From: Sphingopyxis lindanitolerans
Lineage (GTDB): Bacteria > Pseudomonadota > Alphaproteobacteria > Sphingomonadales > Sphingomonadaceae
Direction: 5' to 3'
DNA length: 64,000 nt
Assembly (NCBI RefSeq): GCF_002993885.1
Contig: NZ_CM009578.1
Coordinates: forward strand, 561,251 to 625,250
The notes beneath the pieces were generated by a model that had not been told where the DNA came from, did not search any database, and saw nothing but the letters and a program-made list of their open reading frames with translations. A program made the position numbers and the translations under genes. Shown piece by piece: positions 1 to 64,000 of this stretch (positions are counted from its first letter, which is position 1; every line of letters begins with the position of its first letter).

Positions 1-354
1 AAAGCCGCAGGCCGCCGTCATCGCGGACCAAAAAATGACCCCCCACACGATCAGCGTCGCGCGCCTTTTGGTGCGATCGACGAAACGGCCGATCGGCAAC
101 GCGGCAATGCTGTAGAGGAGGGAAAAGGCAAAGCCCTGAAGCAGGCTGATCTCGAAATCGCTGAGGTTCAGGTCGCGCTGGATCGGTTCGACCATCAGCG
201 TCAGCACACGGGCATCGATCGCGCTGAAGCAATAGCCGGCGAAAAGGATCGCGACGACCAGCCAGCGATAGAAACCGCCCTTGACCCCCGCGCCCGCCGC
301 GTCCCCCGCGCCCTGCGGCTGGGCCTGCCCTTCTGACACTACGGCCGTCACCAT
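1..354 (-). CDS. MFS transporter, N-terminal part (runs off window)
   Basis: Only the first 118 codons are present; the rest lies before base 1. After a short Gly/Ala-rich cytoplasmic tail there is a hydrophobic helix (about residues 31-50), then an acidic loop and a second helix followed by GRFVDRTKRR, the basic loop typical of the major facilitator superfamily between helices 2 and 3. The ATG overlaps the stop of the upstream SDR gene by 7 bases, so the two are probably translationally coupled. Its place at the end of the Rieske/decarboxylase/SDR cluster suggests uptake or export of a substrate of that pathway; the substrate is unknown. Confidence 0.8.
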   Translation of the reverse strand, partial: MVTAVVSEGQAQPQGAGDAAGAGVKGGFYRWLVVAILFAGYCFSAIDARVLTLMVEPIQRDLNLSDFEISLLQGFAFSLLYSIAALPIGRFVDRTKRRATLIVWGVIFWSAMTAACGF

Positions 355-1217
355 GCCGACGGCGGGTTCTGCCGCGCCAGTATCTGTTCGGTCCGGGCGG
401 CGATCAGCACGTCATTCTCCTCGCTTTCGGGCAACAGCCAGAAACGCCCCGCCCGAATGCCGTCGAGTGCGAAGGCGGATACCTCCTCGGGCTCGGTCAG
501 TTGCAGCTTGAGGCCGGTCGTCCGTACCAGATCTTCCATTGTGCGATAGGCGACCTTGGTCTGGGCTTCATTTTCGACATAATCCGCCGGGCGCACCTCG
601 CCCGATGCCATGATCCCCGTATTGACCGTGTGCGGCCCCGGAAAGAGCGTCGCCGCGCGCAGTTTTCCGCCTTCGCGCAGCAATTGCTGGTGCAAGACTT
701 CGGAAATGCTGGTCACCGCCGCCTTGGTGGCGGCATAGATGGGGGTGTTGGGAAGCGATCGCAGCCCGCCGTTGGTCGAACTGGTGTTGACGATCACCCC
801 CTCCTGCCCCGCGTCGATCATGCGCGGCACGAAGGCGGCAATCCCGTGGATGACGCCAAGCACGTTGACGTCGATCCCCCAGCGCCAGTCGCTGATCGGA
901 AGCGTCCAGATCTTGCGCTGCGCCTCGCCCAGCCCGACGCCCGCATTGTTGAACAGGATATGCACCGTATCGAACTGGCCAAAGACCTGATCGGCCAGCG
1001 CCCGCACCGACGCTTCCTTGGTCACGTCGCACGCGATGGCGAGCACCTGCCCCGACCCCAGCGCGTCGATCTCGGCGCGGACGGCTTCAAGCCGCGCCGG
1101 ATCGATATCGGCAATCACCACATGCGCCCCGGCGCGGGCGAGGTCGGCGCACAGACATTTGCCGACCCCGCTCGCTCCACCGGTCACGACGGCCACCCGG
1201 CCGGAAAAATCGTCCAT
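348..1217 (-). CDS. Short-chain dehydrogenase/reductase
   Basis: A 289-residue NAD(P)-dependent oxidoreductase of the classical SDR family. Near the N terminus is the cofactor loop VTGGASGVGK, followed by the NNAG segment and a catalytic Ser with YAATK (YxxxK). The start was placed at the ATG overlapping the upstream decarboxylase-like gene stop (TGATG); the open frame continues upstream but that part is antisense-like and overlaps the neighbour. It likely oxidises an alcohol or reduces a ketone in the pathway of the adjacent Rieske oxygenase; the substrate cannot be read from the sequence. Confidence 0.87.
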   Translation of the reverse strand: MDDFSGRVAVVTGGASGVGKCLCADLARAGAHVVIADIDPARLEAVRAEIDALGSGQVLAIACDVTKEASVRALADQVFGQFDTVHILFNNAGVGLGEAQRKIWTLPISDWRWGIDVNVLGVIHGIAAFVPRMIDAGQEGVIVNTSSTNGGLRSLPNTPIYAATKAAVTSISEVLHQQLLREGGKLRAATLFPGPHTVNTGIMASGEVRPADYVENEAQTKVAYRTMEDLVRTTGLKLQLTEPEEVSAFALDGIRAGRFWLLPESEENDVLIAARTEQILARQNPPSAW

Positions 1218-2017
1218 CAGGCGGCCTTTCGCTTGCCGACATCGACGCCGACATTGCGCGGATCGTCCTGCCGGCCGACCCAGTGCGGGGCGATCCACTC
1301 GCCCGGCACCTTGCGCAGCAACGTGCCGCCGGTTGCCGTCCCGCCTTCGACATATTGCATGTCGACGATACGGCGAACGGGAATATCGGCGAGAGGATCG
1401 AAGGCCGAATCGCGCAGAGTGATCGTCCCCGTCATCGCGCGCCGCGCATCGTAATTGCGTTCCCAGTTGAGACGGGTGAGGAAGACGTCGCCGTCGAACT
1501 GGCCCGGCTGATCGATCGACGGCATGCCCTTGTAGCAGAACAGATGCTCTTCGAACTTCAGCGGCTGATCGATGGGTTCGCCGATCGTGCCTTCGATTTC
1601 GAAATAGGTGACACCGTGGCGCGAGCAGGTCGCGCGCAGATGATCGCCATTGCGCTCGAAATGCGTTTCCGCGATCTTTTTCGGTTCGCCGAAACGTTCG
1701 CGGCCCGAGGTGACGACGGTTTCGCCTTCCATCGCCATGTGGAAGCAATAGGCGCCCGGCGCCCCTTCGTGAGTGCAATTGACCCCCATCGTCAGCGCGC
1801 CGATTTCGACCGTGTCGGTTTCGGTCACATGCATCGCCACATGCACCATCTGCAGCCAGATTTCGGGCCTTTCGATCGCGACCAGCGGCTGCGGCAACAG
1901 CGCCGCGATGATGTCCGGGTCGGTCTCATATGTCGCGCGAATTCCGTAGACGGTGTTGCGCAGCATGCCGGACGCACGGGTTTCGACGGGGCCTTGAATA
2001 TAACGCAATTTGGACAT
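1217..2017 (-). CDS. Acetoacetate decarboxylase-family protein
   Basis: A 266-residue protein resembling the acetoacetate decarboxylase family (PF06314). The segment FGEPKK places a Lys pair at residues 113-114, matching the Schiff-base lysine and its neighbour in true decarboxylases, so the active-site chemistry may be retained. Many family members in catabolic clusters act on other beta-keto acids or as lyases or hydratases, so the reaction is not certain. The start follows a Shine-Dalgarno-like GGGAGAATTGCG. It ends in a TGATG overlap with the SDR gene and lies 70 bases after the Rieske oxygenase, consistent with one operon. Confidence 0.8.
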   Translation of the reverse strand: MSKLRYIQGPVETRASGMLRNTVYGIRATYETDPDIIAALLPQPLVAIERPEIWLQMVHVAMHVTETDTVEIGALTMGVNCTHEGAPGAYCFHMAMEGETVVTSGRERFGEPKKIAETHFERNGDHLRATCSRHGVTYFEIEGTIGEPIDQPLKFEEHLFCYKGMPSIDQPGQFDGDVFLTRLNWERNYDARRAMTGTITLRDSAFDPLADIPVRRIVDMQYVEGGTATGGTLLRKVPGEWIAPHWVGRQDDPRNVGVDVGKRKAA

Positions 2018-2087
2018 CGCAATTCTCCCTATGGCACCCGCAGGCGCAGATGTTTGACTATGATGGTTTTCCGCGCGCGCGGAGGGC

Positions 2088-3098
2088 CTATTCCGCCGCC
2101 TCGACGAGACGGTTGCCGCCTGGCCCATCGGCATAAAATTGCTCGAAATAGCGACGGAAACGCAGGATCGGGCCGTCGCCGTCGCACAGGAAAGGCTGCG
2201 CGCGGTGGATCTTGTTATGCCAGATCGGAATGTCGCCCTCGACGCCCTTTTGCCCGCACGTATTCTCGATCGCCGCCTCGATCGCCTTTTCCTCGGGCGA
2301 GCCCGGCGCGACCTTTGGATGCGTGAAGCAGAAACGCAGTTCGATGTCGTCGGCTTCGATCGGGGTGGCGATAACCAGCAGCGACAGTTCGACGAGCCCA
2401 CTCAGCCGCGTGAATTTCTGTCCCGCCCCATTCTGGAGCGTGTCGACCGAATAGGGCAATTGTTTGCGCTCGCCCGATGGCAGGTCGATGGTCCGATGTC
2501 CCCGCGCCACACTATGCCGCTGCACACCGTTATAATCGGTCTCGCCCTCGGGCACCGCATCCATCGAGTGGACATAGGCGAAATGCGCGACGTCGACGCC
2601 ATTTTCGGCAATTTCCTGGGGATTGCTGGCGAAACGCCATTCGCGCTTGATCGGTTCGGCCCATTCGGGGTTCGTAAATTCGGGATAATCGATGACGTCG
2701 AACGTCGGCGCGATCTCGTCGGGATGATACCAGGCCCAGATGACGCCACTCTTTTCAACCACCGGATAGGATTGGGCGAGCGCCTCACGCTTGGCGCGCG
2801 GCGGGAAAGCCTTGGCGTAGGGGATGCTGCTGCAAAAGCCGTTGGGCCGGAACGCCCAGTGATGAAAGGGACAGCGAATGCTGTCGCCCTCGACCGTTCC
2901 GCCATGCCCCAGATGCGCGCCGAGATGCGGGCAATAGGCATCGAGCAGGCCCGCCTCCCCCTGTTCATTGCGAAACAGGACGAGATCCCGGCCGAAATAA
3001 TGAACCGGCCGGACGTCGCCGACCCCGAGATCCGAGCCATAGCCTATTCCGAACCAGCCGTGGGGAATAGGCATCGGGAAGCGATCGACCTTTGGCAA
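2088..3098 (-). CDS. Rieske non-heme iron oxygenase, KshA-like
   Basis: The 336-residue protein has a Rieske [2Fe-2S] site (C56-x-H58 and C76-x2-H79) and a mononuclear iron site (N166, D169, H172, H177). Its C-terminal stretch with IWHNK and LRFRRYFEQFY resembles the oxygenase component of 3-ketosteroid 9-alpha-hydroxylase (KshA) more than ring-hydroxylating dioxygenase alpha subunits, and no beta subunit lies nearby. It needs a reductase partner, which is not in this window. The neighbouring SDR, decarboxylase-like protein, LysR regulator and transporters suggest a dedicated catabolic cluster for a hydrophobic cyclic compound. The KshA likeness is from remembered family features; the substrate is inference. 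Confidence 0.85.
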   Translation of the reverse strand: MPKVDRFPMPIPHGWFGIGYGSDLGVGDVRPVHYFGRDLVLFRNEQGEAGLLDAYCPHLGAHLGHGGTVEGDSIRCPFHHWAFRPNGFCSSIPYAKAFPPRAKREALAQSYPVVEKSGVIWAWYHPDEIAPTFDVIDYPEFTNPEWAEPIKREWRFASNPQEIAENGVDVAHFAYVHSMDAVPEGETDYNGVQRHSVARGHRTIDLPSGERKQLPYSVDTLQNGAGQKFTRLSGLVELSLLVIATPIEADDIELRFCFTHPKVAPGSPEEKAIEAAIENTCGQKGVEGDIPIWHNKIHRAQPFLCDGDGPILRFRRYFEQFYADGPGGNRLVEAAE

Positions 3099-3246
3099 TG
3101 TCAGTCTCCCAGTTCACACCATCATTGAGCGATGGCCATTGCCGGGAAGTGTATCGCCTGTTCGGCAAGAGGTAAGACCGAAATCGCGCACAGTTTGTGC
3201 GTGCTCGCGAACAATGGCGGGGCAATCAGCCCCATGTCAGCTCGCT

Positions 3247-4155
3247 CTAATAGCGTGCGACGAGCGACGCGGCCATCGCGGGACGGACTTTCGTGCGCCC
3301 CGTCTTGCGCACCAGATAGTCGATGAAGGCGCGCGTCGCCACCGACATGATACCCGGCGAATAGACGACCCAGCATTCCCGGTCATAATAGGACCATTCT
3401 TCCTCCAGCGCGACCATCCTGCCTTCGGCCAGATCCTTTCGGACGACCATGACGGGCAGGCTCGCGATGCCAAGGCCCTTTCGCGCCGCGCTGCGCAGGG
3501 CGATGCCGCTGTTGCTGGCCCATTTGGGCTGGACCCGGATACAGATATCGCCGTTGAAATGGATCGCCCCGCTGCGGTCGGTCAGGCAATCATGGCCCAG
3601 CAGGTCTTCGGGCACCGTCGGCCAGCCGTGCGCCGCGATATAGGCAGGCGTCGCGCACAGGCAATAGGACAGATAGCCAAAGGTGCGCGCGCGCAGGTTC
3701 GAATTGGGCAAGGCGCCATAGCGGATAACGATGTCGAAGCTTTCCTGAACAATCTCATTCTCGTTCAGATAGGCGATCGGCTCGATCATGATCCCGGGAT
3801 GCTCGGCGCTGAATTCGGCGAGCAGCCCCGACATATAGTCCGACCCGAAGATATCGCTGAGCCCGATGCGCAGCCGGCCCACGGGATGCGTGCTATAAAG
3901 GCCGACCTGCTTTTCGACCTCGCTCAGCCGTTGTTGCAGCTGCGCGCATTCGCGATGAAAGCTTTCGCCCGCGCCGGTCAGCGAAAGGCGGCGCGTCGTG
4001 CGGACGAGCAGCTGGACACCCAGCCGCTCTTCCAGTTCGTGCACCGTCTTGCTGATATAGGATTTCGAAAGGCCGAGCCGATCGCCCGCGGCCGTAAAGC
4101 TGCCCTGGTCAACGACCGCCAGAAATTCTTCGATCCCGCGCCAGCTCGACATCAT
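3247..4155 (-). CDS. LysR-family transcriptional regulator
   Basis: A 302-residue LysR-type regulator. An N-terminal winged helix-turn-helix (about residues 5-65, with FTAAGDRLGLSKSYISKTV) is followed by the periplasmic-binding-like co-inducer domain. It lies between the amidohydrolase and the Rieske gene on the same strand, with 148 bases separating it from the Rieske gene, so it may control that promoter rather than being divergent as most LysR genes are. An alternative start is the second Met, one codon downstream. Confidence 0.9.
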   Translation of the reverse strand: MMSSWRGIEEFLAVVDQGSFTAAGDRLGLSKSYISKTVHELEERLGVQLLVRTTRRLSLTGAGESFHRECAQLQQRLSEVEKQVGLYSTHPVGRLRIGLSDIFGSDYMSGLLAEFSAEHPGIMIEPIAYLNENEIVQESFDIVIRYGALPNSNLRARTFGYLSYCLCATPAYIAAHGWPTVPEDLLGHDCLTDRSGAIHFNGDICIRVQPKWASNSGIALRSAARKGLGIASLPVMVVRKDLAEGRMVALEEEWSYYDRECWVVYSPGIMSVATRAFIDYLVRKTGRTKVRPAMAASLVARY

Positions 4156-4234
4156 CCCACCTTAAAGCCCGGGATGTATCAGCCCCCCTCGCTTATATGC
4201 AATCGCCTATTCCCCGCGTCCGGGGCAGGCGACC

Positions 4235-5428
4235 CTATTCGGCTGCCTGCTTGACGAACAATTCGCGGCGCGGGCCGATTTCGCCCGCAATTTTCCACAG
4301 CGCATCGGCATCGACATCATAGACGTCGAGCGCGTTGATGCCGAGCATCGCCTGAATATCGTCGTCGGGCAATCCGCCAAGGCTGGCCGACATTTTCTCG
4401 AAAGTGTGCGGCCATGTCCCTTCGGGGTGCGGATAGTCGGTGCCCCACAGGATGCGATCGACGCCGATGTCATAATAGGCCTGCGTCGTTTCCTCATCGG
4501 GCAGCGCCGAGCAGCCGACCCAGATGTTGCGCGCGAAATACTCGCTCGGCTTCATGCTCATATTGGCATAATAATCGCCGAGTTTTCCGCTTGTATGCTT
4601 GGCCGAAGCGCGGACATCCATCAGCTTCATCACCCAGGGGAACCAGAATTCGCCGCCGGCCTCGGTGAAGCAGACCTTCAGCTTCGGAAATTCTTCAAAA
4701 ACGCCGCCGAAGGTCATCGCCCACAGGGGCCGCGTCATCCAGAAAGCGAACTCGCACAGAAAGGTGCCGATCCAGCCGGGCTGCGCCGTGTCATAGGCCG
4801 GCGCCGCGCCCGAGTGGAAATGAAGCGGCATGTTCATTTCCTGAAGCATCGCCCAGATGCGATGATATTTGGTGTGGTTATAGAGATCATAGCCGTCGGT
4901 CAGCGCCGGGAAAAACACACCCTTCAGGCCGTGGCGCTTCGCCCACTCAATCTCTTTCGCGGTCTCGTCGATGTCATAGAGCGCCGGGATAACGGCAAGC
5001 CCGATGCGGCGGTGCGGATCGTCCTGACAGAATTCGGCCAGCCAGCGATTATGCGCGCGCGCGCCGGCCCATTGCAGCTCGGCGCGTGCCGCCGACGGCC
5101 GAAGCCCGATATCGGCGCCAAAGGGCGGCGCGTTGCGTTCGGTAATCCCGTCGGGAAACAGGACTTCGGCCGCGACGCCGTCGCCGTCGAGCACGCGGTT
5201 GCGAATGGTGCCGTCCCACGCGCCCTCCAGCCCGTCGCCGACGCGCGAACGCCACTTGTTGTTGAAATCGTCGATCAGGAAGCGCTTTTCATGCTCCTCG
5301 CGCGCCTTGATCTCGAGCTGGACCGTCTCGTCGAACTGCTGGTGATATTTCGATTCCAGATAGCCGCGATATCTTTCGGGAGGCAGGCCGACATGGCCGT
5401 CCGACGAAATGACAAGATAACGGTCCAC
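4235..5428 (-). CDS. Amidohydrolase 2-family metal-dependent hydrolase
   Basis: A 397-residue protein of the amidohydrolase-2 (PF04909) superfamily. It begins with the metal-site region ISSDGHV and later has FHSGAAP, FTEAGGE and WGTDYPHPEGTWPH, the usual positions of metal ligands and the catalytic Asp. Such enzymes hydrolyse ring-cleavage products or decarboxylate aromatic and beta-keto acids. Upstream of the LysR and Rieske genes, it probably handles a later intermediate of the same pathway. Substrate unknown. Confidence 0.85.
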   Translation of the reverse strand: MDRYLVISSDGHVGLPPERYRGYLESKYHQQFDETVQLEIKAREEHEKRFLIDDFNNKWRSRVGDGLEGAWDGTIRNRVLDGDGVAAEVLFPDGITERNAPPFGADIGLRPSAARAELQWAGARAHNRWLAEFCQDDPHRRIGLAVIPALYDIDETAKEIEWAKRHGLKGVFFPALTDGYDLYNHTKYHRIWAMLQEMNMPLHFHSGAAPAYDTAQPGWIGTFLCEFAFWMTRPLWAMTFGGVFEEFPKLKVCFTEAGGEFWFPWVMKLMDVRASAKHTSGKLGDYYANMSMKPSEYFARNIWVGCSALPDEETTQAYYDIGVDRILWGTDYPHPEGTWPHTFEKMSASLGGLPDDDIQAMLGINALDVYDVDADALWKIAGEIGPRRELFVKQAAE

Positions 5429-5535
5429 ACTTTCTCTCCAATTTCCATATCAATGCACGGCCATTTTTGCAGCCCGCGCCATGATCCAACACTATGCGCT
5501 TCGCGCGGCGGATAAAGCGCGCCGATGCGAACGAT

Positions 5536-6786
5536 CTATCGCTCGTCATGGACAATATGCCGGACGAGCACGGGCAGCAGGTGGCTGATCAGCAACGCGC
5601 CGCCGATTGCGGCGGCGATCGCGAACGGCGCCGGGCGCCACCATTGATAGGCGGCGGACGCGATAACCGGCGGCAGGGTGATCGACGCCCCGGCGATGAA
5701 GGTGATCGCGGAGGCGATCGCGACCTGATCCTCGGTCGCTCCCGCAAGCGACGCCGCCGCGCTGAACCCCGGACGCGCGAGGCCATAGCCGAAGCTGGCA
5801 AGCACAAAGCCCACGACAGCGGCATACACATGGCCATCGAATACGGCCAAGCCATTGCCGGCAAGGGCAAAAGCGGTTCCGATCCGCATCATCGAAAGCG
5901 GCGAGGGAGCGAACAGCCGCACGAAACCCCATTGGCCGAGCAGCGCGGCGGCGGCGGCGGTCGTCATGGCGAGCCCGATCATCCGCTGCGCCGCCATCGG
6001 ATCGTCGGCCATCCGGTCGATGATCACGAAGCCGATGGTATAAAGGTTGATCGCCTGCGCCGAACAGAGCAGCAAGCCAAAGCTGAGATGCTGCCCGATC
6101 CCCTTGCGGCGCCACACAAGCGCGAGCGACATGGCCGCCGCGCCGCCCGGCACCGGCGTTCCGCGATGCCGGTCGCGCGGCAGGCATATGAAGGCGCCGG
6201 CCAGGGCAAGGCCGCCGAGCAGCGCAAAGCCGAGCATCGGCCCAAGCGGGCCCAACGGGTCGACGATCATCATGGGCGCGATCGCGGGGCCGACGATGGT
6301 GCCGAGGCTGAGCGCACCGGCCAGCGTCGTGATCGCCCGCGTCCGGGCAGCGCCCGCGGTCTCGACCGCGATCAGCGCCTGCGTCGCGGTCGCGGCCGCC
6401 GAACCGAGCAGGCCATAGGTCGATCGCAAGACCGAAAAGAGCAGGAAGGCGGCGAAGGGCGTGAGCAGCCCCAGCAGCCCCAGCTCGACCGACAGCGCAC
6501 AGCCCCCCATCGACAGGACGAAGCCGAAGAGCCCCGCCCGGATATAGGGATTCGGCCCTTTGCGCTCGATCCGGCCGACCCAGAAGGGCGCGCTGATCGC
6601 CCAGGTCAGCGCCGAAAGCGAAAAAATGCCCGCGACCAGGAAATCGGGGATGTGCAGCAGCCGGCCGATCGTCGGCATCACCGACACCAGGCCGATATTG
6701 CCGATCGCGGTGAGGAAGGTCACTGCCCCGAGGAAGGGCAGCACCCACCGCGCCCCGATTCGGGGCGGGTCCAGAGCCACGGACAT
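5536..6786 (-). CDS. MFS transporter
   Basis: A 416-residue integral membrane protein with about 12 hydrophobic helices. The loop after helix 2 (SAPFWVGRIERKGPNPYIRAG) fits the major facilitator motif A position. It begins 18 bases after the TonB-dependent receptor stop on the same strand, so the two may be co-transcribed and form an outer- and inner-membrane uptake route. Substrate not identifiable. Confidence 0.85.
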   Translation of the reverse strand: MSVALDPPRIGARWVLPFLGAVTFLTAIGNIGLVSVMPTIGRLLHIPDFLVAGIFSLSALTWAISAPFWVGRIERKGPNPYIRAGLFGFVLSMGGCALSVELGLLGLLTPFAAFLLFSVLRSTYGLLGSAAATATQALIAVETAGAARTRAITTLAGALSLGTIVGPAIAPMMIVDPLGPLGPMLGFALLGGLALAGAFICLPRDRHRGTPVPGGAAAMSLALVWRRKGIGQHLSFGLLLCSAQAINLYTIGFVIIDRMADDPMAAQRMIGLAMTTAAAAALLGQWGFVRLFAPSPLSMMRIGTAFALAGNGLAVFDGHVYAAVVGFVLASFGYGLARPGFSAAASLAGATEDQVAIASAITFIAGASITLPPVIASAAYQWWRPAPFAIAAAIGGALLISHLLPVLVRHIVHDER

Positions 6787-6804
6787 GCCGGCTGCGCCGC
6801 GCGA

Positions 6805-9108
6805 TCAGAAGCGGATACGAACTTCGCCGCCGAAACTGCGTGGATCGCCGTACTGGCTCAGGGTGAGGATACCAAGGTTGATCGCGCTGACCAGATATTC
6901 CTTGTCGGTCAGATTCTTGCCCCATGCCGCGACCTCCAGCGTCGCGCTGCCGCCCAGTTCGATCTGGGTGAGCGCGATGCGTCCGTCGAGCAGGCCATAG
7001 GATGGCATTTTGGACAGCGTGTCCGGCGTGATCGACGAGAATTGGCTGCTGCGCCAGCTATAGTTCAGGCTCGCCTCCAGTCGTCCAACCCCGACATCCT
7101 GACGATAAAGCGTGCCGATCTGATAATTCCATTTGGGCACGCGTGAGAGGACATAGGTCTTGGTGACGTCGGTGCCGTCCGGCAGGATGAAATCGGTATA
7201 ACGGGCATCGACATAGCCGCCGCCGAAATTGAAGCTCAGCCCTTCGACGGGACGCAGCGTTCCTTCGACCTCGACGCCGGTGAATTTGGCCTTGCCTGCA
7301 TTGATAATATTGGTGGTCACCAGCGCGGGGACGAGCACACCGGCCTGAAAATCCTTGTAGATCGAATGATAGACGGCGGCGCTCAGATTGAGCGCGTTAC
7401 CGAAGCCGCCATATTTCGCGCCCAATTCGAACGACGTCAGTTTCTCCGGATTATAGGAGGTCATGAAGGCGGCATTGGTCGCCGCGGTATCGTTGATGCC
7501 GCCGCTCTTGAAGCCCGTCGCCACGCGTCCGTAGACCGAGAAATCGGGCTGGATTTTATAGAGGATATTGAATTCGGGATTGAACCGCTTCCAGACTCCC
7601 GAATTTTCGAGCGGGCTGAGGTCGGTATAGCCGATCCCACCCGCGCCCGGCCGCGCGCCGGCTGCCGGGCCGCCGCTGCGGGTGACCGGATTGCCGTTCG
7701 CATCGCGCTCGAACACCCCCGAACCCGACGAGGCCGGATTGACGCGATACGCCGAATTGGAAAGCAAAAGCTCATAGGCGTGCTTGGATTCGCGCGTGTA
7801 GCGAAGCCCCACCGACGCGGTCAGCTTTTCGTCGAGCGCCTTCGGCGTCCAGGCGAACTGTCCATAGCCGGCATAGGATTTGGACCCGCCACCGCGCTCG
7901 CTGATGTCGAAGGCATTGCCCCCGAACTGGAAATTCCAGCGCGGGTTATAAACGTCATAATCATCGTCGAGATAGAAGAAGCCGAGCGTGTATTTGAAGT
8001 CGCCGGCGGTCCCGATCGCTTGCAGCTCCTGGGTGAACTGCTTGTAATTATTATCGAGAATGATGCGCAGCAGGTCGAGCGGACTGCCGTCGAAATCGGT
8101 CGCCGACCTCGTCACTGCCGTTCGCCGCGCGGTGATCGACTTGAGAGTCAGGTCGCCAAGGCCAGGTTGCCATTCGAGCGTCAGGGCATGGCCGTTGGTG
8201 CGATAATCGCTGTGAAGCGCGCTTTGCGCCCCGATTTCGCGCGTCCGTCCGGTGACGACATAAGGAGCCAGCAGCGCGTTGACGAACGCGGTAGCGCCGG
8301 ACCCGGTGACCGCGGTGGTGGCGAGTTGGTTCGGCGTGCCGTTGCTGTCCGAAATATCATAGCTGTAAAGCGCGCTGAAGCTGCTCGACGGGCGCCACAG
8401 CAGGTCGGCGCGCGCCGCCCACAATTCTTCCTCGCCGAAATTCTTCTTGCTCAACGAATTGCGATAATAGCCCCCGTCGAGCTTGGTGATCACGCCGACC
8501 TTGGCGCTGAAGCCCGCCACTTCGGGCAGGTCGACCGATATCCGCTGGTTGAACTGGCCCCAGCTTCCGGCGCCGGCCAGATACTGGCCGCCGAATTCGC
8601 CGCTCGGCTTGCGGGTGATCAGGTTGACCGCGCCGCCGATCGTGTTCTTGCCATATAAAGTGCCCTGCGGTCCGCGCAGAACCTCGACCCGCTCGAGATC
8701 GACGGTATCGAACGCCGCCCCGGTCGATTTTCCGATCGGCACGCCGTCGATATAAAGGCCGACCGGCTGGTCGCGGGCGAGGCTGGTATCGGCCGATGGC
8801 GACAGGCCGCGGATGGTGATCAGCGGGCCATAGCTGTTGCCGATCGTTTCGTTGATCTGGATGTTCGGAACGATGGTCGCGATATCGGTGACGGTGCGAA
8901 CCTGGGCGCGGTCGATCGCGGCGCTGCTGACCGCCGAAACCGAGATCGGCACATCGACCAGCCGTTCTTCGCGGCGCTGCGCGGTGACGACGATATCTCC
9001 TTCGTCGGCGGTCGTCCCCTTGCTACCCGCCTCCTGCGCGAACGCCAATGAAGAGCTGAGCGCCGTCGTGACCATGATCGCCGCAAACGCGACTGTCCGA
9101 AATGCCAT
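6805..9108 (-). CDS. TonB-dependent outer-membrane receptor
   Basis: A 767-residue protein. It has a cleavable signal peptide (about residues 1-24, ending LAFAQ), a TonB-box-like GDIVVTAQRREE, a plug domain with the conserved DLERVEVLRGPQGTLYGKN, and a long C-terminal beta-barrel ending in Phe (RIRF). This is the typical architecture of sphingomonad receptors that import large or hydrophobic substrates through the outer membrane using TonB energy. Together with the adjacent MFS transporter it is the likely entry route for the substrate of the downstream cluster. Confidence 0.93.
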   Translation of the reverse strand: MAFRTVAFAAIMVTTALSSSLAFAQEAGSKGTTADEGDIVVTAQRREERLVDVPISVSAVSSAAIDRAQVRTVTDIATIVPNIQINETIGNSYGPLITIRGLSPSADTSLARDQPVGLYIDGVPIGKSTGAAFDTVDLERVEVLRGPQGTLYGKNTIGGAVNLITRKPSGEFGGQYLAGAGSWGQFNQRISVDLPEVAGFSAKVGVITKLDGGYYRNSLSKKNFGEEELWAARADLLWRPSSSFSALYSYDISDSNGTPNQLATTAVTGSGATAFVNALLAPYVVTGRTREIGAQSALHSDYRTNGHALTLEWQPGLGDLTLKSITARRTAVTRSATDFDGSPLDLLRIILDNNYKQFTQELQAIGTAGDFKYTLGFFYLDDDYDVYNPRWNFQFGGNAFDISERGGGSKSYAGYGQFAWTPKALDEKLTASVGLRYTRESKHAYELLLSNSAYRVNPASSGSGVFERDANGNPVTRSGGPAAGARPGAGGIGYTDLSPLENSGVWKRFNPEFNILYKIQPDFSVYGRVATGFKSGGINDTAATNAAFMTSYNPEKLTSFELGAKYGGFGNALNLSAAVYHSIYKDFQAGVLVPALVTTNIINAGKAKFTGVEVEGTLRPVEGLSFNFGGGYVDARYTDFILPDGTDVTKTYVLSRVPKWNYQIGTLYRQDVGVGRLEASLNYSWRSSQFSSITPDTLSKMPSYGLLDGRIALTQIELGGSATLEVAAWGKNLTDKEYLVSAINLGILTLSQYGDPRSFGGEVRIRF

Positions 9109-9540
9109 AATTTATCCCTTCCCATCACGGCCGGTTTCGGCCGCCAATCTTCGGGCTTCTTCATATTCGTCCCGATAACTGTGCTTGAGGATAACCAACG
9201 AGCCACGGCGGTAAAGCTCACGCTGGTGACCACACTGTTCACTCCCATGGCGAATAGCGTTTTGGTCGCGTGGCGATCGGAGGCGGGGCCGTCGCGGATC
9301 GCGCGGACCGGATGGCGTAGGCAATTCGGCGAGCCTCTACCCGCTAGCGGGGGTCGGATATGGCGCAGAACGAGGCCATGCGGCCACCTTTCGGACGGCC
9401 GCATGGCCTTCGGCTCCTAGCCGCGTCGCTTCTGCCTCGGCCCGCGCGACACCGAAGGCAAAAGGTGGAACCCAGGTCCGCCAATCGCCTGACGGCCTCG
9501 GGATTCTACAGGCGGCAGATCCTGTTCACTTGCAAACCCG
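9109..9540. other. Non-coding gap upstream of the TonB receptor
   Basis: About 430 bases without a convincing gene. Short open frames on both strands lack ribosome sites and family resemblance. The region should hold the promoter of the TonB receptor near its left end and contains a strong hairpin at 9373-9409. No binding motif was recognised. Confidence 0.5.
9373..9409. terminator. 13-bp perfect hairpin, possible terminator
   Basis: AGGCCATGCGGCC (9373-9385) pairs exactly with GGCCGCATGGCCT (9397-9409) across an 11-base loop. There is no T run on either side, so intrinsic termination is uncertain. It lies between two minus-strand genes, downstream of the small membrane protein. Confidence 0.35.
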
Positions 9541-9777
9541 TCAGGGGCTGACCGGCGCGTCATCGTCGTTGCTGGCGACGATGATGATCGCGGCAACACC
9601 GGCGAGCAGGCCAAGCAGCCCGATCAGCCAGCTGGAATTGCCTTCGAGCTTGTTCGTGTCGCTCGTCGCCGACAGGGCGCGCGTGCCGTCGAAGGCTGGC
9701 GCGGCCGATGCCGCGACCGGAGCGATGGCGATCGAAGCGATGGTCAGAGCGACGGCTGCTCGGGAAATCGGGTGCAT
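9541..9777 (-). CDS. Small secreted or membrane protein of unknown function
   Basis: A 78-residue protein with a clear signal peptide (MHPISRAAVALTIASIAIAP, cleavage near ASA), a short polar middle and one hydrophobic helix (WLIGLLGLLAGVAAIIIVAS), then an acidic tail NDDDAPVSP. Sphingomonad genomes often carry small proteins of this shape, but no function is known to me. The coding sequence looks real because signal peptide and membrane helix are in one frame with no better alternative. Confidence 0.65.
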   Translation of the reverse strand: MHPISRAAVALTIASIAIAPVAASAAPAFDGTRALSATSDTNKLEGNSSWLIGLLGLLAGVAAIIIVASNDDDAPVSP

Positions 9778-9905
9778 GTCATGTCCTCACTGATGGGATG
9801 GCTGTCGATGCACCAACCGCTCAGCGCGCCAAAAGCTCCGCGATCATGGCGCGCAAAGGCTCGGTTCGGCGTCGAATCGGCACGGCCCGGAAGGACGCGC
9901 CGCCG

Positions 9906-11003
9906 TCAGGCGAAATGCAGGCGCCGATATTTGCCGCGAAAATAGAGCAGCGGGTCGCGGTGCGGCTCGAACTGCGCGCGCACCACGCGGCCCACCAGAA
10001 TGAAATGATCGCCGGCTTCGTGCAGCGACTCGCTCTCGCATTCGAACGAGACCAGCGAGCTGTCGAGCAGCGGCACGCCGGTCTGGCCGGGCGCCCAGGG
10101 CAGGTTCGCAAAGCGGTCCTCGCCCTTCGTCGCGAAGCGGTTCGACGCGGGCTGCTGTCCGATCTGCAGCACATTGACCCCGAAATGCACCACGTCGCGC
10201 AGCACCGGCGCGGTTCCCGCCGTATTGGCGATGCAGACGAGCAGCAGCGGCGGATCGAGCGAGACCGAGGTGAAGCTGTTGGCAGTGAGGCCGACCGGCA
10301 TTCCATCGGCGTCGTGCGCGGTGACGATCGTCACCCCGGTCGCGAAACATCCCATCGCGTCGCGCAGCGTGCGCGGATCGGAGCCCGCCTGGAATTCGGT
10401 CGCCTTGCGCGGTTGCCGCCGTTCGAGAAATTCGAGAAGCTGGCCGAGCAGCGCCTCGCCGCGGTCGGCCGCGAACGCCATGTCCGCTTCCTCGATATCG
10501 GCGCTTTCGCCGATCGGGAGCGCCGCGCGAAAGGCGTCGCTCGCCGGGGTGCATTCCTTGGGGGAGAACCCGCCGCGCACGACAAGCGTCGGCAGGGCGA
10601 GGCGCAGCGCCGCGGCAACCGTCTCGTCGGTCGTCGGCATATCGACCAGCACCAACCCGGCGGCAAGATGTGCGCCATCGGGGGCAAGCGCCTGCGCCGC
10701 GATCCAGCCGCCGCGGCGGGCCGCGACGACGACCGGGCGCGATCCCATCTGGGCGAGCACCGCGCGCAGATCCTCGACATGCGCGACCTGCTCGTCGGTG
10801 CTCCAGTCCGGGCCGGATGCCGGGCGCGGTTCCAGATTGACGACGCGCCGCCCCGAAAGGACGAGCGCTTCGGCGACCGCGCGCCAGGCCTCGCGGCCCT
10901 GCCCGGCGTCGGGCACCAGCAGGATGACCGGGTCATGTTCGCCGCCGATCAGGTCGGCGGTCAGGCGGACGCCGCCAAAGCCCTTATATTCGACGATAGA
11001 CAA
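9906..11003 (-). CDS. Fusion: degenerate alpha/beta-hydrolase + flavin reductase domain
   Basis: A 365-residue protein read from a TTG start preceded by GAGGGG. Residues about 1-205 have the alpha/beta-hydrolase fold pattern, but the nucleophile elbow reads AARRGGWIAAQ (94-104) where active enzymes have GxSxGG, so Arg96 replaces the Ser and hydrolysis is not expected. Residues about 209-365 are a flavin reductase-like FMN-binding domain (RDAMGCFATGVTIVTA, GLTANSFTSVSLDPPLLLV) of the HpaC/HsaB kind, which supply reduced flavin to two-component monooxygenases. The open frame extends upstream to 11072, but that part looks like leader sequence. It lies next to a nitronate-monooxygenase-type flavoenzyme on the same strand. 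Confidence 0.8.
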   Translation of the reverse strand: MSIVEYKGFGGVRLTADLIGGEHDPVILLVPDAGQGREAWRAVAEALVLSGRRVVNLEPRPASGPDWSTDEQVAHVEDLRAVLAQMGSRPVVVAARRGGWIAAQALAPDGAHLAAGLVLVDMPTTDETVAAALRLALPTLVVRGGFSPKECTPASDAFRAALPIGESADIEEADMAFAADRGEALLGQLLEFLERRQPRKATEFQAGSDPRTLRDAMGCFATGVTIVTAHDADGMPVGLTANSFTSVSLDPPLLLVCIANTAGTAPVLRDVVHFGVNVLQIGQQPASNRFATKGEDRFANLPWAPGQTGVPLLDSSLVSFECESESLHEAGDHFILVGRVVRAQFEPHRDPLLYFRGKYRRLHFA

Positions 11004-11107
11004 GCGAACCCCTCGGCGCGCCGACCGCGAAGGCTGCGTCGGCTGGTTGCGGATACCGCCACATAGCGGCACCCGCAGCCCTATCGCAAGGCGTCAGCGC
11101 CGCCGAA

Positions 11108-12088
11108 TCAGCGCCGAAACCCCGCAAGCCGCTGGTCGACGATCGCATCGGCATCGGCGATGATGCGGTCGATCAGTTGCTGACAGGTCGGGATATCGTG
11201 GATCAGTCCCTGGACCATGCCGGCCCAGAACACGCCCTTGGTCAGGTCGCCGGTCTCGAGCAGTTCGCGGCCCGCCTTGCCGTTCACCAGCTCGGCGACG
11301 TCGGCAAAGGTCGCGTCGGGCACCGACAGGCGGCGCACCACCTCTTCGCTGACCGCGCTCTTGCCGACGCGCGCGGTATTCTTGAGGCTGCGGAAAATCA
11401 GGAAGCTGCCGCGCTCGTCATTGTCGATATAGGCCTGCTTCACATTGTCGTGGATCGGCGCTTCTTTCGTCGCGCAGAAGCGGGTGCCCATATTGATCCC
11501 CTCGGCGCCCAGCGTGAGCGCCGCGATCAGGCCGCGCCCGTCGCCGAAACCGCCCGACGCCAGCATCGGAATCTTGACCTTGTCGGCGGCCGCCGGGATC
11601 AGGATCAGGCCGGGAATATCGTCCTCGCCGGGATGCCCCGCGCATTCGAAGCCGTCGATCGAGATGATGTCGCAGCCCGCCTTCTCGGCCGACAGCGCGT
11701 GACGCACCGCGGTGCATTTGTGGAGGATGGTGACGCCGTGCGGCTTCAGCATTTCCCAGATTTCGCGCACCGCCTGGGTGCCCGCGGTCTCGACGATCTT
11801 CACCCCGCCGTCGATGATCGCCTGCGCATAGGCCTTGTAATCGGGCGCGTTGATCGTCGGGAACACCGTCATATTCACGCCGAACGGCTTGTCGGTCATC
11901 GACCGGCAGCGTTCGATCTCGTCGCGCAACGCCTCGGCGCTCGGCTGGGTCAGCGCGGTCAGAATGCCAAGGCCGCCGGCGTTCGACACCGCGCTCGCCA
12001 GTTCGGCATAGCCGACGCTCTGCATCCCGCCCTGCACGATCGGATGTTCGATGCCGAGCATCTCGGTAATCCGCGTCTTGAATGCCAT
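11108..12088 (-). CDS. Nitronate monooxygenase / 2-nitropropane dioxygenase-family flavoenzyme
   Basis: A 326-residue TIM-barrel FMN protein. The N-terminal IEHPIVQGGMQSVGYAELA and central GCDIISIDGFECAGHPGED match the NMO family, with the His of AGHPG at the catalytic position. Phosphate-binding glycines appear in LASGGFGDGRG. Many members of this family in catabolic clusters are not true nitronate oxidases and have unknown substrates. It is transcribed divergently from the acyl-CoA dehydrogenase operon, sharing a 123-base intergenic region that contains a palindromic operator candidate. Confidence 0.87.
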   Translation of the reverse strand: MAFKTRITEMLGIEHPIVQGGMQSVGYAELASAVSNAGGLGILTALTQPSAEALRDEIERCRSMTDKPFGVNMTVFPTINAPDYKAYAQAIIDGGVKIVETAGTQAVREIWEMLKPHGVTILHKCTAVRHALSAEKAGCDIISIDGFECAGHPGEDDIPGLILIPAAADKVKIPMLASGGFGDGRGLIAALTLGAEGINMGTRFCATKEAPIHDNVKQAYIDNDERGSFLIFRSLKNTARVGKSAVSEEVVRRLSVPDATFADVAELVNGKAGRELLETGDLTKGVFWAGMVQGLIHDIPTCQQLIDRIIADADAIVDQRLAGFRR

Positions 12089-12149
12089 CCTCGGTCCTTC
12101 CCTTCTGTCCCTGCCGTTACGGCACCATTACCTTCTTCCTTGAATTAAC

Positions 12150-12165
12150 TTGACGCTTACGTCAA
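12150..12165. promoter_or_regulatory. Palindromic operator candidate TTGACGCTTACGTCAA
   Basis: Six-base arms TTGACG/CGTCAA around CTTA. The site lies in the divergent region between the nitronate-monooxygenase-type gene and the first acyl-CoA dehydrogenase. A near-identical site is at 13439-13454 before the next acyl-CoA dehydrogenase operon. The ACGT-core shape recalls operators described for MerR-family LiuR and other acyl-CoA catabolism regulators in proteobacteria; that assignment is inference. Confidence 0.6.
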
Positions 12166-12211
12166 CGTCGGCTTGAGGCACCGAACCAGTGGACTGCCGA
12201 AGGGAAGCGAA

Positions 12212-13393
12212 ATGACGATGGATGCAGGCATATCGGATCGGGCGCGGGCGATCGCGGCAAAGGTCGAGGCTTTCGTTCGCCAGACCGTGATCCCCTATGA
12301 ACAGGATCCGCGCCGCGACCATCATGGCGCGCCGACCGACGATCTGGTGATGGAGATGCGCGAGCATGCGCGCACCGCGGGCGTGCTCACCCCGCACATT
12401 CTCGGCGACGGCGAACATCTGAACCAGCGCGAGACCGCGATCGTGCTGATCAAGAGCGGCTTGTCGCCGCTCGGCCCGCTCGCCTGCAACACGATGGCGC
12501 CCGACGAGGGCAATATGTATCTGCTCGGCAAGGAAGGCAGCCCCGAACTCAAGGAACGCTTCCTCAAACCGATGGTCGAGGGCCGTGCCCGCTCGGCCTT
12601 CTTCATGACCGAACCCGCCGAAGAGGGAGGCGCCGGGTCGGACCCGTCGATGATGCAGACGACCTGTCATCTCGACGGCAATCATTGGGTGGTGAACGGC
12701 CGCAAATGCTTCATCACCGGCGCGCAGGGCGCCAGCGTCGGCATCGTCATGGCAAAGGCCGAACAGGGCGCCTGCATGTTCCTCGTCGCCCTGCCCGACC
12801 CCGCGATCCGCATCGACGACGTGCCCAACACCATCGACTCCTCCATGCCCGGCGGCCACGCGACGATCACGATTGATAATTTGCGCGTCCCCGCCGACCA
12901 GATGCTGGGGCAGGCGGGCGAGGGCTTTCGCTATGCGCAGGTGCGTCTGTCGCCTGCCCGCCTGTCGCACTGCATGCGCTGGCTCGGTTGCTGCATCCGC
13001 GCGCACGAGATTGCGACCGATTACGCCAATCGCCGCGAAGCGTTCGGCAAGCCGCTGATCGAGCATGAAGGCGTCGGCTTCATGCTCGCCGAGAATATGA
13101 TCGACCTCAAGCAGGCCGAACTGATGATCGACTGGTGCGCGGGCGTGCTCGACACCGGGTCGCTCGGCACGGTCGAAAGCTCGATGGCAAAGGTCGCGGT
13201 ATCCGAAGCCTTGATGCGCATCGCCGATCGCTGTGTCCAGGTGATGGGCGGCACCGGGGTCACCGACAAGACGATCGTCGAGCAGGTGTTCCGCGAGGTC
13301 CGCGCCTTCCGCATCTATGACGGCCCGACCGAAGTCCACAAATGGAGCCTCGCCAAGAAGATCCGCCGCGACTGGAAAGCCGGGCTGGCCTGA
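12212..13393 (+). CDS. Acyl-CoA dehydrogenase (ACAD10/11-like)
   Basis: A 393-residue FAD enzyme. It has FFMTEP and the substrate-loop region GGAGSDPS near the middle, and FRIYDGPTEVHK near the C terminus. The DGPxEVH form at the catalytic-base position is seen in ACAD10/11-type dehydrogenases rather than the common YEGT form. The ATG chosen follows AGGGAAG at good spacing; the frame is open further upstream through the operator. It introduces a 2,3-double bond into an unidentified acyl-CoA and leads the plus-strand catabolic island. Confidence 0.9.
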   Translation: MTMDAGISDRARAIAAKVEAFVRQTVIPYEQDPRRDHHGAPTDDLVMEMREHARTAGVLTPHILGDGEHLNQRETAIVLIKSGLSPLGPLACNTMAPDEGNMYLLGKEGSPELKERFLKPMVEGRARSAFFMTEPAEEGGAGSDPSMMQTTCHLDGNHWVVNGRKCFITGAQGASVGIVMAKAEQGACMFLVALPDPAIRIDDVPNTIDSSMPGGHATITIDNLRVPADQMLGQAGEGFRYAQVRLSPARLSHCMRWLGCCIRAHEIATDYANRREAFGKPLIEHEGVGFMLAENMIDLKQAELMIDWCAGVLDTGSLGTVESSMAKVAVSEALMRIADRCVQVMGGTGVTDKTIVEQVFREVRAFRIYDGPTEVHKWSLAKKIRRDWKAGLA

Positions 13394-13438
13394 CAGGCTC
13401 GTCCAGTGACGGTCGTCGAACCGTAGCGTCAAAACAAC

Positions 13439-13454
13439 TTGACGTTTACGTCAA
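13439..13454. promoter_or_regulatory. Palindromic operator candidate TTGACGTTTACGTCAA
   Basis: Perfect seven-base arms TTGACGT/ACGTCAA around TT, lying 43 bases before the ATG of the second acyl-CoA dehydrogenase. It matches the site at 12150-12165 at 15 of 16 bases and shares the flanks AACT and CGTC, so one regulator probably controls both promoters. Confidence 0.62.
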
Positions 13455-13497
13455 CGTCCGGATGATGAGCGCAGCATGAGGTAGAGGGAACGGGCCG

Positions 13498-14583
13498 ATG
13501 TCGATTTTGTACGACGAAGGACAACAGGCGATCGCCACCGAGTCGCGCCGGGCGCTCGAAGCGCGGGTCAGCAAGGATGACCTGCTGCCGCTGCTTCAGA
13601 CGCAAGGCGAATATCACCAGGCATTCTGGTCGACCGCGAAGGAGCAGGGCTGGACCGCGCTTGCACTTCCCGAAGCCCATGGCGGGCTGGCGCTGGGGCT
13701 TGTCGAACTCGGGCTGATCGCGCATCAGGCCGGCCGCACGCTCAGCGGCGCGCCCTTCCTGACCTCCAGCTTCGGCGCTGCGAAAGCGATCGAACTTTAC
13801 GGCACCGATGAGCAAAAGGCGCACTGGCTTCCCGGGCTCGCCAGCGGCGACACGATCGGCGCGATCGCTTTTGCGTCGGGCGCCGATCCCCTTCCCGCTA
13901 AGCCTGCCGTCACGCTGACGGGGGATCGGCTGAATGGTGTCGCGGGCGCCGTTTCGGGTGGCCTGTTCGCCGACGTCGCGGTGGTGTTCGCAAGCGGACC
14001 GGCGCTGGCACTCGTTGATCTGACCAGCGCCGGGCGAACGGCGGTCGACAGTTTCGATAACAGCCGCTGCATCGCCGACCTTTCCTTCGCCGACACGCCC
14101 GCCGAAACGCTGGCGACCGGCGAAGCGGCCCGCGCCGCGGCGCTCCACATTCTGGCCCTGCAAGCGGTCGTCACCGCGCACGAACAGACCGGCGGCGCCG
14201 AAGCGCTGATGGAAATCGCACGCGACTATGCCGTGACCCGCAAGGCCTTCGGCCAGCCGATCGGCGCCTTCCAGTCGATCAAGCATCGCATCGCCGAGCT
14301 TTACGGCCTCGTCGAACTGGCCCGCGCCAATTGTATCCATGCCGCCTCGCGCGAGGGCGCCGGCGATTTCATCACCGCCGCCGCCGCCGCGCGTCTGTCG
14401 GCGACCGAGGCCTATGATACCGCGGCGCGCGACTGCGTGCAGATTCACGGCGGCATCGGGGTGACGTGGGAGATCGGGCTCCATCTCCACATGCGCCGCG
14501 CACGCAGCCTCGCGCTCGAACAGGGAAGCAGCTTCTTCTGGGAAGATGTGCTGGTCGATCGCCTCGCAGGAGATGAAGGATGA
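13498..14583 (+). CDS. Acyl-CoA dehydrogenase, short subunit
   Basis: A 361-residue acyl-CoA dehydrogenase fold protein (MSILYDEGQQAIATESRR at the N terminus, QIHGGIGVTWEIGLHLHMRR near the C terminus). It is shorter than typical homotetrameric enzymes and overlaps the next dehydrogenase by 4 bases (ATGA). Adjacent overlapping pairs like this form alpha2beta2 heterotetramers in actinobacterial steroid side-chain breakdown (ChsE/FadE28-29 type), with one subunit often lacking the catalytic Glu. The pairing here is inferred from arrangement. Confidence 0.88.
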   Translation: MSILYDEGQQAIATESRRALEARVSKDDLLPLLQTQGEYHQAFWSTAKEQGWTALALPEAHGGLALGLVELGLIAHQAGRTLSGAPFLTSSFGAAKAIELYGTDEQKAHWLPGLASGDTIGAIAFASGADPLPAKPAVTLTGDRLNGVAGAVSGGLFADVAVVFASGPALALVDLTSAGRTAVDSFDNSRCIADLSFADTPAETLATGEAARAAALHILALQAVVTAHEQTGGAEALMEIARDYAVTRKAFGQPIGAFQSIKHRIAELYGLVELARANCIHAASREGAGDFITAAAAARLSATEAYDTAARDCVQIHGGIGVTWEIGLHLHMRRARSLALEQGSSFFWEDVLVDRLAGDEG

Positions 14584-15785
14584 GCGATCTCGAAGCCTGG
14601 CGTGCCAAGGCCGCCACCTGGTGCGAAGCGATGGTGCCGACCTTCGGCAAGGCCGCGCGCAAGGGGCTCGGCGTCGAGGACGATCTCGCGCTCGGCCGCC
14701 GCTATCAAAAGGCAAAGTTCGACGCGGGCTTTGCCGGTATCAACTGGCCCACCGACCTCGGCGGCCAGGGCCTCGGCCATATCGAGAAGATCACATTCGA
14801 AGCCGAGGAGATGAAGCACGGCTTTCCCAGCTTCTATTTCAGCATTTCGCTCGGCATGCCGGTGCCGGTGCTGATGCAGTTCGGCCCCGACCGCGAATTC
14901 GTCAAGGAGCGCGTGCTCAAGGCGCTCCAGGGCGAGGAAATCTGGTGCCAGCTTTTTTCCGAACCCTCGGGCGGCACTGATCTTGCGGGCCTGCGCACGC
15001 GCGCCGAAACCGACGGCAACGGCTGGAAGATCAACGGGCAGAAAGTGTGGACGAGCTGGGCGCAATATAGCGACTATGGCGTCATCGTCGTGCGCACCGA
15101 CCCCACCGTCGCCAAGCACAAGGGCCTCACTTACTTCTGGGTCGATATGAAGGCCCCCGGCGTCACCGTCCGCCCGATCAAGCTCGCCGGCGGCGACAGC
15201 CATGTGAACGAGGTGTTCTTCGACGATGTGAAGATCGGCGACGATCACCGCATGTCGCCGGTCGGCGGCGGCTTCGCGGTCGCGATCGCGACGCTGATGA
15301 TCGAGCGCTATGTCGCGACCGACAGCGCCGGCTTCGGCCCGCATCTCGGCCTGTTCATCGACCTGGCGAAAGAGGTGCAATTGAACGGCAGGCCCGCGAT
15401 CGAGGACGGACGTATCCGCCAGCAGATCGCGCGCAACTATGCGATGCGCGCCGGGCTCGATTCGATCAACGTCCGCGCCCGGCGCATGATGGAGGCCGGA
15501 ATGACGCCCGGCGCCGAAGGGTCGCTGAACAAGCTCGTCGCGGTGCGCTCGCGCCAGAAACTGTCCGAACTCGCGATCGACCTGCAAGGCGTCGGTGGCT
15601 TCGCCTTCGACGAACATGCCTCGCCCAAGGATGATTGGGCGTCGAGCTGGATCAACGCCCCGACCGGCCGCATCGCGGGCGGTTCGGACGAGACGTTGCT
15701 CAACACGATCGCCGAACGCATCCTCGGCCTGCCGCAGGATCACCGGCCCGACAAGGGCATCCCCTTCAACCAGATACCAGCCTGA
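14580..15785 (+). CDS. Acyl-CoA dehydrogenase, long subunit
   Basis: A 401-residue acyl-CoA dehydrogenase. Visible family landmarks are FSEPSGGTDLAGLRTRAE (FAD and substrate loop), KVWTSWAQYSDYGVIVVRTD, and near the C terminus GRIAGGSDETLLNTIAER, the segment that carries the cofactor contacts in the FadE family. It overlaps the preceding dehydrogenase by 4 bases, so the two are expected to be made in equal amounts and may form one enzyme. Confidence 0.92.
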   Translation: MSDLEAWRAKAATWCEAMVPTFGKAARKGLGVEDDLALGRRYQKAKFDAGFAGINWPTDLGGQGLGHIEKITFEAEEMKHGFPSFYFSISLGMPVPVLMQFGPDREFVKERVLKALQGEEIWCQLFSEPSGGTDLAGLRTRAETDGNGWKINGQKVWTSWAQYSDYGVIVVRTDPTVAKHKGLTYFWVDMKAPGVTVRPIKLAGGDSHVNEVFFDDVKIGDDHRMSPVGGGFAVAIATLMIERYVATDSAGFGPHLGLFIDLAKEVQLNGRPAIEDGRIRQQIARNYAMRAGLDSINVRARRMMEAGMTPGAEGSLNKLVAVRSRQKLSELAIDLQGVGGFAFDEHASPKDDWASSWINAPTGRIAGGSDETLLNTIAERILGLPQDHRPDKGIPFNQIPA

Positions 15786-15796
15786 GGAGCCTCCCC

Positions 15797-16579
15797 ATGA
15801 TCATCGATTCCTCCACCGCGGCCGTCGTCACCGGCGGCGCTTCCGGCCTCGGCCGCGCGACCGCCGAAGCACTCGCGGCGGCGGGCGTGAAAGTCGCCAT
15901 CTTCGATATCAACGACGCGCTCGGCGAAGAGGTCGCAAAAGCGATCGGCGGCCTGTTCGTCCATGTCGACATCACCGACGAGCAGTCGGTCCTGGACGGC
16001 TATGCCAAGGCGCGCGCTGCGCACGGGCAGGAACGCATCGCCGTCCACTGCGCGATGACCTCGCGGCGGGGCAAGACGCTCGCCTATGACAAGGAAACCG
16101 GCGGGTTTCGCCGCACCCCGACCGAGGATTATGCCTATGGCGTCGCGGGCATATTGACCGCGAGCTACCGTATCGGTTCGATCGCGGCCGAGGGTATGGC
16201 GACCCTGCCCGAGCTTGAGGACGGCGAGCGCGGCGTCATCATCTTCACCGCATCGGTGGCGGCGCAGGACGCGCAGATCGGCCAGGTCATCTATGGCTCG
16301 GCAAAGGCGGGGGTGAACGGCCTCGTGCTGCCGATGGCGCGCGACCTGATGGACCTCGGCATCCGCGTCAATTCGATCATGCCGGGGGTGTTCGAGACCC
16401 CGCTGCTCGGCAATATGAACCCCAAGGTGAAGGAAAGCCTCGAAGCCTCGGTTCCTTTCCCCAAACGCCTCGGCAAGGCGAGCGAATATGCGAGCCTCGC
16501 CATGGAAATGGCGCGCAACAGCTATTTCAACGGCCAGACGGTCCGCCTCGACGGCGCAATCCGCATGGCCCCTCGGTAA
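15797..16579 (+). CDS. SDR dehydrogenase, 3-hydroxyacyl-CoA dehydrogenase type II-like
   Basis: A 260-residue SDR with VVTGGASGLGRATAEAL at the NAD site, an Asp-Ile pair after the second strand favouring NAD, and YGSAK as the catalytic YxxxK. Length and the ending DGAIRMAPR fit the HSD10/3-hydroxyacyl-CoA dehydrogenase type II group. It begins 11 bases after the dehydrogenase, with GAGGAG as ribosome site. In this operon it would oxidise the 3-hydroxyacyl-CoA made by the hydratase. Confidence 0.87.
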   Translation: MIIDSSTAAVVTGGASGLGRATAEALAAAGVKVAIFDINDALGEEVAKAIGGLFVHVDITDEQSVLDGYAKARAAHGQERIAVHCAMTSRRGKTLAYDKETGGFRRTPTEDYAYGVAGILTASYRIGSIAAEGMATLPELEDGERGVIIFTASVAAQDAQIGQVIYGSAKAGVNGLVLPMARDLMDLGIRVNSIMPGVFETPLLGNMNPKVKESLEASVPFPKRLGKASEYASLAMEMARNSYFNGQTVRLDGAIRMAPR

Positions 16580-16624
16580 ACCGCATGCCTCCCCGTTAAT
16601 TATCCCTCCCGAAAGGAATCTCTC

Positions 16625-17875
16625 ATGTCTGAAGCTTATATCATCGATGCCGTCCGCACCCCGCGCGGGATCGGCAAGCCCGGCAAGGGCGCGCTGTCGC
16701 ACCTCCACCCGCAGCATCTCGCCGCGACGGTGCTGAAGGCGATCAAGGACCGCAATAATCTCGACACTGCGACTGTCGACGACATCGTCTGGTCGACATC
16801 GACGCAGAAGGGCAAGCAGGGCGGCGACCTTGGCCGTATGGCGGCGCTGTCGGCGGGCTATGACACCAAGGCGTCGGGCACGACGCTCGACCGCTTCTGC
16901 GGCGGCGGCATCAGTTCGGTGAACTTTGCCGCTGCGAGCGTGATGAGCGGCATGGAAGATTGCGTCATCGCCGGCGGCACCGAGATGATGAGCTATACCG
17001 CTCAGGTCGGCGGCGAAGAGGCGAATGCCGGGATCAAGCCGCTGGGCATGGGAGCGGGCCACGAAGCGCTCGACGCGCTGCACCCGCAATCGCACCAGGG
17101 CATCTGCGGCGACGCGATCGCGACGATCGAAGGGATCAGCCGCGAAGCGCTCGACGCGCTGGCGCTGGTCAGCCAGCAACGCGCCGACATGGCGATCAAG
17201 GACGGCCGCTTCGACAAGTCGCTCGTCCCCGTCCTCAACCCCGACGGCAGCGTCGCGCTCGACCATGAAGAATTCCCGCGCCCACAGACCACCGCCGAAG
17301 GCCTCGCGGCGCTCAAGCCCAGCTTCGCGGCGCTCGCCGATTTCGACCTCGGCGGCGGCGTCAGCTTTAGGAAGCAGATCAATCGTCGCTATCCCGATGT
17401 CGAGATCCAGCATTTCCACCATGCTGGCAATTCGTCGGGCGTCGTCGACGGCGCCGCGGCGATCCTGCTGACCTCGAAGAATTATGCCGACAAGCACGGC
17501 CTGAAGCCGCGCGCGCGTGTCGTCGCCTATGCCAATATCGGCGACGATCCGACGCTGATGCTCAACGCCCCGGTTCCGGCGGCGAAGAAGGTGCTGGAGA
17601 AGGCCGGTCTCAAGAAGGAAGACATCGACGTCTGGGAAATCAACGAGGCTTTCTCGGTCGTCGCCGAGAAGTTCATCCGCGACCTCGACCTCGATCGCGA
17701 AAAGGTGAACATCAACGGCGGCGCGATGGCGCTCGGCCACCCGATCGGCGCCACCGGCTCGATCCTGATCGGCACCGCGCTCGACGAGCTCGAGCGTTCG
17801 GGCGGCCGCTATGGCCTCGTCACCATGTGCGCCGCGGGCGGCATGGCCCCGGCGATCATCATCGAACGCATCTAA
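16625..17875 (+). CDS. Acetyl-CoA acetyltransferase (thiolase)
   Basis: A 416-residue thiolase. The nucleophile is Cys92 in LDRFCGGGISSVN. Later come NEAFSVVAEKF, GGAMALGHPIGATGS with the catalytic His, and MCAAGGMAPA with the second catalytic Cys. It carries out the final thiolytic cleavage of a 3-ketoacyl-CoA. It belongs to the degradative type by context, sitting after the dehydrogenases and SDR. A palindromic repeat follows the stop and separates it from the racemase gene. Confidence 0.95.
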   Translation: MSEAYIIDAVRTPRGIGKPGKGALSHLHPQHLAATVLKAIKDRNNLDTATVDDIVWSTSTQKGKQGGDLGRMAALSAGYDTKASGTTLDRFCGGGISSVNFAAASVMSGMEDCVIAGGTEMMSYTAQVGGEEANAGIKPLGMGAGHEALDALHPQSHQGICGDAIATIEGISREALDALALVSQQRADMAIKDGRFDKSLVPVLNPDGSVALDHEEFPRPQTTAEGLAALKPSFAALADFDLGGGVSFRKQINRRYPDVEIQHFHHAGNSSGVVDGAAAILLTSKNYADKHGLKPRARVVAYANIGDDPTLMLNAPVPAAKKVLEKAGLKKEDIDVWEINEAFSVVAEKFIRDLDLDREKVNINGGAMALGHPIGATGSILIGTALDELERSGGRYGLVTMCAAGGMAPAIIIERI

Positions 17876-17882
17876 AAAACCT

Positions 17883-17998
17883 CGTCATTGCGAGGACCCC
17901 GGACTTGATCCGGGGGACGCGGCAATCTCCAGCTATCGGAGTCAAATATCGATAGCTGGAGATTGCTTCCCCCGGCTTTCGCCGGGGTCGCAATGACG
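17883..17998. repeat. Palindromic intergenic repeat, family A copy 1
   Basis: A 116-base inverted element starting CGTCATTGCGAGG and ending GCAATGACG. Inside, GGCAATCTCCAGCTATCG pairs with CGATAGCTGGAGATTGCTT-like sequence, plus GGGGGACG/CCCCCGG-type arms. Related copies occur at 50126-50223 and 56146-56243. It sits between thiolase and racemase genes and would fold in RNA. Confidence 0.85.
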
Positions 17999-18020
17999 GC
18001 GAATGGACAGGAGACACGTT

Positions 18021-19151
18021 ATGGCGGGACCGCTCAAGGGCGTCAGAATCATCGAATTCGCAGGCATCGGCCCCGGCCCCTATTGCGGCATGATGCTCGC
18101 CGACCATGGCGCCGAGGTGATCCGCATCGATCGTCCCGGCGGCGCGATGGACCCGCGCGACCCGCTATCGCGAAGCCGCACCTCGATCGCGCTCGACATG
18201 AAGAATCCCGACGCCGTCCAGATCGCGCGCGACCTGTGCAAGAGCGCCGACGGGATCATCGAGGGCTATCGCCCCGGCGTGATGGAGCGGCTGGGGCTCG
18301 GCCCCGACGTGCTGCTCGCCGACAATGCGAAGCTCGTCTATGGCCGGATGACCGGCTGGGGCCAATTCGGCCCCTATTCGCAGGCCGCCGGGCACGACAT
18401 CAATTATATCGCGCTGTCGGGCGTCCTCCACACCGTCGGCCGCGCGGGCGAAAAGCCGGTGCCGCCGGTCAATTATGTCGGTGATTTCGGCGGCGGCGGC
18501 ATGATGCTCGCCTTCGGCATGGCGGCCGCGCTGCTCCACGCTGCCAAGACCGGCGAAGGCCAGGTGATCGACTGCGCGATGACCGACGGCTCGGCGCTCC
18601 TCGCCGGGATGTCCTGGGGCTTCCTCAACACCGGCCGGATCAAGGATGAGGCTGGCGTCAACATGCTCGACACCGGCGCGCATTTCTATGACACCTATAC
18701 CTGCAGCGACGGCAAGTTCATCTCGATCGGCTCGATCGAACCGCAATTCTATGCCCTGCTGCGCGAAAAAACCGGGCTCGATGCCGATCCCGCCTTCGAC
18801 GCGCAGATGGACCCGTCGCAATGGGGACCGCTCAAGGACCGGCTGACCGCGCTGTTCGCGACGAAGACCCGCGACGAATGGTGCGCGATCATGGAAATGA
18901 CCGACGTCTGCTTCGCGCCGGTGCTTTCGCTGACCGAGGCGCCGCAGCATCCGCACAATGTCGCCCGCGAAACCTTCCTGACGGTGGGCGGCGCGACCCA
19001 GCCGGCGCCCGCGCCGCGCTATTCGGCGAGCGTCAACGACACCCCGCGCCCGGCTCCCATGGTCGGCGCCGACGGCGACGCGGTGCTCGCCGCGCTCGGC
19101 TATGACGCGGCGCGCATCGCGGCGCTTCGCGGCGGCGGCGCCGTTCGCTGA
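18021..19151 (+). CDS. Alpha-methylacyl-CoA racemase
   Basis: A 376-residue member of the CaiB/BaiF (family III CoA-transferase) fold that aligns by memory with mycobacterial MCR and human AMACR: GPYCGMMLADHGAEVIRIDRP, MTGWGQFGP, AGHDINYIALSG, YVGDFGGGGM, LDTGAHFYD. The racemase acid-base residues are present as His125, Asp155 and Glu240, instead of the Asp nucleophile expected in a true CoA-transferase. It interconverts 2R/2S methyl-branched acyl-CoAs so that S-specific dehydrogenases can act. This points to a methyl-branched or steroid-like side chain as substrate of the island. GGAG precedes the ATG. Confidence 0.88.
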   Translation: MAGPLKGVRIIEFAGIGPGPYCGMMLADHGAEVIRIDRPGGAMDPRDPLSRSRTSIALDMKNPDAVQIARDLCKSADGIIEGYRPGVMERLGLGPDVLLADNAKLVYGRMTGWGQFGPYSQAAGHDINYIALSGVLHTVGRAGEKPVPPVNYVGDFGGGGMMLAFGMAAALLHAAKTGEGQVIDCAMTDGSALLAGMSWGFLNTGRIKDEAGVNMLDTGAHFYDTYTCSDGKFISIGSIEPQFYALLREKTGLDADPAFDAQMDPSQWGPLKDRLTALFATKTRDEWCAIMEMTDVCFAPVLSLTEAPQHPHNVARETFLTVGGATQPAPAPRYSASVNDTPRPAPMVGADGDAVLAALGYDAARIAALRGGGAVR

Positions 19152-19254
19152 TAACCACGGCGACCGGGCGCCGTTATGCGCCCGGTCGCCGTCGTCATTG
19201 ACTTGCCACCAGCTTGCGCGAGGCATAGCCTGTCCGCGTATCGGGAGAGTGTTC

Positions 19255-20058
19255 ATGGGTGAATTTCTGAGTGTCGAGCGGCGGGGCAAGATCGCGATCC
19301 TGACGATGATCAAGCCCGAGAGCATGAACGCGATCGGCACCCACGCGGACTGCGACGACATCATCGAGACGCTCCGCGCGCTCGGCGAGGATCGCGGCGT
19401 CAGCGCGATCATCCTGACCGGCAGCGGCAAGGCGTTCAGCGCCGGCGGCAATCTGAAATCGATGCAGGAACGCCAGGGCATCGGCGTGCTCGACCAGCCC
19501 GATTCGACCCGCGCCAATTATCGCCGCGGCGTGCAGGCGGTGATCCGCGCGCTGATGGACTGCGAGGTGCCGATGATCGCCGCGGTCAACGGTCATGCGA
19601 TCGGGCTCGGCTGCGACCTCGCCTGCACCTGCGACATCCGCATCGCCGCGGAAAGCGCGAAATTCGCGTGCAGCTTCATCAAGGTCGGGATCGTCCCCGG
19701 CGACGGCGGCGCCTGGCTGCTCCAGAAAGTTCTGGGCTATCCGCGCGCCGCCGAATTGTTCCTGACCGGCGACCGCTTCGACGCGGCGACCGCGAAGGAT
19801 TATGGCCTCGTCACCGAGGTGGTGCCCGACGATGAGTTGCTGGACCGCGCCGTCGCGATCGCCGAACGCATCGTCTGCAACCCGCCGCGTGCGCTGCGGC
19901 TGACCAAGCGGCTGCTGCGCGAAGCACAGCATAGCCGGATGAGCGACATCCTCGAACTCAGCGCCGCTTATCAGGCGATCGTCCATGAAACCGCCGACAA
20001 TCGTGAGGCGATCAACGCCTTCGTCGAAAAGCGCGCCCCCGTTTTCACAGGAGACTGA
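19255..20058 (+). CDS. Enoyl-CoA hydratase/isomerase (crotonase) family protein
   Basis: A 267-residue crotonase. The oxyanion hole appears in SGKAFSAGGNLKSM and NGHAIGLGCDLA. The two glutamates of classical enoyl-CoA hydratase are not at their usual places: the first position reads GCDLA (Asp) and the second region reads FIKVGIVPGDGG, with Phe where Glu is usual. It may therefore catalyse another crotonase reaction, or use the Asp residues. GGGAGAG precedes the chosen ATG; the frame is open upstream. Confidence 0.87.
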   Translation: MGEFLSVERRGKIAILTMIKPESMNAIGTHADCDDIIETLRALGEDRGVSAIILTGSGKAFSAGGNLKSMQERQGIGVLDQPDSTRANYRRGVQAVIRALMDCEVPMIAAVNGHAIGLGCDLACTCDIRIAAESAKFACSFIKVGIVPGDGGAWLLQKVLGYPRAAELFLTGDRFDAATAKDYGLVTEVVPDDELLDRAVAIAERIVCNPPRALRLTKRLLREAQHSRMSDILELSAAYQAIVHETADNREAINAFVEKRAPVFTGD

Positions 20059-20060
20059 CC

Positions 20061-20840
20061 ATGCTCGCCGAGCGCGTCCTGCCTTTGTCGGGCATCCACA
20101 ATTTCCGCGACTATGGCGGCTATGCCGTCGAAGGCGGCGGGCGGCTGCGCGACACCATGCTGTGGCGATCGGCGCACCATGAGGCGGCGACCGACGAAGA
20201 TCTGACCGCGCTCGACGCGCTCGGCCTCGAAACGGTGATCGACCTGCGCGGCGACGACGAACGCGAGGCGCACCCGTGCCGCCGGTCGGACAATTTCGCG
20301 GGCCGCGTGCTGTTCGCGGGCGGGATTACCGCAGGCCTCGCGCCGCATCTTCAGGCGGCGGGCGGCGCGATCGACGTCGAGACGGCACGGGCGCGGATGA
20401 TCGATACCTATGCCGGCATGCCCTATCGCTCGGCGCTCGTCGCGACCCTGCGCCTCTATCTGGCGGCGCTCGCCGAATATGACGCGCCGAGCCTCGTCCA
20501 CTGCGTCGCGGGCAAGGACCGCACCGGCTTCGCGGTCGCCATCGTCCACCGACTGCTCGGCGTCCATGAAGACGATCTGATGCACGATTATCTGCTGACC
20601 AACACCGCCGGCAAGATCGAGGAACGGATCGCGCAGGGCGCGGCGCATATCCGCGCGCGCTATGACGCCGAGATCGCCGACGACGCGGTTCGCGCGCTGA
20701 TGTCGGTCAACCCCGCCTATCTCGACGCCGCGCTCGCCACGGTGCGCCGCGACCATGGCGATATCCCAGGCTATGCCGAGGCGGTGCTGAATTTCACGCC
20801 CGCGATGCGCGAGGCGATGATCGACCGGCTGGTGATATAG
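20061..20840 (+). CDS. Tyrosine/serine phosphatase-like protein
   Basis: A 259-residue protein with the P-loop HCVAGKDRTG (Cys148, Arg154), matching the CX5R signature of the PF13350-type tyrosine/serine or lipid phosphatases. It starts with LSGIHNFRDYGGY, also typical of this group. It begins 2 bases after the crotonase stop, so it is co-transcribed with the CoA genes. Whether it acts on a protein, phospholipid or small molecule cannot be told. Confidence 0.87.
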   Translation: MLAERVLPLSGIHNFRDYGGYAVEGGGRLRDTMLWRSAHHEAATDEDLTALDALGLETVIDLRGDDEREAHPCRRSDNFAGRVLFAGGITAGLAPHLQAAGGAIDVETARARMIDTYAGMPYRSALVATLRLYLAALAEYDAPSLVHCVAGKDRTGFAVAIVHRLLGVHEDDLMHDYLLTNTAGKIEERIAQGAAHIRARYDAEIADDAVRALMSVNPAYLDAALATVRRDHGDIPGYAEAVLNFTPAMREAMIDRLVI

Positions 20841-20850
20841 AAAAGCGTCA

Positions 20851-20868
20851 CCCCCGCGCAGGCGGGGG
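20851..20868. terminator. GC hairpin between convergent genes
   Basis: CCCCCGC and GCGGGGG pair across a 4-base loop in the 36-base gap between the plus-strand phosphatase and the minus-strand amidohydrolase. It could end transcription from either side, although no T run follows. Confidence 0.4.
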
Positions 20869-20876
20869 CGAGGCCG

Positions 20877-22190
20877 CTATTTCTCCTTCACCAGCACCCC
20901 GCCCTTCACCACCGCGTCGACATCTTCCAACTCGCGAATGTTGGCGAGCGGGTCGCCGTCGACCGCGATGAGGTCGGCATAGCGGCCGACCGCGATCGCA
21001 CCGACGTCGCCGGTCATGCTCAGCGCTTCGGCGCCGTTCAGCGTCGCGGCGCGGATCGCCTGCAGCGGCGTCATCCCCCATTCGACCATCTTGGCGAACT
21101 GGCGGCCATTGTCGCCGTGCGGATAGACGCCCGCGTCGGTGCCGAAGATCATCCGCACGCCGCCCCTGACCGCGCGCTGGAACGTCTGGCGCTGCGCGAG
21201 GCCGATCGCCTTTTCCTTGTCGAGGCTTTCCTGTTCGGTGCCGTTCGCGGTGCCGGTCGCCAGGATATAATCATCGTTATAGATATCCATGTCGAACCAG
21301 CTCTTGTGAAGGGCCGCCAGCTTGATCGTTTCGTCGCTCGCCAGGCTGCAATGTTCGATCGTGTCGATCCCGGCGAGGATCGCGGTCCTGATCCCGTCGT
21401 CGCCGTGCGCGTGCGCCGCGACCTTGAGGCCGAGCATATGCGCCTCGTCGGCGATCGCCTTCATCTCCTCGAGCGTCAGTTGCTGCGCGCCGACGCTGTC
21501 GCCCAGCGAGAAGACGCCGCCGGTCGCGCAGATCTTGATGACCCGGGCGCCATATTTGTGCAGCCAGCGCACCTTGGCGCGCGCTTCCTCGGGGCCATCG
21601 ACGACCGAAGGCCCTTTGCGGTCCATCGACGGCGGCAAGCCACCCTCGTCGCAATGGCCGCCGGTCGCGCCGATCGCATAGCCGGCGGGAATGATCCGCG
21701 GCCCTTCGATATAGCCGCCCTCGATCGCCTGTTTCAGCCCGACGTCGCCGAAATCGGCCGACCCGACGTTGCGCACCGTGGTGAAGCCGGCGTCGAGCGT
21801 CTTCTTCGCATTGACGACACCCATCACGGTCCAGAAGCTGTCGGTATAGCGCAGGCCCTGATAGCCACCGACCTCCGCCAGCGACGTCAGATGAACGTGC
21901 ATGTCGATCAGGCCGGGAAGCAAGGTGCGTTCGCCAAGGTCGATATGCTTGACGCCGGCGCCCCAGCGAACGGTGCGCGCGTCGGCGATGCTCGCGATGC
22001 GCCCGTCGGCGCCGACGAAGATCGCCGGATGCTCGACCATCTTGCCGCTCTGCACGTCGAGATAGCGCGCGGCCGTGATCACCGTCTGCCCGGTGCCGTC
22101 CTGCGCCTGCACCGCCGACGCCGCCAAAAGCACGCTCGCGCCAAAAGCGATTCCCCGCAGAAAACCGCCGAACTTCACTCTGGATTGCAT
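20877..22190 (-). CDS. Secreted metal-dependent amidohydrolase (prolidase/imidazolonepropionase-like)
   Basis: A 437-residue protein with a signal peptide (about residues 1-29, ending AVQAQ). The amidohydrolase superfamily metal site is complete: H98-x-H100 in LIDMHVH, a likely carboxylated Lys219 in GARVIKICATGG, later His in AAHAHGDDG and IEHCS, and Asp in FGTDAGVYPHG. It resembles Xaa-Pro dipeptidase-like and imidazolonepropionase-like periplasmic hydrolases. The frame is open upstream to 22334, but the signal peptide supports this ATG. Confidence 0.88.
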   Translation of the reverse strand: MQSRVKFGGFLRGIAFGASVLLAASAVQAQDGTGQTVITAARYLDVQSGKMVEHPAIFVGADGRIASIADARTVRWGAGVKHIDLGERTLLPGLIDMHVHLTSLAEVGGYQGLRYTDSFWTVMGVVNAKKTLDAGFTTVRNVGSADFGDVGLKQAIEGGYIEGPRIIPAGYAIGATGGHCDEGGLPPSMDRKGPSVVDGPEEARAKVRWLHKYGARVIKICATGGVFSLGDSVGAQQLTLEEMKAIADEAHMLGLKVAAHAHGDDGIRTAILAGIDTIEHCSLASDETIKLAALHKSWFDMDIYNDDYILATGTANGTEQESLDKEKAIGLAQRQTFQRAVRGGVRMIFGTDAGVYPHGDNGRQFAKMVEWGMTPLQAIRAATLNGAEALSMTGDVGAIAVGRYADLIAVDGDPLANIRELEDVDAVVKGGVLVKEK

Positions 22191-22245
22191 ATGCCGCCCC
22201 CGCCTGTTGCTGTTGCCCATCCGATAGATGGCAAAACGAGACTGT

Positions 22246-22905
22246 TCAGGACAGCGGAATTTTCGGCGCGGGCGATGTTTTGCGCGATGCCCCCGAACCA
22301 GACCGCGAGGCCCACCACGCCCCAAGCAGCGCAAAGGCGGTGCCGAGCAGCGTGCCGCCGACGATATCGCTCGCCCAATGGACGCCGAGCATGATGCGCG
22401 AGAAGGCGTTGAGCAGGATCATCGCGGCGGCGAGCGTCCAGGCGAACCGCCGCCAGCGCGGCGGCGCGAGCCAGGCGAGCAACAGATAGACGACCGCGGC
22501 GCTCGTCGCATGGCCGCTGGGATAGGAGGCGCTGCTCACATGATCGAGATGCTCGATGATGTCGGGCCGCGCGCGATCGAAGGCGAATTTGAGCGCGTTG
22601 GAGGCGAAGTTCGACAGCAGTGACGCCCCCGCCAGCGCGACCGCGCAGCGCCGCCCGCACCAGCGCCAGACGAGCGCCGAAAGCAGGATGACGATGATCC
22701 AGCGCGGCGTGCCGCCGCCGATCCAGCTTGCGCCCTGCAGGAAGGCGATGAGCTGCGCGCTGCTCTGGCCGACGCGAAGCGACAGCGCGTTCGAGACACG
22801 AAGGTCGGCGGCGACCAGCCAGCCGGCGCTGACGATCAGCCCGAGCAGGATCACCGCGAGGACGAGCGCGGCGGCGATAAGCGGGCGGTTATATTCGATC
22901 TTCAC
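22246..22905 (-). CDS. PAP2-family membrane phosphatase
   Basis: A 219-residue membrane protein with about six helices. It carries the three phosphatase motifs: KFAFDRARPD (KX6RP), SYPSGHA (PSGH) and SRIMLGVHWASD (SRX5HX3D). Such enzymes dephosphorylate lipid phosphates or undecaprenyl pyrophosphate on the outer face of the inner membrane. It lies 18 bases downstream of lpdA on the same strand. Confidence 0.92.
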   Translation of the reverse strand: MKIEYNRPLIAAALVLAVILLGLIVSAGWLVAADLRVSNALSLRVGQSSAQLIAFLQGASWIGGGTPRWIIVILLSALVWRWCGRRCAVALAGASLLSNFASNALKFAFDRARPDIIEHLDHVSSASYPSGHATSAAVVYLLLAWLAPPRWRRFAWTLAAAMILLNAFSRIMLGVHWASDIVGGTLLGTAFALLGAWWASRSGSGASRKTSPAPKIPLS

Positions 22906-22923
22906 AATTCCCCCTTGGGTAGA

Positions 22924-24333
22924 TCAAATATGCAGCGGCCGCCCGAACGCCGCCAGCACGCCCTCGTGCATCGTTTCGCTGAGCGTCGGATGCGGAAAGA
23001 CGGTGCCGATGAAATCATCCTCGACCAGTTCGGCGGTCTTGCCGATCGTATAGCCCTGGATCAGTTCGGTGACCTCGGCGCCGATCATGTGCGCGCCGAG
23101 CAGTTCGCCGGTCTTGGCGTCGAACACCGTCTTGGTGAAACCCTCGGCCTCCCCCAGCGCGATCGCCTTGCCGTTGCCGATGAAGGGGAAGGTTCCGGCC
23201 TTGACCTCGTAACCCAGCTCCTTCGCCTTCGCCTCGGTCAGCCCGACGCTGGCGATCTGCGGGCGGCAATAGGTGCAGCCGGGGATATTGCGGACGTCCA
23301 TCGCATGCGGATGGTTGCCAGCGATCGCCTCGACCGAAATGATCGATTCGTGCATCGCCTTGTGCGCGAGCCAGGGCGGAGCCGTGACGTCGCCGATCGC
23401 CCACAGGCCGGGGACGTTGGTGCGGCACATCGCGTCGGTGTCGATATGCCCCTTGGTCGTCTTCACGCCGAGCGTTTCGAGGCCGATATTCTCGGTGTTC
23501 GGGACGATGCCGATCGCGACAATCGCGTGGCTATATTCCGCAGATTCGACCTTGCCGTCCTTGCCCTTGATCTTGGCGGAGACGCCGGTCGCGGTCGCCT
23601 TCAATTCCTCGACCCCGGCGCCGGTGTGGATCGTCATCCCCTGCTTCTTCAGCGCCTTTTCAAGGAAGGCCGAGACGTCGGCATCCTCGACCGGAACGAC
23701 GCGGTCGAGCATTTCGACCACCGTCACTTCAGCCCCCATGTCGCTGTAAAAACTCGCGAACTCGATCCCGATCGCACCCGATCCGATGACGAGCAGCTTG
23801 GTCGGCATTTCGGGCGGGACGAGCGCGTGGCGATAGGTCCAGATGCGCTTGCCGTCGGCGGGCGCGAACGGCAGGTCGCGGGCGCGGGCGCCCGTCGCGA
23901 CGATGATATTCTTCGCGATCAGCGTTTCGCTGCCCTTCTCGCCCGTCACTTCGAGCTTGCCCGGTGCGGTCAGCTTGCCGGTGCCCATATGGACGGTGAT
24001 CTTGTGCTTCTTCATCAGGTGCGTGACGCCCTGATTGAGCTGCTTCGCCACCCCGCGCGAGCGTTTCACCACCGCGTCGATATCGGCGCTGATAGCGGCG
24101 GCTTTCAGCCCATAATCGCCCGCATGCTGCATATAATGATAAATCTCGGCCGAGCGCAGCAGCGCCTTGGTCGGGATGCAGCCCCAGTTGAGGCAGATAC
24201 CGCCAAGCAATTCGCGCTCGACGATCGCGGTCTTGAGCCCAAGCTGCGCCGCGCGGATCGCCGCGACATAGCCGCCGGGGCCCGAGCCGAGGACGATGAG
24301 GTCGTAATTGGTGTCAGCCAAGGTCTGCTCCAT
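22924..24333 (-). CDS. lpdA: Dihydrolipoyl dehydrogenase
   Basis: A 469-residue E3 flavoprotein. The FAD site is IVLGSGPGGYVAAIRAAQLG, the redox disulfide is Cys47/Cys52 in GGICLNWGCIPTK, the NAD site is VIGSGAIGIEFASFY, and the C-terminal active-site His lies in HPTLSE. It reoxidises dihydrolipoamide for the pyruvate dehydrogenase complex, whose E2 is encoded just upstream at 24808-26127. The ATG is preceded by GGGAGAGGGGATCAAA, in which the ribosome site is formed by the end of the inverted repeat that borders the DUF559 gene. Confidence 0.95.
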   Translation of the reverse strand: MEQTLADTNYDLIVLGSGPGGYVAAIRAAQLGLKTAIVERELLGGICLNWGCIPTKALLRSAEIYHYMQHAGDYGLKAAAISADIDAVVKRSRGVAKQLNQGVTHLMKKHKITVHMGTGKLTAPGKLEVTGEKGSETLIAKNIIVATGARARDLPFAPADGKRIWTYRHALVPPEMPTKLLVIGSGAIGIEFASFYSDMGAEVTVVEMLDRVVPVEDADVSAFLEKALKKQGMTIHTGAGVEELKATATGVSAKIKGKDGKVESAEYSHAIVAIGIVPNTENIGLETLGVKTTKGHIDTDAMCRTNVPGLWAIGDVTAPPWLAHKAMHESIISVEAIAGNHPHAMDVRNIPGCTYCRPQIASVGLTEAKAKELGYEVKAGTFPFIGNGKAIALGEAEGFTKTVFDAKTGELLGAHMIGAEVTELIQGYTIGKTAELVEDDFIGTVFPHPTLSETMHEGVLAAFGRPLHI

Positions 24334-24339
24334 TTTGAT

Positions 24340-24803
24340 CCCCTCTCCCATTTAGGGAGAGGGAGGGGCCCATTGCGCAGCAATGGGAGGGTGAGGGTCC
24401 GAGAGTGCGGCTAAAATCGCCGCGAGCACTCCCGAAAAATTTCTGGTTACGTCATTGTTCCAGACGCGGAGGATGCGATAGCCCTTGTCGGTCAGAAATG
24501 CATCGCGTCGCAAGTCCTGTTCGCTATCGGCGTGCTGCGAGCCATCGACTTCGACAATCAGTCGCTGCGCCTGGCAGACGAAGTCGGCGATAAACGGCCC
24601 GATGGGTTGCTGCTTGCGGAATTTGAAACCGCCGAGGCGGTGACCACGCAACGCGCCCCACAGCCTGGTTTCTTCGGGTGTCATATCGCGCCTTAATCGC
24701 TTGGCGCGTTCCAGCGTCTGCTGCGAATAGCCCGCCGTCACACCCTCACCCTCCCACGCACTGACGCGCGCGGGCCCCTCCCTCTCCCTTGAAGGGAGAG
24801 GGG
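24340..24803. mobile_element. Candidate DUF559 cassette bounded by inverted REP-like repeats
   Basis: The left end (24340-24399) and right end (24741-24803) are inverted copies. Each has a terminal hairpin CCCTCTCCC-N5-GGGAGAGGG, then AGGGGCCC, a variable stretch and GGGAGGGTGAGGGT. The DUF559 gene starts in the right repeat and stops in the loop of the left hairpin. The unit ends 4 bases from the pdhC stop and 6 bases from the lpdA start, so it sits inside an operon without breaking it. Mobility is inference. Confidence 0.6.
24352..24741 (-). CDS. DUF559 (Vsr/PD-(D/E)XK-like) endonuclease domain protein
   Basis: A 129-residue protein from a GTG start. Conserved features are MTPEETRLWGALR, FRKQQPIGPFIADFVC and LIVEVDGSQH, giving acidic residues Asp53, Glu64 and Asp66 and His70, then GYRILRVWNNDV. 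This is the compact DUF559 fold related to very-short-patch repair and restriction-type nucleases. The last 15 or so residues (rich in Pro) and the stop are encoded by the left inverted repeat. The gene lies between pdhC and lpdA, unrelated to their function. Its enzymatic role is unproven in the family as far as I know. Confidence 0.88.
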   Translation of the reverse strand: MTAGYSQQTLERAKRLRRDMTPEETRLWGALRGHRLGGFKFRKQQPIGPFIADFVCQAQRLIVEVDGSQHADSEQDLRRDAFLTDKGYRILRVWNNDVTRNFSGVLAAILAALSDPHPPIAAQWAPPSP

Positions 24804-24807
24804 TTGG

Positions 24808-26127
24808 TCAAGCCACCAGCCCCAGCGGGTTCTCCACCAGTTCCTTGAAGGTCTTCATCAACGCCGCCCCATCCGCCCCGTCGATCGCGCGGTGGTCGAA
24901 GCTGCCGGTGGCCGACATGACGGTGGCGATCGCCAGCGCGTCGTCGACGACATAAGGCCGCTTCTCGCCCGCGCCGATCGCCATGATCATGCCCTGCGGT
25001 GGGTTGATCACCGCGGTGAACTGCTTGATCCCCATCATCCCCATGTTCGAGATGCTGGCGGTGCCGCCCTGATATTCATTGGGCTGGAGCTTGCCTTCCT
25101 TCGCGCGTCCCGCAAGCTCGGCCATTTCGGTCGAGATTTTCGACATCGACTTGCTGCCCGCGTCGGTGATGATCGGGGTGATCAGCCCGCCCGGAATGCT
25201 GACCGCGACCGAGATGTCGGCGCGGCTGTACTGGCGCATCACGTCGCCGCCGAACGAGACATTGCACGCGGGCACACGCTCGAGCGCGACCGCGAGCGCC
25301 TTGATCAGCAGATCGTTGACGCTGAGCTTGACGCCGCGCCCTTCGAGACTGGCGTTGAGCTCGCCGCGCAGCTTGAGCAGCGCGTCGAGCCGGATGTCGA
25401 CGGTCAGATAGATGTGCGGCGCTTCCTGCATCGACTGGGTCAGGCGGCGCGCGATCGTCTTGCGCATACCCGACAGTTTCTCGTCGGTGTGCGGGATGCC
25501 GAAATCGGGGATCGGGCCGGCGACCGCGGGTGCCGATGCCGCGGCGGGCGCTGCCGGCGTCGCAGGAGCCTGAGCGGGTGCCGCCGGGGCGCTCGCCGAC
25601 ACACCATCCAGGTCGGCCTTGACGATGCGGCCGCCGGGGCCAGTGCCGGTGATCGCCGACAGGTCGATGCCCCGCTCGGCGGCGAGGCGCTTGGCGAGCG
25701 GGCTGGCCTTCACCCTCTCTCCCTTCTCCGTCGCCCCCGCGGCGGCGGGGACCGCTGGAGTTGGAGCGGCTTCGCTAGCGGCCCCCGCCTCTGCGGGGGC
25801 GACGTCTTTGGGTTCGGCCGCCCTTGCTTCCTCCTTTACGGCAGGTGCAGGCGTCGGCGCGGCCTTGGCTGCGCTCGCATCCTCTCCCTCGCCCGCGATC
25901 ACCGCGATCACGGTGCCGACCTTCACATTCTCGCTGCCTTCGGGGACCAGAATCTGGCTGATCACGCCATCGTCGATCGCCTCATATTCCATCGTCGCCT
26001 TGTCGGTCTCGATCTCCGCCAGCAGGTCGCCCGACTGGACGGTGTCGCCTTCCTTGACCAGCCATTTGGCGAGTGTCCCTTCCTCCATCGTCGGCGAAAG
26101 GGCGGGCATTTTGAGTTCGATCGGCAT
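24808..26127 (-). CDS. pdhC: Pyruvate dehydrogenase E2, dihydrolipoamide acetyltransferase
   Basis: A 439-residue E2. An N-terminal lipoyl domain has Lys43 in [13 protein letters not shown]. An Ala/Pro/Glu-rich linker follows, then a peripheral subunit-binding domain ([32 protein letters not shown]), a second linker, and the catalytic domain ending with [11 protein letters not shown] (active-site His and Asp). The single lipoyl domain and [15 protein letters not shown] start are typical of alphaproteobacterial PDH E2. The ATG was chosen at the lipoyl domain; the upstream frame is not domain sequence. The E1 genes are not in the window. Confidence 0.95.
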
Positions 26128-26303
26128 CGTCGGTCTTGTCCCCAGTTGATAGCTACGGGCGTCGGTCTTGCAGGCCGGGCCTGCCGCTACGGATTGTTCC
26201 TCGCCATAAGCCCTGCACTGGTCAAGGTCCAGCGCGGCAAACTTGCCTTTCATACGAATGTGCCGCACTCTCGCCTCGCGAAATGCGTAGCGGGGGTCGG
26301 GCG

Positions 26304-26759
26304 ATGCGGACGTATCTGGTGGTGATCGATGACAGCCCGGAGGCGAGCCTGGCGCTGCGTTTCGCGGCGCGGCGGGCGGCGCGGACGGGCGGCGGGATCG
26401 CGGTGCTCGCCATCCTTCCGCAGCAGGACTTCGTCGCTTTCGGCGGCGTCCAGGCGACGATCGAGGCCGAAGCGCGCGAACATGCCGAACGGCTGATCGC
26501 CGCCGCCGCCGCCGCGGTGATGAGCGAAGCCAATATCACGGCGCAGACGATGGTCAAATCGGGCAAGCCGACCGAGGCCGTCTGCGAGGTGATCCGCGAG
26601 AATGAGGATATCTCGGCGCTGGTGCTGGCAACCGCGGCGAGCGGCGCGCCGGGGCCGCTGGTGACCTATTTCACCGGACAGGATGCCGGAACCCTGCCCT
26701 GCCCGGTAATGCTGGTCCCCGGCGGCATCGACATCGCCCGGCTCGATGCGCTGAGCTGA
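26304..26759 (+). CDS. Universal stress protein (UspA family)
   Basis: A 151-residue single-domain Usp. It begins [19 protein letters not shown] and has the ATP-loop region [18 protein letters not shown] and the C-terminal strand PVMLVPGG. The Asp in VVIDDS and the Gly-rich C-terminal part fit the ATP-binding type only loosely. It is divergent from pdhC, with 176 bases between them holding both promoters. Confidence 0.88.
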
Positions 26760-26802
26760 GCCCGCAAGGATTCGGCATCTTCCCAACCAGACTCAACCGT
26801 GC

Positions 26803-26888
26803 GCTCCCGCGAAGGCGGGAGCCCATCACCGATCGGCGCCATTTTGAACCCACCGGAGATGGATCCCCGCCTTCGCGGGGACAGCGGG
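26803..26888. repeat. Palindromic intergenic repeat (GAAGGCGGGA type)
   Basis: CTCCCGCGAAGGCGGGAG and CCCCGCCTTCGCGGGG form two hairpin units about 40 bases apart, in inverted order, between the convergent usp and rnr genes. It belongs to the same general class as the perfect inverted repeat at 63710-63787. Confidence 0.7.
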
Positions 26889-26943
26889 GACACATGCACT
26901 TTTACGGCGGCCTCGGAAAGCGTGCCTTTCGGCGCGCGCCGTC

Positions 26944-29235
26944 TTAACGCCGCCGCCCCTGATGGCGAATGTTCGCAGGCCGCCCGCGCTTGCCGACGAT
27001 CGGCTTGCCCTTTCCGTCGCGGCGAGGCGGGCGCTTGGCGGGCGGATTGTCGTCGGCGTCGGGAAGCGCGAAGCGGAGGGCGCCGCTGATCGGGTTCGCT
27101 TCCATCAGCCGCAGGTCGAGATGCTGCCCGATCGCATAGCTGACGCGGCCATGCTCGCTGTCGAGCGTTCGCGCCGCCTCGTCATAGAAAAACCGCTCGC
27201 TCCCCAGCGTCGACACCGGCACCAGCCCGTCGCCGCCCAGCCCATCGACCGTCGCGAAGAAACCGAAGGGCTGCACCCCGGTGATCCGCGCAGCGACGAT
27301 CTCGCCGGTCTTGGTCGCCAGATAGGCCGCGACATAGCGGTCGATCGTCTCGCGCTCGGCCTCCATCGCGCGGCGTTCGAGCGCGCTGATCGCTTCCCCG
27401 ATGCGCGACAATCCCTTGGCGTCGGCTTCGCCCAGCCCGGTGCGTTCGGGCAGCCCCTTGGGCTTGCCGGGCACTTCGAGGCGATAGCTGTCGACGAGCG
27501 CACGGTGGACGATCAGGTCGGCATAGCGGCGGATCGGCGAGGTGAAATGGGCGTAGCTGCCGAGCGCGAGCCCGAAATGCCCCGCGTTGGCGGGACCATA
27601 ATAGGCCTGCGTCTGACTGCGCAGGATCGCCTGCATGATTTCGGGCAAGCGGTCGTCTTCGGAAAAACCGTCGATCAGCCGGTTGAACACCGCGGGGGTG
27701 ATGACCTGCCCGAGCGCGAAGCTCCGCTCGAAGGTTTCGAGATAATCCTTGAGGCTGACGAGCTTCTCGCGGCTCGGCGGCTCGTGGATGCGGTACATGA
27801 CCGGCGATTTCTTCGCCTCGAGCGCCTTGGCCGCCGCGACGTTCGCCGCGATCATATAATCCTCGATCAATCGGTGCGCGTCGAGCCGTTCGCGGACGCG
27901 AATCTCGGCGATGCCACCCTTTTCGTCGAGGATCACCTGCCGTTCGGGAAGGTCGAGGTCGAGCGGCGCCCGTGCCGCGCGCGCCTTGGCGAGCAAGGTC
28001 CAGCAGCCCCAGAGATGCTGGAGCGCGGGCAGCACGTCGGCATCCCAGCCATCTTTGGGTTCGTCGGCGTCATGGGCCGCCTGCGCATCCTCATAGGCGA
28101 TATTCGCGCGCAGCCGCACCAGCGCGCGGGTGAAGCGCCATGACGTCACCTTGCCATGCTTGTCGACGACCAGATGGCACGCCATCGCGGCGCGATCCTC
28201 GCCCGCTTTCAGCGAACAGACGCCCGCCGACAGCGTCTCGGGCAGCATCGGGACGACCTGGTCGGGGAAATAGACGCTGTTGCCGCGCCGCCGCGCCTCG
28301 CGGTCGAGCGCGCCGTCGGCGCGGACATAATAGCTGACATCGGCGATCGCGACGATCGCGCGAAAACCGCCCTTGTTCTTCGCATCCTCGTCGGGGATCG
28401 CCCAGACGGCGTCGTCATGGTCGCGCGCGTCGGCGGGGTCGATCGCGACGATCGGCAGGGCGCGCAGATCCTCGCGCCCGTCGGCAGTCAACGGCAGCTT
28501 CGCCGCCCGCTCGGCCTCGGCCAGCACCTCTTCGCCAAAGACATGCGGAATTTCATGCCGGGCGATCGCGATCATGCTGAGCGAGCGCGGCGCGAAGGGA
28601 TCGCCGATGCGGTCGATCACCTTCGCCTTGGTCGCCGGGCCGCGGCCCGTCAGTTCGGCGCGGACCAGATCGCCGATATTCGCGTCGCCCATGTCGGCAA
28701 CCGCGAAATCGAAGCGCGCGCGCTTGTCGGCGGGACGCAGCCAGGTCATCGGCTTGCCGCCGGGTCCGGTGTCGGAAACGAGCACGCCGATGACCGTCTC
28801 GCCGCCCGCCTGAAGCTTTTTCATCGGGTGCGCGACATGGCCGCTGCCGCGCTCTTCGGTGCGCGCGAGGATGCGATCGCCGACGCCGAGGGCGCCCTTA
28901 CGGCCTTGCTCCATCACGCGCAGTCGCGGCGCGGGGCCGGCGGCTTCCCAACGTTCGGGCACCGCCCACACGGTGCCGCCCTCGACCGCCGCGACGCGCA
29001 GCACGGTGACGCGGGGCAGTCCGCCATGCTTGTGGAATGCCCGCCCCGGCGCCATATCGACCAGCCCCTCGTCGGTCATGTCCTTGAGCAGCGCCTTCAG
29101 CGCGATCTTCTCGCCGCCGTGAAGGCCGAAATGCTTGGCGATCTCTCGTTTGCCGATCGCGCCGCTGCTGTCCTCAATGAAACGAAGAATCTGTTCGCGC
29201 GACGGGAGTCCGGGTTGCGGCTTGGGCTTTTTCAT
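26944..29235 (-). CDS. rnr: Ribonuclease R
   Basis: A 763-residue 3'-5' exoribonuclease. N-terminal winged-helix region (about 1-70, KREIAKHFGLHGG), cold-shock domains, then the RNB catalytic domain with the acidic cluster IDPADARDHDDAVW (metal-binding Asp residues), the HFTSPIRRYADLIVHRAL segment, and an S1 domain near residue 640 followed by a Lys/Arg-rich tail. It degrades structured RNA, including mRNA and rRNA fragments. Length fits the family. Confidence 0.95.
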   Translation of the reverse strand: MKKPKPQPGLPSREQILRFIEDSSGAIGKREIAKHFGLHGGEKIALKALLKDMTDEGLVDMAPGRAFHKHGGLPRVTVLRVAAVEGGTVWAVPERWEAAGPAPRLRVMEQGRKGALGVGDRILARTEERGSGHVAHPMKKLQAGGETVIGVLVSDTGPGGKPMTWLRPADKRARFDFAVADMGDANIGDLVRAELTGRGPATKAKVIDRIGDPFAPRSLSMIAIARHEIPHVFGEEVLAEAERAAKLPLTADGREDLRALPIVAIDPADARDHDDAVWAIPDEDAKNKGGFRAIVAIADVSYYVRADGALDREARRRGNSVYFPDQVVPMLPETLSAGVCSLKAGEDRAAMACHLVVDKHGKVTSWRFTRALVRLRANIAYEDAQAAHDADEPKDGWDADVLPALQHLWGCWTLLAKARAARAPLDLDLPERQVILDEKGGIAEIRVRERLDAHRLIEDYMIAANVAAAKALEAKKSPVMYRIHEPPSREKLVSLKDYLETFERSFALGQVITPAVFNRLIDGFSEDDRLPEIMQAILRSQTQAYYGPANAGHFGLALGSYAHFTSPIRRYADLIVHRALVDSYRLEVPGKPKGLPERTGLGEADAKGLSRIGEAISALERRAMEAERETIDRYVAAYLATKTGEIVAARITGVQPFGFFATVDGLGGDGLVPVSTLGSERFFYDEAARTLDSEHGRVSYAIGQHLDLRLMEANPISGALRFALPDADDNPPAKRPPRRDGKGKPIVGKRGRPANIRHQGRRR

Positions 29236-29252
29236 CGCGGGTCGTCCCTATA

Positions 29253-29403
29253 GTTCGCGCGGAGACGCGGAGACGCGGAGAGGTCGCGCCTGCCGCGAAG
29301 CGGTTTTCTCTTTCCAGCGCCGCGCCAAGGCGCATCGCTGGATGGAGAAAGGGGCCTGTCGGCCCGAGCGACCTTCGCCGCGTCTCCGCGTCTCCGCGCG
29401 AAC
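29253..29403. repeat. Inverted repeat element filling the rnr-proS gap
   Basis: A 26-base arm at 29253-29278 (starting GTTCGCGCGGAGACGCGG) is an exact inverted copy of 29378-29403. A second nested pair, CCAGCG and CGCTGG, lies inside. Each arm also contains the tandem unit GGAGACGC. Nearly the whole 172-base intergenic space is this element. Confidence 0.8.
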
Positions 29404-29407
29404 AAAA

Positions 29408-30934
29408 TCAATAGGTCCGCCCTATCAGCACGCGCTCGACCGCGGGCGCGCCGGTGAAGAAGCAGGTGCCGTCGGTGGGCGCAGCGCCCAAGGGTGTGTT
29501 CCGCATCGTCAGCTTGAGCGCCTTCAATTGTTCGACGATCCCGTCAAGCACATCGCCGGTCGGGCGCGACCATTGTACCTCGACCCAGCCGGTGAACTTG
29601 TCGTCGCCCGCAAAATGCGCTTTCAAATCCGTGACATCGCGGCGGATGTTCGTATCGATTCGCTCTTTGGCCTCGGCATGAAGGCTCGCCTGAATATCCT
29701 CCAGCGTCGCCACCACGCTCGTGACGAAATCCTCCTTGGCGACGAAGGCCGAATTGAGCTTGCCGCTCTCCTGGTACAGCCGGTCGCGGCGGATCACCGC
29801 GACATTGCGTCCCGCAACATCGCGCGGGCCGATCTCGACGATGATCGGCGCGCCCTTCTTGACCCAGCCCCAGCGCTTGGTCTGCGCCTTGTTCGCGCTC
29901 GCGTCGAGCAGCACGCGCACCGGCTCGCGGAACGCATCGAGCCCCTTCAACCGCGTTTCGAGGTCGCGGCAATAGTCGAGGATCGCCGCGTCCTCCTCAT
30001 TGTCGCGCAGCATCGGCACGATGACGATCTGGTGCGGCGCGATGCGCGGCGGGCAGCGCAGCCCGTCGTCGTCGCCATGGGTCATGATGACGCCGCCGAT
30101 CATCCGCGTCGACGTGCCCCAACTCGTCGTGTGGCACAGGCTGTGACCGCCGTCCTTGTCCTGGTAACGGATGCCCGCGGCCTCGGCGAAGCCGGTGCCC
30201 AGATAGTGCGAGGTGCCGGCCTGAAGCGCCTTGCCGTCCTGCATCATCGCCTCGATCGAATAGGTCGCGACCGCGCCCGGAAAGCGCTCGTGCTCGGGCT
30301 TTTCGCCCGCGACCACCGGCATCGCCAGCACCTCTTCGGCGAAGGCGCGATACATTTCGAGCGCGCGCAGCGTTTCCGCCATCGCGTCATCCTTGTCGGC
30401 GTGCGCGGTATGGCCTTCCTGCCACAGAAATTCGCTCGTGCGCAGGAACATGCGCGTGCGCATTTCCCAGCGCACGACATTGGCCCATTGGTTGACCTTC
30501 AGCGGCAGGTCGCGCCAGCTCTGCACCCAGCGGCTCATCGCCGAACCGATCACCGTCTCCGACGTCGGGCGGACGATCAGCGGCTCCTCGAGCTTCGCCT
30601 CGGGGTCGGGGACGAGCTTGCCCTTCCCGTCGGCGATCAGCCGGTGATGGGTGACCACCGCCATTTCCTTTGCAAAACCATCGACATGGTCGGCTTCCTT
30701 CTCAAAGAAGCTCAAGGGAATGAACAGCGGGAAATAGCAGTTCTGGACCCCCGCATCCTTGATACTCGCGTCCATCACCGCCTGGATGCGTTCCCAGATA
30801 CCATAGCCCCACGGCTTGATCACCATGCAGCCGCGCACCCCCGATTCCTCGGCAAGGTCGGCTTCGGCGACGACATCCTGATACCAGGCCGCGAAGTCGG
30901 CCTGACGGGTTACGCTGAGCGCATGCTTGATCAT
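29408..30934 (-). CDS. proS: Prolyl-tRNA synthetase, archaeal/eukaryote-like type
   Basis: A 508-residue class II synthetase. It has MVIKPWGYGIWERIQ, motif 2 region RPTSETVIGSAMSRWVQSWRDLPLKVNQWANVVRWE, TRMFLRTSEFLWQEGHTAH, and motif 3 region TSWGTSTRMIGGVIM, then an anticodon-binding domain starting IAPHQIVIVPM. This arrangement and the ending in Tyr (IGRTY) fit the archaeal-type ProS (type 3) rather than the long bacterial type with the INS editing domain or the short alphaproteobacterial type. Confidence 0.95.
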   Translation of the reverse strand: MIKHALSVTRQADFAAWYQDVVAEADLAEESGVRGCMVIKPWGYGIWERIQAVMDASIKDAGVQNCYFPLFIPLSFFEKEADHVDGFAKEMAVVTHHRLIADGKGKLVPDPEAKLEEPLIVRPTSETVIGSAMSRWVQSWRDLPLKVNQWANVVRWEMRTRMFLRTSEFLWQEGHTAHADKDDAMAETLRALEMYRAFAEEVLAMPVVAGEKPEHERFPGAVATYSIEAMMQDGKALQAGTSHYLGTGFAEAAGIRYQDKDGGHSLCHTTSWGTSTRMIGGVIMTHGDDDGLRCPPRIAPHQIVIVPMLRDNEEDAAILDYCRDLETRLKGLDAFREPVRVLLDASANKAQTKRWGWVKKGAPIIVEIGPRDVAGRNVAVIRRDRLYQESGKLNSAFVAKEDFVTSVVATLEDIQASLHAEAKERIDTNIRRDVTDLKAHFAGDDKFTGWVEVQWSRPTGDVLDGIVEQLKALKLTMRNTPLGAAPTDGTCFFTGAPAVERVLIGRTY

Positions 30935-30973
30935 CTGTCCTGTTTTCCGTGCTGGGGCGCGAGGGGGCCCGGA

Positions 30974-31513
30974 TTATTTCTGTTTGGCGAGTGCGGCCTT
31001 GAGGTCGGCGATTTCGGCCTTGAGCGCGGCGATTTCGGCGTCCTTGCCCTTGCCGGCGGCCGCGCCTGGGATGAAGGCCCCCGCCGCCTGCTGGAACATC
31101 TCGAGGTTGCGGCGCGTCAGTTCGGCGAGCGGGTTCGACCCGATGGCGCCTTCGATCGCGGCGCGGACGTCCTGCTGGTTCTTGCGGAAGGCGGTCATCG
31201 ACGCTTCCAGATATTGCGGCACCATCGACTGCATCTTGTCGCCATACATGCCGATCAGATGGCGCAGGAAAGTGACCGGCAACAGCGTCTCGCCGCGCGT
31301 TTCGGTGTCCATGATGATCTGTGTCAGCACATTGTGCGTGATATCATCGCCGCTTTTCGCATCGACGACGCGAAAATCGCGCCCCTCACGCACCATCGCG
31401 CCCAGATCATCGAGCGTGATGTAGCAGCTGCGTTCGGTGTCATAGAGGCGCCGGTTGGCGTATTTCTTGATGGTGACGACATCGCCGTCCGCGGCCGTCT
31501 TTGACTTTGCCAT
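30974..31513 (-). CDS. phaR: Polyhydroxyalkanoate synthesis repressor PhaR
   Basis: A 179-residue protein with the PHB-accumulation regulator N-terminal domain VTIKKYANRRLYDTERSCYI and MVREGRDFRVVDAKSGDDIT, a second conserved region TLLPVTFLRHLIGMYGD, and a C-terminal coiled coil (KDAEIAALKAEIADLKAAL). PhaR binds DNA and PHA granules and controls phasin and PHA genes. AAGGG precedes the ATG chosen. No PHA synthase lies in the window. Confidence 0.92.
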   Translation of the reverse strand: MAKSKTAADGDVVTIKKYANRRLYDTERSCYITLDDLGAMVREGRDFRVVDAKSGDDITHNVLTQIIMDTETRGETLLPVTFLRHLIGMYGDKMQSMVPQYLEASMTAFRKNQQDVRAAIEGAIGSNPLAELTRRNLEMFQQAAGAFIPGAAAGKGKDAEIAALKAEIADLKAALAKQK

Positions 31514-31694
31514 GCTGCCCTTACACTCCTGATCGATCGCCGCCGGCCGTTCCCGCCCCGGTTCGCCCGTCCCCGTTCGTGACACCCGACTTTAACATCA
31601 AATATTGATGCGCCGCAACATGCGAGGCCCGTGCACCCGATTCGGGTGGCGGTCGACAGGTTCGGGACCATGTTCAGTGCAATGCCTCCCAATC

Positions 31695-32741
31695 CTAAAG
31701 CCACGCACGCTCGAACCGCTTCCCCAACCCCGTGAGCAGTTCATATTGCGACAGGCCGCTGCGCGCGGCGGTCGATGGCAGGTCGTAATCGATCGCCAGC
31801 CACTCGCCCTCGGCAAGGCCGGCGGCCGCGCTCGCGTCGAAGGCGATCATATCCATCGAAACGCGGCCGACAAGCGGCAGCGCGTGGCCGTTCCATGTCG
31901 CGCCGCCGCTGCCTGCATGACAGCGCAGATAGCCGTCGGCATAGCCCATGTTGGCGATCGCGACGCGGGCGTCCGCCGGGGCGGTCCAGGCCGCGCCATA
32001 GCCGACCGCCTCGCCGCCGCGCACGTCGCGCATTTGCAGCACCCGCGCTTCGGGAAAGACGGTCTGGCGGATATGCCCCGCCGCCTCGCGCCTCGGCACG
32101 CCACCGTAAAGCGCCAGCCCGGGGCGCGTCAGGTCGAAGCCATAGTCGCGGCCTAGGCAGATGCCCGCGCTGTTCGCGAGGCTATAGCGCCGCGCCGGGA
32201 CAGCCTGCCGCACGACCCGGAAGGCGGCAAGTTGCCGCGCATTCTGGTTGCTATCCTCGTCGGCCGAAGCGAGATGGCTGAGCAAAGTCTCGATCGCCAG
32301 CCCGTCGAGCGCGCCGCCAAGCGCTTCCTCGACCCGCAGGCCGAGGCGGTTCATGCCGGTGTCGACCATGACGTCGCAAGGCCGCCCCTCGCCCGCCGCG
32401 CGCCAGCGCTGGACCTGCTCGACGCTGTTCAGGACGGGCCGCGCGGGCAGCGTCCGCGCGGCGACCATATCGGCCTCCCCAACCCCGTGGAAAACCGACA
32501 GCGACACATCGCCGGCCAGCGGCATTACCGCCGCAGCCTCGGCCCAGGTCGCGACGAAAAAGTCGCGGCATCCCGCGGCGGCAAGATGACGCATCACCTG
32601 CGCGGCGCCCAGCCCATAGCCGTCGGCCTTGATCGCCGCGCCGCACGCCGCCGCGCCGCTTTGCGACGCCAGCCATTGCCAGTTGCGGACGAGCGCGGCG
32701 GAATCGAGACGAAGGCGGAGCGGGGACGCGATGTCGATCAT
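31695..32741 (-). CDS. alr: Alanine racemase
   Basis: A 348-residue fold-type III PLP enzyme. The PLP lysine is Lys38 in AAIKADGYGLGA; the second catalytic residue, Tyr, lies in VGYGAAWTAP, followed by GRVSMDMI. It makes D-alanine for peptidoglycan in the cytoplasm. Slightly shorter than the usual 360-380 residues. The minus-strand MFS gene ends 40 bases upstream. Confidence 0.93.
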   Translation of the reverse strand: MIDIASPLRLRLDSAALVRNWQWLASQSGAAACGAAIKADGYGLGAAQVMRHLAAAGCRDFFVATWAEAAAVMPLAGDVSLSVFHGVGEADMVAARTLPARPVLNSVEQVQRWRAAGEGRPCDVMVDTGMNRLGLRVEEALGGALDGLAIETLLSHLASADEDSNQNARQLAAFRVVRQAVPARRYSLANSAGICLGRDYGFDLTRPGLALYGGVPRREAAGHIRQTVFPEARVLQMRDVRGGEAVGYGAAWTAPADARVAIANMGYADGYLRCHAGSGGATWNGHALPLVGRVSMDMIAFDASAAAGLAEGEWLAIDYDLPSTAARSGLSQYELLTGLGKRFERAWL

Positions 32742-32780
32742 TCGTCCGGCCTATACGCCTTTGCCGGCAGCGCCAATGGG

Positions 32781-34409
32781 TCAGCCCGCGCGCGGCTTGT
32801 CCCACTGGCCCTCGACCGGCTCCTCCAGCATGAAGATGGTGATCAGGAAGGCGACGAGGACCACGCCCCATGTGTACCACAGGCCGGCATAGGCGTTGCC
32901 CGTCTTGGCGATGATGAAGCTCGCGATCAGCGGCAGGAAACCGCCGAAATAGCCGCAGCCGATATGATAGGGGATCGACAGCGACGAATAGCGGACGTGC
33001 GGCGGGAACATTTCGGACAGCAGCGCGGCGACGGGGCCATAGGTGAAGCCCGACAAGGCGCTCAGCCCGAGCAGTACGACGAGGATGACGGATATGCCCA
33101 GCACGCCGGGAACCTGCGGCTCGAAGCTGTAGCCCATCGCCTCGAGCGCGGGCTTGAGCAGGACCGGATCATCGCTCGCGACCTGCTTGCCGCCGATATG
33201 GATCGCGACGCTGTCGAAGCCGCTGTCGCGCGACACCACCTTATAGGGCACCCCCAGCTTGGTCAGTTCGCCGAGCGTCTTGCCGCAGGCGGTCGCCTGC
33301 TGCTTGGCGAAGGGATCGAAGCTGCATTGCGACCCCGTGACGGTGATCGGCGCCTTTTCGGCGGCGGCCTCCAGCGCCGGGTTGGCGACGCTGCCCATCC
33401 ACCAGAACAGCGGAAAGAGCAGCACCAGCGTGACGCCATAGCCCCAGACGATCGGCTTCTTCCGCCCGATCCGGTCCGACAACCGCCCCGCCCAGACGAA
33501 GAAACCCATGCCGAGCGCCGCGGCCACCCCGACGATGATTTCGGCGGCGGTCTCGTCGACCTTCATCGGCCCCTTGAGGAAGGAAAGGCCCGAGAACATG
33601 GCGGTGTACCAGATCACCGTCAGCCCGGCAGCGATGCCGATCATCGCGACGAAAATGCGTTTCGGATTGCCGGGATAGGTGAAACTTTCCTTGAGCGGAT
33701 TTTTCGCGAGTTCGCCTTCGGCCTTCATCGCGCGAAACACCGGGCTTTCGGACAGTTTGAGGCGCATCCACAGCGAAATGGCAAGCAGCACCAGCGACAG
33801 AATGAACGGCACCCGCCAGCCCCAGCTTTCCCATGTCGCGTCGGCCATCACGGCCTTGCAGCCGAGGACGATGATCAGACTCAGCACGAAACCGCCGACG
33901 ACGCTCGCCTGAATGAAGCTGGTGTAAAAACCCCGCTTTTCGGGCGGCGAATGTTCGGCCACATAAATGGCGGCGCCGCCATATTCGCCGCCGAGCGCAA
34001 GTCCCTGCAGGATGCGCAGCGCGATGACGATGATCGGTGCGGCGATGCCGATCGTCGCCGCCGACGGGATCATCCCGACGCCCGCGGTCGCGATCCCCAT
34101 CAGGGTGACGGTGATCAGGAAGGTATATTTGCGCCCCAGCCGGTCGCCGAGAAAGCCGAACAGCACCGCGCCGAGCGGCCGGAAACCGAACCCCACCGCG
34201 AACCCCGCCCAGACGAGCAGCACTTCGAGCGTCGCATTGTCGCTGGGGAAATAGGCTTTGCCGATGATCGCCGCGAGCGTGCCGTAGATGAAGAAATCAT
34301 ACCATTCGAAGATCGTCCCCGCCGAAGAAGCGGCGATGACCAGGCGGATATCCTGCACGGTCGGCTGATAGGCGCCGCCATGGTCGGCGACGGCGGCTGC
34401 GTCGGTCAT
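32781..34409 (-). CDS. MHS-family (metabolite:H+ symporter) MFS transporter
   Basis: A 542-residue transporter. The N-terminal half has SSAGTIFEWYDFFIYGTLA, GFRPLGAVLFGFLGDRLGRK and RILQGLALGGEYGGAA, all hallmarks of the ProP/KgtP/ShiA group. An unusual non-membrane insert of about 90 residues with two Cys (SQCSFDPF and TACGKT) and the segment VPYKVVSRDSGFDS lies between two C-terminal helices and should face the periplasm. GGGGAGAG precedes the chosen ATG. Substrate likely a dicarboxylate, betaine or aromatic acid; not determined. Confidence 0.88.
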   Translation of the reverse strand: MTDAAAVADHGGAYQPTVQDIRLVIAASSAGTIFEWYDFFIYGTLAAIIGKAYFPSDNATLEVLLVWAGFAVGFGFRPLGAVLFGFLGDRLGRKYTFLITVTLMGIATAGVGMIPSAATIGIAAPIIVIALRILQGLALGGEYGGAAIYVAEHSPPEKRGFYTSFIQASVVGGFVLSLIIVLGCKAVMADATWESWGWRVPFILSLVLLAISLWMRLKLSESPVFRAMKAEGELAKNPLKESFTYPGNPKRIFVAMIGIAAGLTVIWYTAMFSGLSFLKGPMKVDETAAEIIVGVAAALGMGFFVWAGRLSDRIGRKKPIVWGYGVTLVLLFPLFWWMGSVANPALEAAAEKAPITVTGSQCSFDPFAKQQATACGKTLGELTKLGVPYKVVSRDSGFDSVAIHIGGKQVASDDPVLLKPALEAMGYSFEPQVPGVLGISVILVVLLGLSALSGFTYGPVAALLSEMFPPHVRYSSLSIPYHIGCGYFGGFLPLIASFIIAKTGNAYAGLWYTWGVVLVAFLITIFMLEEPVEGQWDKPRAG

Positions 34410-34514
34410 ACACTCTCCCCTGCCCCGGTTCGGGCTTTGCGCCATCTCTAACTCCCGCATGTCATCGCGCAAGCCTTCTTGGCGTAGCGTCATTCCGGTG
34501 GCAGACTATACGCC

Positions 34515-35282
34515 ATGCAGTTCATCGACCTTTCGATCCCGATCACCAACCATGTCGTGTCCGACCCGCCGGTGATGCGCCCGCAGATCACCTATATGAC
34601 CCACGAAAACACGTGGGAGCAGATCGCGATGTTCTTTCCCGGCCTGACGAAGGACGACCTTCCGGGCGGCGAAGGCTGGGCGGTCGAAAGCGTGACGCTC
34701 AGCACCCACAATGGCACCCATATGGACGCGCCGTGGCATTTCCATTCGACGACCGACAGCGGCGCGAGCGCGGCGCCGAGCATCGACGAAGCACCGCTCG
34801 ACCTGTTCTTTCGTCCCGGCGTGAAGCTCGATTTTTCGGATCGCCCCGCGGGCCATGTCGTGAGCGGCGCCGAGGTCGAGGCCGAACTCGCGCGCATCGG
34901 CCACACGCTCCAGCCGCTCGACATCGTCCTCGTCCAGTCGGGCGCAATCTACGGCACCGAATATTTCACCGACCAGGGTTGCGGCATGGGCGCCGAGGCG
35001 ACGCTCTATCTGACGGAGCGCGGCGTGCAGGTCGTCGGCACCGATGCGTGGAGCTGGGATGCGCCGTTCAGCCATACCGCAAGACGCTGGGCCGAAACGC
35101 GCGATCCGTCGATCATCTGGGAAGGCCATAAGGCGGGGCGGATCAGACCCTATTACCAGATCGAAAAACTGACGAACCTCGCCGCGCTGCCCCCGACCGG
35201 CTGGACGCTGAGCTGCTTCCCGGTGAAGATCGAACGCGCGAGCGCGGGGTGGATTCGCGCCGTCGCGCTGATCGACGACTAG
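34515..35282 (+). CDS. Cyclase-family (kynurenine formamidase-like) hydrolase
   Basis: A 255-residue protein of PF04199. The metal-binding signature is HNGTHMDAPWHF (HxGTHxDxPxHF), followed by a conserved ALQSG-like stretch LVQSGAIYG. Family members hydrolyse formamides or lactams or act on other small amides. It is divergent from the MHS transporter and may process its substrate. Its TAG stop lies in the left terminal repeat of the element at 35279-35548. Confidence 0.87.
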   Translation: MQFIDLSIPITNHVVSDPPVMRPQITYMTHENTWEQIAMFFPGLTKDDLPGGEGWAVESVTLSTHNGTHMDAPWHFHSTTDSGASAAPSIDEAPLDLFFRPGVKLDFSDRPAGHVVSGAEVEAELARIGHTLQPLDIVLVQSGAIYGTEYFTDQGCGMGAEATLYLTERGVQVVGTDAWSWDAPFSHTARRWAETRDPSIIWEGHKAGRIRPYYQIEKLTNLAALPPTGWTLSCFPVKIERASAGWIRAVALIDD

Positions 35283-35548
35283 GGTCAGGACCCCTTAATT
35301 CCACGATCGAGGTTTGAAGCGATTTTGCTCAGGGCGAGGAGGCAAGGCGAAGGAATATGTCGATATTTCAAGACTTGCCGACGAAGCCATGGGCAAAATC
35401 GGTCAAATCCCGCAGGGACGTCGAAATGGCCTCGATCTCAGGCCCGTGCGGCCTTGCGGGTAGCGATGCTACCCGCTGCACCCGCCCAAGCCTGATATCT
35501 TCGCCATTTCGACGCCTCGATCGTGGAATTAAGGCGTCCTGACCCTAG
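35279..35548. mobile_element. MITE-like element with 34-bp terminal inverted repeats
   Basis: The termini CTAGGGTCAGGAC... (35279-35312) and its inverted copy (35515-35548) match at 33 of 34 bases. Inside are a second inverted pair, CGTCGAAATGGC (35419-35430) with GCCATTTCGACG (35503-35514), and a perfect 9-bp hairpin at 35456-35476. No transposase is encoded; the only frame inside is 61 residues and unlike known proteins. CTAG at both ends fits a duplicated or preferred target of the YTAR kind. Both flanking genes take their TAG stop from these ends. Confidence 0.72.
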
Positions 35549-36555
35549 GGTTCGACCGCTTTCGCTCCCATCGTCCGCCCGAGGAAATCGAGAATGCGCG
35601 TCTCGACCGTGGAGCGGCTCATGTCGCTCCCCAAGCTGACGGCGCCCATCGGGTAAAAATGCCCAAAGCCCGGAACCCACGCGCTTTCGGTCGGAACCTC
35701 TGCCTGCTTCAGGGCGGCGAGCGCCGCGCGCGCGCCGATCTGGATCCCGGCAAGGTCATTCTGCCCCAGAAAGAAAAGGCCGGGCGGCATGCCCTTGCGA
35801 ACGCTTTTGCGGATGTCATAGGCGCCCATCGCGCCCGATAGGGCGACGACCGCCTTGACCGGAAGCGCCATGCCATAGGCCCCGTTGACCACGGTGATCG
35901 CGCCCGCCGAAAATCCGCCGATCGCGATGCGATCGGGCGCCGTGCCAAGGCTCGCCGCATGGTCCCGCACATAATGAACCGCCGCCGCCAGATCGTCGGT
36001 CGCGGCGAGATACCCACGCCAGAGTTGCGCCCGCGATTCGTCGTCGAGCGGCGGCAGCGCCATGCGCGCCCGAACCGTCTCGATGCGCGCCGTCGCGGCC
36101 GGCCCCGTCAAAAGCGCGCGCGGCAGAAGCATGGCGGGGTCGGGCTCGTGCGCGATGCCCGGGTCTTCGGGCGCCAGCCGATATTCGATCGCGGCGCAGA
36201 CATAGCCGGCGCGCGCGAACCGCGTGCAATAATCGGCCATCGACGAATCCGACGCACCATCCTCCTCGAAATGATCGGCGCCCTTCGAACCGCGATAAAA
36301 GGCGCCGCCGAAAACCATGATGATCGCGGGACGATCGGCGAGCGGACGGCCTTCCTCGACCGGGCGATAGACATCCATGCGCAGATCGCGCATCCGCCCG
36401 CCCGCGTTCGACGCATCGACAAGGCCGCGGCCATAGACCTGATCGCGCACGACCATGACGTCATAGCCCCCGCCCCGCAATTCTTCCGCCCCGGCTGGTG
36501 CCGCCACCGCCGCAAGTCCCAACGCCATCATCCAGCCCAATATCCGTCCGCGCAT
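35545..36555 (-). CDS. Secreted alpha/beta-hydrolase (esterase/lipase)
   Basis: A 336-residue protein with a signal peptide (about residues 1-23, ending APAGA). The oxyanion region reads MVFGGAFYRGS, the nucleophile elbow GGFSAG (Ser216), with Asp267 in GQNDLAG and His299 in GFGHFYP completing the triad. It resembles carboxylesterase/BD-FAE-type hydrolases. The ATG was chosen for the signal peptide and the GGAAGGGGAG ribosome site; the frame is open upstream. Its TAG stop lies in the right end of the 35279-35548 element. Confidence 0.88.
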   Translation of the reverse strand: MRGRILGWMMALGLAAVAAPAGAEELRGGGYDVMVVRDQVYGRGLVDASNAGGRMRDLRMDVYRPVEEGRPLADRPAIIMVFGGAFYRGSKGADHFEEDGASDSSMADYCTRFARAGYVCAAIEYRLAPEDPGIAHEPDPAMLLPRALLTGPAATARIETVRARMALPPLDDESRAQLWRGYLAATDDLAAAVHYVRDHAASLGTAPDRIAIGGFSAGAITVVNGAYGMALPVKAVVALSGAMGAYDIRKSVRKGMPPGLFFLGQNDLAGIQIGARAALAALKQAEVPTESAWVPGFGHFYPMGAVSLGSDMSRSTVETRILDFLGRTMGAKAVEP

Positions 36556-36665
36556 CACCCGCTCCCCTTCCCGCACGATCCTACCCCGCCGTTCGTCGAT
36601 TGCCACTGGCAAGTTTCATCTGAAACCTTAGGGTTCCAGCAGCAAGATCGACCGGGGGACAATCC

Positions 36666-38048
36666 ATGACCATCGCCGAAGCGACGCCCGATTTCGAGGC
36701 GGACCACAGCGACCGCGCCTTTCTGGGCCATCCCAAGGGGCTCGGCTACCTTGCTTTCGTCGAGGGGTGCGAGCGCTTTTCCTATTATTCGATGCAGACT
36801 TTGCTCGTGCTCTACATGGTCAATTATCTGCTGCTGCCCGAACATGCGGCGGGGGTGGTCGGGCTCGAAACCCTGCGCGGCTGGTATGGCGGGATCGACG
36901 GTCAGCCCTTCGCGTCAAAGATTTTCGGCGATTACACTTCGCTCGTCTATCTGACGCCGATCCTCGGCGGGCTGATCGCCGACCGCTGGCTGGGGCGGCG
37001 GACGACGCTCATCCTCGGCGGCCTGGTCATGGCGGTGGGGCATTTCCTGATGGCGTTCGAGGGCGCTTTCCTCTTCGCACTGCTCGCGCTGATCGTCGGG
37101 GTCGGGCTGTTCAAGGGCAATATCGCCAGCCAGGTCGGCGAGCTTTACGGCCCGAACGACCTGCGCCGCGCGATGGCGTTCCAGATCTTCTATATCGCGA
37201 TCAACGTCAGCGTGATCGCGGCGCCGCTGATCTCGGGCACGCTGGGCGAGAAGGTCGGCTGGCACTGGGGGTTCGCCACCGCCGGGGTCGTGATGGTGCT
37301 CGGCCTGATCCTCTATATCATGGCCGGACCATGGCTGCCCCCTGACAATCGGCCTTCCAAAAATGCCGATGCGAAACCCGCCGAGCCGATGACCCGGCAG
37401 GATTGGCTGCGCATCTCGGCGGTGCTGACGCTCGTCCCCGTCCTCGCGGTCGCGCTGCTCACCAACCAGGAAATCTTCAACGCCTATCTCGTCTGGGCCG
37501 ATCAGCATTTCCAGTTGAGTTTCTTTGGAACGACGCTGCCGACAAGCTGGATGATCACGATCGACGCGGCGGCGAGTTTCTCGATGCTCGCGGCGGTCGC
37601 CGCCTTCTATGTCTGGTATGGCAAACGCCACCGCGAACCCGACGAACTCGGCAAGATGATCATCGGCAGCGTCTTCACCATCGCGGGCGGGCTCTGCCTG
37701 GTCTTCGCGGCGGCAACACAGGGCGACGGCAAGATCGGCCTGTTCTGGCCGGTGATGTTCCACCTGCTCAACAGCATCGGTTTCGCGCACATCTTGCCCG
37801 TCAGCCTCGCGCTGTTCACCAAACTCGCGCCCGCGCGGTTCAACGCGACGATCATCGGCATCTATTACCTCGCCTTCTTTGCCGCCAATTACATCGTCGG
37901 CACGGTCGGCGGCTGGTATTCGTCGATGCCGACGACCAGCTTCTGGCTGTTCCACGTCGGCACCGCCACGGTCGGACTGGTAGCGTTCATCCTGTTCAAG
38001 CTGTTCCTCGCGAAGCGGTTGATGGGCGGGGCACCTGACGAGCGTTAG
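36666..38048 (+). CDS. POT-family (PTR2) oligopeptide:H+ symporter
   Basis: A 460-residue membrane protein with 12 or more helices. It carries the ExxER motif in VEGCERFSYYSM, the loop LIADRWLGRRTT, and GVGLFKGNIASQVGELY, which match the proton-dependent oligopeptide transporter family. It imports di- and tripeptides in symport with protons. The gene begins divergently from the secreted esterase, with 110 bases between them. Its stop overlaps the convergent csaA stop. Confidence 0.92.
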   Translation: MTIAEATPDFEADHSDRAFLGHPKGLGYLAFVEGCERFSYYSMQTLLVLYMVNYLLLPEHAAGVVGLETLRGWYGGIDGQPFASKIFGDYTSLVYLTPILGGLIADRWLGRRTTLILGGLVMAVGHFLMAFEGAFLFALLALIVGVGLFKGNIASQVGELYGPNDLRRAMAFQIFYIAINVSVIAAPLISGTLGEKVGWHWGFATAGVVMVLGLILYIMAGPWLPPDNRPSKNADAKPAEPMTRQDWLRISAVLTLVPVLAVALLTNQEIFNAYLVWADQHFQLSFFGTTLPTSWMITIDAAASFSMLAAVAAFYVWYGKRHREPDELGKMIIGSVFTIAGGLCLVFAAATQGDGKIGLFWPVMFHLLNSIGFAHILPVSLALFTKLAPARFNATIIGIYYLAFFAANYIVGTVGGWYSSMPTTSFWLFHVGTATVGLVAFILFKLFLAKRLMGGAPDER

Positions 38049-38416
38049 AACAGCCGCGACCCATTCGGCACCGCGCGATCGGGGGCGAAGAGGATGACCT
38101 CGCCCGCTTCGTCGGCGAAGCCCAGCGTCAGCACCTCGGACATATATTTCCCGATCTGGCGTGGCGGGAAATTGACCACCGCCGCGACCTGCCGCCCCGG
38201 CAATTCGTCAAGCCCATAGCGCGACACAATCTGCGCGCTGCTTTTCTTCACCCCGACCGCCGGGCCGAAGTCGATCTTCAGCTTGAAGGCCGGCTTACGC
38301 GCCTCGGGAAAGGGCTCGGCCTCGACGATCGTGCCGACGCGGATATCGACGCGCAGGAAATCGTCGAAGGAAATGGCCTCGGCGGCGGGGGCGTCGGCGG
38401 CGTGACTCAAGTGCAT
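38045..38416 (-). CDS. csaA: tRNA-binding domain protein CsaA
   Basis: A 123-residue single OB-fold protein: FLRVDIRVGTIVEAEPFPEARKPAFKLKIDFG, VVNFPPRQIGKYMSEVLTLGF and the tail VPNGSRLF. This is the CsaA/Trbp111 form of the EMAP-II tRNA-binding domain, which dimerises and binds tRNA and has been linked to chaperone-like activity. It overlaps the transporter stop by 4 bases on the opposite strand. Confidence 0.92.
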   Translation of the reverse strand: MHLSHAADAPAAEAISFDDFLRVDIRVGTIVEAEPFPEARKPAFKLKIDFGPAVGVKKSSAQIVSRYGLDELPGRQVAAVVNFPPRQIGKYMSEVLTLGFADEAGEVILFAPDRAVPNGSRLF

Positions 38417-38549
38417 CGATCATCTCCGTCATTCCCGCGAAGGCGGAAATCCAGCGCGTCCAATGGCCGAGGGATGGCCCGTCTGTAAACCGCGACAGGC
38501 GCAGCAGCCCCAGCGTCGGGGGCATCGCGCCTGTCGCCGTCATTGAGAC
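38417..38549. other. Intergenic region with hairpin
   Basis: Contains a partial GAAGGCGGA-type palindrome near 38430-38450 and an 11-base inverted pair, GCGACAGGCGC and GCGCCTGTCGC, around a GC-rich loop near 38490-38540. Lies downstream of the hemerythrin gene and upstream of csaA. A role in termination is possible. Confidence 0.4.
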
Positions 38550-39170
38550 TCAATCCTTGAGCTTGATCTTCTTCTCGACCTTCGCCGCGGCTTTTTCTTC
38601 CTTTTTGCGGCGGTTGAAGACGCCGCGCATATAGCGGACATCGGCCGATTGCAGATGCTTCTCGGCGGCCACGAACTGCTTCTGCTCCTCTTCGCCGATA
38701 TGATGGAGATATTCGTCCTTGAGGCCGGCGAAGCGCCGGAGCCAGCCGGGCGAGGCCATGTCGCGCGCGGCCAGATCGGCGAGCATGTCCTCGATCTCCT
38801 TATGCTCGGCGACGGCATGGCGGGCATCGTCGGTCGTCGCGGGATCGCGCATCACGGTCGACCAGAGCGCCTGCTCCTCCGCCGCGGCATGGGCCTTGAG
38901 CTCCTTCACCAATTCCTGGAACACCGCCTCACGGTCAGGCGATTTGCCCGTCGTTTCCTCGATCATCGCGAGCAGGGCGCGGTGGCGGTCGTGATCCTCG
39001 ACCAGCCGCCCGAAGATATCGGGATCGCCCCTGAATTTCGTCTTCGGCGCGCTGCCGATCCGCGCGGCCAGATCGGGTGCGGCGGCCTTCGCCTTGGCGA
39101 CCGCATCCGCCTTGGCCTGGGCGGCCGGCTTGCGCTTGGCCTTGCCGTCTTCGATGGTCCGGGTTTTCAT
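38550..39170 (-). CDS. Hemerythrin-domain protein with basic N-terminal tail
   Basis: A 206-residue protein. The first 45 or so residues are Lys/Ala-rich (GKAKRKPAAQAKADAVAKAK). A four-helix bundle follows, with metal-ligand-like EDHDRHRALL, KAHAAAEEQALW, AEHKEIEDML and HHIGEEEQKQF, the HHE cation-binding pattern. The C terminus is again Lys-rich (AAKVEKKIKLKD). It starts 13 bases after the catalase stop with GGAGAGGATGAG as ribosome site, so it is co-expressed with katE. It may bind or sense oxygen, iron or nitric oxide. Confidence 0.87.
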   Translation of the reverse strand: MKTRTIEDGKAKRKPAAQAKADAVAKAKAAAPDLAARIGSAPKTKFRGDPDIFGRLVEDHDRHRALLAMIEETTGKSPDREAVFQELVKELKAHAAAEEQALWSTVMRDPATTDDARHAVAEHKEIEDMLADLAARDMASPGWLRRFAGLKDEYLHHIGEEEQKQFVAAEKHLQSADVRYMRGVFNRRKKEEKAAAKVEKKIKLKD

Positions 39171-39183
39171 CTCATCCTCTCCT

Positions 39184-41334
39184 TCACGCCAGATCACGCA
39201 CATGGGGTTCGCGCGCCCAATGGCGTTTTACCCCCGTCTTCATGAAATCCTCGACGGGGACGACGCCCTCGTCGGGTTGGACATTCGCCTTGTCGATCAG
39301 GATCTGCGATCCGCTACAATGGCCGATGGTCTTGCAATGGCCATAGGCATCCATGAACCACTGCACCGCCGCGCCATCCTTCGCCAGCTTTGCGGCCGCG
39401 TCGGGCATCAGGATCGAAGCGACCGCATCGAACAGCACCGAGGGCGATCCGGCGAGTTGCCCGTCGGCCTTGAGCGTGCCGCCCTTGACCTTGATGCCGC
39501 CGACCTTCGGCGCGACGAGGAAAGCCGTGCCACCGGCTTTTTCGATCGCAGCTTTGAGCGCGTCGATGGCCGCCTTGTCCGATCCGTCCGCGAACAATAT
39601 GCCGACCTTGCGGCCCTTGAGCATGTCCTTCGCGCGCTTCTGGATGGACAGCGCGTCGGAAGGCGCCATGTCGATCGGCGCTCTCGCCGCCTTGGCCTTT
39701 TCGGGCAGGTCGATGGCCAGCCCTTCCGCGACGCGCTTGGCCAGGCCTTCGTCGATGTTGCGCAGCCGCGATACGACCCGCGCACGAACATGATCGAGCG
39801 TCACCTTCGACAGCTCGAACACCAGCGCCGAGGCGATATGCGCCTGCTCATTGTCCGTCTGCGAACGGTAGAAAAGACGCGGCTGGCTATAATGGTCCGC
39901 GAACAACTCGGCGCGGATGCGCAGCTTCTGTCCGGGATCGTTGCGCTCGTCGTTGGCGGTGAAGGTCGTGAATCCCGTTTCGGGGCTGGCGCGCGGGCCG
40001 CCATCCTCCCCGGCTTCGACCAGGCTGTTGGGCTCGTAATTGGCGCGGCCGGTAGGAACCAGCGTCTGCATCATCCCGTCGCGCTGGAAATTATGGAACG
40101 GGCATTTGGGCGCATTGATCGGGATCTGGTGGAAATTGGTCGTCCCCAGCCGCGATTTCTGCGTGTCGAGGTAGGAGAAGAGCCGCCCCTGGAGCAGCGG
40201 ATCGTTGGTGAAATCGATGCCGGGAATGATGTTGGTCGGCAGGAATGCGGCCTGCTCGGTCTCGGCAAAGAAATTGTCGACGTTGCGATTGAGCGTCATG
40301 CGCCCGATGATCTCGACCGGAAGATCTTCCTCGGGGATCAGCTTGGTCGCGTCGAGCACGTCATAGGGCTGCTTTGCCGCAAAAGCCTCGTCGAACAGCT
40401 GCACGCCGAGATCCCACGCCGGGAAATCGCCGGCGTCGATCGCCTCGAACAGGTCGCGGCGATGGAAATCGGGATCGGCACCCGCGATCTTGACCGCCTC
40501 GTCCCATATCGTCGACTGGATGCCAAGCACCGGCTTCCAGTGGAATTTGACGAACTTGCCCTCGCCCTTTTCATTGACGAAGCGGAAGGTGTGGACACCG
40601 AAACCCTCCATCATCCTCAGCGACCGCGGGATCGCGCGGTCGGACATCGCCCACATGATCGTGTGCATGGACTCGGGCATCAGGCCGATGAAATCCCAGA
40701 ACGTGTCGTGCGCGCTCGCCGCTTGCGGATAGCCGCGATCGGCCTCCATCTTCACGCTGTGGACGAGGTCGGGGAACTTGATGGCGTCCTGGATGAAGAA
40801 GACCGGGATGTTGTTGCCGACAAGGTCCCAGTTGCCGGTGTCGGTATAGAGCTTGACCGCGAAACCGCGAACGTCGCGCGGCGTATCGATCGACCCGGCG
40901 CCGCCCGCGACGGTCGAAAAACGCACAAAGACCGGGCAGGTGCCGCCCGCCTTCTGAAAGATCGACGCCTTGGTCAGACCGGGAATGGCCTTGGTGCATT
41001 CGAACACGCCATGCGCGCCCGATCCGCGCGCATGGACGATGCGTTCGGGAATACGCTCATGGTCGAAATGAAAGATTTTCTCGCGAAGGACGAAGTCCTC
41101 GAGCAGGGTCGGGCCGCGCTCGCCTGCCTTGAGGCTGTTCTGGTTGTCGGAAATGCGGTGGCCGAAATTGTCGGTCAGAAAGGCAGCCCCATCATCATCG
41201 GCGATCTTGGCCGAAACATTCTGGTGAAGCTCCCCGCCCGCGCCAAGGACCGCTTCGGTCGGCACCTGACCGGATCCCGGCGGATGGTCGCGTAAAGAAT
41301 TTTTCTGGCCGGACGAGTTCTTGGATTTCGACAT
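39184..41334 (-). CDS. katE: Catalase HPII, large-subunit monofunctional
   Basis: A 716-residue clade 2 catalase. The distal His is His101 in [12 protein letters not shown]; the core includes [14 protein letters not shown], and the proximal Tyr lies in [15 protein letters not shown]. The extra C-terminal flavodoxin-like domain (about residues 550-700, [18 protein letters not shown]) distinguishes HPII from small-subunit catalases. It decomposes hydrogen peroxide in the cytoplasm. GGGAGAGCTGCG precedes the ATG chosen; the frame is open upstream. The hemerythrin gene follows directly. Confidence 0.95.
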
Positions 41335-41690
41335 CGCAGCTCTCCCACATGAAAGGTCTGTGAGGGCCCGATAGCCGCGGCTGTCTGGCAGGCGGGCGTC
41401 TCCGATCAAAAACGCTATTTATCTGAATGCGTTCCATCCACGCGCGACGCGGTCATTCTTCGCGCGATCGGTCGAACGGGACAAGCGGGCGCCAGGGACG
41501 GGAGCCGCGAACAAATCGGCAGATGTGCGATGATCGGCGAGTTCGCGCGATGCCACAAAGGCATCGAATGCCTTTGGTGAGAAAATTTCGCGACCCCAGG
41601 CACAGCACGACAGGATCGACGGGCACAAGCACGGTGAGGGTCAGGGCGCCCCTCACCGCTCGCGCGTAGCTGTCCTCGATTTCAGGAGGT
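41335..41690. other. Non-coding gap between katE and pccA
   Basis: 356 bases with no gene I can support. Two minus-strand frames of 60-70 residues overlap in different registers here and resemble nothing known. The katE promoter should lie in the left part. A TTTCAGGAGGTTTATT stretch at the right end abuts the pccA stop and is not followed by a plus-strand gene. Confidence 0.45.
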
Positions 41691-43712
41691 TTATTCCATC
41701 TCCAATATCACCGCGTCGACCGCCAGGCTGTCGCCCTGCGCCGCGTTCACCGTCTTCACGACACCCGTCTTTTCGGCGCGCAGGATATTCTCCATCTTCA
41801 TCGCCTCGACCGTCGCGAGCGGCTGCCCGGCCTCGACCGCGTCGCCCTCACCCACGTGCAGCGCGACGAGCAGGCCGGGCATCGGGCAGATGAGGAATCT
41901 CGACAGGTCGGGCGGCACTTTCTCGATCATGTGCGTCGCGAGCGGGGCGACATGCCAGGGCAGCACGCGCACCTCGTGAATGGCCCCGCGCGTCGTCATC
42001 CGCCAGCCGCTGCGTGTCTTGGCGACCTTCACCGCCAGTTCGCTGCCGTCGATCTCGGCGATGACCAGCCGGTCGCCCGGCGTATATTCGAGCGCGATGT
42101 CGACCTTTTCGCCGTCAACCTTGATATGCTTGTGACCCAGCTTGACCTTGTGGCTCGCGCCGCCGATCGTCACCTGCCATTTGGCGGGCGGGTCGAGCCG
42201 GTCGCCGAGCTGACCGTCGGTGCGCCGCGCGCGGTCGGCCTCGGCGCTCGCCATGAAGCCCGCGATCGCCGCTAGCGCGCGCGTCACCGCGTCGTCGGTC
42301 GGCGCGCCGTGGAAACCCTCGGGATATTCCTCGGCGATAAAGCCCGTCGTCAACTCGCCCGAGCGGAAGCGCGGATGCTGCATGATCGCCGAGACGAAAT
42401 CGATATTGTGGCCGAGCCCTTCGAGTTCGAAGCGGTCGAGCGCCGCGACCTGCAAATCGGCCGCCTCGTCGCGCGTCTGGCCCCAGGTGATCAGCTTGGC
42501 GATCATCGGGTCGTAAAAGATCGACACCTCGCCGCCGTCGAACACGCCGTCATCGACGCGCACGCCGTCGACGCCGCGGCGGCCATTCTCCGCGCCGTCG
42601 TCGGTCCAGCCCTTCACCGGCGGGTGATAGCGCGTCAGCCGCCCGGTCGAGGGCAGGAAGCCGCGATAGGGGTCCTCGGCATAGACGCGGTTCTCGATCG
42701 CCCAGCCGTCGATCTTGATGTCGTCCTGCGTCATCGCCAGCGTTTCGCCCGCCGCGACGCGGATCATCTGTTCGACCAGGTCGATGCCGGTGATCGCCTC
42801 GGTCACCGGATGCTCGACCTGGAGCCGCGTGTTCATTTCGAGGAAATAGAAGCTCTCGCCCGTCGGGTCGGCGCCGCTGACGATCAGTTCGACCGTGCCC
42901 GCGCTATAATAGCCGACCGCGCGCGACAGCGCGACGCATTGTTCGCCCATCGCTTTCCGCATCGCGGGGGTGACGAAGGGCGACGGCGCTTCCTCGACCA
43001 CCTTCTGGTGCCGCCGCTGGATCGAGCATTCGCGCTCGTTGAGGTAGAGGATGTTGCCATGCTGGTCGCCGAGAATCTGGATCTCGATGTGGCGCGGATT
43101 GAGGATGAACTTCTCGATGAACACACGGTCGTCGCCGAAGCTGTTGAGGCCTTCGCGCTTGGTCGCCTCAAAGCCTTCGCGGACGTCCTTCTCATCATAA
43201 GCCAGCCGCATCCCCTTGCCGCCGCCGCCCGCCGACGCCTTCATCATCACCGGATAGCCGATCTCGTTCGAGATACGCACCGCATGTTCGGTATCGTCGA
43301 TCTCACCGACGAAGCCGGGGACGACATTGACCCCCGCCGCCAGCGCGAGTTTTTTCGATTCGATCTTGTCGCCCATCGCCGCGATCGCGTTCACCGGCGG
43401 GCCGACGAAGGCGATGCCTTCCTTGGCCAGCGCCTCGGCAAAGCTGGTGCGTTCGGACAGGAAGCCATAGCCCGGATGCACCGCATCGGCCCCGGTTTCC
43501 TTGCACGCCGCGATGATCTTGTCGGCGATCAGATAGGATTCGGACGCGGGCGACGCGCCGATATGCACCGCCTCATCGGCCATCGCCACGAACGGCGCGC
43601 GCGCGTCGGCGTCCGAATAGACGGCAACGGTCGCGATGCCCATGCGGCGCGCGGTCTTGATAACGCGGCAGGCGATTTCACCGCGGTTGGCGATCAGGAT
43701 TTTCTTGAACAC
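41691..43712 (-). CDS. pccA: Propionyl-CoA carboxylase alpha subunit (biotin carboxylase + BCCP)
   Basis: A 673-residue protein from a GTG start. Biotin carboxylase domain (FKKILIANRGEIACRVI, ATP-grasp loop MMKASAGGGGKGMR, FLEMNTRLQVEHPVTE), a linker or BT region, and a C-terminal biotinyl domain with Lys639 in VEAMKMEN. It carboxylates biotin for the PccB transferase. The frame extends upstream to 43835, but that part is a translated palindromic repeat; GGGGAGTATAGA before the GTG makes the start. The ribosome site itself lies in the repeat at 43721-43830. Confidence 0.93.
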   Translation of the reverse strand: MFKKILIANRGEIACRVIKTARRMGIATVAVYSDADARAPFVAMADEAVHIGASPASESYLIADKIIAACKETGADAVHPGYGFLSERTSFAEALAKEGIAFVGPPVNAIAAMGDKIESKKLALAAGVNVVPGFVGEIDDTEHAVRISNEIGYPVMMKASAGGGGKGMRLAYDEKDVREGFEATKREGLNSFGDDRVFIEKFILNPRHIEIQILGDQHGNILYLNERECSIQRRHQKVVEEAPSPFVTPAMRKAMGEQCVALSRAVGYYSAGTVELIVSGADPTGESFYFLEMNTRLQVEHPVTEAITGIDLVEQMIRVAAGETLAMTQDDIKIDGWAIENRVYAEDPYRGFLPSTGRLTRYHPPVKGWTDDGAENGRRGVDGVRVDDGVFDGGEVSIFYDPMIAKLITWGQTRDEAADLQVAALDRFELEGLGHNIDFVSAIMQHPRFRSGELTTGFIAEEYPEGFHGAPTDDAVTRALAAIAGFMASAEADRARRTDGQLGDRLDPPAKWQVTIGGASHKVKLGHKHIKVDGEKVDIALEYTPGDRLVIAEIDGSELAVKVAKTRSGWRMTTRGAIHEVRVLPWHVAPLATHMIEKVPPDLSRFLICPMPGLLVALHVGEGDAVEAGQPLATVEAMKMENILRAEKTGVVKTVNAAQGDSLAVDAVILEME

Positions 43713-43720
43713 TCTATACT

Positions 43721-43830
43721 CCCCTCCCGCTTGCGGGAGGGGCCGGGGGAGGGCCTGTCCGCAAACGAAAATCGAAACTTTCTCGAAGGGAACAGGCCCT
43801 CCCCTAACCCCTCCCGCAAGCGGGAGGGGG
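43721..43830. repeat. Inverted repeat element upstream of pccA
   Basis: CCCCTCCCGC-TTGCGGGAGGGG at the left end and CCCTCCCGCAAGCGGGAGGG at the right end are hairpins in inverted order; further in, GAGGGCCTGT pairs with ACAGGCCCTC. It is one of the C/G-rich repeats of this window. Its left edge provides the pccA ribosome-binding sequence. Confidence 0.75.
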
Positions 43831-43840
43831 GACACTCATC

Positions 43841-43927
43841 TCAATCGCCGTGCATGAACATGCCCGACACAAACATCAGCCACAGGAGCAAGCCCACAAC
43901 CGCAACCACGACAGCAATCGGCTCCAC
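43841..43927 (-). CDS. Possible 28-residue single-helix membrane protein
   Basis: A GTG-started frame encodes 28 residues (EPIAVVVAVVGLLLWLMFVS, then GMFMHGD), one strongly hydrophobic helix with a short charged end. GGAG lies 7 bases before the GTG and is part of the bioB stop region, so translation could be coupled to bioB. It lies between bioB and the repeat before pccA. No known family; the hydrophobic composition and ribosome site are the only evidence. Confidence 0.45.
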   Translation of the reverse strand: MEPIAVVVAVVGLLLWLMFVSGMFMHGD

Positions 43928-43931
43928 CCAC

Positions 43932-44930
43932 TCACTCCGCCGCCTCCATCCGCATCGGCTCCTCGCTCTCCATCGGCCGCAGCCCCAGCTTCGCGAACAG
44001 CGCGGCGTCAGCGCTGTCGCCGCGGTTCCCCGTGGTGAGCAGCTTGTCGCCGGTGAAGATGCTGTTCGCGCCCGCCATGAAACAGAGCGCCTGCGTCGCC
44101 TCCGACATGCTCTCGCGGCCTGCCGACAGGCGGACCATCGATTTGGGCATGGTGATGCGCGCGACGGCGACGGTGCGGACGAATTCGATGTCGTCGATCT
44201 GCGCCAGCGGCGTGTCGGCGAGCATGTCGCCGAGCACGGTGCCCTTGATCGGGATCAGCGCGTTGACCGGCACGCTCTCGGGATGGCGTTCGAGCGTCGC
44301 GAGCGCGTGGACGAAGCCGACGCGGTCGGCGCGCGTCTCGCCCAGCCCGACGATCCCGCCCGAACAGACGTTGATCCCGGCGTTGCGAACCTCTTCCAAC
44401 GTGTCGAGCCGGTCCTGAAACGTCCGTGTCGAGATGATATTGCCGTAATTCTCCGGACTGGTGTCGATATTGTGATTATAATAATCGAGCCCCGCGACCG
44501 CGAGCGTCTGCGCCTGTTCCTTGCTGAGCATCCCCAGCGTCATGCAGGTTTCCATGCCCATCTGGCGCACCCCCTCGACCATCTCGACGATCGCGGGCAT
44601 GTCGCGGTCCTTGGGGTTGCGCCATGCGGCGCCCATGCAGAACCGTTTCGAGCCCGCATCCTTCGCCTCGGCCGCCGCTTGCAGCACGGCGCGGACGTCC
44701 ATCAGCTTGGTCGCTTTCAGCCCGCTGTCGGCATGCGCCGACTGCGAGCAATAGCCGCAGTCTTCCTGGCAACCGCCGGTCTTGATGCTGAGCAAGGTGC
44801 AGAGCTGCACTTGCCCCCGCGCATGATGGCGGCGGTGGACGCCCTGCGCCTCCCACATCAGTTCGTCGAACGGCAGGTCGAACAGTTCGGCGATTTCCTC
44901 GCGCGTCCAGTCGGTGCGGGTCTCGCTCAT
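43932..44930 (-). CDS. bioB: Biotin synthase
   Basis: A 332-residue radical SAM enzyme. The 4Fe-4S cluster cysteines are Cys54, Cys58 and Cys61 in [13 protein letters not shown]; later come [24 protein letters not shown] and the [2Fe-2S]-associated regions. It inserts sulfur into dethiobiotin. It overlaps metY by 4 bases (ATGA). In this cluster it supplies biotin for PccA; the other bio genes are not here. Confidence 0.96.
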
Positions 44931-46204
44931 GCGATGCTCTCCAATGCTTGCGCCAGGTCGGCGATGATGTCGTCGATATGCTCGATGCCGACCGACACGC
45001 GCACCACGTCGGGACCGGCGCCGGCCTCGACCAGCTCGGCTTCGGAAAGCTGGCTGTGGGTGGTCGAGGCGGGGTGGATGATCAGCGAGCGCGTGTCGCC
45101 CAAATTGGCCAGGTGGCTGAACATCCTGACCGACGAGACGAGCTTGACCCCCGCGTCATACCCGCCCTTGAGGCCAAAGGTGAACACCGACCCGCCGCGA
45201 CCGCCGAGATATTTATTGGCAAGGCCATGATAGGGGCTGTCGGGCAGGCCGGCGTAGGAGACCCAGTCGATCTTCGGATGCGCTTTCAGCCATTGGGCAA
45301 GCTCGATCGCGTTGCTGCAATGCCGGTCCATGCGCAGCGCCAGCGTCTCCATGCCCGTCAGCGCGAGGAAGGCGTTCATCGGCGCGAGCGCCGGGCCGAG
45401 GTCGCGCAGGCCGAGCGTCCGCGCGGCGAGAATGAAGGCGAGATTACCGAACGCCTCGGTGAATTTCAGGCCGTGATAGGACGCATTGGGCTCGCTCAAC
45501 GTCGGATATTTGCCACCCTTCGCCCAGTCGAACGACCCCGCGTCGATCATCACCCCGCCGATCGCATTGCCGTGGCCGTTCAAAAATTTGGTCGTCGAAT
45601 GGACGACGATGTCGGCGCCATGCTCGATCGGGCGACACAACATCGGCGTCGCCATCGTATTGTCGACGATCAGCGGCACCCCGGCATCGTGCGCGACCTT
45701 CGCGATCGCCTCGATGTCCTGCACCACGCCGCCGGGGTTGGCGAGGCTTTCGATGAACACCGCGCGGGTGTTGTCGTTGATCGCGGCGGCGACATTGCCC
45801 GCATCGTCGGCATCGACGAAGCGCGTCGTCCACGCCATCTTGCGAAAGCTCTGCCCCATCTGGTTGAGCGAGCCGCCATAGAGTTTCTTCGCCGCGACGA
45901 TCTCGCACCCGGGCTCCATCAGCGTGTGAAAGGCCAGGAACTGCGCGGCATGGCCCGACGCCACCGCCAGCGCCGCCTGCCCGCCCTCCAGCGCCGCGAT
46001 CTTGCCCTCCAGCGCGCCGTTGGTCGGGTTCATGATCCGGGTGTAGATATTCCCGAATTCCTGAAGGTTGAACAGCCGCGCGGCGTGATCGACATCGTCG
46101 AACACATAGGAGGCGGTCTGATAGATCGGGGTGATCCGCGCCTTGGTCGTCGGATCGGGCGCGGTGCCGGCGTGGACCGCCAGCGTTTCGGGTTTCTGTG
46201 TCAT
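44927..46204 (-). CDS. metY: O-acetylhomoserine aminocarboxypropyltransferase (sulfhydrylase)
   Basis: A 425-residue Cys/Met-metabolism PLP enzyme. Features are [24 protein letters not shown], the cofactor Asp in IVDNTMATP, and the PLP lysine Lys206 in [12 protein letters not shown]. Length and the [14 protein letters not shown] segment fit the OAH sulfhydrylase subgroup rather than MetB or MetC. It makes homocysteine from O-acetylhomoserine. It is linked by ATGA overlaps to both neighbours. A methionine gamma-lyase-like activity yielding 2-oxobutyrate, and so propionyl-CoA, would also fit the cluster but is not shown. Confidence 0.88.
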
Positions 46205-46566
46205 GCCGGAAAACCTTTCAGGAAAAGATAGAGGAAAGCACCGACGCCCAGCGACAGGGCGATGGGCGCCCCAACGCGATAGAAGGTCAGCGACTTGCTC
46301 TTGATCTTGCCGGTCGCCTTTTGCCGGACGATTTCGCTGGTCCCGCTGAACGCAAACAATGCGGCGACGCCGACCAGCGCGACCACGGCGATCATCGACG
46401 CGCGCGACGCGCCCGCCGCTTCCGTCCCGGTCGAAATCGCCAATACCCCGCCCAAGGTCAGCACCGACAATGACGTCAGATGCTTGAAATAGTCGTAGAG
46501 GAAGGTGTCGGCATCGTCTGCCCCCGGCGCGGCGCTTACCTTGGCTTCGTCGATGGTGTCGCTCAT
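46201..46566 (-). CDS. Small integral membrane protein of unknown function
   Basis: A 121-residue protein with a polar N terminus (about 30 residues) and three predicted helices ([46 protein letters not shown]). It overlaps the mutase stop and the metY start by 4 bases each, so it is translated with them. No family recognised. Its tight placement suggests a role linked to the mutase or the cluster, but nothing shows what. Confidence 0.75.
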
Positions 46567-48710
46567 GCGGCATCCTCCAATGGCGGCATATTGTGGCCGA
46601 GCAGGCGCAGCACGTCGGCGGCGCATTCGACCACGTTCGAGCCGGGGCCATAGATGCCCTGCACCCCGGCGTCGCGCAGATAATCATAATCCTGCGGCGG
46701 GATGACGCCGCCCGCGATGACCTTGATGTCGGTGCGGCCGGCCTCGCGCAGCTTGGCGATCAGTTCGGGGATCAGCGTCTTGTGCCCCGCCGCGAGGCTC
46801 GACGCGCCGACGACATCGACGCCCGAATCGAGCGCCAGCACCACCGTCTCCTCGGGCGTCTGGAACAGCGGCCCCGACACGACGTCGAACCCCATGTCGC
46901 CGAACGCCGAGGCGATGACGTTCGCGCCGCGATCATGCCCGTCCTGTCCCATCTTGGCGACGAGCAGCTTCGGCTTGCGCCCCATGCGCCGTTCGACCGC
47001 GGCAACGCCGTCGATCACCGCCTGCCAGCGCGGGTCGCCCGCATAAGGCGCGGCATAGACGCCCTTCACCGGCGTCGGCTGGGTGCCATAACGCTCGAAG
47101 CTTTCCTCCATCGCCGACGAAATCTCGCCGAGCGTCGCGCGCGCGCGCGCCGCCTCGACCGCGAGCGCGAGCAGGTTGTTCTCGATGCTCGACTGCCCCG
47201 CCGCGCCGTCGCGCAGCGCCTTCAGCGCCGCCTGGCACGTACTTTCGTCGCGGTTCGCCTTGGTCTTGTTGATCCGCGCGATCTGGCCTTCGCGCACCTT
47301 GGCGTTATCGACCTCGAGCGTTTCGAGCAGGTCTTCATCCTTCAGGCGATATTTGTTCACCCCGACGATCACATCGTCGCCGCGATCGACGCGCGCCTGC
47401 CGCGCCGCGGCGGCGGTTTCGATCATCGCCTTGGGCCAGCCTGCGGCGACGGCCTTCGCCATGCCGCCTTCCTTTTCGACGCGCTCGATGATCTCCCACG
47501 CCTTGTCGACCAGCTCCTGGGTCAGCGCCTCGACATAGTATGAGCCGCCGAGCGGATCGACGACCTTGGTCATCCCGGTTTCTTCCTGGATGACGATCTG
47601 GGTGTTGCGCGCGATGCGCGCCGAAAAATCGGTTGGCAGCGCGATCGCTTCGTCGAGCGCGTTGGTGTGCAGCGACTGCGTCCCGCCCAGCATCGCCGCC
47701 ATCGCCTCGATCGTCGTGCGCATGACATTGTTATAGGGGTCCTGCTCGGTGAGCGAGACACCCGAGGTCTGGCAATGCGTCCGCAGCATCTTCGACCGCT
47801 CGTCCCTGGCGCCAAGGTTGGTCATCACGCGGTGCCACAGCACTCGCGCGGCGCGCAGCTTGGCGATCTCCATGAAAAAATTCATGCCGATCGCAAAGAA
47901 GAAGGACAGACGCCCCGCGAATTTGTCGATGTCGAGGCCGCTCGCGACGCCATAGCGCACATATTCGGCGCCGTCGGCGATGGTGAAGGCCAGTTCCTGC
48001 ACCTGCGTCGCCCCGGCTTCCTGCATATGATAGCCGCTGATCGAGATGCTGTTGAACTTCGGCATCTCGCGGCTGGTGTAGCCGAAGATGTCCGAGATGA
48101 TCCGCATCGAGGGTTCGGGCGGGTAGATATAGGTGTTGCGGACCATGAACTCCTTGAGGATGTCGTTCTGGATCGTCCCGTCGAGCAATTTGCGGTCGAC
48201 CCCCTGCTCCTCGCCCGCGACGATGAAGAAGGCGAGGATGGGGATCACCGCGCCGTTCATGGTCATCGAAACCGACATCTGGTCGAGCGGGATGCCGTCG
48301 AACAGGATCTTCATATCCTCGACGCTATCGATCGCGACCCCCGCCTTGCCGACATCGCCGGTGACGCGCGGGTGATCGCTGTCATAGCCGCGGTGCGTCG
48401 CGAGGTCGAAAGCGACCGACAGCCCCTTCTGCCCCGCCGCAAGGTTGCGGCGATAGAAAGCGTTCGATTCCTCGGCGGTCGAAAAGCCCGCATATTGCCG
48501 GATCGTCCACGGCCGCCCCGCATACATCGACGCGCGCACGCCGCGGGTGAAGGGCGCGAAACCGGGCAGGCCCGGATCAACCTGCACATCCTCGGCGGTA
48601 TAGAGCGGCTTGACGTCGATCCCCTCGGCCGTGTGCCAGGTCAGATCGCGGCCCTTCACTTCCTTGTCGGCGGCGGCGGCCCATTGGTCGATGGTCGGCT
48701 TGTCGGTCAT
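46563..48710 (-). CDS. scpA: Methylmalonyl-CoA mutase
   Basis: A 715-residue large-subunit-type mutase. The N-terminal TIM barrel has [18 protein letters not shown] and [15 protein letters not shown]. The C-terminal cobalamin domain has the DxHxxG motif in [16 protein letters not shown] and the GxSx-type loops [10 protein letters not shown] and [11 protein letters not shown]. It converts methylmalonyl-CoA to succinyl-CoA using adenosylcobalamin. Length fits the single-chain bacterial enzyme. A structured repeat separates it from mce. Confidence 0.96.
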
Positions 48711-48730
48711 AATCGTATCTCAACCTCATT

Positions 48731-48907
48731 CCCCTCTCCCCTTGCGGGAGAGGGTTGCGAAAACTTGGCGGCTTGCCGCCTAGTTGAAGCTGGGTGAGGG
48801 GTTGCGGTCCAAAGGACCGCGCGAGCGTCGCTCGCAACCCCTCATCCAACTGCGGCTAGCCGCTGAAGCGGCAAGCCTTCGTATCCTTCTCCCGCAAGGG
48901 GAGAAGG
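48731..48907. repeat. Long palindromic repeat element between mce and mutase
   Basis: Outer hairpins CCCTCTCCC-CTTGC-GGGAGAGGG (48732-48754) and CTTCTCCCGC-AAGGGGAGAAGG (48885-48907) bracket inverted pairs such as TGAGGGGTTGCG (48795-48806) with CGCAACCCCTCA (48833-48844). The first hairpin has the same arms as the two ends of the DUF559 cassette at 24340-24803. The element ends 3 bases before the mce stop. Confidence 0.75.
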
Positions 48908-48910
48908 ACT

Positions 48911-49351
48911 TTAGTGCCCGCCCTTCGGCGTCTCCATAATCTCGGTCAGCACCCCGCCCATGTCGCGCGGATGGACGAAGAAGATCAAAGTCCCGTGCGC
49001 CCCGATCCGCGGCTCCCCCAGCACCCGCTTGCCCAGCGCCTCGAACGCGGCCTTGGCGGCATGAATGTCGGGCACTTCATAGCACATATGATGCTGCCCC
49101 CCCGCCGGGTTCTTCTCGAGGAACCCCGCGATCGAGGTGTTGCCGGGCAGCGGCTCGACCAGTTCGATCTGCGTGCCCGTAAGCGCTCCATCGGCGCCGG
49201 GCGTATCGACGAAACAGACCTTCACGCCCTGATCGGCGATGTCGAACGGCTCGTGAATCGTCGTCGCGCCCATCACGTCGCGGTAAAAGACGATGCTGTC
49301 GGCGATCGAGGGCGTCGCGACGCCGATATGGTTGAGGCGGCCCAGTTTCAT
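48911..49351 (-). CDS. mce: Methylmalonyl-CoA epimerase
   Basis: A 146-residue VOC-fold protein. It begins MKLGRLNHIGVATPSIADSI with the first metal His (His8), and continues with IELVEP, HHMCYEVPDIHAAKA and GVLTEIMETPKGGH, the expected metal and catalytic positions. It interconverts S- and R-methylmalonyl-CoA between PccAB and the mutase. GAGGAGAAGATT precedes the ATG. Its first 62 bases are nearly duplicated at 50220-50281. Confidence 0.93.
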   Translation of the reverse strand: MKLGRLNHIGVATPSIADSIVFYRDVMGATTIHEPFDIADQGVKVCFVDTPGADGALTGTQIELVEPLPGNTSIAGFLEKNPAGGQHHMCYEVPDIHAAKAAFEALGKRVLGEPRIGAHGTLIFFVHPRDMGGVLTEIMETPKGGH

Positions 49352-49361
49352 AATCTTCTCC

Positions 49362-50117
49362 TCAGCAACCCGGCACCCGATCCTTGCCGACCAGTTCATA
49401 TTTGCCATCGTTCAGCACATATTGCTGCTTGAACGACCGCGTGCCGGTGTAGGCGACGGTAAAGCTCTTGTCGGGAATCGCGGCGGCGATCCGCCCGTCA
49501 TAGTCCTGCTCGGTCTGGCCGATCCCGGCGCCCGAGCTCATCGAATCGGTGAAGCCGCCGCGATCGACGGGGCCGTCGGGGGTCAGTTCGGTGACGACCG
49601 CGGAACTGACCGCGCAGCCCTGCCACACGCCGCCGCCCGCGGTGACCAGATAGGGGTTACGGCCGAGCAGATTGGTGAAGGCCCAACTCGTCGCGCCATT
49701 GCCGATCGTGCCGACCGCACCCAGGTCGATCCATTCGCCCTGCCTGACCCAGCCGTTCGGGCTCGATTTCAGATAGTGGATCGCGTTGAGCCCACCATCG
49801 CCATGCCCCGCCTCGTCGAGCCCGCCGACGCTCAGCAGCACAGCGACATCGTCCGCCAGCAGATGGATCGCGACGGGTCGGAACTGATAGCTGCGATCGT
49901 CGATCACGCGCTCGGCCTCCACCTTGGCGCCTTTCGGCAGTGCGAAGGCTGCGCGGAACGCGGCGTCGATCGTCATGTCCTCGTCGCTGCCGAGCACGAC
50001 CGGGAAGGCCTCCTTGACCACCCCGACCGGCGTGTCAGGATCGAACGCCGACGCCGCAGGCGCGGCCAACAGGGCCGGAGCCATCAGAAGAGCGAGAAAG
50101 GAATTACGCCACGACAC
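49362..50117 (-). CDS. Secreted protein of unknown function
   Basis: A 251-residue protein from a GTG start with a signal peptide (SWRNSFLALLMAPALLAAPA, cleavage near ASA). The mature part is rich in Gly and small residues (ADDVAVLLSVGGLDEAGHGDGG, GAVGTIGNGATSWAFTNLLG) and ends KDRVPGC with a terminal Cys. No family recognised. The frame is open further upstream through a palindromic repeat into a copy of the mce 5' end, giving a possible 306-residue fusion from GTG 50282; the signal peptide makes that unlikely. It splits pccB from mce and looks inserted. Confidence 0.7.
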   Translation of the reverse strand: MSWRNSFLALLMAPALLAAPAASAFDPDTPVGVVKEAFPVVLGSDEDMTIDAAFRAAFALPKGAKVEAERVIDDRSYQFRPVAIHLLADDVAVLLSVGGLDEAGHGDGGLNAIHYLKSSPNGWVRQGEWIDLGAVGTIGNGATSWAFTNLLGRNPYLVTAGGGVWQGCAVSSAVVTELTPDGPVDRGGFTDSMSSGAGIGQTEQDYDGRIAAAIPDKSFTVAYTGTRSFKQQYVLNDGKYELVGKDRVPGC

Positions 50118-50125
50118 CCACCCAC

Positions 50126-50223
50126 CGTCATTGCGAGGAGCCGCAGGCGACGCGGCAATCCCCAGCCCGCCAGCTTGCGCAAGATCGAAGGCTGGAGATT
50201 GCTTCGCTTCGCTCGCAATGACG
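50126..50223. repeat. Palindromic intergenic repeat, family A copy 2
   Basis: Starts CGTCATTGCGAGG and ends CTCGCAATGACG, with GCGGCAATCCCCAGC and GGCTGGAGATTGC as inner arms. Its right end runs straight into the duplicated mce fragment, sharing the bases GACG. Its reverse translation (IASEAKQS) is open and fuses neighbouring frames. Confidence 0.85.
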
Positions 50224-50282
50224 ATGCTGTCGGCGATCGACGGCGTCGCGACGCCGATATGGTTGAGACGGCCCAGTTTCAC
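50220..50282 (-). pseudogene. Duplicated 5' fragment of mce
   Basis: Bases 50220-50281 match 49289-50 region of intact mce (49289-49350) at 60 of 62 positions and encode the same first 20 residues from a GTG instead of ATG. Only the 5' end is present; a palindromic repeat follows. The GTG overlaps the stop of the 84-residue membrane protein (GTGA), which looks like the original operon junction. Confidence 0.8.
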
Positions 50283-50533
50283 CTAGAAAATATCCATACT
50301 AATGTTGCCATGAAAAACAGTCCTATTGCGACTGTCACTTTCTGAAGAAAACCAAGCTCGGCATCAAATCGCGCCGTATCTTCCGATCGGCGAAGAACAA
50401 ACTGCTGCCTGCCCCGACGAGGAATTTTCAATTCGCCAGTCCGCCGAGCCGAAATCACTGTCATTGTCGGCAATGCGACGATCATCAGCATCAACGGCAC
50501 GATATAAATAGCGAGGCTTCTCAACTCATCCAT
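50279..50533 (-). CDS. Small membrane protein downstream of pccB
   Basis: An 84-residue protein with a helix near the N terminus (LAIYIVPLMLMIVALPTM), a basic middle (RRTGELKIPRRGRQQFVLRR) and a C-terminal helix (VTVAIGLFFMATLVWIF). Its ATG overlaps the pccB stop (TGATG) and its own TGA overlaps the GTG of the mce fragment. No family recognised. The coupling on both sides suggests a real gene of the propionate operon. Confidence 0.72.
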   Translation of the reverse strand: MDELRSLAIYIVPLMLMIVALPTMTVISARRTGELKIPRRGRQQFVLRRSEDTARFDAELGFLQKVTVAIGLFFMATLVWIFSR

Positions 50534-52065
50534 CACAGCGGAATATTGTCATGCTTCTTCCACGGATTCTCCAACTGCTTGTTCCGCAGCTTCCGCAGCC
50601 CCAGCGCGATCCGCCGCCGCGTCGAGTGCGGATAGATCACCTCGTCGATGTAACCGCGCTGCGCCGCGACGAAGGGATTGGCGAAGCGGTCCTCATATTC
50701 CTTCGTGCGTTCAGCGATCTTTTCGGGATCGCCGATGTCGCTGCGAAAGATGATTTCCACTGCGCCCTTCGCGCCCATCACCGCGATCTCGGCAGTCGGC
50801 CACGCATAGTTCAGATCGCCGCGCAGATGCTTTGACGCCATCACGTCATAAGCGCCGCCATAGGCCTTGCGCGTGATCACCGTGATCTTGGGCACCGTCG
50901 CCTCGGCATAAGCGAAGAGCAGCTTCGCGCCATGCTTGATGATGCCGCCATATTCCTGCGCCGTGCCGGGCAGGAAGCCGGGGACATCAACAAAGGTGAC
51001 GATCGGAATCTCGAACGCATCGCAGAAACGGACGAAGCGCGCCGCCTTCTTCGACGAATTGATGTCGAGCACCCCCGCGAGCACCAGCGGCTGGTTCGCG
51101 ACGATGCCGATCGTGCGTCCCTCGATGCGGCCGAAGCCGCAGATGATGTTGCCCGCGTGCGCCGGCTGCACCTCGAAGAAATCGCCTTCGTCGATCGTCT
51201 TGCGGATCAGTTCGTGCATGTCATAGGGCTGGTTCGCGTTCGGCGGGATCAGCGTGTCGAGGCTGGTTTCCTTGCGGTCATAAGGATCGCTCGTCGGACG
51301 GACCGGCACGCCGCTGCGGTTGTTTTCGGGCAGATAGTCAAAAAAATCGCGCGCCGCGAGCAGCGCCTCGATGTCATTTTCGAACGCCAGATCGGCGACC
51401 GAGCTTTTCGTCGTGTGGGTGATCGCGCCGCCGAGTTCTTCCTGCGTGACGACCTCGTTGGTGACGGTTTTGACAACATCGGGGCCGGTGACGAACATAT
51501 AGCTGCTGTCCTTCACCATGAAAATGAAGTCGGTCATCGCCGGGCTGTAAACCGCGCCGCCCGCGCATGGCCCCATGATCAGGCTGATCTGCGGGACGAC
51601 GCCGCTGGCGAGCACATTCTTCTGGAACACGTCGGCATAGCCGCCGAGCGACGCCACGCCTTCCTGAATGCGCGCGCCGCCGCTGTCGTTCAGGCCGATC
51701 ACCGGCGCCCCGACGAGCATCGCCTTTTCCATGACCTTGCAGATCTTTTCGGCGTGGCGTTTCGACAGCGAGCCGCCGAAAACCGTGAAATCCTGGCTGA
51801 AGACATAGACGAGGCGGCCGTTGATCGTCCCCGATCCGGTGACGACGCCGTCGCCCGGAATTTTCTGGTCCTGCATTCCGAAATCGACGCAATCATGCTC
51901 GACATAGGTGTCGAGTTCCTCGAACGAGCCATGATCGAGCAGCACGTCGAGCCGCTCGCGCGCGGTCAGCTTGCCCTTGGCATGCTGCGCATCGATGCGC
52001 TTCTGCCCGCCGCCCAGAGCGGCGGCGGCACGGCGGCCTTCCATTTCGGTGATATTGGCGGACAT
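50533..52065 (-). CDS. pccB: Propionyl-CoA carboxylase beta subunit (carboxyltransferase)
   Basis: A 510-residue crotonase-fold carboxyltransferase. It has [34 protein letters not shown] (oxyanion hole), and in the C-terminal half [24 protein letters not shown] and [10 protein letters not shown]. It transfers CO2 from biotin of PccA to propionyl-CoA. The ATG chosen follows GGGAGAGCCGC. It heads the minus-strand propionyl-CoA cluster and is divergent from the short-chain-acyl regulator. Confidence 0.95.
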
Positions 52066-52143
52066 GCGGCTCTCCCACGAAATTGGCCCACGGCATTGGA
52101 CAGCTTCCCCTGCCCGTTTGGCGGCAGCGACGCAAATGTGAAC

Positions 52144-52173
52144 TTGCAAAGTTGCAAAGTATCAATTTGCAAA
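52144..52173. promoter_or_regulatory. TTGCAAA operator-like array
   Basis: TTGCAAA occurs at 52144-52150 and 52152-52158, and the perfect palindrome TTTGCAAA at 52166-52173, all in the 123-base gap between pccB and the divergent regulator. RamB/MccR/PrpR-type regulators with the same domain layout bind TTTGCAAA-like boxes. Autoregulation and control of pccB are inferred. Confidence 0.65.
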
Positions 52174-52188
52174 CTAACCTGTCGCGCG

Positions 52189-53598
52189 ATGGTGCAGTCA
52201 CGACTCTACGCTGGGCGGCAACTTCGCCAACTTCGGGAAGCCCGCGCCCTCCGCCAGGCCGACTTCGCGGCGCGGCTCGGCATCTCGGCCTCCTATCTCA
52301 GCCAGATCGAGCATGACGGCCGGCCGCTCACCCCCGTCCTGCTCGACCGGTTGCAAAAGCTCTTCCCGCTCGAATGGGAGGAGGTCGCCGCCGACACCGG
52401 CGACCGCCGCGCCGCGGCGCTGCGCGAAGCCGCCGCCGACCCGCTGTTCGCCCCCGCGCCGATCGCGCCCGATCAGCTCGAACGCGCGGCGCTGCAACAG
52501 CCGCAGCTCGCCGACCAGTTCGTCGCGCTCCATGCCGCCTATCGCCGCGCCGGGCAGCGGCTCCAGATCATCGACGAAGCCCTGACCGGCGGCACCGCCG
52601 AGGGCAGCCGCCTGCCGTGGGAGGAGGTGCGCGACTGGTTCCACGACGCGGGCAATTATGTCGACAGTATCGACCGCGCCGCCGAGGCGCTGGCGGGGCA
52701 GCTTCGTGGGCGCGACCCGTCGCCCGCGATCGAGACGATCGAGCGGCGGTTGCGCGATGCGCTCGGCATCTCGATCGTCTATCATCAGGCGCAGGCGCTG
52801 CGCGACTATGACGCGACGATGCGCCACCTCGTCATCGACCCGTCGCAGCCGCCCGAAAGCCGCCGCTTCCAGCTCGCGCACCAACTCGCCGCACTCGCGC
52901 TCGCGGGCGAGATCGCCGCGGTGGTCGAGGCGTCGCCGCTGCGCACCGCGGCGGCGCGCCAGTTGCTGCACGTCGGCCTCGCCAATTACGCCGCGGGCGC
53001 GGTGCTGATGCCCTACACCCCCTTTCGCGCCAGCGCCCGCGCGGTGCGGCACGACATCGACCGGCTGCGCATGGACTATGGCGTCAGCTTCGAGCAGGCG
53101 TGCCACCGCCTCTCGACCCTCCAACGCCCCGGTGCGCGCGGTATCCCGATGTTTTTCTGCCGCGTCGATATGGCGGGCAACATCACCAAGCGCCACAGTG
53201 CGACGCGGCTGCAATTCGCACGCTTCGGCGGCGCCTGCCCCTTGTGGGTCGTCCACGAAGCGGCGGCGATCCCCGACCGCATCCTGTTCCAGCTCGCCGA
53301 GACGCCCGATGGTCTGCGCTATGTGTCGATGGCAAAGGGGCTGGTGAAGCCGTCGGGCAGCTATGCGCGATCCCCGCGCCGCTACGCCGTCGCACTCGGG
53401 TGCGAGGCGCAATATGCCGCCGATTTCGTCTATGCCGACGGGGTCGATGTCGCTGCCCCCCAAAGCGCCGCGCGGATCGGCCTGTCGTGCCGCATCTGCC
53501 CGCGCGACGATTGCGACCAGCGCGCCTTCCCGCCCAGTGACCGCCCGATCCTCGTCGACCCCGACCGCCGGGGCGTGGTGCCTTACCGGATTGGATGA
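52189..53598 (+). CDS. XRE-family short-chain acyl-CoA regulator (ScfR/RamB/MccR-type)
   Basis: A 469-residue regulator. The N-terminal helix-turn-helix (about residues 5-60, QADFAARLGISASYLSQIE) is followed by a middle IrrE-like domain and a C-terminal domain with Cys pairs (FFCRVD, LSCRICPRDDCDQR), the DUF2083 signature of the RamB/PrpR/MccR group that senses acyl-CoA or related metabolites. It is divergent from pccB and is the likely activator or repressor of the propionyl-CoA cluster. The long open frame upstream of 52189 is antisense to pccB. Confidence 0.92.
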   Translation: MVQSRLYAGRQLRQLREARALRQADFAARLGISASYLSQIEHDGRPLTPVLLDRLQKLFPLEWEEVAADTGDRRAAALREAAADPLFAPAPIAPDQLERAALQQPQLADQFVALHAAYRRAGQRLQIIDEALTGGTAEGSRLPWEEVRDWFHDAGNYVDSIDRAAEALAGQLRGRDPSPAIETIERRLRDALGISIVYHQAQALRDYDATMRHLVIDPSQPPESRRFQLAHQLAALALAGEIAAVVEASPLRTAAARQLLHVGLANYAAGAVLMPYTPFRASARAVRHDIDRLRMDYGVSFEQACHRLSTLQRPGARGIPMFFCRVDMAGNITKRHSATRLQFARFGGACPLWVVHEAAAIPDRILFQLAETPDGLRYVSMAKGLVKPSGSYARSPRRYAVALGCEAQYAADFVYADGVDVAAPQSAARIGLSCRICPRDDCDQRAFPPSDRPILVDPDRRGVVPYRIG

Positions 53599-53629
53599 TC
53601 CGCTCCCCTCCGCAAGCGGGAGGGGGAAT

Positions 53630-54646
53630 TTACACCTTCACAATCCCTCGCTCGATCAGGCTGTGCGCCGTCGCCAGGATCGCTTCCTCGGGCGGCCGCA
53701 TCGTCCAGCCGAGCGTTTCCATCGCGTGACGGCTGTCGCCGCCGCGAACATTACCGAGTTCGGCGACGAGTTGCTTGAGTTCGGGGCGGACCAGCGCGAA
53801 GATCTTGAGCAGCCAGTCGGGCATCTTGCGCGTCGGCACCTTTTTCGCCTGTTCGCCCAGGTTCGCGGTCAGCATGTTTGCGACGTCGATCATCTTCAGG
53901 AACGGCCCCGAACAGACATAGCGCTCGTCACGGATATCGGGCGCGGTCAGCGCGCGATAATGGAGGTCGGCAACGTCGCGCACATCGATGATGCCAAAAC
54001 CGATGTCGGGGCACATCGGCACCTTGCCCTCAAGCAATTGCTTCACCAGTTCGATCGAAGTCGACAGATCGTCGGAGAGCAACGGCCCGAACACCGCCGC
54101 GGGATTGACCGAGGCGAATTCCATGCCGCCGCCCTCGGCCGCGATCCAGTCGCGGGCGGCGCGCTCGGCGATCGTCTTCGAGCGCGGATAGGCCATGACG
54201 CCGGGGTTATCGAGATTGGTCCAGTCGGCTTCGGCATAGATGCCGCCGCCGTCGCCATGGCCATAAGCGATCGCCGCCATCGACGAGGTCATCACGAAGC
54301 GCTTGATCCCCGCCGCCCGCGCGAAACGCAGCGCGCGGAGCGCGCCCTCGCGCGCCGGAACGATCAACTCGTCGGGATGCTTGGGCACGCCGAGCGGAAA
54401 GGGCGAGGCGACGTGGGCGACATGGGTGCAGCCGGCGATGCTTTCGGCCCAGCCCGCGTCATGCTCCAGATCGGCGGCAAAGACTTTCAGCCGGTCGTTG
54501 TCGACGTTCAGCCAACCCCGCACCTCGGGCTCGCGCGTCAGGCTGCGGACCGTGGCGTGGATGGTCCAGCCATTGTCGATGAGTTGGCGGATCAGGAAGC
54601 CCGCAATATAGCCGCTGCCTCCGGTAACCAATGCCGTGCCGACCAT
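53630..54646 (-). CDS. NAD(P)-dependent epimerase/dehydratase (dihydroflavonol reductase-like)
   Basis: A 338-residue extended SDR. It begins TALVTGGSGYIAGFLIRQL (Rossmann loop), has FVMTSSMAAIAYG (catalytic Ser region) and YPRSK (YxxxK), and resembles the DFR/cinnamoyl-CoA reductase-type aldehyde reductases. Substrate unknown. Confidence 0.88.
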   Translation of the reverse strand: MVGTALVTGGSGYIAGFLIRQLIDNGWTIHATVRSLTREPEVRGWLNVDNDRLKVFAADLEHDAGWAESIAGCTHVAHVASPFPLGVPKHPDELIVPAREGALRALRFARAAGIKRFVMTSSMAAIAYGHGDGGGIYAEADWTNLDNPGVMAYPRSKTIAERAARDWIAAEGGGMEFASVNPAAVFGPLLSDDLSTSIELVKQLLEGKVPMCPDIGFGIIDVRDVADLHYRALTAPDIRDERYVCSGPFLKMIDVANMLTANLGEQAKKVPTRKMPDWLLKIFALVRPELKQLVAELGNVRGGDSRHAMETLGWTMRPPEEAILATAHSLIERGIVKV

Positions 54647-54704
54647 ATGCCCTCCCCTCGCTTTTCCACGAGAGAATAGCGCATAAGGGTTGCAGGCCGA
54701 AACC

Positions 54705-56051
54705 TTATTTCATCAGCACCAATTCTTCCGCCATGCTGGGGTGCAGCGCGACGGTGGCGTCGAAATCGGCCTTGGTCAGCCCGGCCTTCACCGCGACCGC
54801 CGCGGCCTGCAATATCTCGGGCGCGTCGGGGCCGATCATGTGCAGTCCGACGACCTGGTCGGTCGCCTCATTCACCACCATCTTGTAGAGCGCGCGCTCG
54901 TTGCGGCCCGCGAGGACATTCTTCATCGCGCGAAAATCGCTGGTATAGATGCGCACCGAGCCGAGCCTGTTGCGGGCCTCGGCCTCGGTCATGCCGACCG
55001 CGCCGATCGGCGGGTGGCTGAACACCGCGCTCGGGACATTCGCATAATCGACGAGCGTCGGCTTGCCGCCGAAGACGCTGTCGGCAAACGCCTGCCCCTC
55101 GCGGATCGCCACCGGCGTGAGTTGGATGCGGTTGGTGACGTCGCCGACGGCATAGAGGCTCGGCACCGACGACTGGTTCGTCGCATCGACGACAACCGCC
55201 CCTTTTTCGTCGAGTGCGACCCCGATCTCCTCGAGCCCCAGCCCTTTCGTATTCGGAACCCGGCCCGCCGCGACCAGCACCGCCTCGGCCTCGATCGGCT
55301 CGCAATTTTCGAGATGGACGGTCAGCGTGCCGTCTTCCTGCTTCTCGATCGACTGGAACGGCGCGTTGAACTTGAAATCGATGCCCTTGGTCATCGAAAT
55401 CTGGAGCAGCCGGTCGCGAATCTGCTCGTCATAGCCGCGCAGGATCGTATCGCCGCGATTGACGATCGTCACCTTGCTGCCGAATTCATTGAAGATACCG
55501 GCGAACTCGTTGGCGATATAGCCGCCGCCCGCGATCACGATCCGCTTTGGCAGCGCGTCGAGGTGAAAGACCTCGTTCGACGTGATCGCATGGTCGCTGC
55601 CCGGAAATTCGGGGACGTGCGGCCAGCCGCCGGTCGCGATCAGGATGCGCTCGGCGGTCAGTTCCTTGCCGTCGGCCAACCGCACCTTCTGGGGGCCGAC
55701 GACAGTGGCGCGGGTCTTGAACAGCGTGACCTTGTGGCTGTCGAGCGTCTGGCCGTAGAGCCCTTCGAGCCGGTCGACCTCGGCGAGCACATTGTCGCGC
55801 AGCACATCCCAGTTGAATGTGCAGTCGGGAACGTCCCAGCCGAACTTGCGCGCGTCGTGAATATCCTCGGCGAAATGGGCGCCGTAAACGAGCAATTTCT
55901 TGGGCACGCAGCCGCGGATCACGCAGGTGCCGCCGACCCGATGCTCCTCCGCCACCGCGACGCGCGCGCCGTGCGACGCCGCGACGCGCGACGCGCGCAC
56001 GCCGCCCGACCCGGCGCCGATGACGAAAAGATCATAGTCGAAATCGCTCAT
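54705..56051 (-). CDS. gor: Glutathione-disulfide reductase
   Basis: A 448-residue flavoprotein disulfide reductase. FAD loop IGAGSGGVRASRVAA, redox Cys43/Cys48 in GGTCVIRGCVPKK, NADPH loop IAGGGYIANEFAGI and the C-terminal His in ALHPSMAEE. The VIRGCVPKK form indicates glutathione reductase rather than lipoamide dehydrogenase or mercuric reductase. It keeps cytoplasmic glutathione reduced. Confidence 0.94.
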   Translation of the reverse strand: MSDFDYDLFVIGAGSGGVRASRVAASHGARVAVAEEHRVGGTCVIRGCVPKKLLVYGAHFAEDIHDARKFGWDVPDCTFNWDVLRDNVLAEVDRLEGLYGQTLDSHKVTLFKTRATVVGPQKVRLADGKELTAERILIATGGWPHVPEFPGSDHAITSNEVFHLDALPKRIVIAGGGYIANEFAGIFNEFGSKVTIVNRGDTILRGYDEQIRDRLLQISMTKGIDFKFNAPFQSIEKQEDGTLTVHLENCEPIEAEAVLVAAGRVPNTKGLGLEEIGVALDEKGAVVVDATNQSSVPSLYAVGDVTNRIQLTPVAIREGQAFADSVFGGKPTLVDYANVPSAVFSHPPIGAVGMTEAEARNRLGSVRIYTSDFRAMKNVLAGRNERALYKMVVNEATDQVVGLHMIGPDAPEILQAAAVAVKAGLTKADFDATVALHPSMAEELVLMK

Positions 56052-56145
56052 GAAGGAGCCCCTGCAATGGAATGATTGGCTGGCGCCTATGTGGTTATGC
56101 GGCGGCGGCTTGCCAATCGAATTTTGCGGTCAGCGTAAAACATGG

Positions 56146-56243
56146 CGTCATTGCGAGCGCAGCGAAGCAATCTCCAGCCATCGACCTTGCGCAAGGTCGA
56201 TGGCTGGAGATTGCTTCGACGCCTCCGGCTCCTCGCAATGACG
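56146..56243. repeat. Palindromic intergenic repeat, family A copy 3
   Basis: Starts CGTCATTGCGAG and ends CTCGCAATGACG; inside, CAATCTCCAGCCATCGACC pairs with GGTCGATGGCTGGAGATTG. It fills the gap between the gor promoter and the pgi stop. It shares ends and centre with copies at 17883 and 50126. Confidence 0.87.
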
Positions 56244-56251
56244 GATATGGC

Positions 56252-57757
56252 CTATTCCCCCAGCGCCGCCTGCATCAGCGCCTGCGTCGCGGGGTCGAAC
56301 TCCACCGTCCCCTCCGCGAGCCCCTTCGCCATTTCCTTGCCCAACTCGACCCCGAACTGATCGAACGGATTGATGCCGAGCAGCACCGCATTGGCGAACA
56401 CGCGATGCTCATAGAAAGCAATCAGCGCGCCGAGGCTGCGCGGGGTCACCTGATCGAGCAGGATCGTCGTCGAGGGACGGTTGCCCGGATAGGCGCGCGC
56501 GCCATCGTCGCTTGCGCGTCCCGCCATCAGCGCCGCTCCCTGCGCGATGCAATTGGCGACGAGGGTTTCGTGATGCGCGTCGTCGAGCAGATGGTGGGGC
56601 TCGCGCGCGACGACGAACTCGACCGGGGTCAGATGCGTGCCCTGGTGCAGGAGCTGGAACACCGCATGCTGCGCGTCGGTGCCGACCCCGCCCCAGGTGA
56701 TCGCCGCGCTTTGGCGGCCCAGCGGGGCGCCGTCCAGCGTCACCGATTTGCCGTTCGATTCCATTTCGAGCTGCTGAAGATAGGCGGGAAGCAGCCGCAG
56801 CCTTTCGTCATAGGCGAAGACCGCGCGCGTCTGGCAGCCGAGCCGGTTCGTATAAAGCTGGTCGACGAAGGCCGCGAGCAGGCAGATATTGTCCGCGCCG
56901 TCCGCCAGCCGAAAATGACGATCCATCTCGGCCGCGCCTTCGAGCAAGTCGGCAAAGGCGTCCCAGCCGAGCGCCAATGCCGCGGGAAAGCCGATCGACG
57001 ACCAGAGCGAATAGCGTCCACCGACGCTTTCGCTGAACGGCAGGATGCGGGTCTCGTCGATCCCCCACTCCATCGCGCGCTCGGGGCTCGCGGTCAGCGC
57101 GATGAAGCGGCCGAGCGGATCGTCGACGCCGGCTTCGTCCAGCCATTGCAGCGCCGAATTGGCGTTGAGCAGGGTTTCGGTCGTGGTGAAGGTTTTCGAC
57201 GCGACGGCAACCAGCGTATAGGCCGGATCGAACTTCGCGAACGCTTCCGCGAGCGCCGCGCCATCGACGTTCGAGACGACCGCGACGTCGTACCGCCCGC
57301 TGTGGCGCCCAAGCGCATCGACAAGCAGGTCGGGGCCGAGCGCCGAACCGCCGATGCCGATATGGAGCAGATGGCGGATCTCGCCGAACGCGCCGGCCTC
57401 GATCGCATCGACCATCATCCGCATCCGCTGGTGCAGCGCCTGCGCGACATGGACCGATTCGGGCGCCCCCTCACCACGCTCGGCGCTATGCTCGGCGGCG
57501 CGATTTTCGGTCGGGTTGGCGATGCCGCCCGCGAACAGCGCCTTGCGGCGGCCCACGAAATCCTGCGCCGCGGCAAGGCCCGAAAGGATCGCAAGCGCCG
57601 CACCGTCGAGATGGGTCTTGGCAAAGTCGACGCGGATATCGGCGACGCTGTGCACCAGCACCTGCAACCGCGCATCGGGATCGGCGGCGATCAGATCGGA
57701 GAGGCTTCGCGGTTGCCAGTCGGCGAGCGCTTGCCACGCTTCGGATGGGGTGGTCAT
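56252..57757 (-). CDS. pgi: Glucose-6-phosphate isomerase
   Basis: A 501-residue enzyme with two SIS domains. The family signatures VGGRYSLWSSIG and FDQFGVELGK are present, as is HIGIGGSALGP. The usual GEPGTNGQH region reads GGVGTDAQHAVFQLLHQG. It interconverts glucose-6-phosphate and fructose-6-phosphate. AAGGGA precedes the ATG chosen; the frame is open upstream but that part is Gly-rich antisense-like sequence. Confidence 0.94.
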   Translation of the reverse strand: MTTPSEAWQALADWQPRSLSDLIAADPDARLQVLVHSVADIRVDFAKTHLDGAALAILSGLAAAQDFVGRRKALFAGGIANPTENRAAEHSAERGEGAPESVHVAQALHQRMRMMVDAIEAGAFGEIRHLLHIGIGGSALGPDLLVDALGRHSGRYDVAVVSNVDGAALAEAFAKFDPAYTLVAVASKTFTTTETLLNANSALQWLDEAGVDDPLGRFIALTASPERAMEWGIDETRILPFSESVGGRYSLWSSIGFPAALALGWDAFADLLEGAAEMDRHFRLADGADNICLLAAFVDQLYTNRLGCQTRAVFAYDERLRLLPAYLQQLEMESNGKSVTLDGAPLGRQSAAITWGGVGTDAQHAVFQLLHQGTHLTPVEFVVAREPHHLLDDAHHETLVANCIAQGAALMAGRASDDGARAYPGNRPSTTILLDQVTPRSLGALIAFYEHRVFANAVLLGINPFDQFGVELGKEMAKGLAEGTVEFDPATQALMQAALGE

Positions 57758-57960
57758 CAGATTTCCCTTTGACGTCCGTTCGTGTCGAGCGACGTCGAGA
57801 CACCCCGAAGGCCTGAACGGCCGATGGGCATCTCGACGTTGCCCGATGCGAACGGGGATGGAGATGTTCGCCTGTTCCTTAGGCCCGCCGCCGCCCCCGC
57901 GCCAGCGCCATCCGCCGATATTTGCTTGACGTGCAGACCTATTCGTCGCCAATGCGCGGC

Positions 57961-58854
57961 ATGACCGATGCCAGCTTTACCGCCGATAATTCGCCCGCGA
58001 CCGACCCCAGCCCGGCCAAACCCGAACCCGCCCCCCTCTCGGCGAAGGAGGAAGCGATCGACACGGTCCGCTTTCTCGCGCTGCTCGCGATCGCAGTGTT
58101 GATTTTCCGCAGCTTTTTCCTGTCGCCTTTCAACATCCCGTCCGAATCGATGCAGCCGCGGCTTCTGATCGGCGACTATCTGCTCGTGAACAAGATGGCC
58201 TATGGCTATTCGAAATTCAGCCTGCCGTTCAGCGTGCCGCTGATCCCCGGCCGCCTTTTCGCGCGCACGCCCGAACGCGGCGACGTCGTCGTGTTCAAGG
58301 CGCCGCCGGTCAACGACAATGATTATATCAAGCGCGTGATCGGGCTTCCCGGCGACACGATCCAGGTCCGCGACGGCATCGTCTGGTTGAACGGCAAGCC
58401 CGTGAAGCGCGAACCGATGGCCGATTTCGTCATCCCGGTGACGCAGAACATGATCGACGCATCGCGCACCACCGGCACCCTCCCCTGCTATGCCCCGCAG
58501 TTCGAGGAAGTGACCGCGGCGGGCCAGCGCCAGTGCCGCTACCCGCAGTTCCGCGAAACGCTGCCGAACGGCAAGAGCTATGCGATCCTCGACATCACCC
58601 CGATCGCGCAGGACAATACGCCGCTCGTCACCGTACCCGCCGATCATCTGTTCCTGATGGGCGATAACCGCGATCGCAGCGCCGACAGCCGCTTCCCGGC
58701 AGAGGAAAATGGTGGCATCGGGCTCGTTCCCGAAAAGAATCTGGTCGGTCACGCCCTCGTCGGCATGTTCTCGACCGACGGGTCGGCAAGCTGGATCAAC
58801 CCGATCAGCTGGTTCACCGCGGCGCGCTGGAGCCGTATCGGGGAAGGCTTTTGA
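57961..58854 (+). CDS. lepB: Signal peptidase I
   Basis: A 297-residue inner-membrane serine protease. A helix ([17 protein letters not shown]) is followed by the catalytic Ser63 in NIPSESM, Lys124 in [11 protein letters not shown] (the general base), and the SPase box region [13 protein letters not shown]. It cleaves signal peptides after export. An alternative ATG lies 9 bases upstream. It is joined to rnc by a TTGA overlap. Confidence 0.93.
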
Positions 58855-59534
58855 GCGAAAGGCCGTCCGCGGCGACGATCGCAGCCCTGACCGGCGCCGA
58901 ACCCCGCGACCTTGCCCTCTATCACCAGGCGCTCACTCACGGCAGCAGCGGCGCGGGCGATTATCAGCGACTCGAGTTCCTGGGCGACCGGGTGCTGGGA
59001 CTGGTGATCGCCTCCGAGCTGTTCCACCGTTTCCCGAAGGCGGCCGAAGGCGAGCTTTCATCGCGCCTCCACGCTCTGGCGTCGGGGGAAACCTGCGCAC
59101 GGATCGCACAGGGGCTCGACCTCAACGCGCATGTCCTTTTCGGCACCCAGGCGATCGGCGACGGCGGGCGGCACAGCGACAATATCGCCGCCGATGTTCT
59201 GGAGGCGCTGCTCGGCGCGCTCTGGCTCGACCGTGGCGAGGATGCCGCGCGCGCCTTCATCGTCGCCAAATGGGGCGACATGATCGAAGGCCAGGTCGCC
59301 GCGCCCAAGCATCCAAAGGCGGCGCTTCAGGAATGGGCGCTGGCGCGGGGGCGCAAGCCGCCGGAATATCGCCTCGTCCGCCGCGAAGGCCCCGACCATG
59401 CGCCGCGCTTTCGCGTCGCGGTCGCGGTCGGCAAGCTCGCCGAGGCCGAGGGCGAAGGCGCATCGAAACAGGCGGCCGAAAAGGCCGCGGCCACCGCGCT
59501 GCTCGAACGATTGACACAGGAAGAATTGAAATGA
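58851..59534 (+). CDS. rnc: Ribonuclease III
   Basis: A 227-residue dsRNA endonuclease from a TTG start overlapping the lepB stop. The signature [15 protein letters not shown] holds the metal-binding Glu43 and Asp47. The C-terminal dsRNA-binding domain has [20 protein letters not shown] and [15 protein letters not shown]. It processes rRNA and other structured RNAs. It overlaps era by 4 bases (ATGA). The lepB-rnc-era order is the classic bacterial one. Confidence 0.95.
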
Positions 59535-60424
59535 TCCAGCGCTGCGGTTTCGTGGCCGTCGTCGGCGCGCCGAATGCCGGCAAGTCGACGCTCGTAAACG
59601 CCCTCGTCGGCCAGAAGGTCGCGATCGTCAGCCCCAAGGCGCAGACGACGCGCACCCGGTTGATGGGCGTCGCGATGGCCGACGACGCGCAGATCGTGCT
59701 GATCGACACGCCCGGTATCTTCGCGCCGACGCGGCGGCTCGACCGCGCGATGGTCGCGGCGGCGTGGAACAGCCTCGACCAGGCCGAAGCGATCCTCGTG
59801 ATGATCGATGCCGCAGCCAAGCTCGGCGAGCGCGCCGAACGCGTGTTGCAGGGGATCGAGGGGCGGCCAGAGAAGAAATTCCTTATCCTCAACAAGGTCG
59901 ACCTGACCAAGAAGGACAAGCTGCTGACGATCGCGACCCTGCTCAACGAGCGGGTCAAGTTCGACGAAACCTTCTTCATTTCGGCCAGCACCGGCGACGG
60001 GGTAGCCGAGCTCAAGGCGGTGCTGGCGGCGCTGATGCCCGAGGGCCCGTGGCACTTCCCCGAGGATGAGGTCAGCAATGCCCCCGAGCGCGTGCTGGCC
60101 GCCGAGATCACGCGCGAGCAGCTCTACCGCCAGCTCCACGAGGAACTCCCCTACCAGTCGACCGTCGAGACCGAGAAATTCACGACGCGCAAAGACGGGA
60201 GCGCCGAAATCCATCAGCAGATCCTCGTCGCCCGCGACAATCAGCGCGCGATCATCCTTGGCCACAAGGGCGAGCGGATCAAGGAAATCGGCAGCAAGGC
60301 CCGCGCCGAACTGAGCGAACTTCTCGGTCGCAACGTCCACCTGTTCCTGCATGTGAAGGTCAAGGCGAACTGGGACGAGGATCGCAGCGTCTATCGCGAC
60401 ATGGGACTCGACTGGGTCGATTGA
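59531..60424 (+). CDS. era: GTPase Era
   Basis: A 297-residue GTPase. G1 is [10 protein letters not shown]3 is DTPG, G4 is NKVD, and a C-terminal KH domain includes [25 protein letters not shown]. It binds 16S rRNA and helps 30S assembly. The ATG lies in the rnc stop (ATGA). Confidence 0.96.
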
Positions 60425-60432
60425 GAGGCACA

Positions 60433-60771
60433 ATGGCAAAGGATCCCTTCGACACCCCCGCCGACCGCCTGCGCAATATCCTGAAATATTGGAAATGGTA
60501 TCTCGCGATCGCGGCGGCGCTACTCGTTCTCACCGAGCGCAATCTGGTCGCGCGCGAAGACAAGGATCATCTGGTAAGCGGCGAGGTCGAACGCATCGAC
60601 CAGGCCGGCGGCCAGCCCCGCGCCACCGTCCGTCTGGGCGAAGCGCAGGAAGCTGTCGTCGTGCTGCCACGCGGGACGCCCTGCCATGCTGGGTCGAAAA
60701 TCCGCCTCGTCCGCCACGACAATGTCAGCCAGCACGCCTTCCGCCCTGCCGACCCGCCCTGCGCGGGATAG
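60433..60771 (+). CDS. Small membrane-anchored protein after era
   Basis: A 112-residue protein with an N-terminal helix (YWKWYLAIAAALLVLTERN) and a beta-rich soluble part (SGEVERIDQAGGQPRATVRLG, VVVLPRGTPCHAGSKIRLVRHD). GAGAGG precedes the ATG 8 bases after the era stop. The soluble part could be a small OB-like or NfeD-like fold. Function unknown. Confidence 0.72.
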   Translation: MAKDPFDTPADRLRNILKYWKWYLAIAAALLVLTERNLVAREDKDHLVSGEVERIDQAGGQPRATVRLGEAQEAVVVLPRGTPCHAGSKIRLVRHDNVSQHAFRPADPPCAG

Positions 60772-60854
60772 CGATGGGTCCGCCCCAACGCGAAGCTGGA
60801 CGGCCGATCCCGACGGATGCGCAACCATAATGTCCAACCGCGCATTCCACCCCT

Positions 60855-61622
60855 GTGGAGTCGGTTTGTGCCATTGTTACCGGAGGTGAATCGGGTATCG
60901 GACGGGCCTGCGCTGTAGCGCTGGGCCGTTCGGGAAACGCCGTTGCGCTGACCTATTTTGCCGACGAGGCCGCCGGGGCATCGGCCGTGTCAGAGATTGA
61001 GGCGGCGGGTGGCCGCGCGCTGGCCCGCCAAGCCGACGTCACCGACGAACGCGCGGTCGAGGCACTGTTCGCCGCCGCCGAGGACAGCTTCGGCCCCGTT
61101 CGCGCCCTCGTCAATTCCGCCGGGCTCAATATGACCGGCACCCCGATCGAAGCCATGTCCCTGGCGCAATTCGACCGCATCATCCGCACCGATCTTTACG
61201 GCCCCTTCCTCACCTGTCGCCGCTTCGCGCGCGGCCTCGCCGGCGGCGCGGACGGCGGGCGGATCGTCAACATCTCGTCGATCCACGAACGGGCGCCGCG
61301 CGCCGGCGGAGTCGATTATGACAGTGCCAAGGGCGGGCTCGCGCAACTGACGACGACCCTGGCGCTGGAACTCGCACCGCGGCGAATTGCGGTCAATGCG
61401 GTGTCGCCGGGCATGATCCTGACCCCGATGAACCAGTCCGCGCTCGACGATGCCGCCGAACGCGCCTGCAAGGAAGCGGCGATCCCCTGGGGCCGCGCCG
61501 GAACGGCGGAGGACGTAGCACAAGCGGTGATGTTCCTGCTGTCGCCCGCCGCCGATTATATCACCGGCGCAACGCTCACGATCGACGGCGGCCTGTCGCT
61601 GACCGTGGCGATGGGCGCATGA
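60855..61622 (+). CDS. SDR oxidoreductase (glucose/sugar dehydrogenase-like)
   Basis: A 255-residue classical SDR from a GTG start: CAIVTGGESGIGRACAVALG (NAD(P) site), NSAGLNMTG, ISSIHERAP and YDSAK (catalytic YxxxK), ending TGATLTIDGGL. This form resembles glucose 1-dehydrogenase and other sugar dehydrogenases. No clear ribosome site precedes the GTG. It overlaps the GH130-like gene by 4 bases. Confidence 0.82.
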   Translation: MESVCAIVTGGESGIGRACAVALGRSGNAVALTYFADEAAGASAVSEIEAAGGRALARQADVTDERAVEALFAAAEDSFGPVRALVNSAGLNMTGTPIEAMSLAQFDRIIRTDLYGPFLTCRRFARGLAGGADGGRIVNISSIHERAPRAGGVDYDSAKGGLAQLTTTLALELAPRRIAVNAVSPGMILTPMNQSALDDAAERACKEAAIPWGRAGTAEDVAQAVMFLLSPAADYITGATLTIDGGLSLTVAMGA

Positions 61623-62542
61623 AGAAGGGCGGCCTCGATTTCGCGGTCGAGGCGATCGATGTGGTCAAGTTCGACATCGCCGAGCGCCCCGACGGCCTGC
61701 TCGAAGGGCACGACCTGATGAGCCCCTATGTGTGGGAGGGCGAGGGCGGGATCAAACTGCTCGCGCGCGTGCTCAAAAATCCGCTTGGCGCGACCGATCC
61801 GACGGGTGTGATCTACGCCGGTCAGTCCGGCGACGGGCTGAATTTCACGATGGACAAGACCCCCGCTATCCTGCCCGGCCCCGACTTCGTCGATGCTGGC
61901 GGGGTCGAGGATCCGACCGTCGTGATCGGCGACGAACCGCATGTGATCATCTTTTACACCGGCGTCGACGGCAAGCGCGAAAAGGGTTCGCTGCTCGTCG
62001 CCACGGGCGCCGACCTCAAGCATTTGGCGAAGGACAAGGTGCTGCTCACCGCGCCCGAAGGCGAGGGCAATATCAAGGAAGCGACCGTCGCGGTGGGAGC
62101 CGACGGGCGTTACCGGATGTTCTATGAATATGCGCGGGACAGCGCGTCGCGCATCGGGCTGGCGCTGGCCGACAAGCTCGAAGGCCCGTGGACCGTGGCC
62201 GACGATCCCTTCACGGTCCGCGAGAATCTGTGGGACACCTGGCACCTGTCGACGGGACCGATCCTCGCGCGCGCTGGCGAGGCTTCGGTGATGTTCTATA
62301 ACGGCGCGACCGCCGATGCGCGCTGGCGGATCGGCTGGATCGCATTCGACGAAAATTATTCGCGCGTCGTCGACCGCTGCATCGAACCGCTGATCATGCC
62401 CCCGCCGCCACAGCACCGCGCGGGCATCGACATCGCCTTTGCCGCCTCGTGCCTCGACAAGGCGCCCGACATCCATCTTTATTATTCGCTCGAAGACCGA
62501 CTGCTCCGCCGGGCGATCGTGCGGCGGATGGTCGAACTCTAA
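61619..62542 (+). CDS. GH130-like beta-propeller glycoside phosphorylase/hydrolase
   Basis: A 307-residue protein with the five-bladed propeller pattern of GH130-type proteins, including GGVEDPTVV, FYEYARDSASRIGLALAD, DTWHLSTGPIL and PPPPQHRAGID near the ends of blades. GH130 enzymes phosphorolyse or hydrolyse beta-mannosides. The EDPT form differs from the EDPR usual in phosphorylases. The ATGA overlap with the SDR suggests joint action on a sugar or glycoside. The catalytic Asp is not confirmed. Confidence 0.72.
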   Translation: MKKGGLDFAVEAIDVVKFDIAERPDGLLEGHDLMSPYVWEGEGGIKLLARVLKNPLGATDPTGVIYAGQSGDGLNFTMDKTPAILPGPDFVDAGGVEDPTVVIGDEPHVIIFYTGVDGKREKGSLLVATGADLKHLAKDKVLLTAPEGEGNIKEATVAVGADGRYRMFYEYARDSASRIGLALADKLEGPWTVADDPFTVRENLWDTWHLSTGPILARAGEASVMFYNGATADARWRIGWIAFDENYSRVVDRCIEPLIMPPPPQHRAGIDIAFAASCLDKAPDIHLYYSLEDRLLRRAIVRRMVEL

Positions 62543-63663
62543 ATTCGGCGGCAATCGTTCGGCGGCGGCTGCCCGTCGAAGCGCGCGCCGATCCACGCAA
62601 TTGTCTCGGCCGAACTGTCCTTGGCGCTCGTTCCATGATCGCCGGTCATGTCGATCCAGCGCACGCCCGTGCCGCGCCGACAGACCGCTTTTGCGAATTT
62701 CCGCGTAACCGCGGGCGCGACGATCGTATCCTTGCTGCTCTGCGCGATCAGCAGCGGCCCCGGAACGCGCGCCGGATCGACGCTGTTCGTCCGCGCAAAG
62801 GAACCGAAAGGCTCGATCCTGGCAATGTCCTTGTTCTTCGTCGCGCGGGCGATGGTGAGGATGCCGAGGATCGTCCCGAGCTTGGGCTTCTGGTTGAAGC
62901 TGATGCAGTTGTTTTCGGCGAGCCGGTGGATGATGCCCTGGTTCGCCCGGCTGGCAATCGCGTCGAGCGAAAAGCCATAGAGCGTCGACCAGCTGTGAAG
63001 CGCGAAGGACAGGAGCAACGCGCGCGCATTCTTGTCGCTGCCGTCGCGCAGGTTCGCGGCGAGATCGGTCGGCGGCGCGGCGGCGGCGGTGCCGACAAGC
63101 GTCAGGTCGGGGGCATAGGACCGCGCGGTGATGGCGGTCCACAGCGCGGCGTGACCGCCCTGCGATTCGCCCCATACCGCAAAATCGCTGCCCGCGGCCG
63201 CGCCCGGAATCTCCCGCGCCGCGCGCACGGCGTCGAGAACCGCATTCGCCGTGTCGGGGCCGACGAGGAACGGGTGCATCGTCGGGCTGGCGAGCCCGAT
63301 ATAATCGGGCGCGACGACGACATAGCCCTGGCGAACGGCATCCATCCCCGCGCTATTGGCGAAGAAATCGGGGCTGAGCGACGGCGCGCATCGTTCCGCG
63401 ACACCCCAGGCGCCGTGGGTCCAGGCGATGACCCGGCGCGGGCGCGGCGGGATCGCCTCCATCGGTGCGGCAACGATGCCGGTGACCGCCAAGCGCTGGC
63501 CGGTTCCGCCCGTCGTCCAATACTGCACCCGCCACGCCTGCACTCCGGGCGGTGCATCCGCCATCGGGCTGGCCGAGATCAGATAGCGTGATGGCTGGGC
63601 CGCGGCGGGCAGCGCAAGGAACGACAGGATGGCAAGCAAAACGGCGGCATAGAGGTGGCGCAT
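62539..63663 (-). CDS. Secreted lipase (LIP family)
   Basis: A 374-residue protein with a signal peptide (about 1-22, ending PAAAQ). The nucleophile is Ser167 in VWGESQGGHAALW; later an Asp in QSSKDTIVAP and a His in MTGDHGTS complete the triad. Length and pattern fit secretory lipases (PF03583). Its stop overlaps the convergent GH130-like gene stop by 4 bases. Confidence 0.87.
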   Translation of the reverse strand: MRHLYAAVLLAILSFLALPAAAQPSRYLISASPMADAPPGVQAWRVQYWTTGGTGQRLAVTGIVAAPMEAIPPRPRRVIAWTHGAWGVAERCAPSLSPDFFANSAGMDAVRQGYVVVAPDYIGLASPTMHPFLVGPDTANAVLDAVRAAREIPGAAAGSDFAVWGESQGGHAALWTAITARSYAPDLTLVGTAAAAPPTDLAANLRDGSDKNARALLLSFALHSWSTLYGFSLDAIASRANQGIIHRLAENNCISFNQKPKLGTILGILTIARATKNKDIARIEPFGSFARTNSVDPARVPGPLLIAQSSKDTIVAPAVTRKFAKAVCRRGTGVRWIDMTGDHGTSAKDSSAETIAWIGARFDGQPPPNDCRRI

Positions 63664-63709
63664 GGATCAGTCTCCCCGATGCGCGCATGCTATCATGTTC
63701 AAATCCATG

Positions 63710-63787
63710 CGTCATCCCGGCGAAGGCCGGGATCTCACCGTCGCCGCACGGCGCTACGGCGAGATCCCGGCCTTCGCCGGGATGACG
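63710..63787. repeat. Perfect 27-bp inverted repeat
   Basis: The first 27 bases, beginning CGTCATCCCGGCGAAGG, and the last 27 bases (63761-63787) are exact inverted copies around a 24-base loop. It lies between topA and the lipase gene and resembles the GAAGGCGGG-type repeats at 26803 and 38430. Confidence 0.85.
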
Positions 63788-63804
63788 ATAATTTGTCCGC
63801 GATT

Positions 63805-64000
63805 CTATTCTTCGGCCGGCGCGTTCTTCTTCGCCGGAGCCTTCTTCTTGGCTGGGGTCTTCTTCGCAGCCGCCTTCTTCGGCGCCGCCTTCTTCTTGCC
63901 CTTGGCCGGTCCCTTCGCCGCGCGCGCGTCGATCAGCGCGATGGCCTCTTCTTCGGTCAGCGTGTCGGCCTCGACCGTCTTGGGCAAGGTCGCGTTGGTG
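63805..64000 (-). CDS. topA: DNA topoisomerase I, C-terminal end (runs off window)
   Basis: The visible 64 residues start TNATLPKTVEADTLTEEEAIAL, the usual last zinc-ribbon-repeat motif of alphaproteobacterial TopA, then a Lys/Ala/Pro-rich tail (KGKKKAAPKKAAAKK) and stop. The rest of the gene lies beyond base 64000. Assigned by the motif and tail only. Confidence 0.8.
   Translation of the reverse strand, partial: TNATLPKTVEADTLTEEEAIALIDARAAKGPAKGKKKAAPKKAAAKKTPAKKKAPAKKNAPAEE

Follow-up and report, generated by a model that had tools for sequence, protein, structure and literature searches.

DUF559 nuclease genes are often bracketed by type-matched palindromic repeats in Sphingopyxis and other bacteria

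A small DUF559 gene located between pdhC and lpdA of Sphingopyxis lindanitolerans is bracketed by inverted palindromic half-elements, and comparison with its relatives leaves us almost certain that the partnership between DUF559 genes and such palindromes is real. The evidence suggests the nuclease as a mover or maintainer of the repeats. That the enzyme acts on them is probable, and that it also moves them is proposed here tentatively. It is reasonably likely that DUF559 genes of this kind supply the enzyme in an enzyme-repeat system with the layout of a RAYT REPtron. DUF559 is a widespread family that is still listed in Pfam as being of unknown function, and we know of no named partner enzyme for many G-rich intergenic hairpins. 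The type-by-type match between DUF559 and G-rich hairpins gives each of them a testable role.

The locus was studied within a 64,000-nucleotide stretch of the genome, the whole of which is referred to as the window. In the pyruvate dehydrogenase operon, pdhC (E2; 24808..26127, minus strand; Pfam 2-oxoacid_dh, lipoyl and E3_binding) and lpdA (E3; 22924..24333, minus strand; Pfam Pyr_redox_2 and dimerisation domains) are separated by 474 bases, which are occupied by a small gene and a pair of inverted half-elements. The Pfam domains agree with both gene identities given in the preliminary description, which had placed the insertion in this operon. The DUF559 gene (24352..24741, minus strand) encodes 129 amino acids with a predicted Vsr/EDxHD-like PD-(D/E)XK fold. 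On its 3' side lies a type-A half-element (24340..24398, plus strand) with an outer hairpin at 24341-24363, an inner hairpin at about 24369-24387 and a G-rich tail, GGGAGGGTGAGGGT, directed toward the gene. The inverted type-A half-element on the 5' side (24742..24803, minus strand) carries an outer hairpin at 24780-24802, a weaker inner hairpin and a tail (24742-24756) that stands immediately 5' of the GTG start and is Shine-Dalgarno-like by eye. The bracketing repeats, described beforehand as about 60 bp long, measured 59 and 62 bp, and the 4-6 bases said to be left to each neighbour were recovered as 4 to the pdhC stop (24808) and 6 to the lpdA ATG (24333). The gene had also been described as beginning in one repeat and ending in the hairpin loop of the other; the stop (TAA, 24352-24354) does lie in the loop, but the GTG start (24741) lies just outside the repeat, against its inner edge. 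A stop within the loop is not general, being found in 3/9 type-A genes, while the reading frame passes beyond the hairpin in the other 6. A purine-rich repeat edge precedes lpdA. Two stretches look, from the sequence, like ribosome sites because of their position: the tail adjoins the GTG start, and the outer edge lies a short way upstream of the lpdA ATG.

The inverted arms comprise 24340-24371/24772-24803 (32 nt, 91% identity) and 24384-24398/24742-24756 (15 nt, 100%). In each type-A half-element, CCCTCTCCC-N5-GGGAGAGGG forms the outer hairpin. It is joined by a second hairpin, which is variable, and by a purine-rich tail with GGGAGGGTGAGGGT at its end; both tails face the DUF559 gene. Folding of the two halves as single-stranded DNA yielded -18.7 and -15.2 kcal/mol, with z=-5.25 (0/200 shuffles as good) and z=-2.75 (2/200), respectively. 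The arm CCCTCTCCC had 6 matches in the window against 0.67 expected, a number reached by 0/100 shuffles, and the pattern CCCTCTCCC-N3-8-GGGAGAGGG occurred at 6 sites in the 4.37-Mb genome, with 0 for the reversed pattern. A third such hairpin was present at 48732-48754, as had been claimed. It belongs to an element without a gene, about 180 bp long (48732..48910, unstranded) and built on the plan of the DUF559 brackets, in the order outer hairpin, inner hairpin, GGGTGAGGGG tail and inverted counterpart; similar elements occur at L008 and L009. A gene-less, REPIN-like tail-to-tail pair of type-C1 half-elements (43719..43830, unstranded), flanked by one ORF of biotin carboxylase type and one resembling biotin synthase, was also present; its ends are of the kind found around this genome's C1 nuclease (L001). 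Four DUF559 genes were identified in the genome, each bracketed, by differing repeat types: A in the window, C1 (CCCCTCCCGC..GCGGGAGGGG-YYRGGGGAGGGC) at L001, and type D with its near variant (CCTCCCC..GGGGAGGGGGACC..GGTGGAGGGG) at L003 and L004.

The ORF at 24352-24741 (minus strand) matched DUF559 (PF04480) with E=1.6e-37 and 128.2 bits, the curated cut-off being 20.6. Residues D53, E64, D66, H70 and D76 were all present and invariant among 37 relatives, and the solved structure of a relative, PDB 3hrl, was matched with E=9e-24; sequence hits in PDB at E>=0.055 were taken as chance and disregarded. The fold and the catalytic-type residues fit a Vsr/EDxHD-like PD-(D/E)XK nuclease, and nuclease activity is predicted. 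At E<=0.001, Pfam returned DUF559 and MTES_1575 only, and no HUH/Y1 tyrosine transposase domain. The Foldseek and VIA-align lists also include mitoribosomal and FASTK-type proteins. PADLOC matches bearing on a defence role were weak, the best being DpdF (E=1.7e-4) over 47 residues of a 1078-position model, and no methylase gene directly adjoins the DUF559 gene of the window. The dN/dS ratio was 0.08 among type-A genes and 0.14 among those of the long type B, with dS near saturation; these values point to strong purifying selection on the DUF559 genes.

The generality of the bracketing was evaluated by scoring the best local match between the 350 bases upstream of the DUF559 domain and the reverse complement of the 350 bases downstream. 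Loci with an inverted flank match of at least 40 were counted as bracketed, a limit set after the first controls, with a maximum of 38, had been viewed. The four loci of the S. lindanitolerans genome scored 60 (window) and 66, 81 and 61. Among relatives in 60 genomes, this one included, 84/105 loci were bracketed compared to 0/282 controls, the 105 being what remained of 111 matches after removal of 2 weak ones (frames >1700 aa), 2 at contig ends and 2 with short flanks; within Sphingopyxis, the count was 81/96. A phylum-wide sample of 69 loci among the matches listed, one per genome and drawn from 112 positive genomes, contained 36 bracketed loci (4/4 in the same family, 20/41 in other Alphaproteobacteria and 12/24 in others), with 1/137 among controls. 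In a named set of 80 loci, 77 were scored (L262, L283 and L302 were left out). Of these, 62 were bracketed when the better of two gene-end placements was taken and 40 with the single placement, with controls at 0/289 either way; omitting six Sphingopyxis type-A loci left 56/71 by the better placement. The second placement was introduced to deal with matches that extended into the repeat, the last residues of the query being repeat-derived. The positive named records include Nitrospira, Gastranaerophilales, Doudnabacteria, Rokubacteria and Binatia. Among plasmids, 45 records had a DUF559 match and ten of them were sampled; 7/10 (better placement) or 6/10 (single) were bracketed, with controls at 0/20 either way. 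The positives include 4/4 Deinococcus loci (one by the second placement only) and one of three cyanobacterial loci, that from Pseudanabaena; the remaining two and 1/2 from Azospirillum fell below the limit. A DUF559 match was present in 3 of 50,697 phage records. Scores below 40 were obtained for 21/105 relatives, 33/69 loci of the phylum sample and 15/77 named loci. In Deinococcus and Sphingomonas, the DUF559 gene likewise lies inside hpa, paa or suf gene clusters.

Chance bracketing was rejected on the basis of the pooled controls, in which 1/728 shifted windows and 0/135 other ORFs of the same loci were bracketed. The same counts oppose passive hitch-hiking, in which G-rich palindromes are common between genes and small genes merely end up among them. 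The repeats are indeed widespread, and the pdhC-lpdA junction of G077 carries a type-B hairpin alongside an unrelated insert; against this stand the controls and the preference of each half for its own partner over the other DUF559 genes of the genome (77/96, see below), and we regard hitch-hiking as the least probable of the explanations considered.

The arrangement of the half-elements varied among loci. A motif rule applied to 182 positive loci assigned 103 as tail-in and 11 as tail-out with the hairpins inside (L182, L187, L199, L219, L286, L288, L292, L300, L305, L322 and L328), leaving 68 unassigned by the rule; Deinococcus L514-L516 are also tail-out by eye. Nested repeats were observed at the 3' end of some nuclease genes, where a half-element of another type, CCTTCTCCC...GGATGAGGGG, is present in L344, L352 and L438 and absent from their relatives L335, L337 and L357. 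Cyanobacterial palindromes were AT-richer (CCCCTAAATCCCC..AATT..GGGG), as in L519 (Pseudanabaena plasmid) and L518 (Picosynechococcus, score 34); the repeat sequence may therefore vary by host while the layout remains constant.

The nuclease type and the repeat type mostly matched and diverged together. In the 26 genomes that have two or more DUF559 loci, the 5' half was best matched by its own 3' half, and not by that of another DUF559 gene, in 77/96 cases, where 26 were expected. Protein identity correlated with repeat similarity across 4971 between-genome pairs that share no flanks (rho 0.53, reached by 0/300 permutations). The median repeat score exceeded 70 at protein identities of at least 70% (14 pairs) and was 20-22 below 45%. 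The repeat-DUF559 association that the preliminary description had wished to see checked elsewhere is thus general (84/105, 36/69 and 62/77 loci) and largely type-specific.

A RAYT-type repeat was rejected as an identity for the half-elements: of the 168 examined, 161 had a stem of at least 6, and 3 of these 161 carried a GT[AG]G hairpin foot. This result also bears on the idea that the repeats are spread by RAYT or another transposase and that DUF559 is a structure-specific or mismatch nuclease kept alongside as a caretaker, for example resolving hairpins so that palindromes persist. The foot, which is the mark of RAYT repeats, is confined to those 3/161 half-elements, and type-by-type matching with co-divergence exceeds what a general caretaker would need; we judge this explanation improbable.

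For 71 Sphingopyxis genomes, the number of repeats was compared with nuclease presence. Repeats of types D, C1 and C2 were counted as exact pattern matches, a reversed control pattern giving 0 in every genome. The patterns were derived from nuclease flanks, and the nuclease types were assigned by identity limits set after viewing the lists, from the best approximately 150 matches listed, which reach below the identities used. Median counts with and without the own nuclease were 28.5 versus 7 for D (34 genomes with it), 10 versus 2.5 for C1 (23 genomes) and 8.5 versus 3 for C2 (16 genomes). Seven of the ten DUF559-free genomes had 0-2 D+C1+C2 repeats and three had 7, 11 and 15, while the median was 32 in the 61 genomes with a DUF559 match. 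In tree-corrected regressions, the own-type nuclease was a strong predictor with p 1e-6 (D), 8e-7 (C1) and 9e-5 (C2), and after subtraction of the two flanking copies with p 1e-5, 9e-5 and 0.006, respectively; the correction for kinship is approximate, since the tree was built from a single locus (parts of pdhC and lpdA; G092 by pdhC alone). The pairing was not exclusive. The C2 nuclease predicted D repeats (b 1.24, p=4e-5) nearly as the D nuclease did (b 1.31), and the D and C2 nucleases weakly predicted C1 repeats (p=0.03 and 0.006). Many D repeats were found without a D nuclease in G077 (98), G065 (71) and G002 (50), and G024 held 29 C1 repeats without a C1 nuclease. Past presence of a nuclease followed by its loss, or cross-action, could account for these exceptions.

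The multi-copy form of types C and D is the gene-less half-element. Type D half-element matches ranged from 0 to 182 per genome, and among 150 C1 sites listed, from the first genomes, 18 adjoin a DUF559 gene. Among the C1 matches listed, 38 tail-to-tail pairs lay within 120 bp compared to 3 head-to-head pairs, and 21 of the 38 had a spacer of 27-29 nt. For type A, by contrast, 45/47 halves adjoin a nuclease gene by hand count, and the remaining two form a mixed gene-less pair, apparently at the same place in two genomes (L341 and L348). Palindrome number tracked nuclease presence for D, C1 and C2 and not for type A. Since type A is nearly devoid of gene-less copies (2/47), it is types C and D that carry the claim of repeat spread.

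Empty pdhC-lpdA sites, which the preliminary description had proposed to look for in relatives, were present in 18 of the 71 Sphingopyxis junctions; 9 held type A, 14 type B and 29 other inserts, and 1 was unreadable. The empty joints consist of 5-14 bases, mostly TAACATGGCTGAC. Type B is a different DUF559 gene with different half-elements, at another distance from the pdhC stop. The nuclease was co-directional with the operon in 23/23 filled joints, and empty and filled states alternated between near neighbours in the tree (G027/G003, G068/G029 and G004/G067). The joint resembles an insertion hot spot, with inserts other than A or B of 55-1045 bp in 29/71 genomes, including a 221-bp insert in six genomes, a 344-bp insert in three genomes and four inserts near 1 kb. 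Among these 29 joints, lone hairpins were noted by eye in L162 (G079) and, in imperfect form, in L165 (G064), a pattern expected had the gene and one half been deleted. The G077 junction, another of the 29, also by eye retains its type-B hairpin next to the unrelated insert.

Presence and absence at one site, together with inverted ends and gene-less derivatives, would be consistent with an ordinary insertion sequence in which DUF559 is the transposase and the gene-less copies are MITEs. Yet among 105 loci, 0/175 within-genome nuclease pairs were at least 80% identical and 2/175 at least 60%, whereas an ordinary insertion sequence should leave near-identical copies; the nuclease is under apparently strong purifying selection, and no constant target-site duplication was found among the many pairs of loci with and without the element that were listed. 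The insertion sequence was rejected on the first two grounds and is regarded as very improbable. The best relative in another genome had a median identity of 85%, and 85/89 loci with a best relative at least 70% identical shared flanking DNA and hence the same place. The earlier notion of a cassette travelling with its gene did not survive these two comparisons (0/175 and 85/89). With a single copy per type, relatives at the same place and low dN/dS, the gene appears to be a resident with a function.

The sister genomes G015 and G060 were also compared. Their aligned flanks were 93-100% identical, mostly 98-99%, and at two inspected sites one of them has a D-type pair that the other lacks; the joints there also differ in further respects, as in allele replacement. 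The regions L526/L531 and L528/L532 differ more widely, and L527/L529 align without gaps. The counterpart in G060 of the G015 D-nuclease locus was not a clean empty site, and no cleavage or transposition event and no clean insertion was seen in the compared loci.

Filled and empty alleles of one site (23 with DUF559 and 18 empty, of 71) are what a free-standing homing endonuclease gene would leave. DUF559 would then cut the empty allele at particular intergenic sites and be copied in by repair, with the palindromes as portable insulating ends and the gene-less pairs as decayed remains. Against this, gene-less type D half-elements outnumber the genes (up to 182 per genome), C1 pairs have a regular tail-to-tail spacing unlike that of remnants, the same junction holds two element types at differing distances from the pdhC stop, and homing itself does not predict a type-matched repeat number. 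We consider homing unlikely, while ranking it above the caretaker.

The preferred reading, an enzyme acting on its own repeats, can be put as follows. A nuclease gene present once per type sits between two inverted half-elements, each with an outer hairpin, often an inner hairpin and a G-rich tail, and half-elements of types C and D exist gene-less too, those of C1 mostly as tail-to-tail pairs. The nuclease may recognise the hairpin-plus-tail of its own type and nick or cut the element when single-stranded or extruded, and repair copying could then carry gene-less pairs to further intergenic sites. The gene would remain at few tolerated sites, with gain, exchange and loss there via recombination between relatives. 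Half-elements are probably tolerated within closely packed operons such as pdhC-lpdA, where their purine-rich, Shine-Dalgarno-like edges would keep the downstream gene from being silenced. In its widest form, this reading would describe a second, independent mobile-palindrome system, in which G-rich hairpin pairs of matching type are spread through break-and-copy repair by a nuclease of the Vsr/homing-endonuclease fold, and not by a transposase. The system would extend over Pseudomonadota, Nitrospirota, Deinococcota, Cyanobacteriota and other phyla besides, and would be the main role of most DUF559 proteins; we offer this as a speculative possibility.

Several known systems share features with the one described here. 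Gene-less inverted pairs between genes, with type D ranging from 0 to 182 matches per genome, are reminiscent of MITEs and other small mobile sequences; the DUF559 partner differs in being a predicted nuclease without known strand-transfer activity, and target-site duplication was not found in the compared loci. EDxHD homing endonucleases such as I-Bth0305I have the Vsr fold, but the DUF559 genes studied here are bracketed by type-specific palindromes with many gene-less copies. Unlike the Vsr mismatch endonuclease setting, the DUF559 gene of the window has no directly adjoining methylase gene. Caulobacter intergenic repeats were reportedly described by Chen and Shapiro (2003). The VsrA protein of Caulobacter belongs to DUF559, and its paper makes no mention of palindromes. 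In the accessible portions of the open PMC literature (including PMC12907096, PMC3733652, PMC9403480 and PMC9927313), with most subscription papers outside this coverage, no link between DUF559 and palindromes was found.

The closest likeness is to the REPtron. According to the sources consulted, the TnpA_REP/RAYT gene is flanked by its own palindromes and its presence correlates with palindrome number, gene-less inverted doublets (REPINs) occur, and more than one type per genome is possible (PMC8266576, PMC6006769); TnpA_REP is mostly single-copy, without evidence of mobility, and often correlated with REP abundance (PMC8266576). The DUF559 gene is likewise flanked by its own palindrome family, present as a single copy per type and accompanied by gene-less inverted pairs. 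The differences concern the enzyme, a Vsr/EDxHD nuclease fold as opposed to the HUH tyrosine transposase of RAYT, and the half-element, which lacks the GT[AG]G foot (3/161) and bears, 3' of the hairpin, a G-rich tail that lies outside in a minority of loci. The comparison with RAYT and REP drawn at the outset proved apt, as the gene is flanked by its own repeats, one copy per type is found per genome and repeat number tracks the gene. A RAYT-like system with an unrelated enzyme would make the question of how palindromes spread reducible to a cleavage assay.
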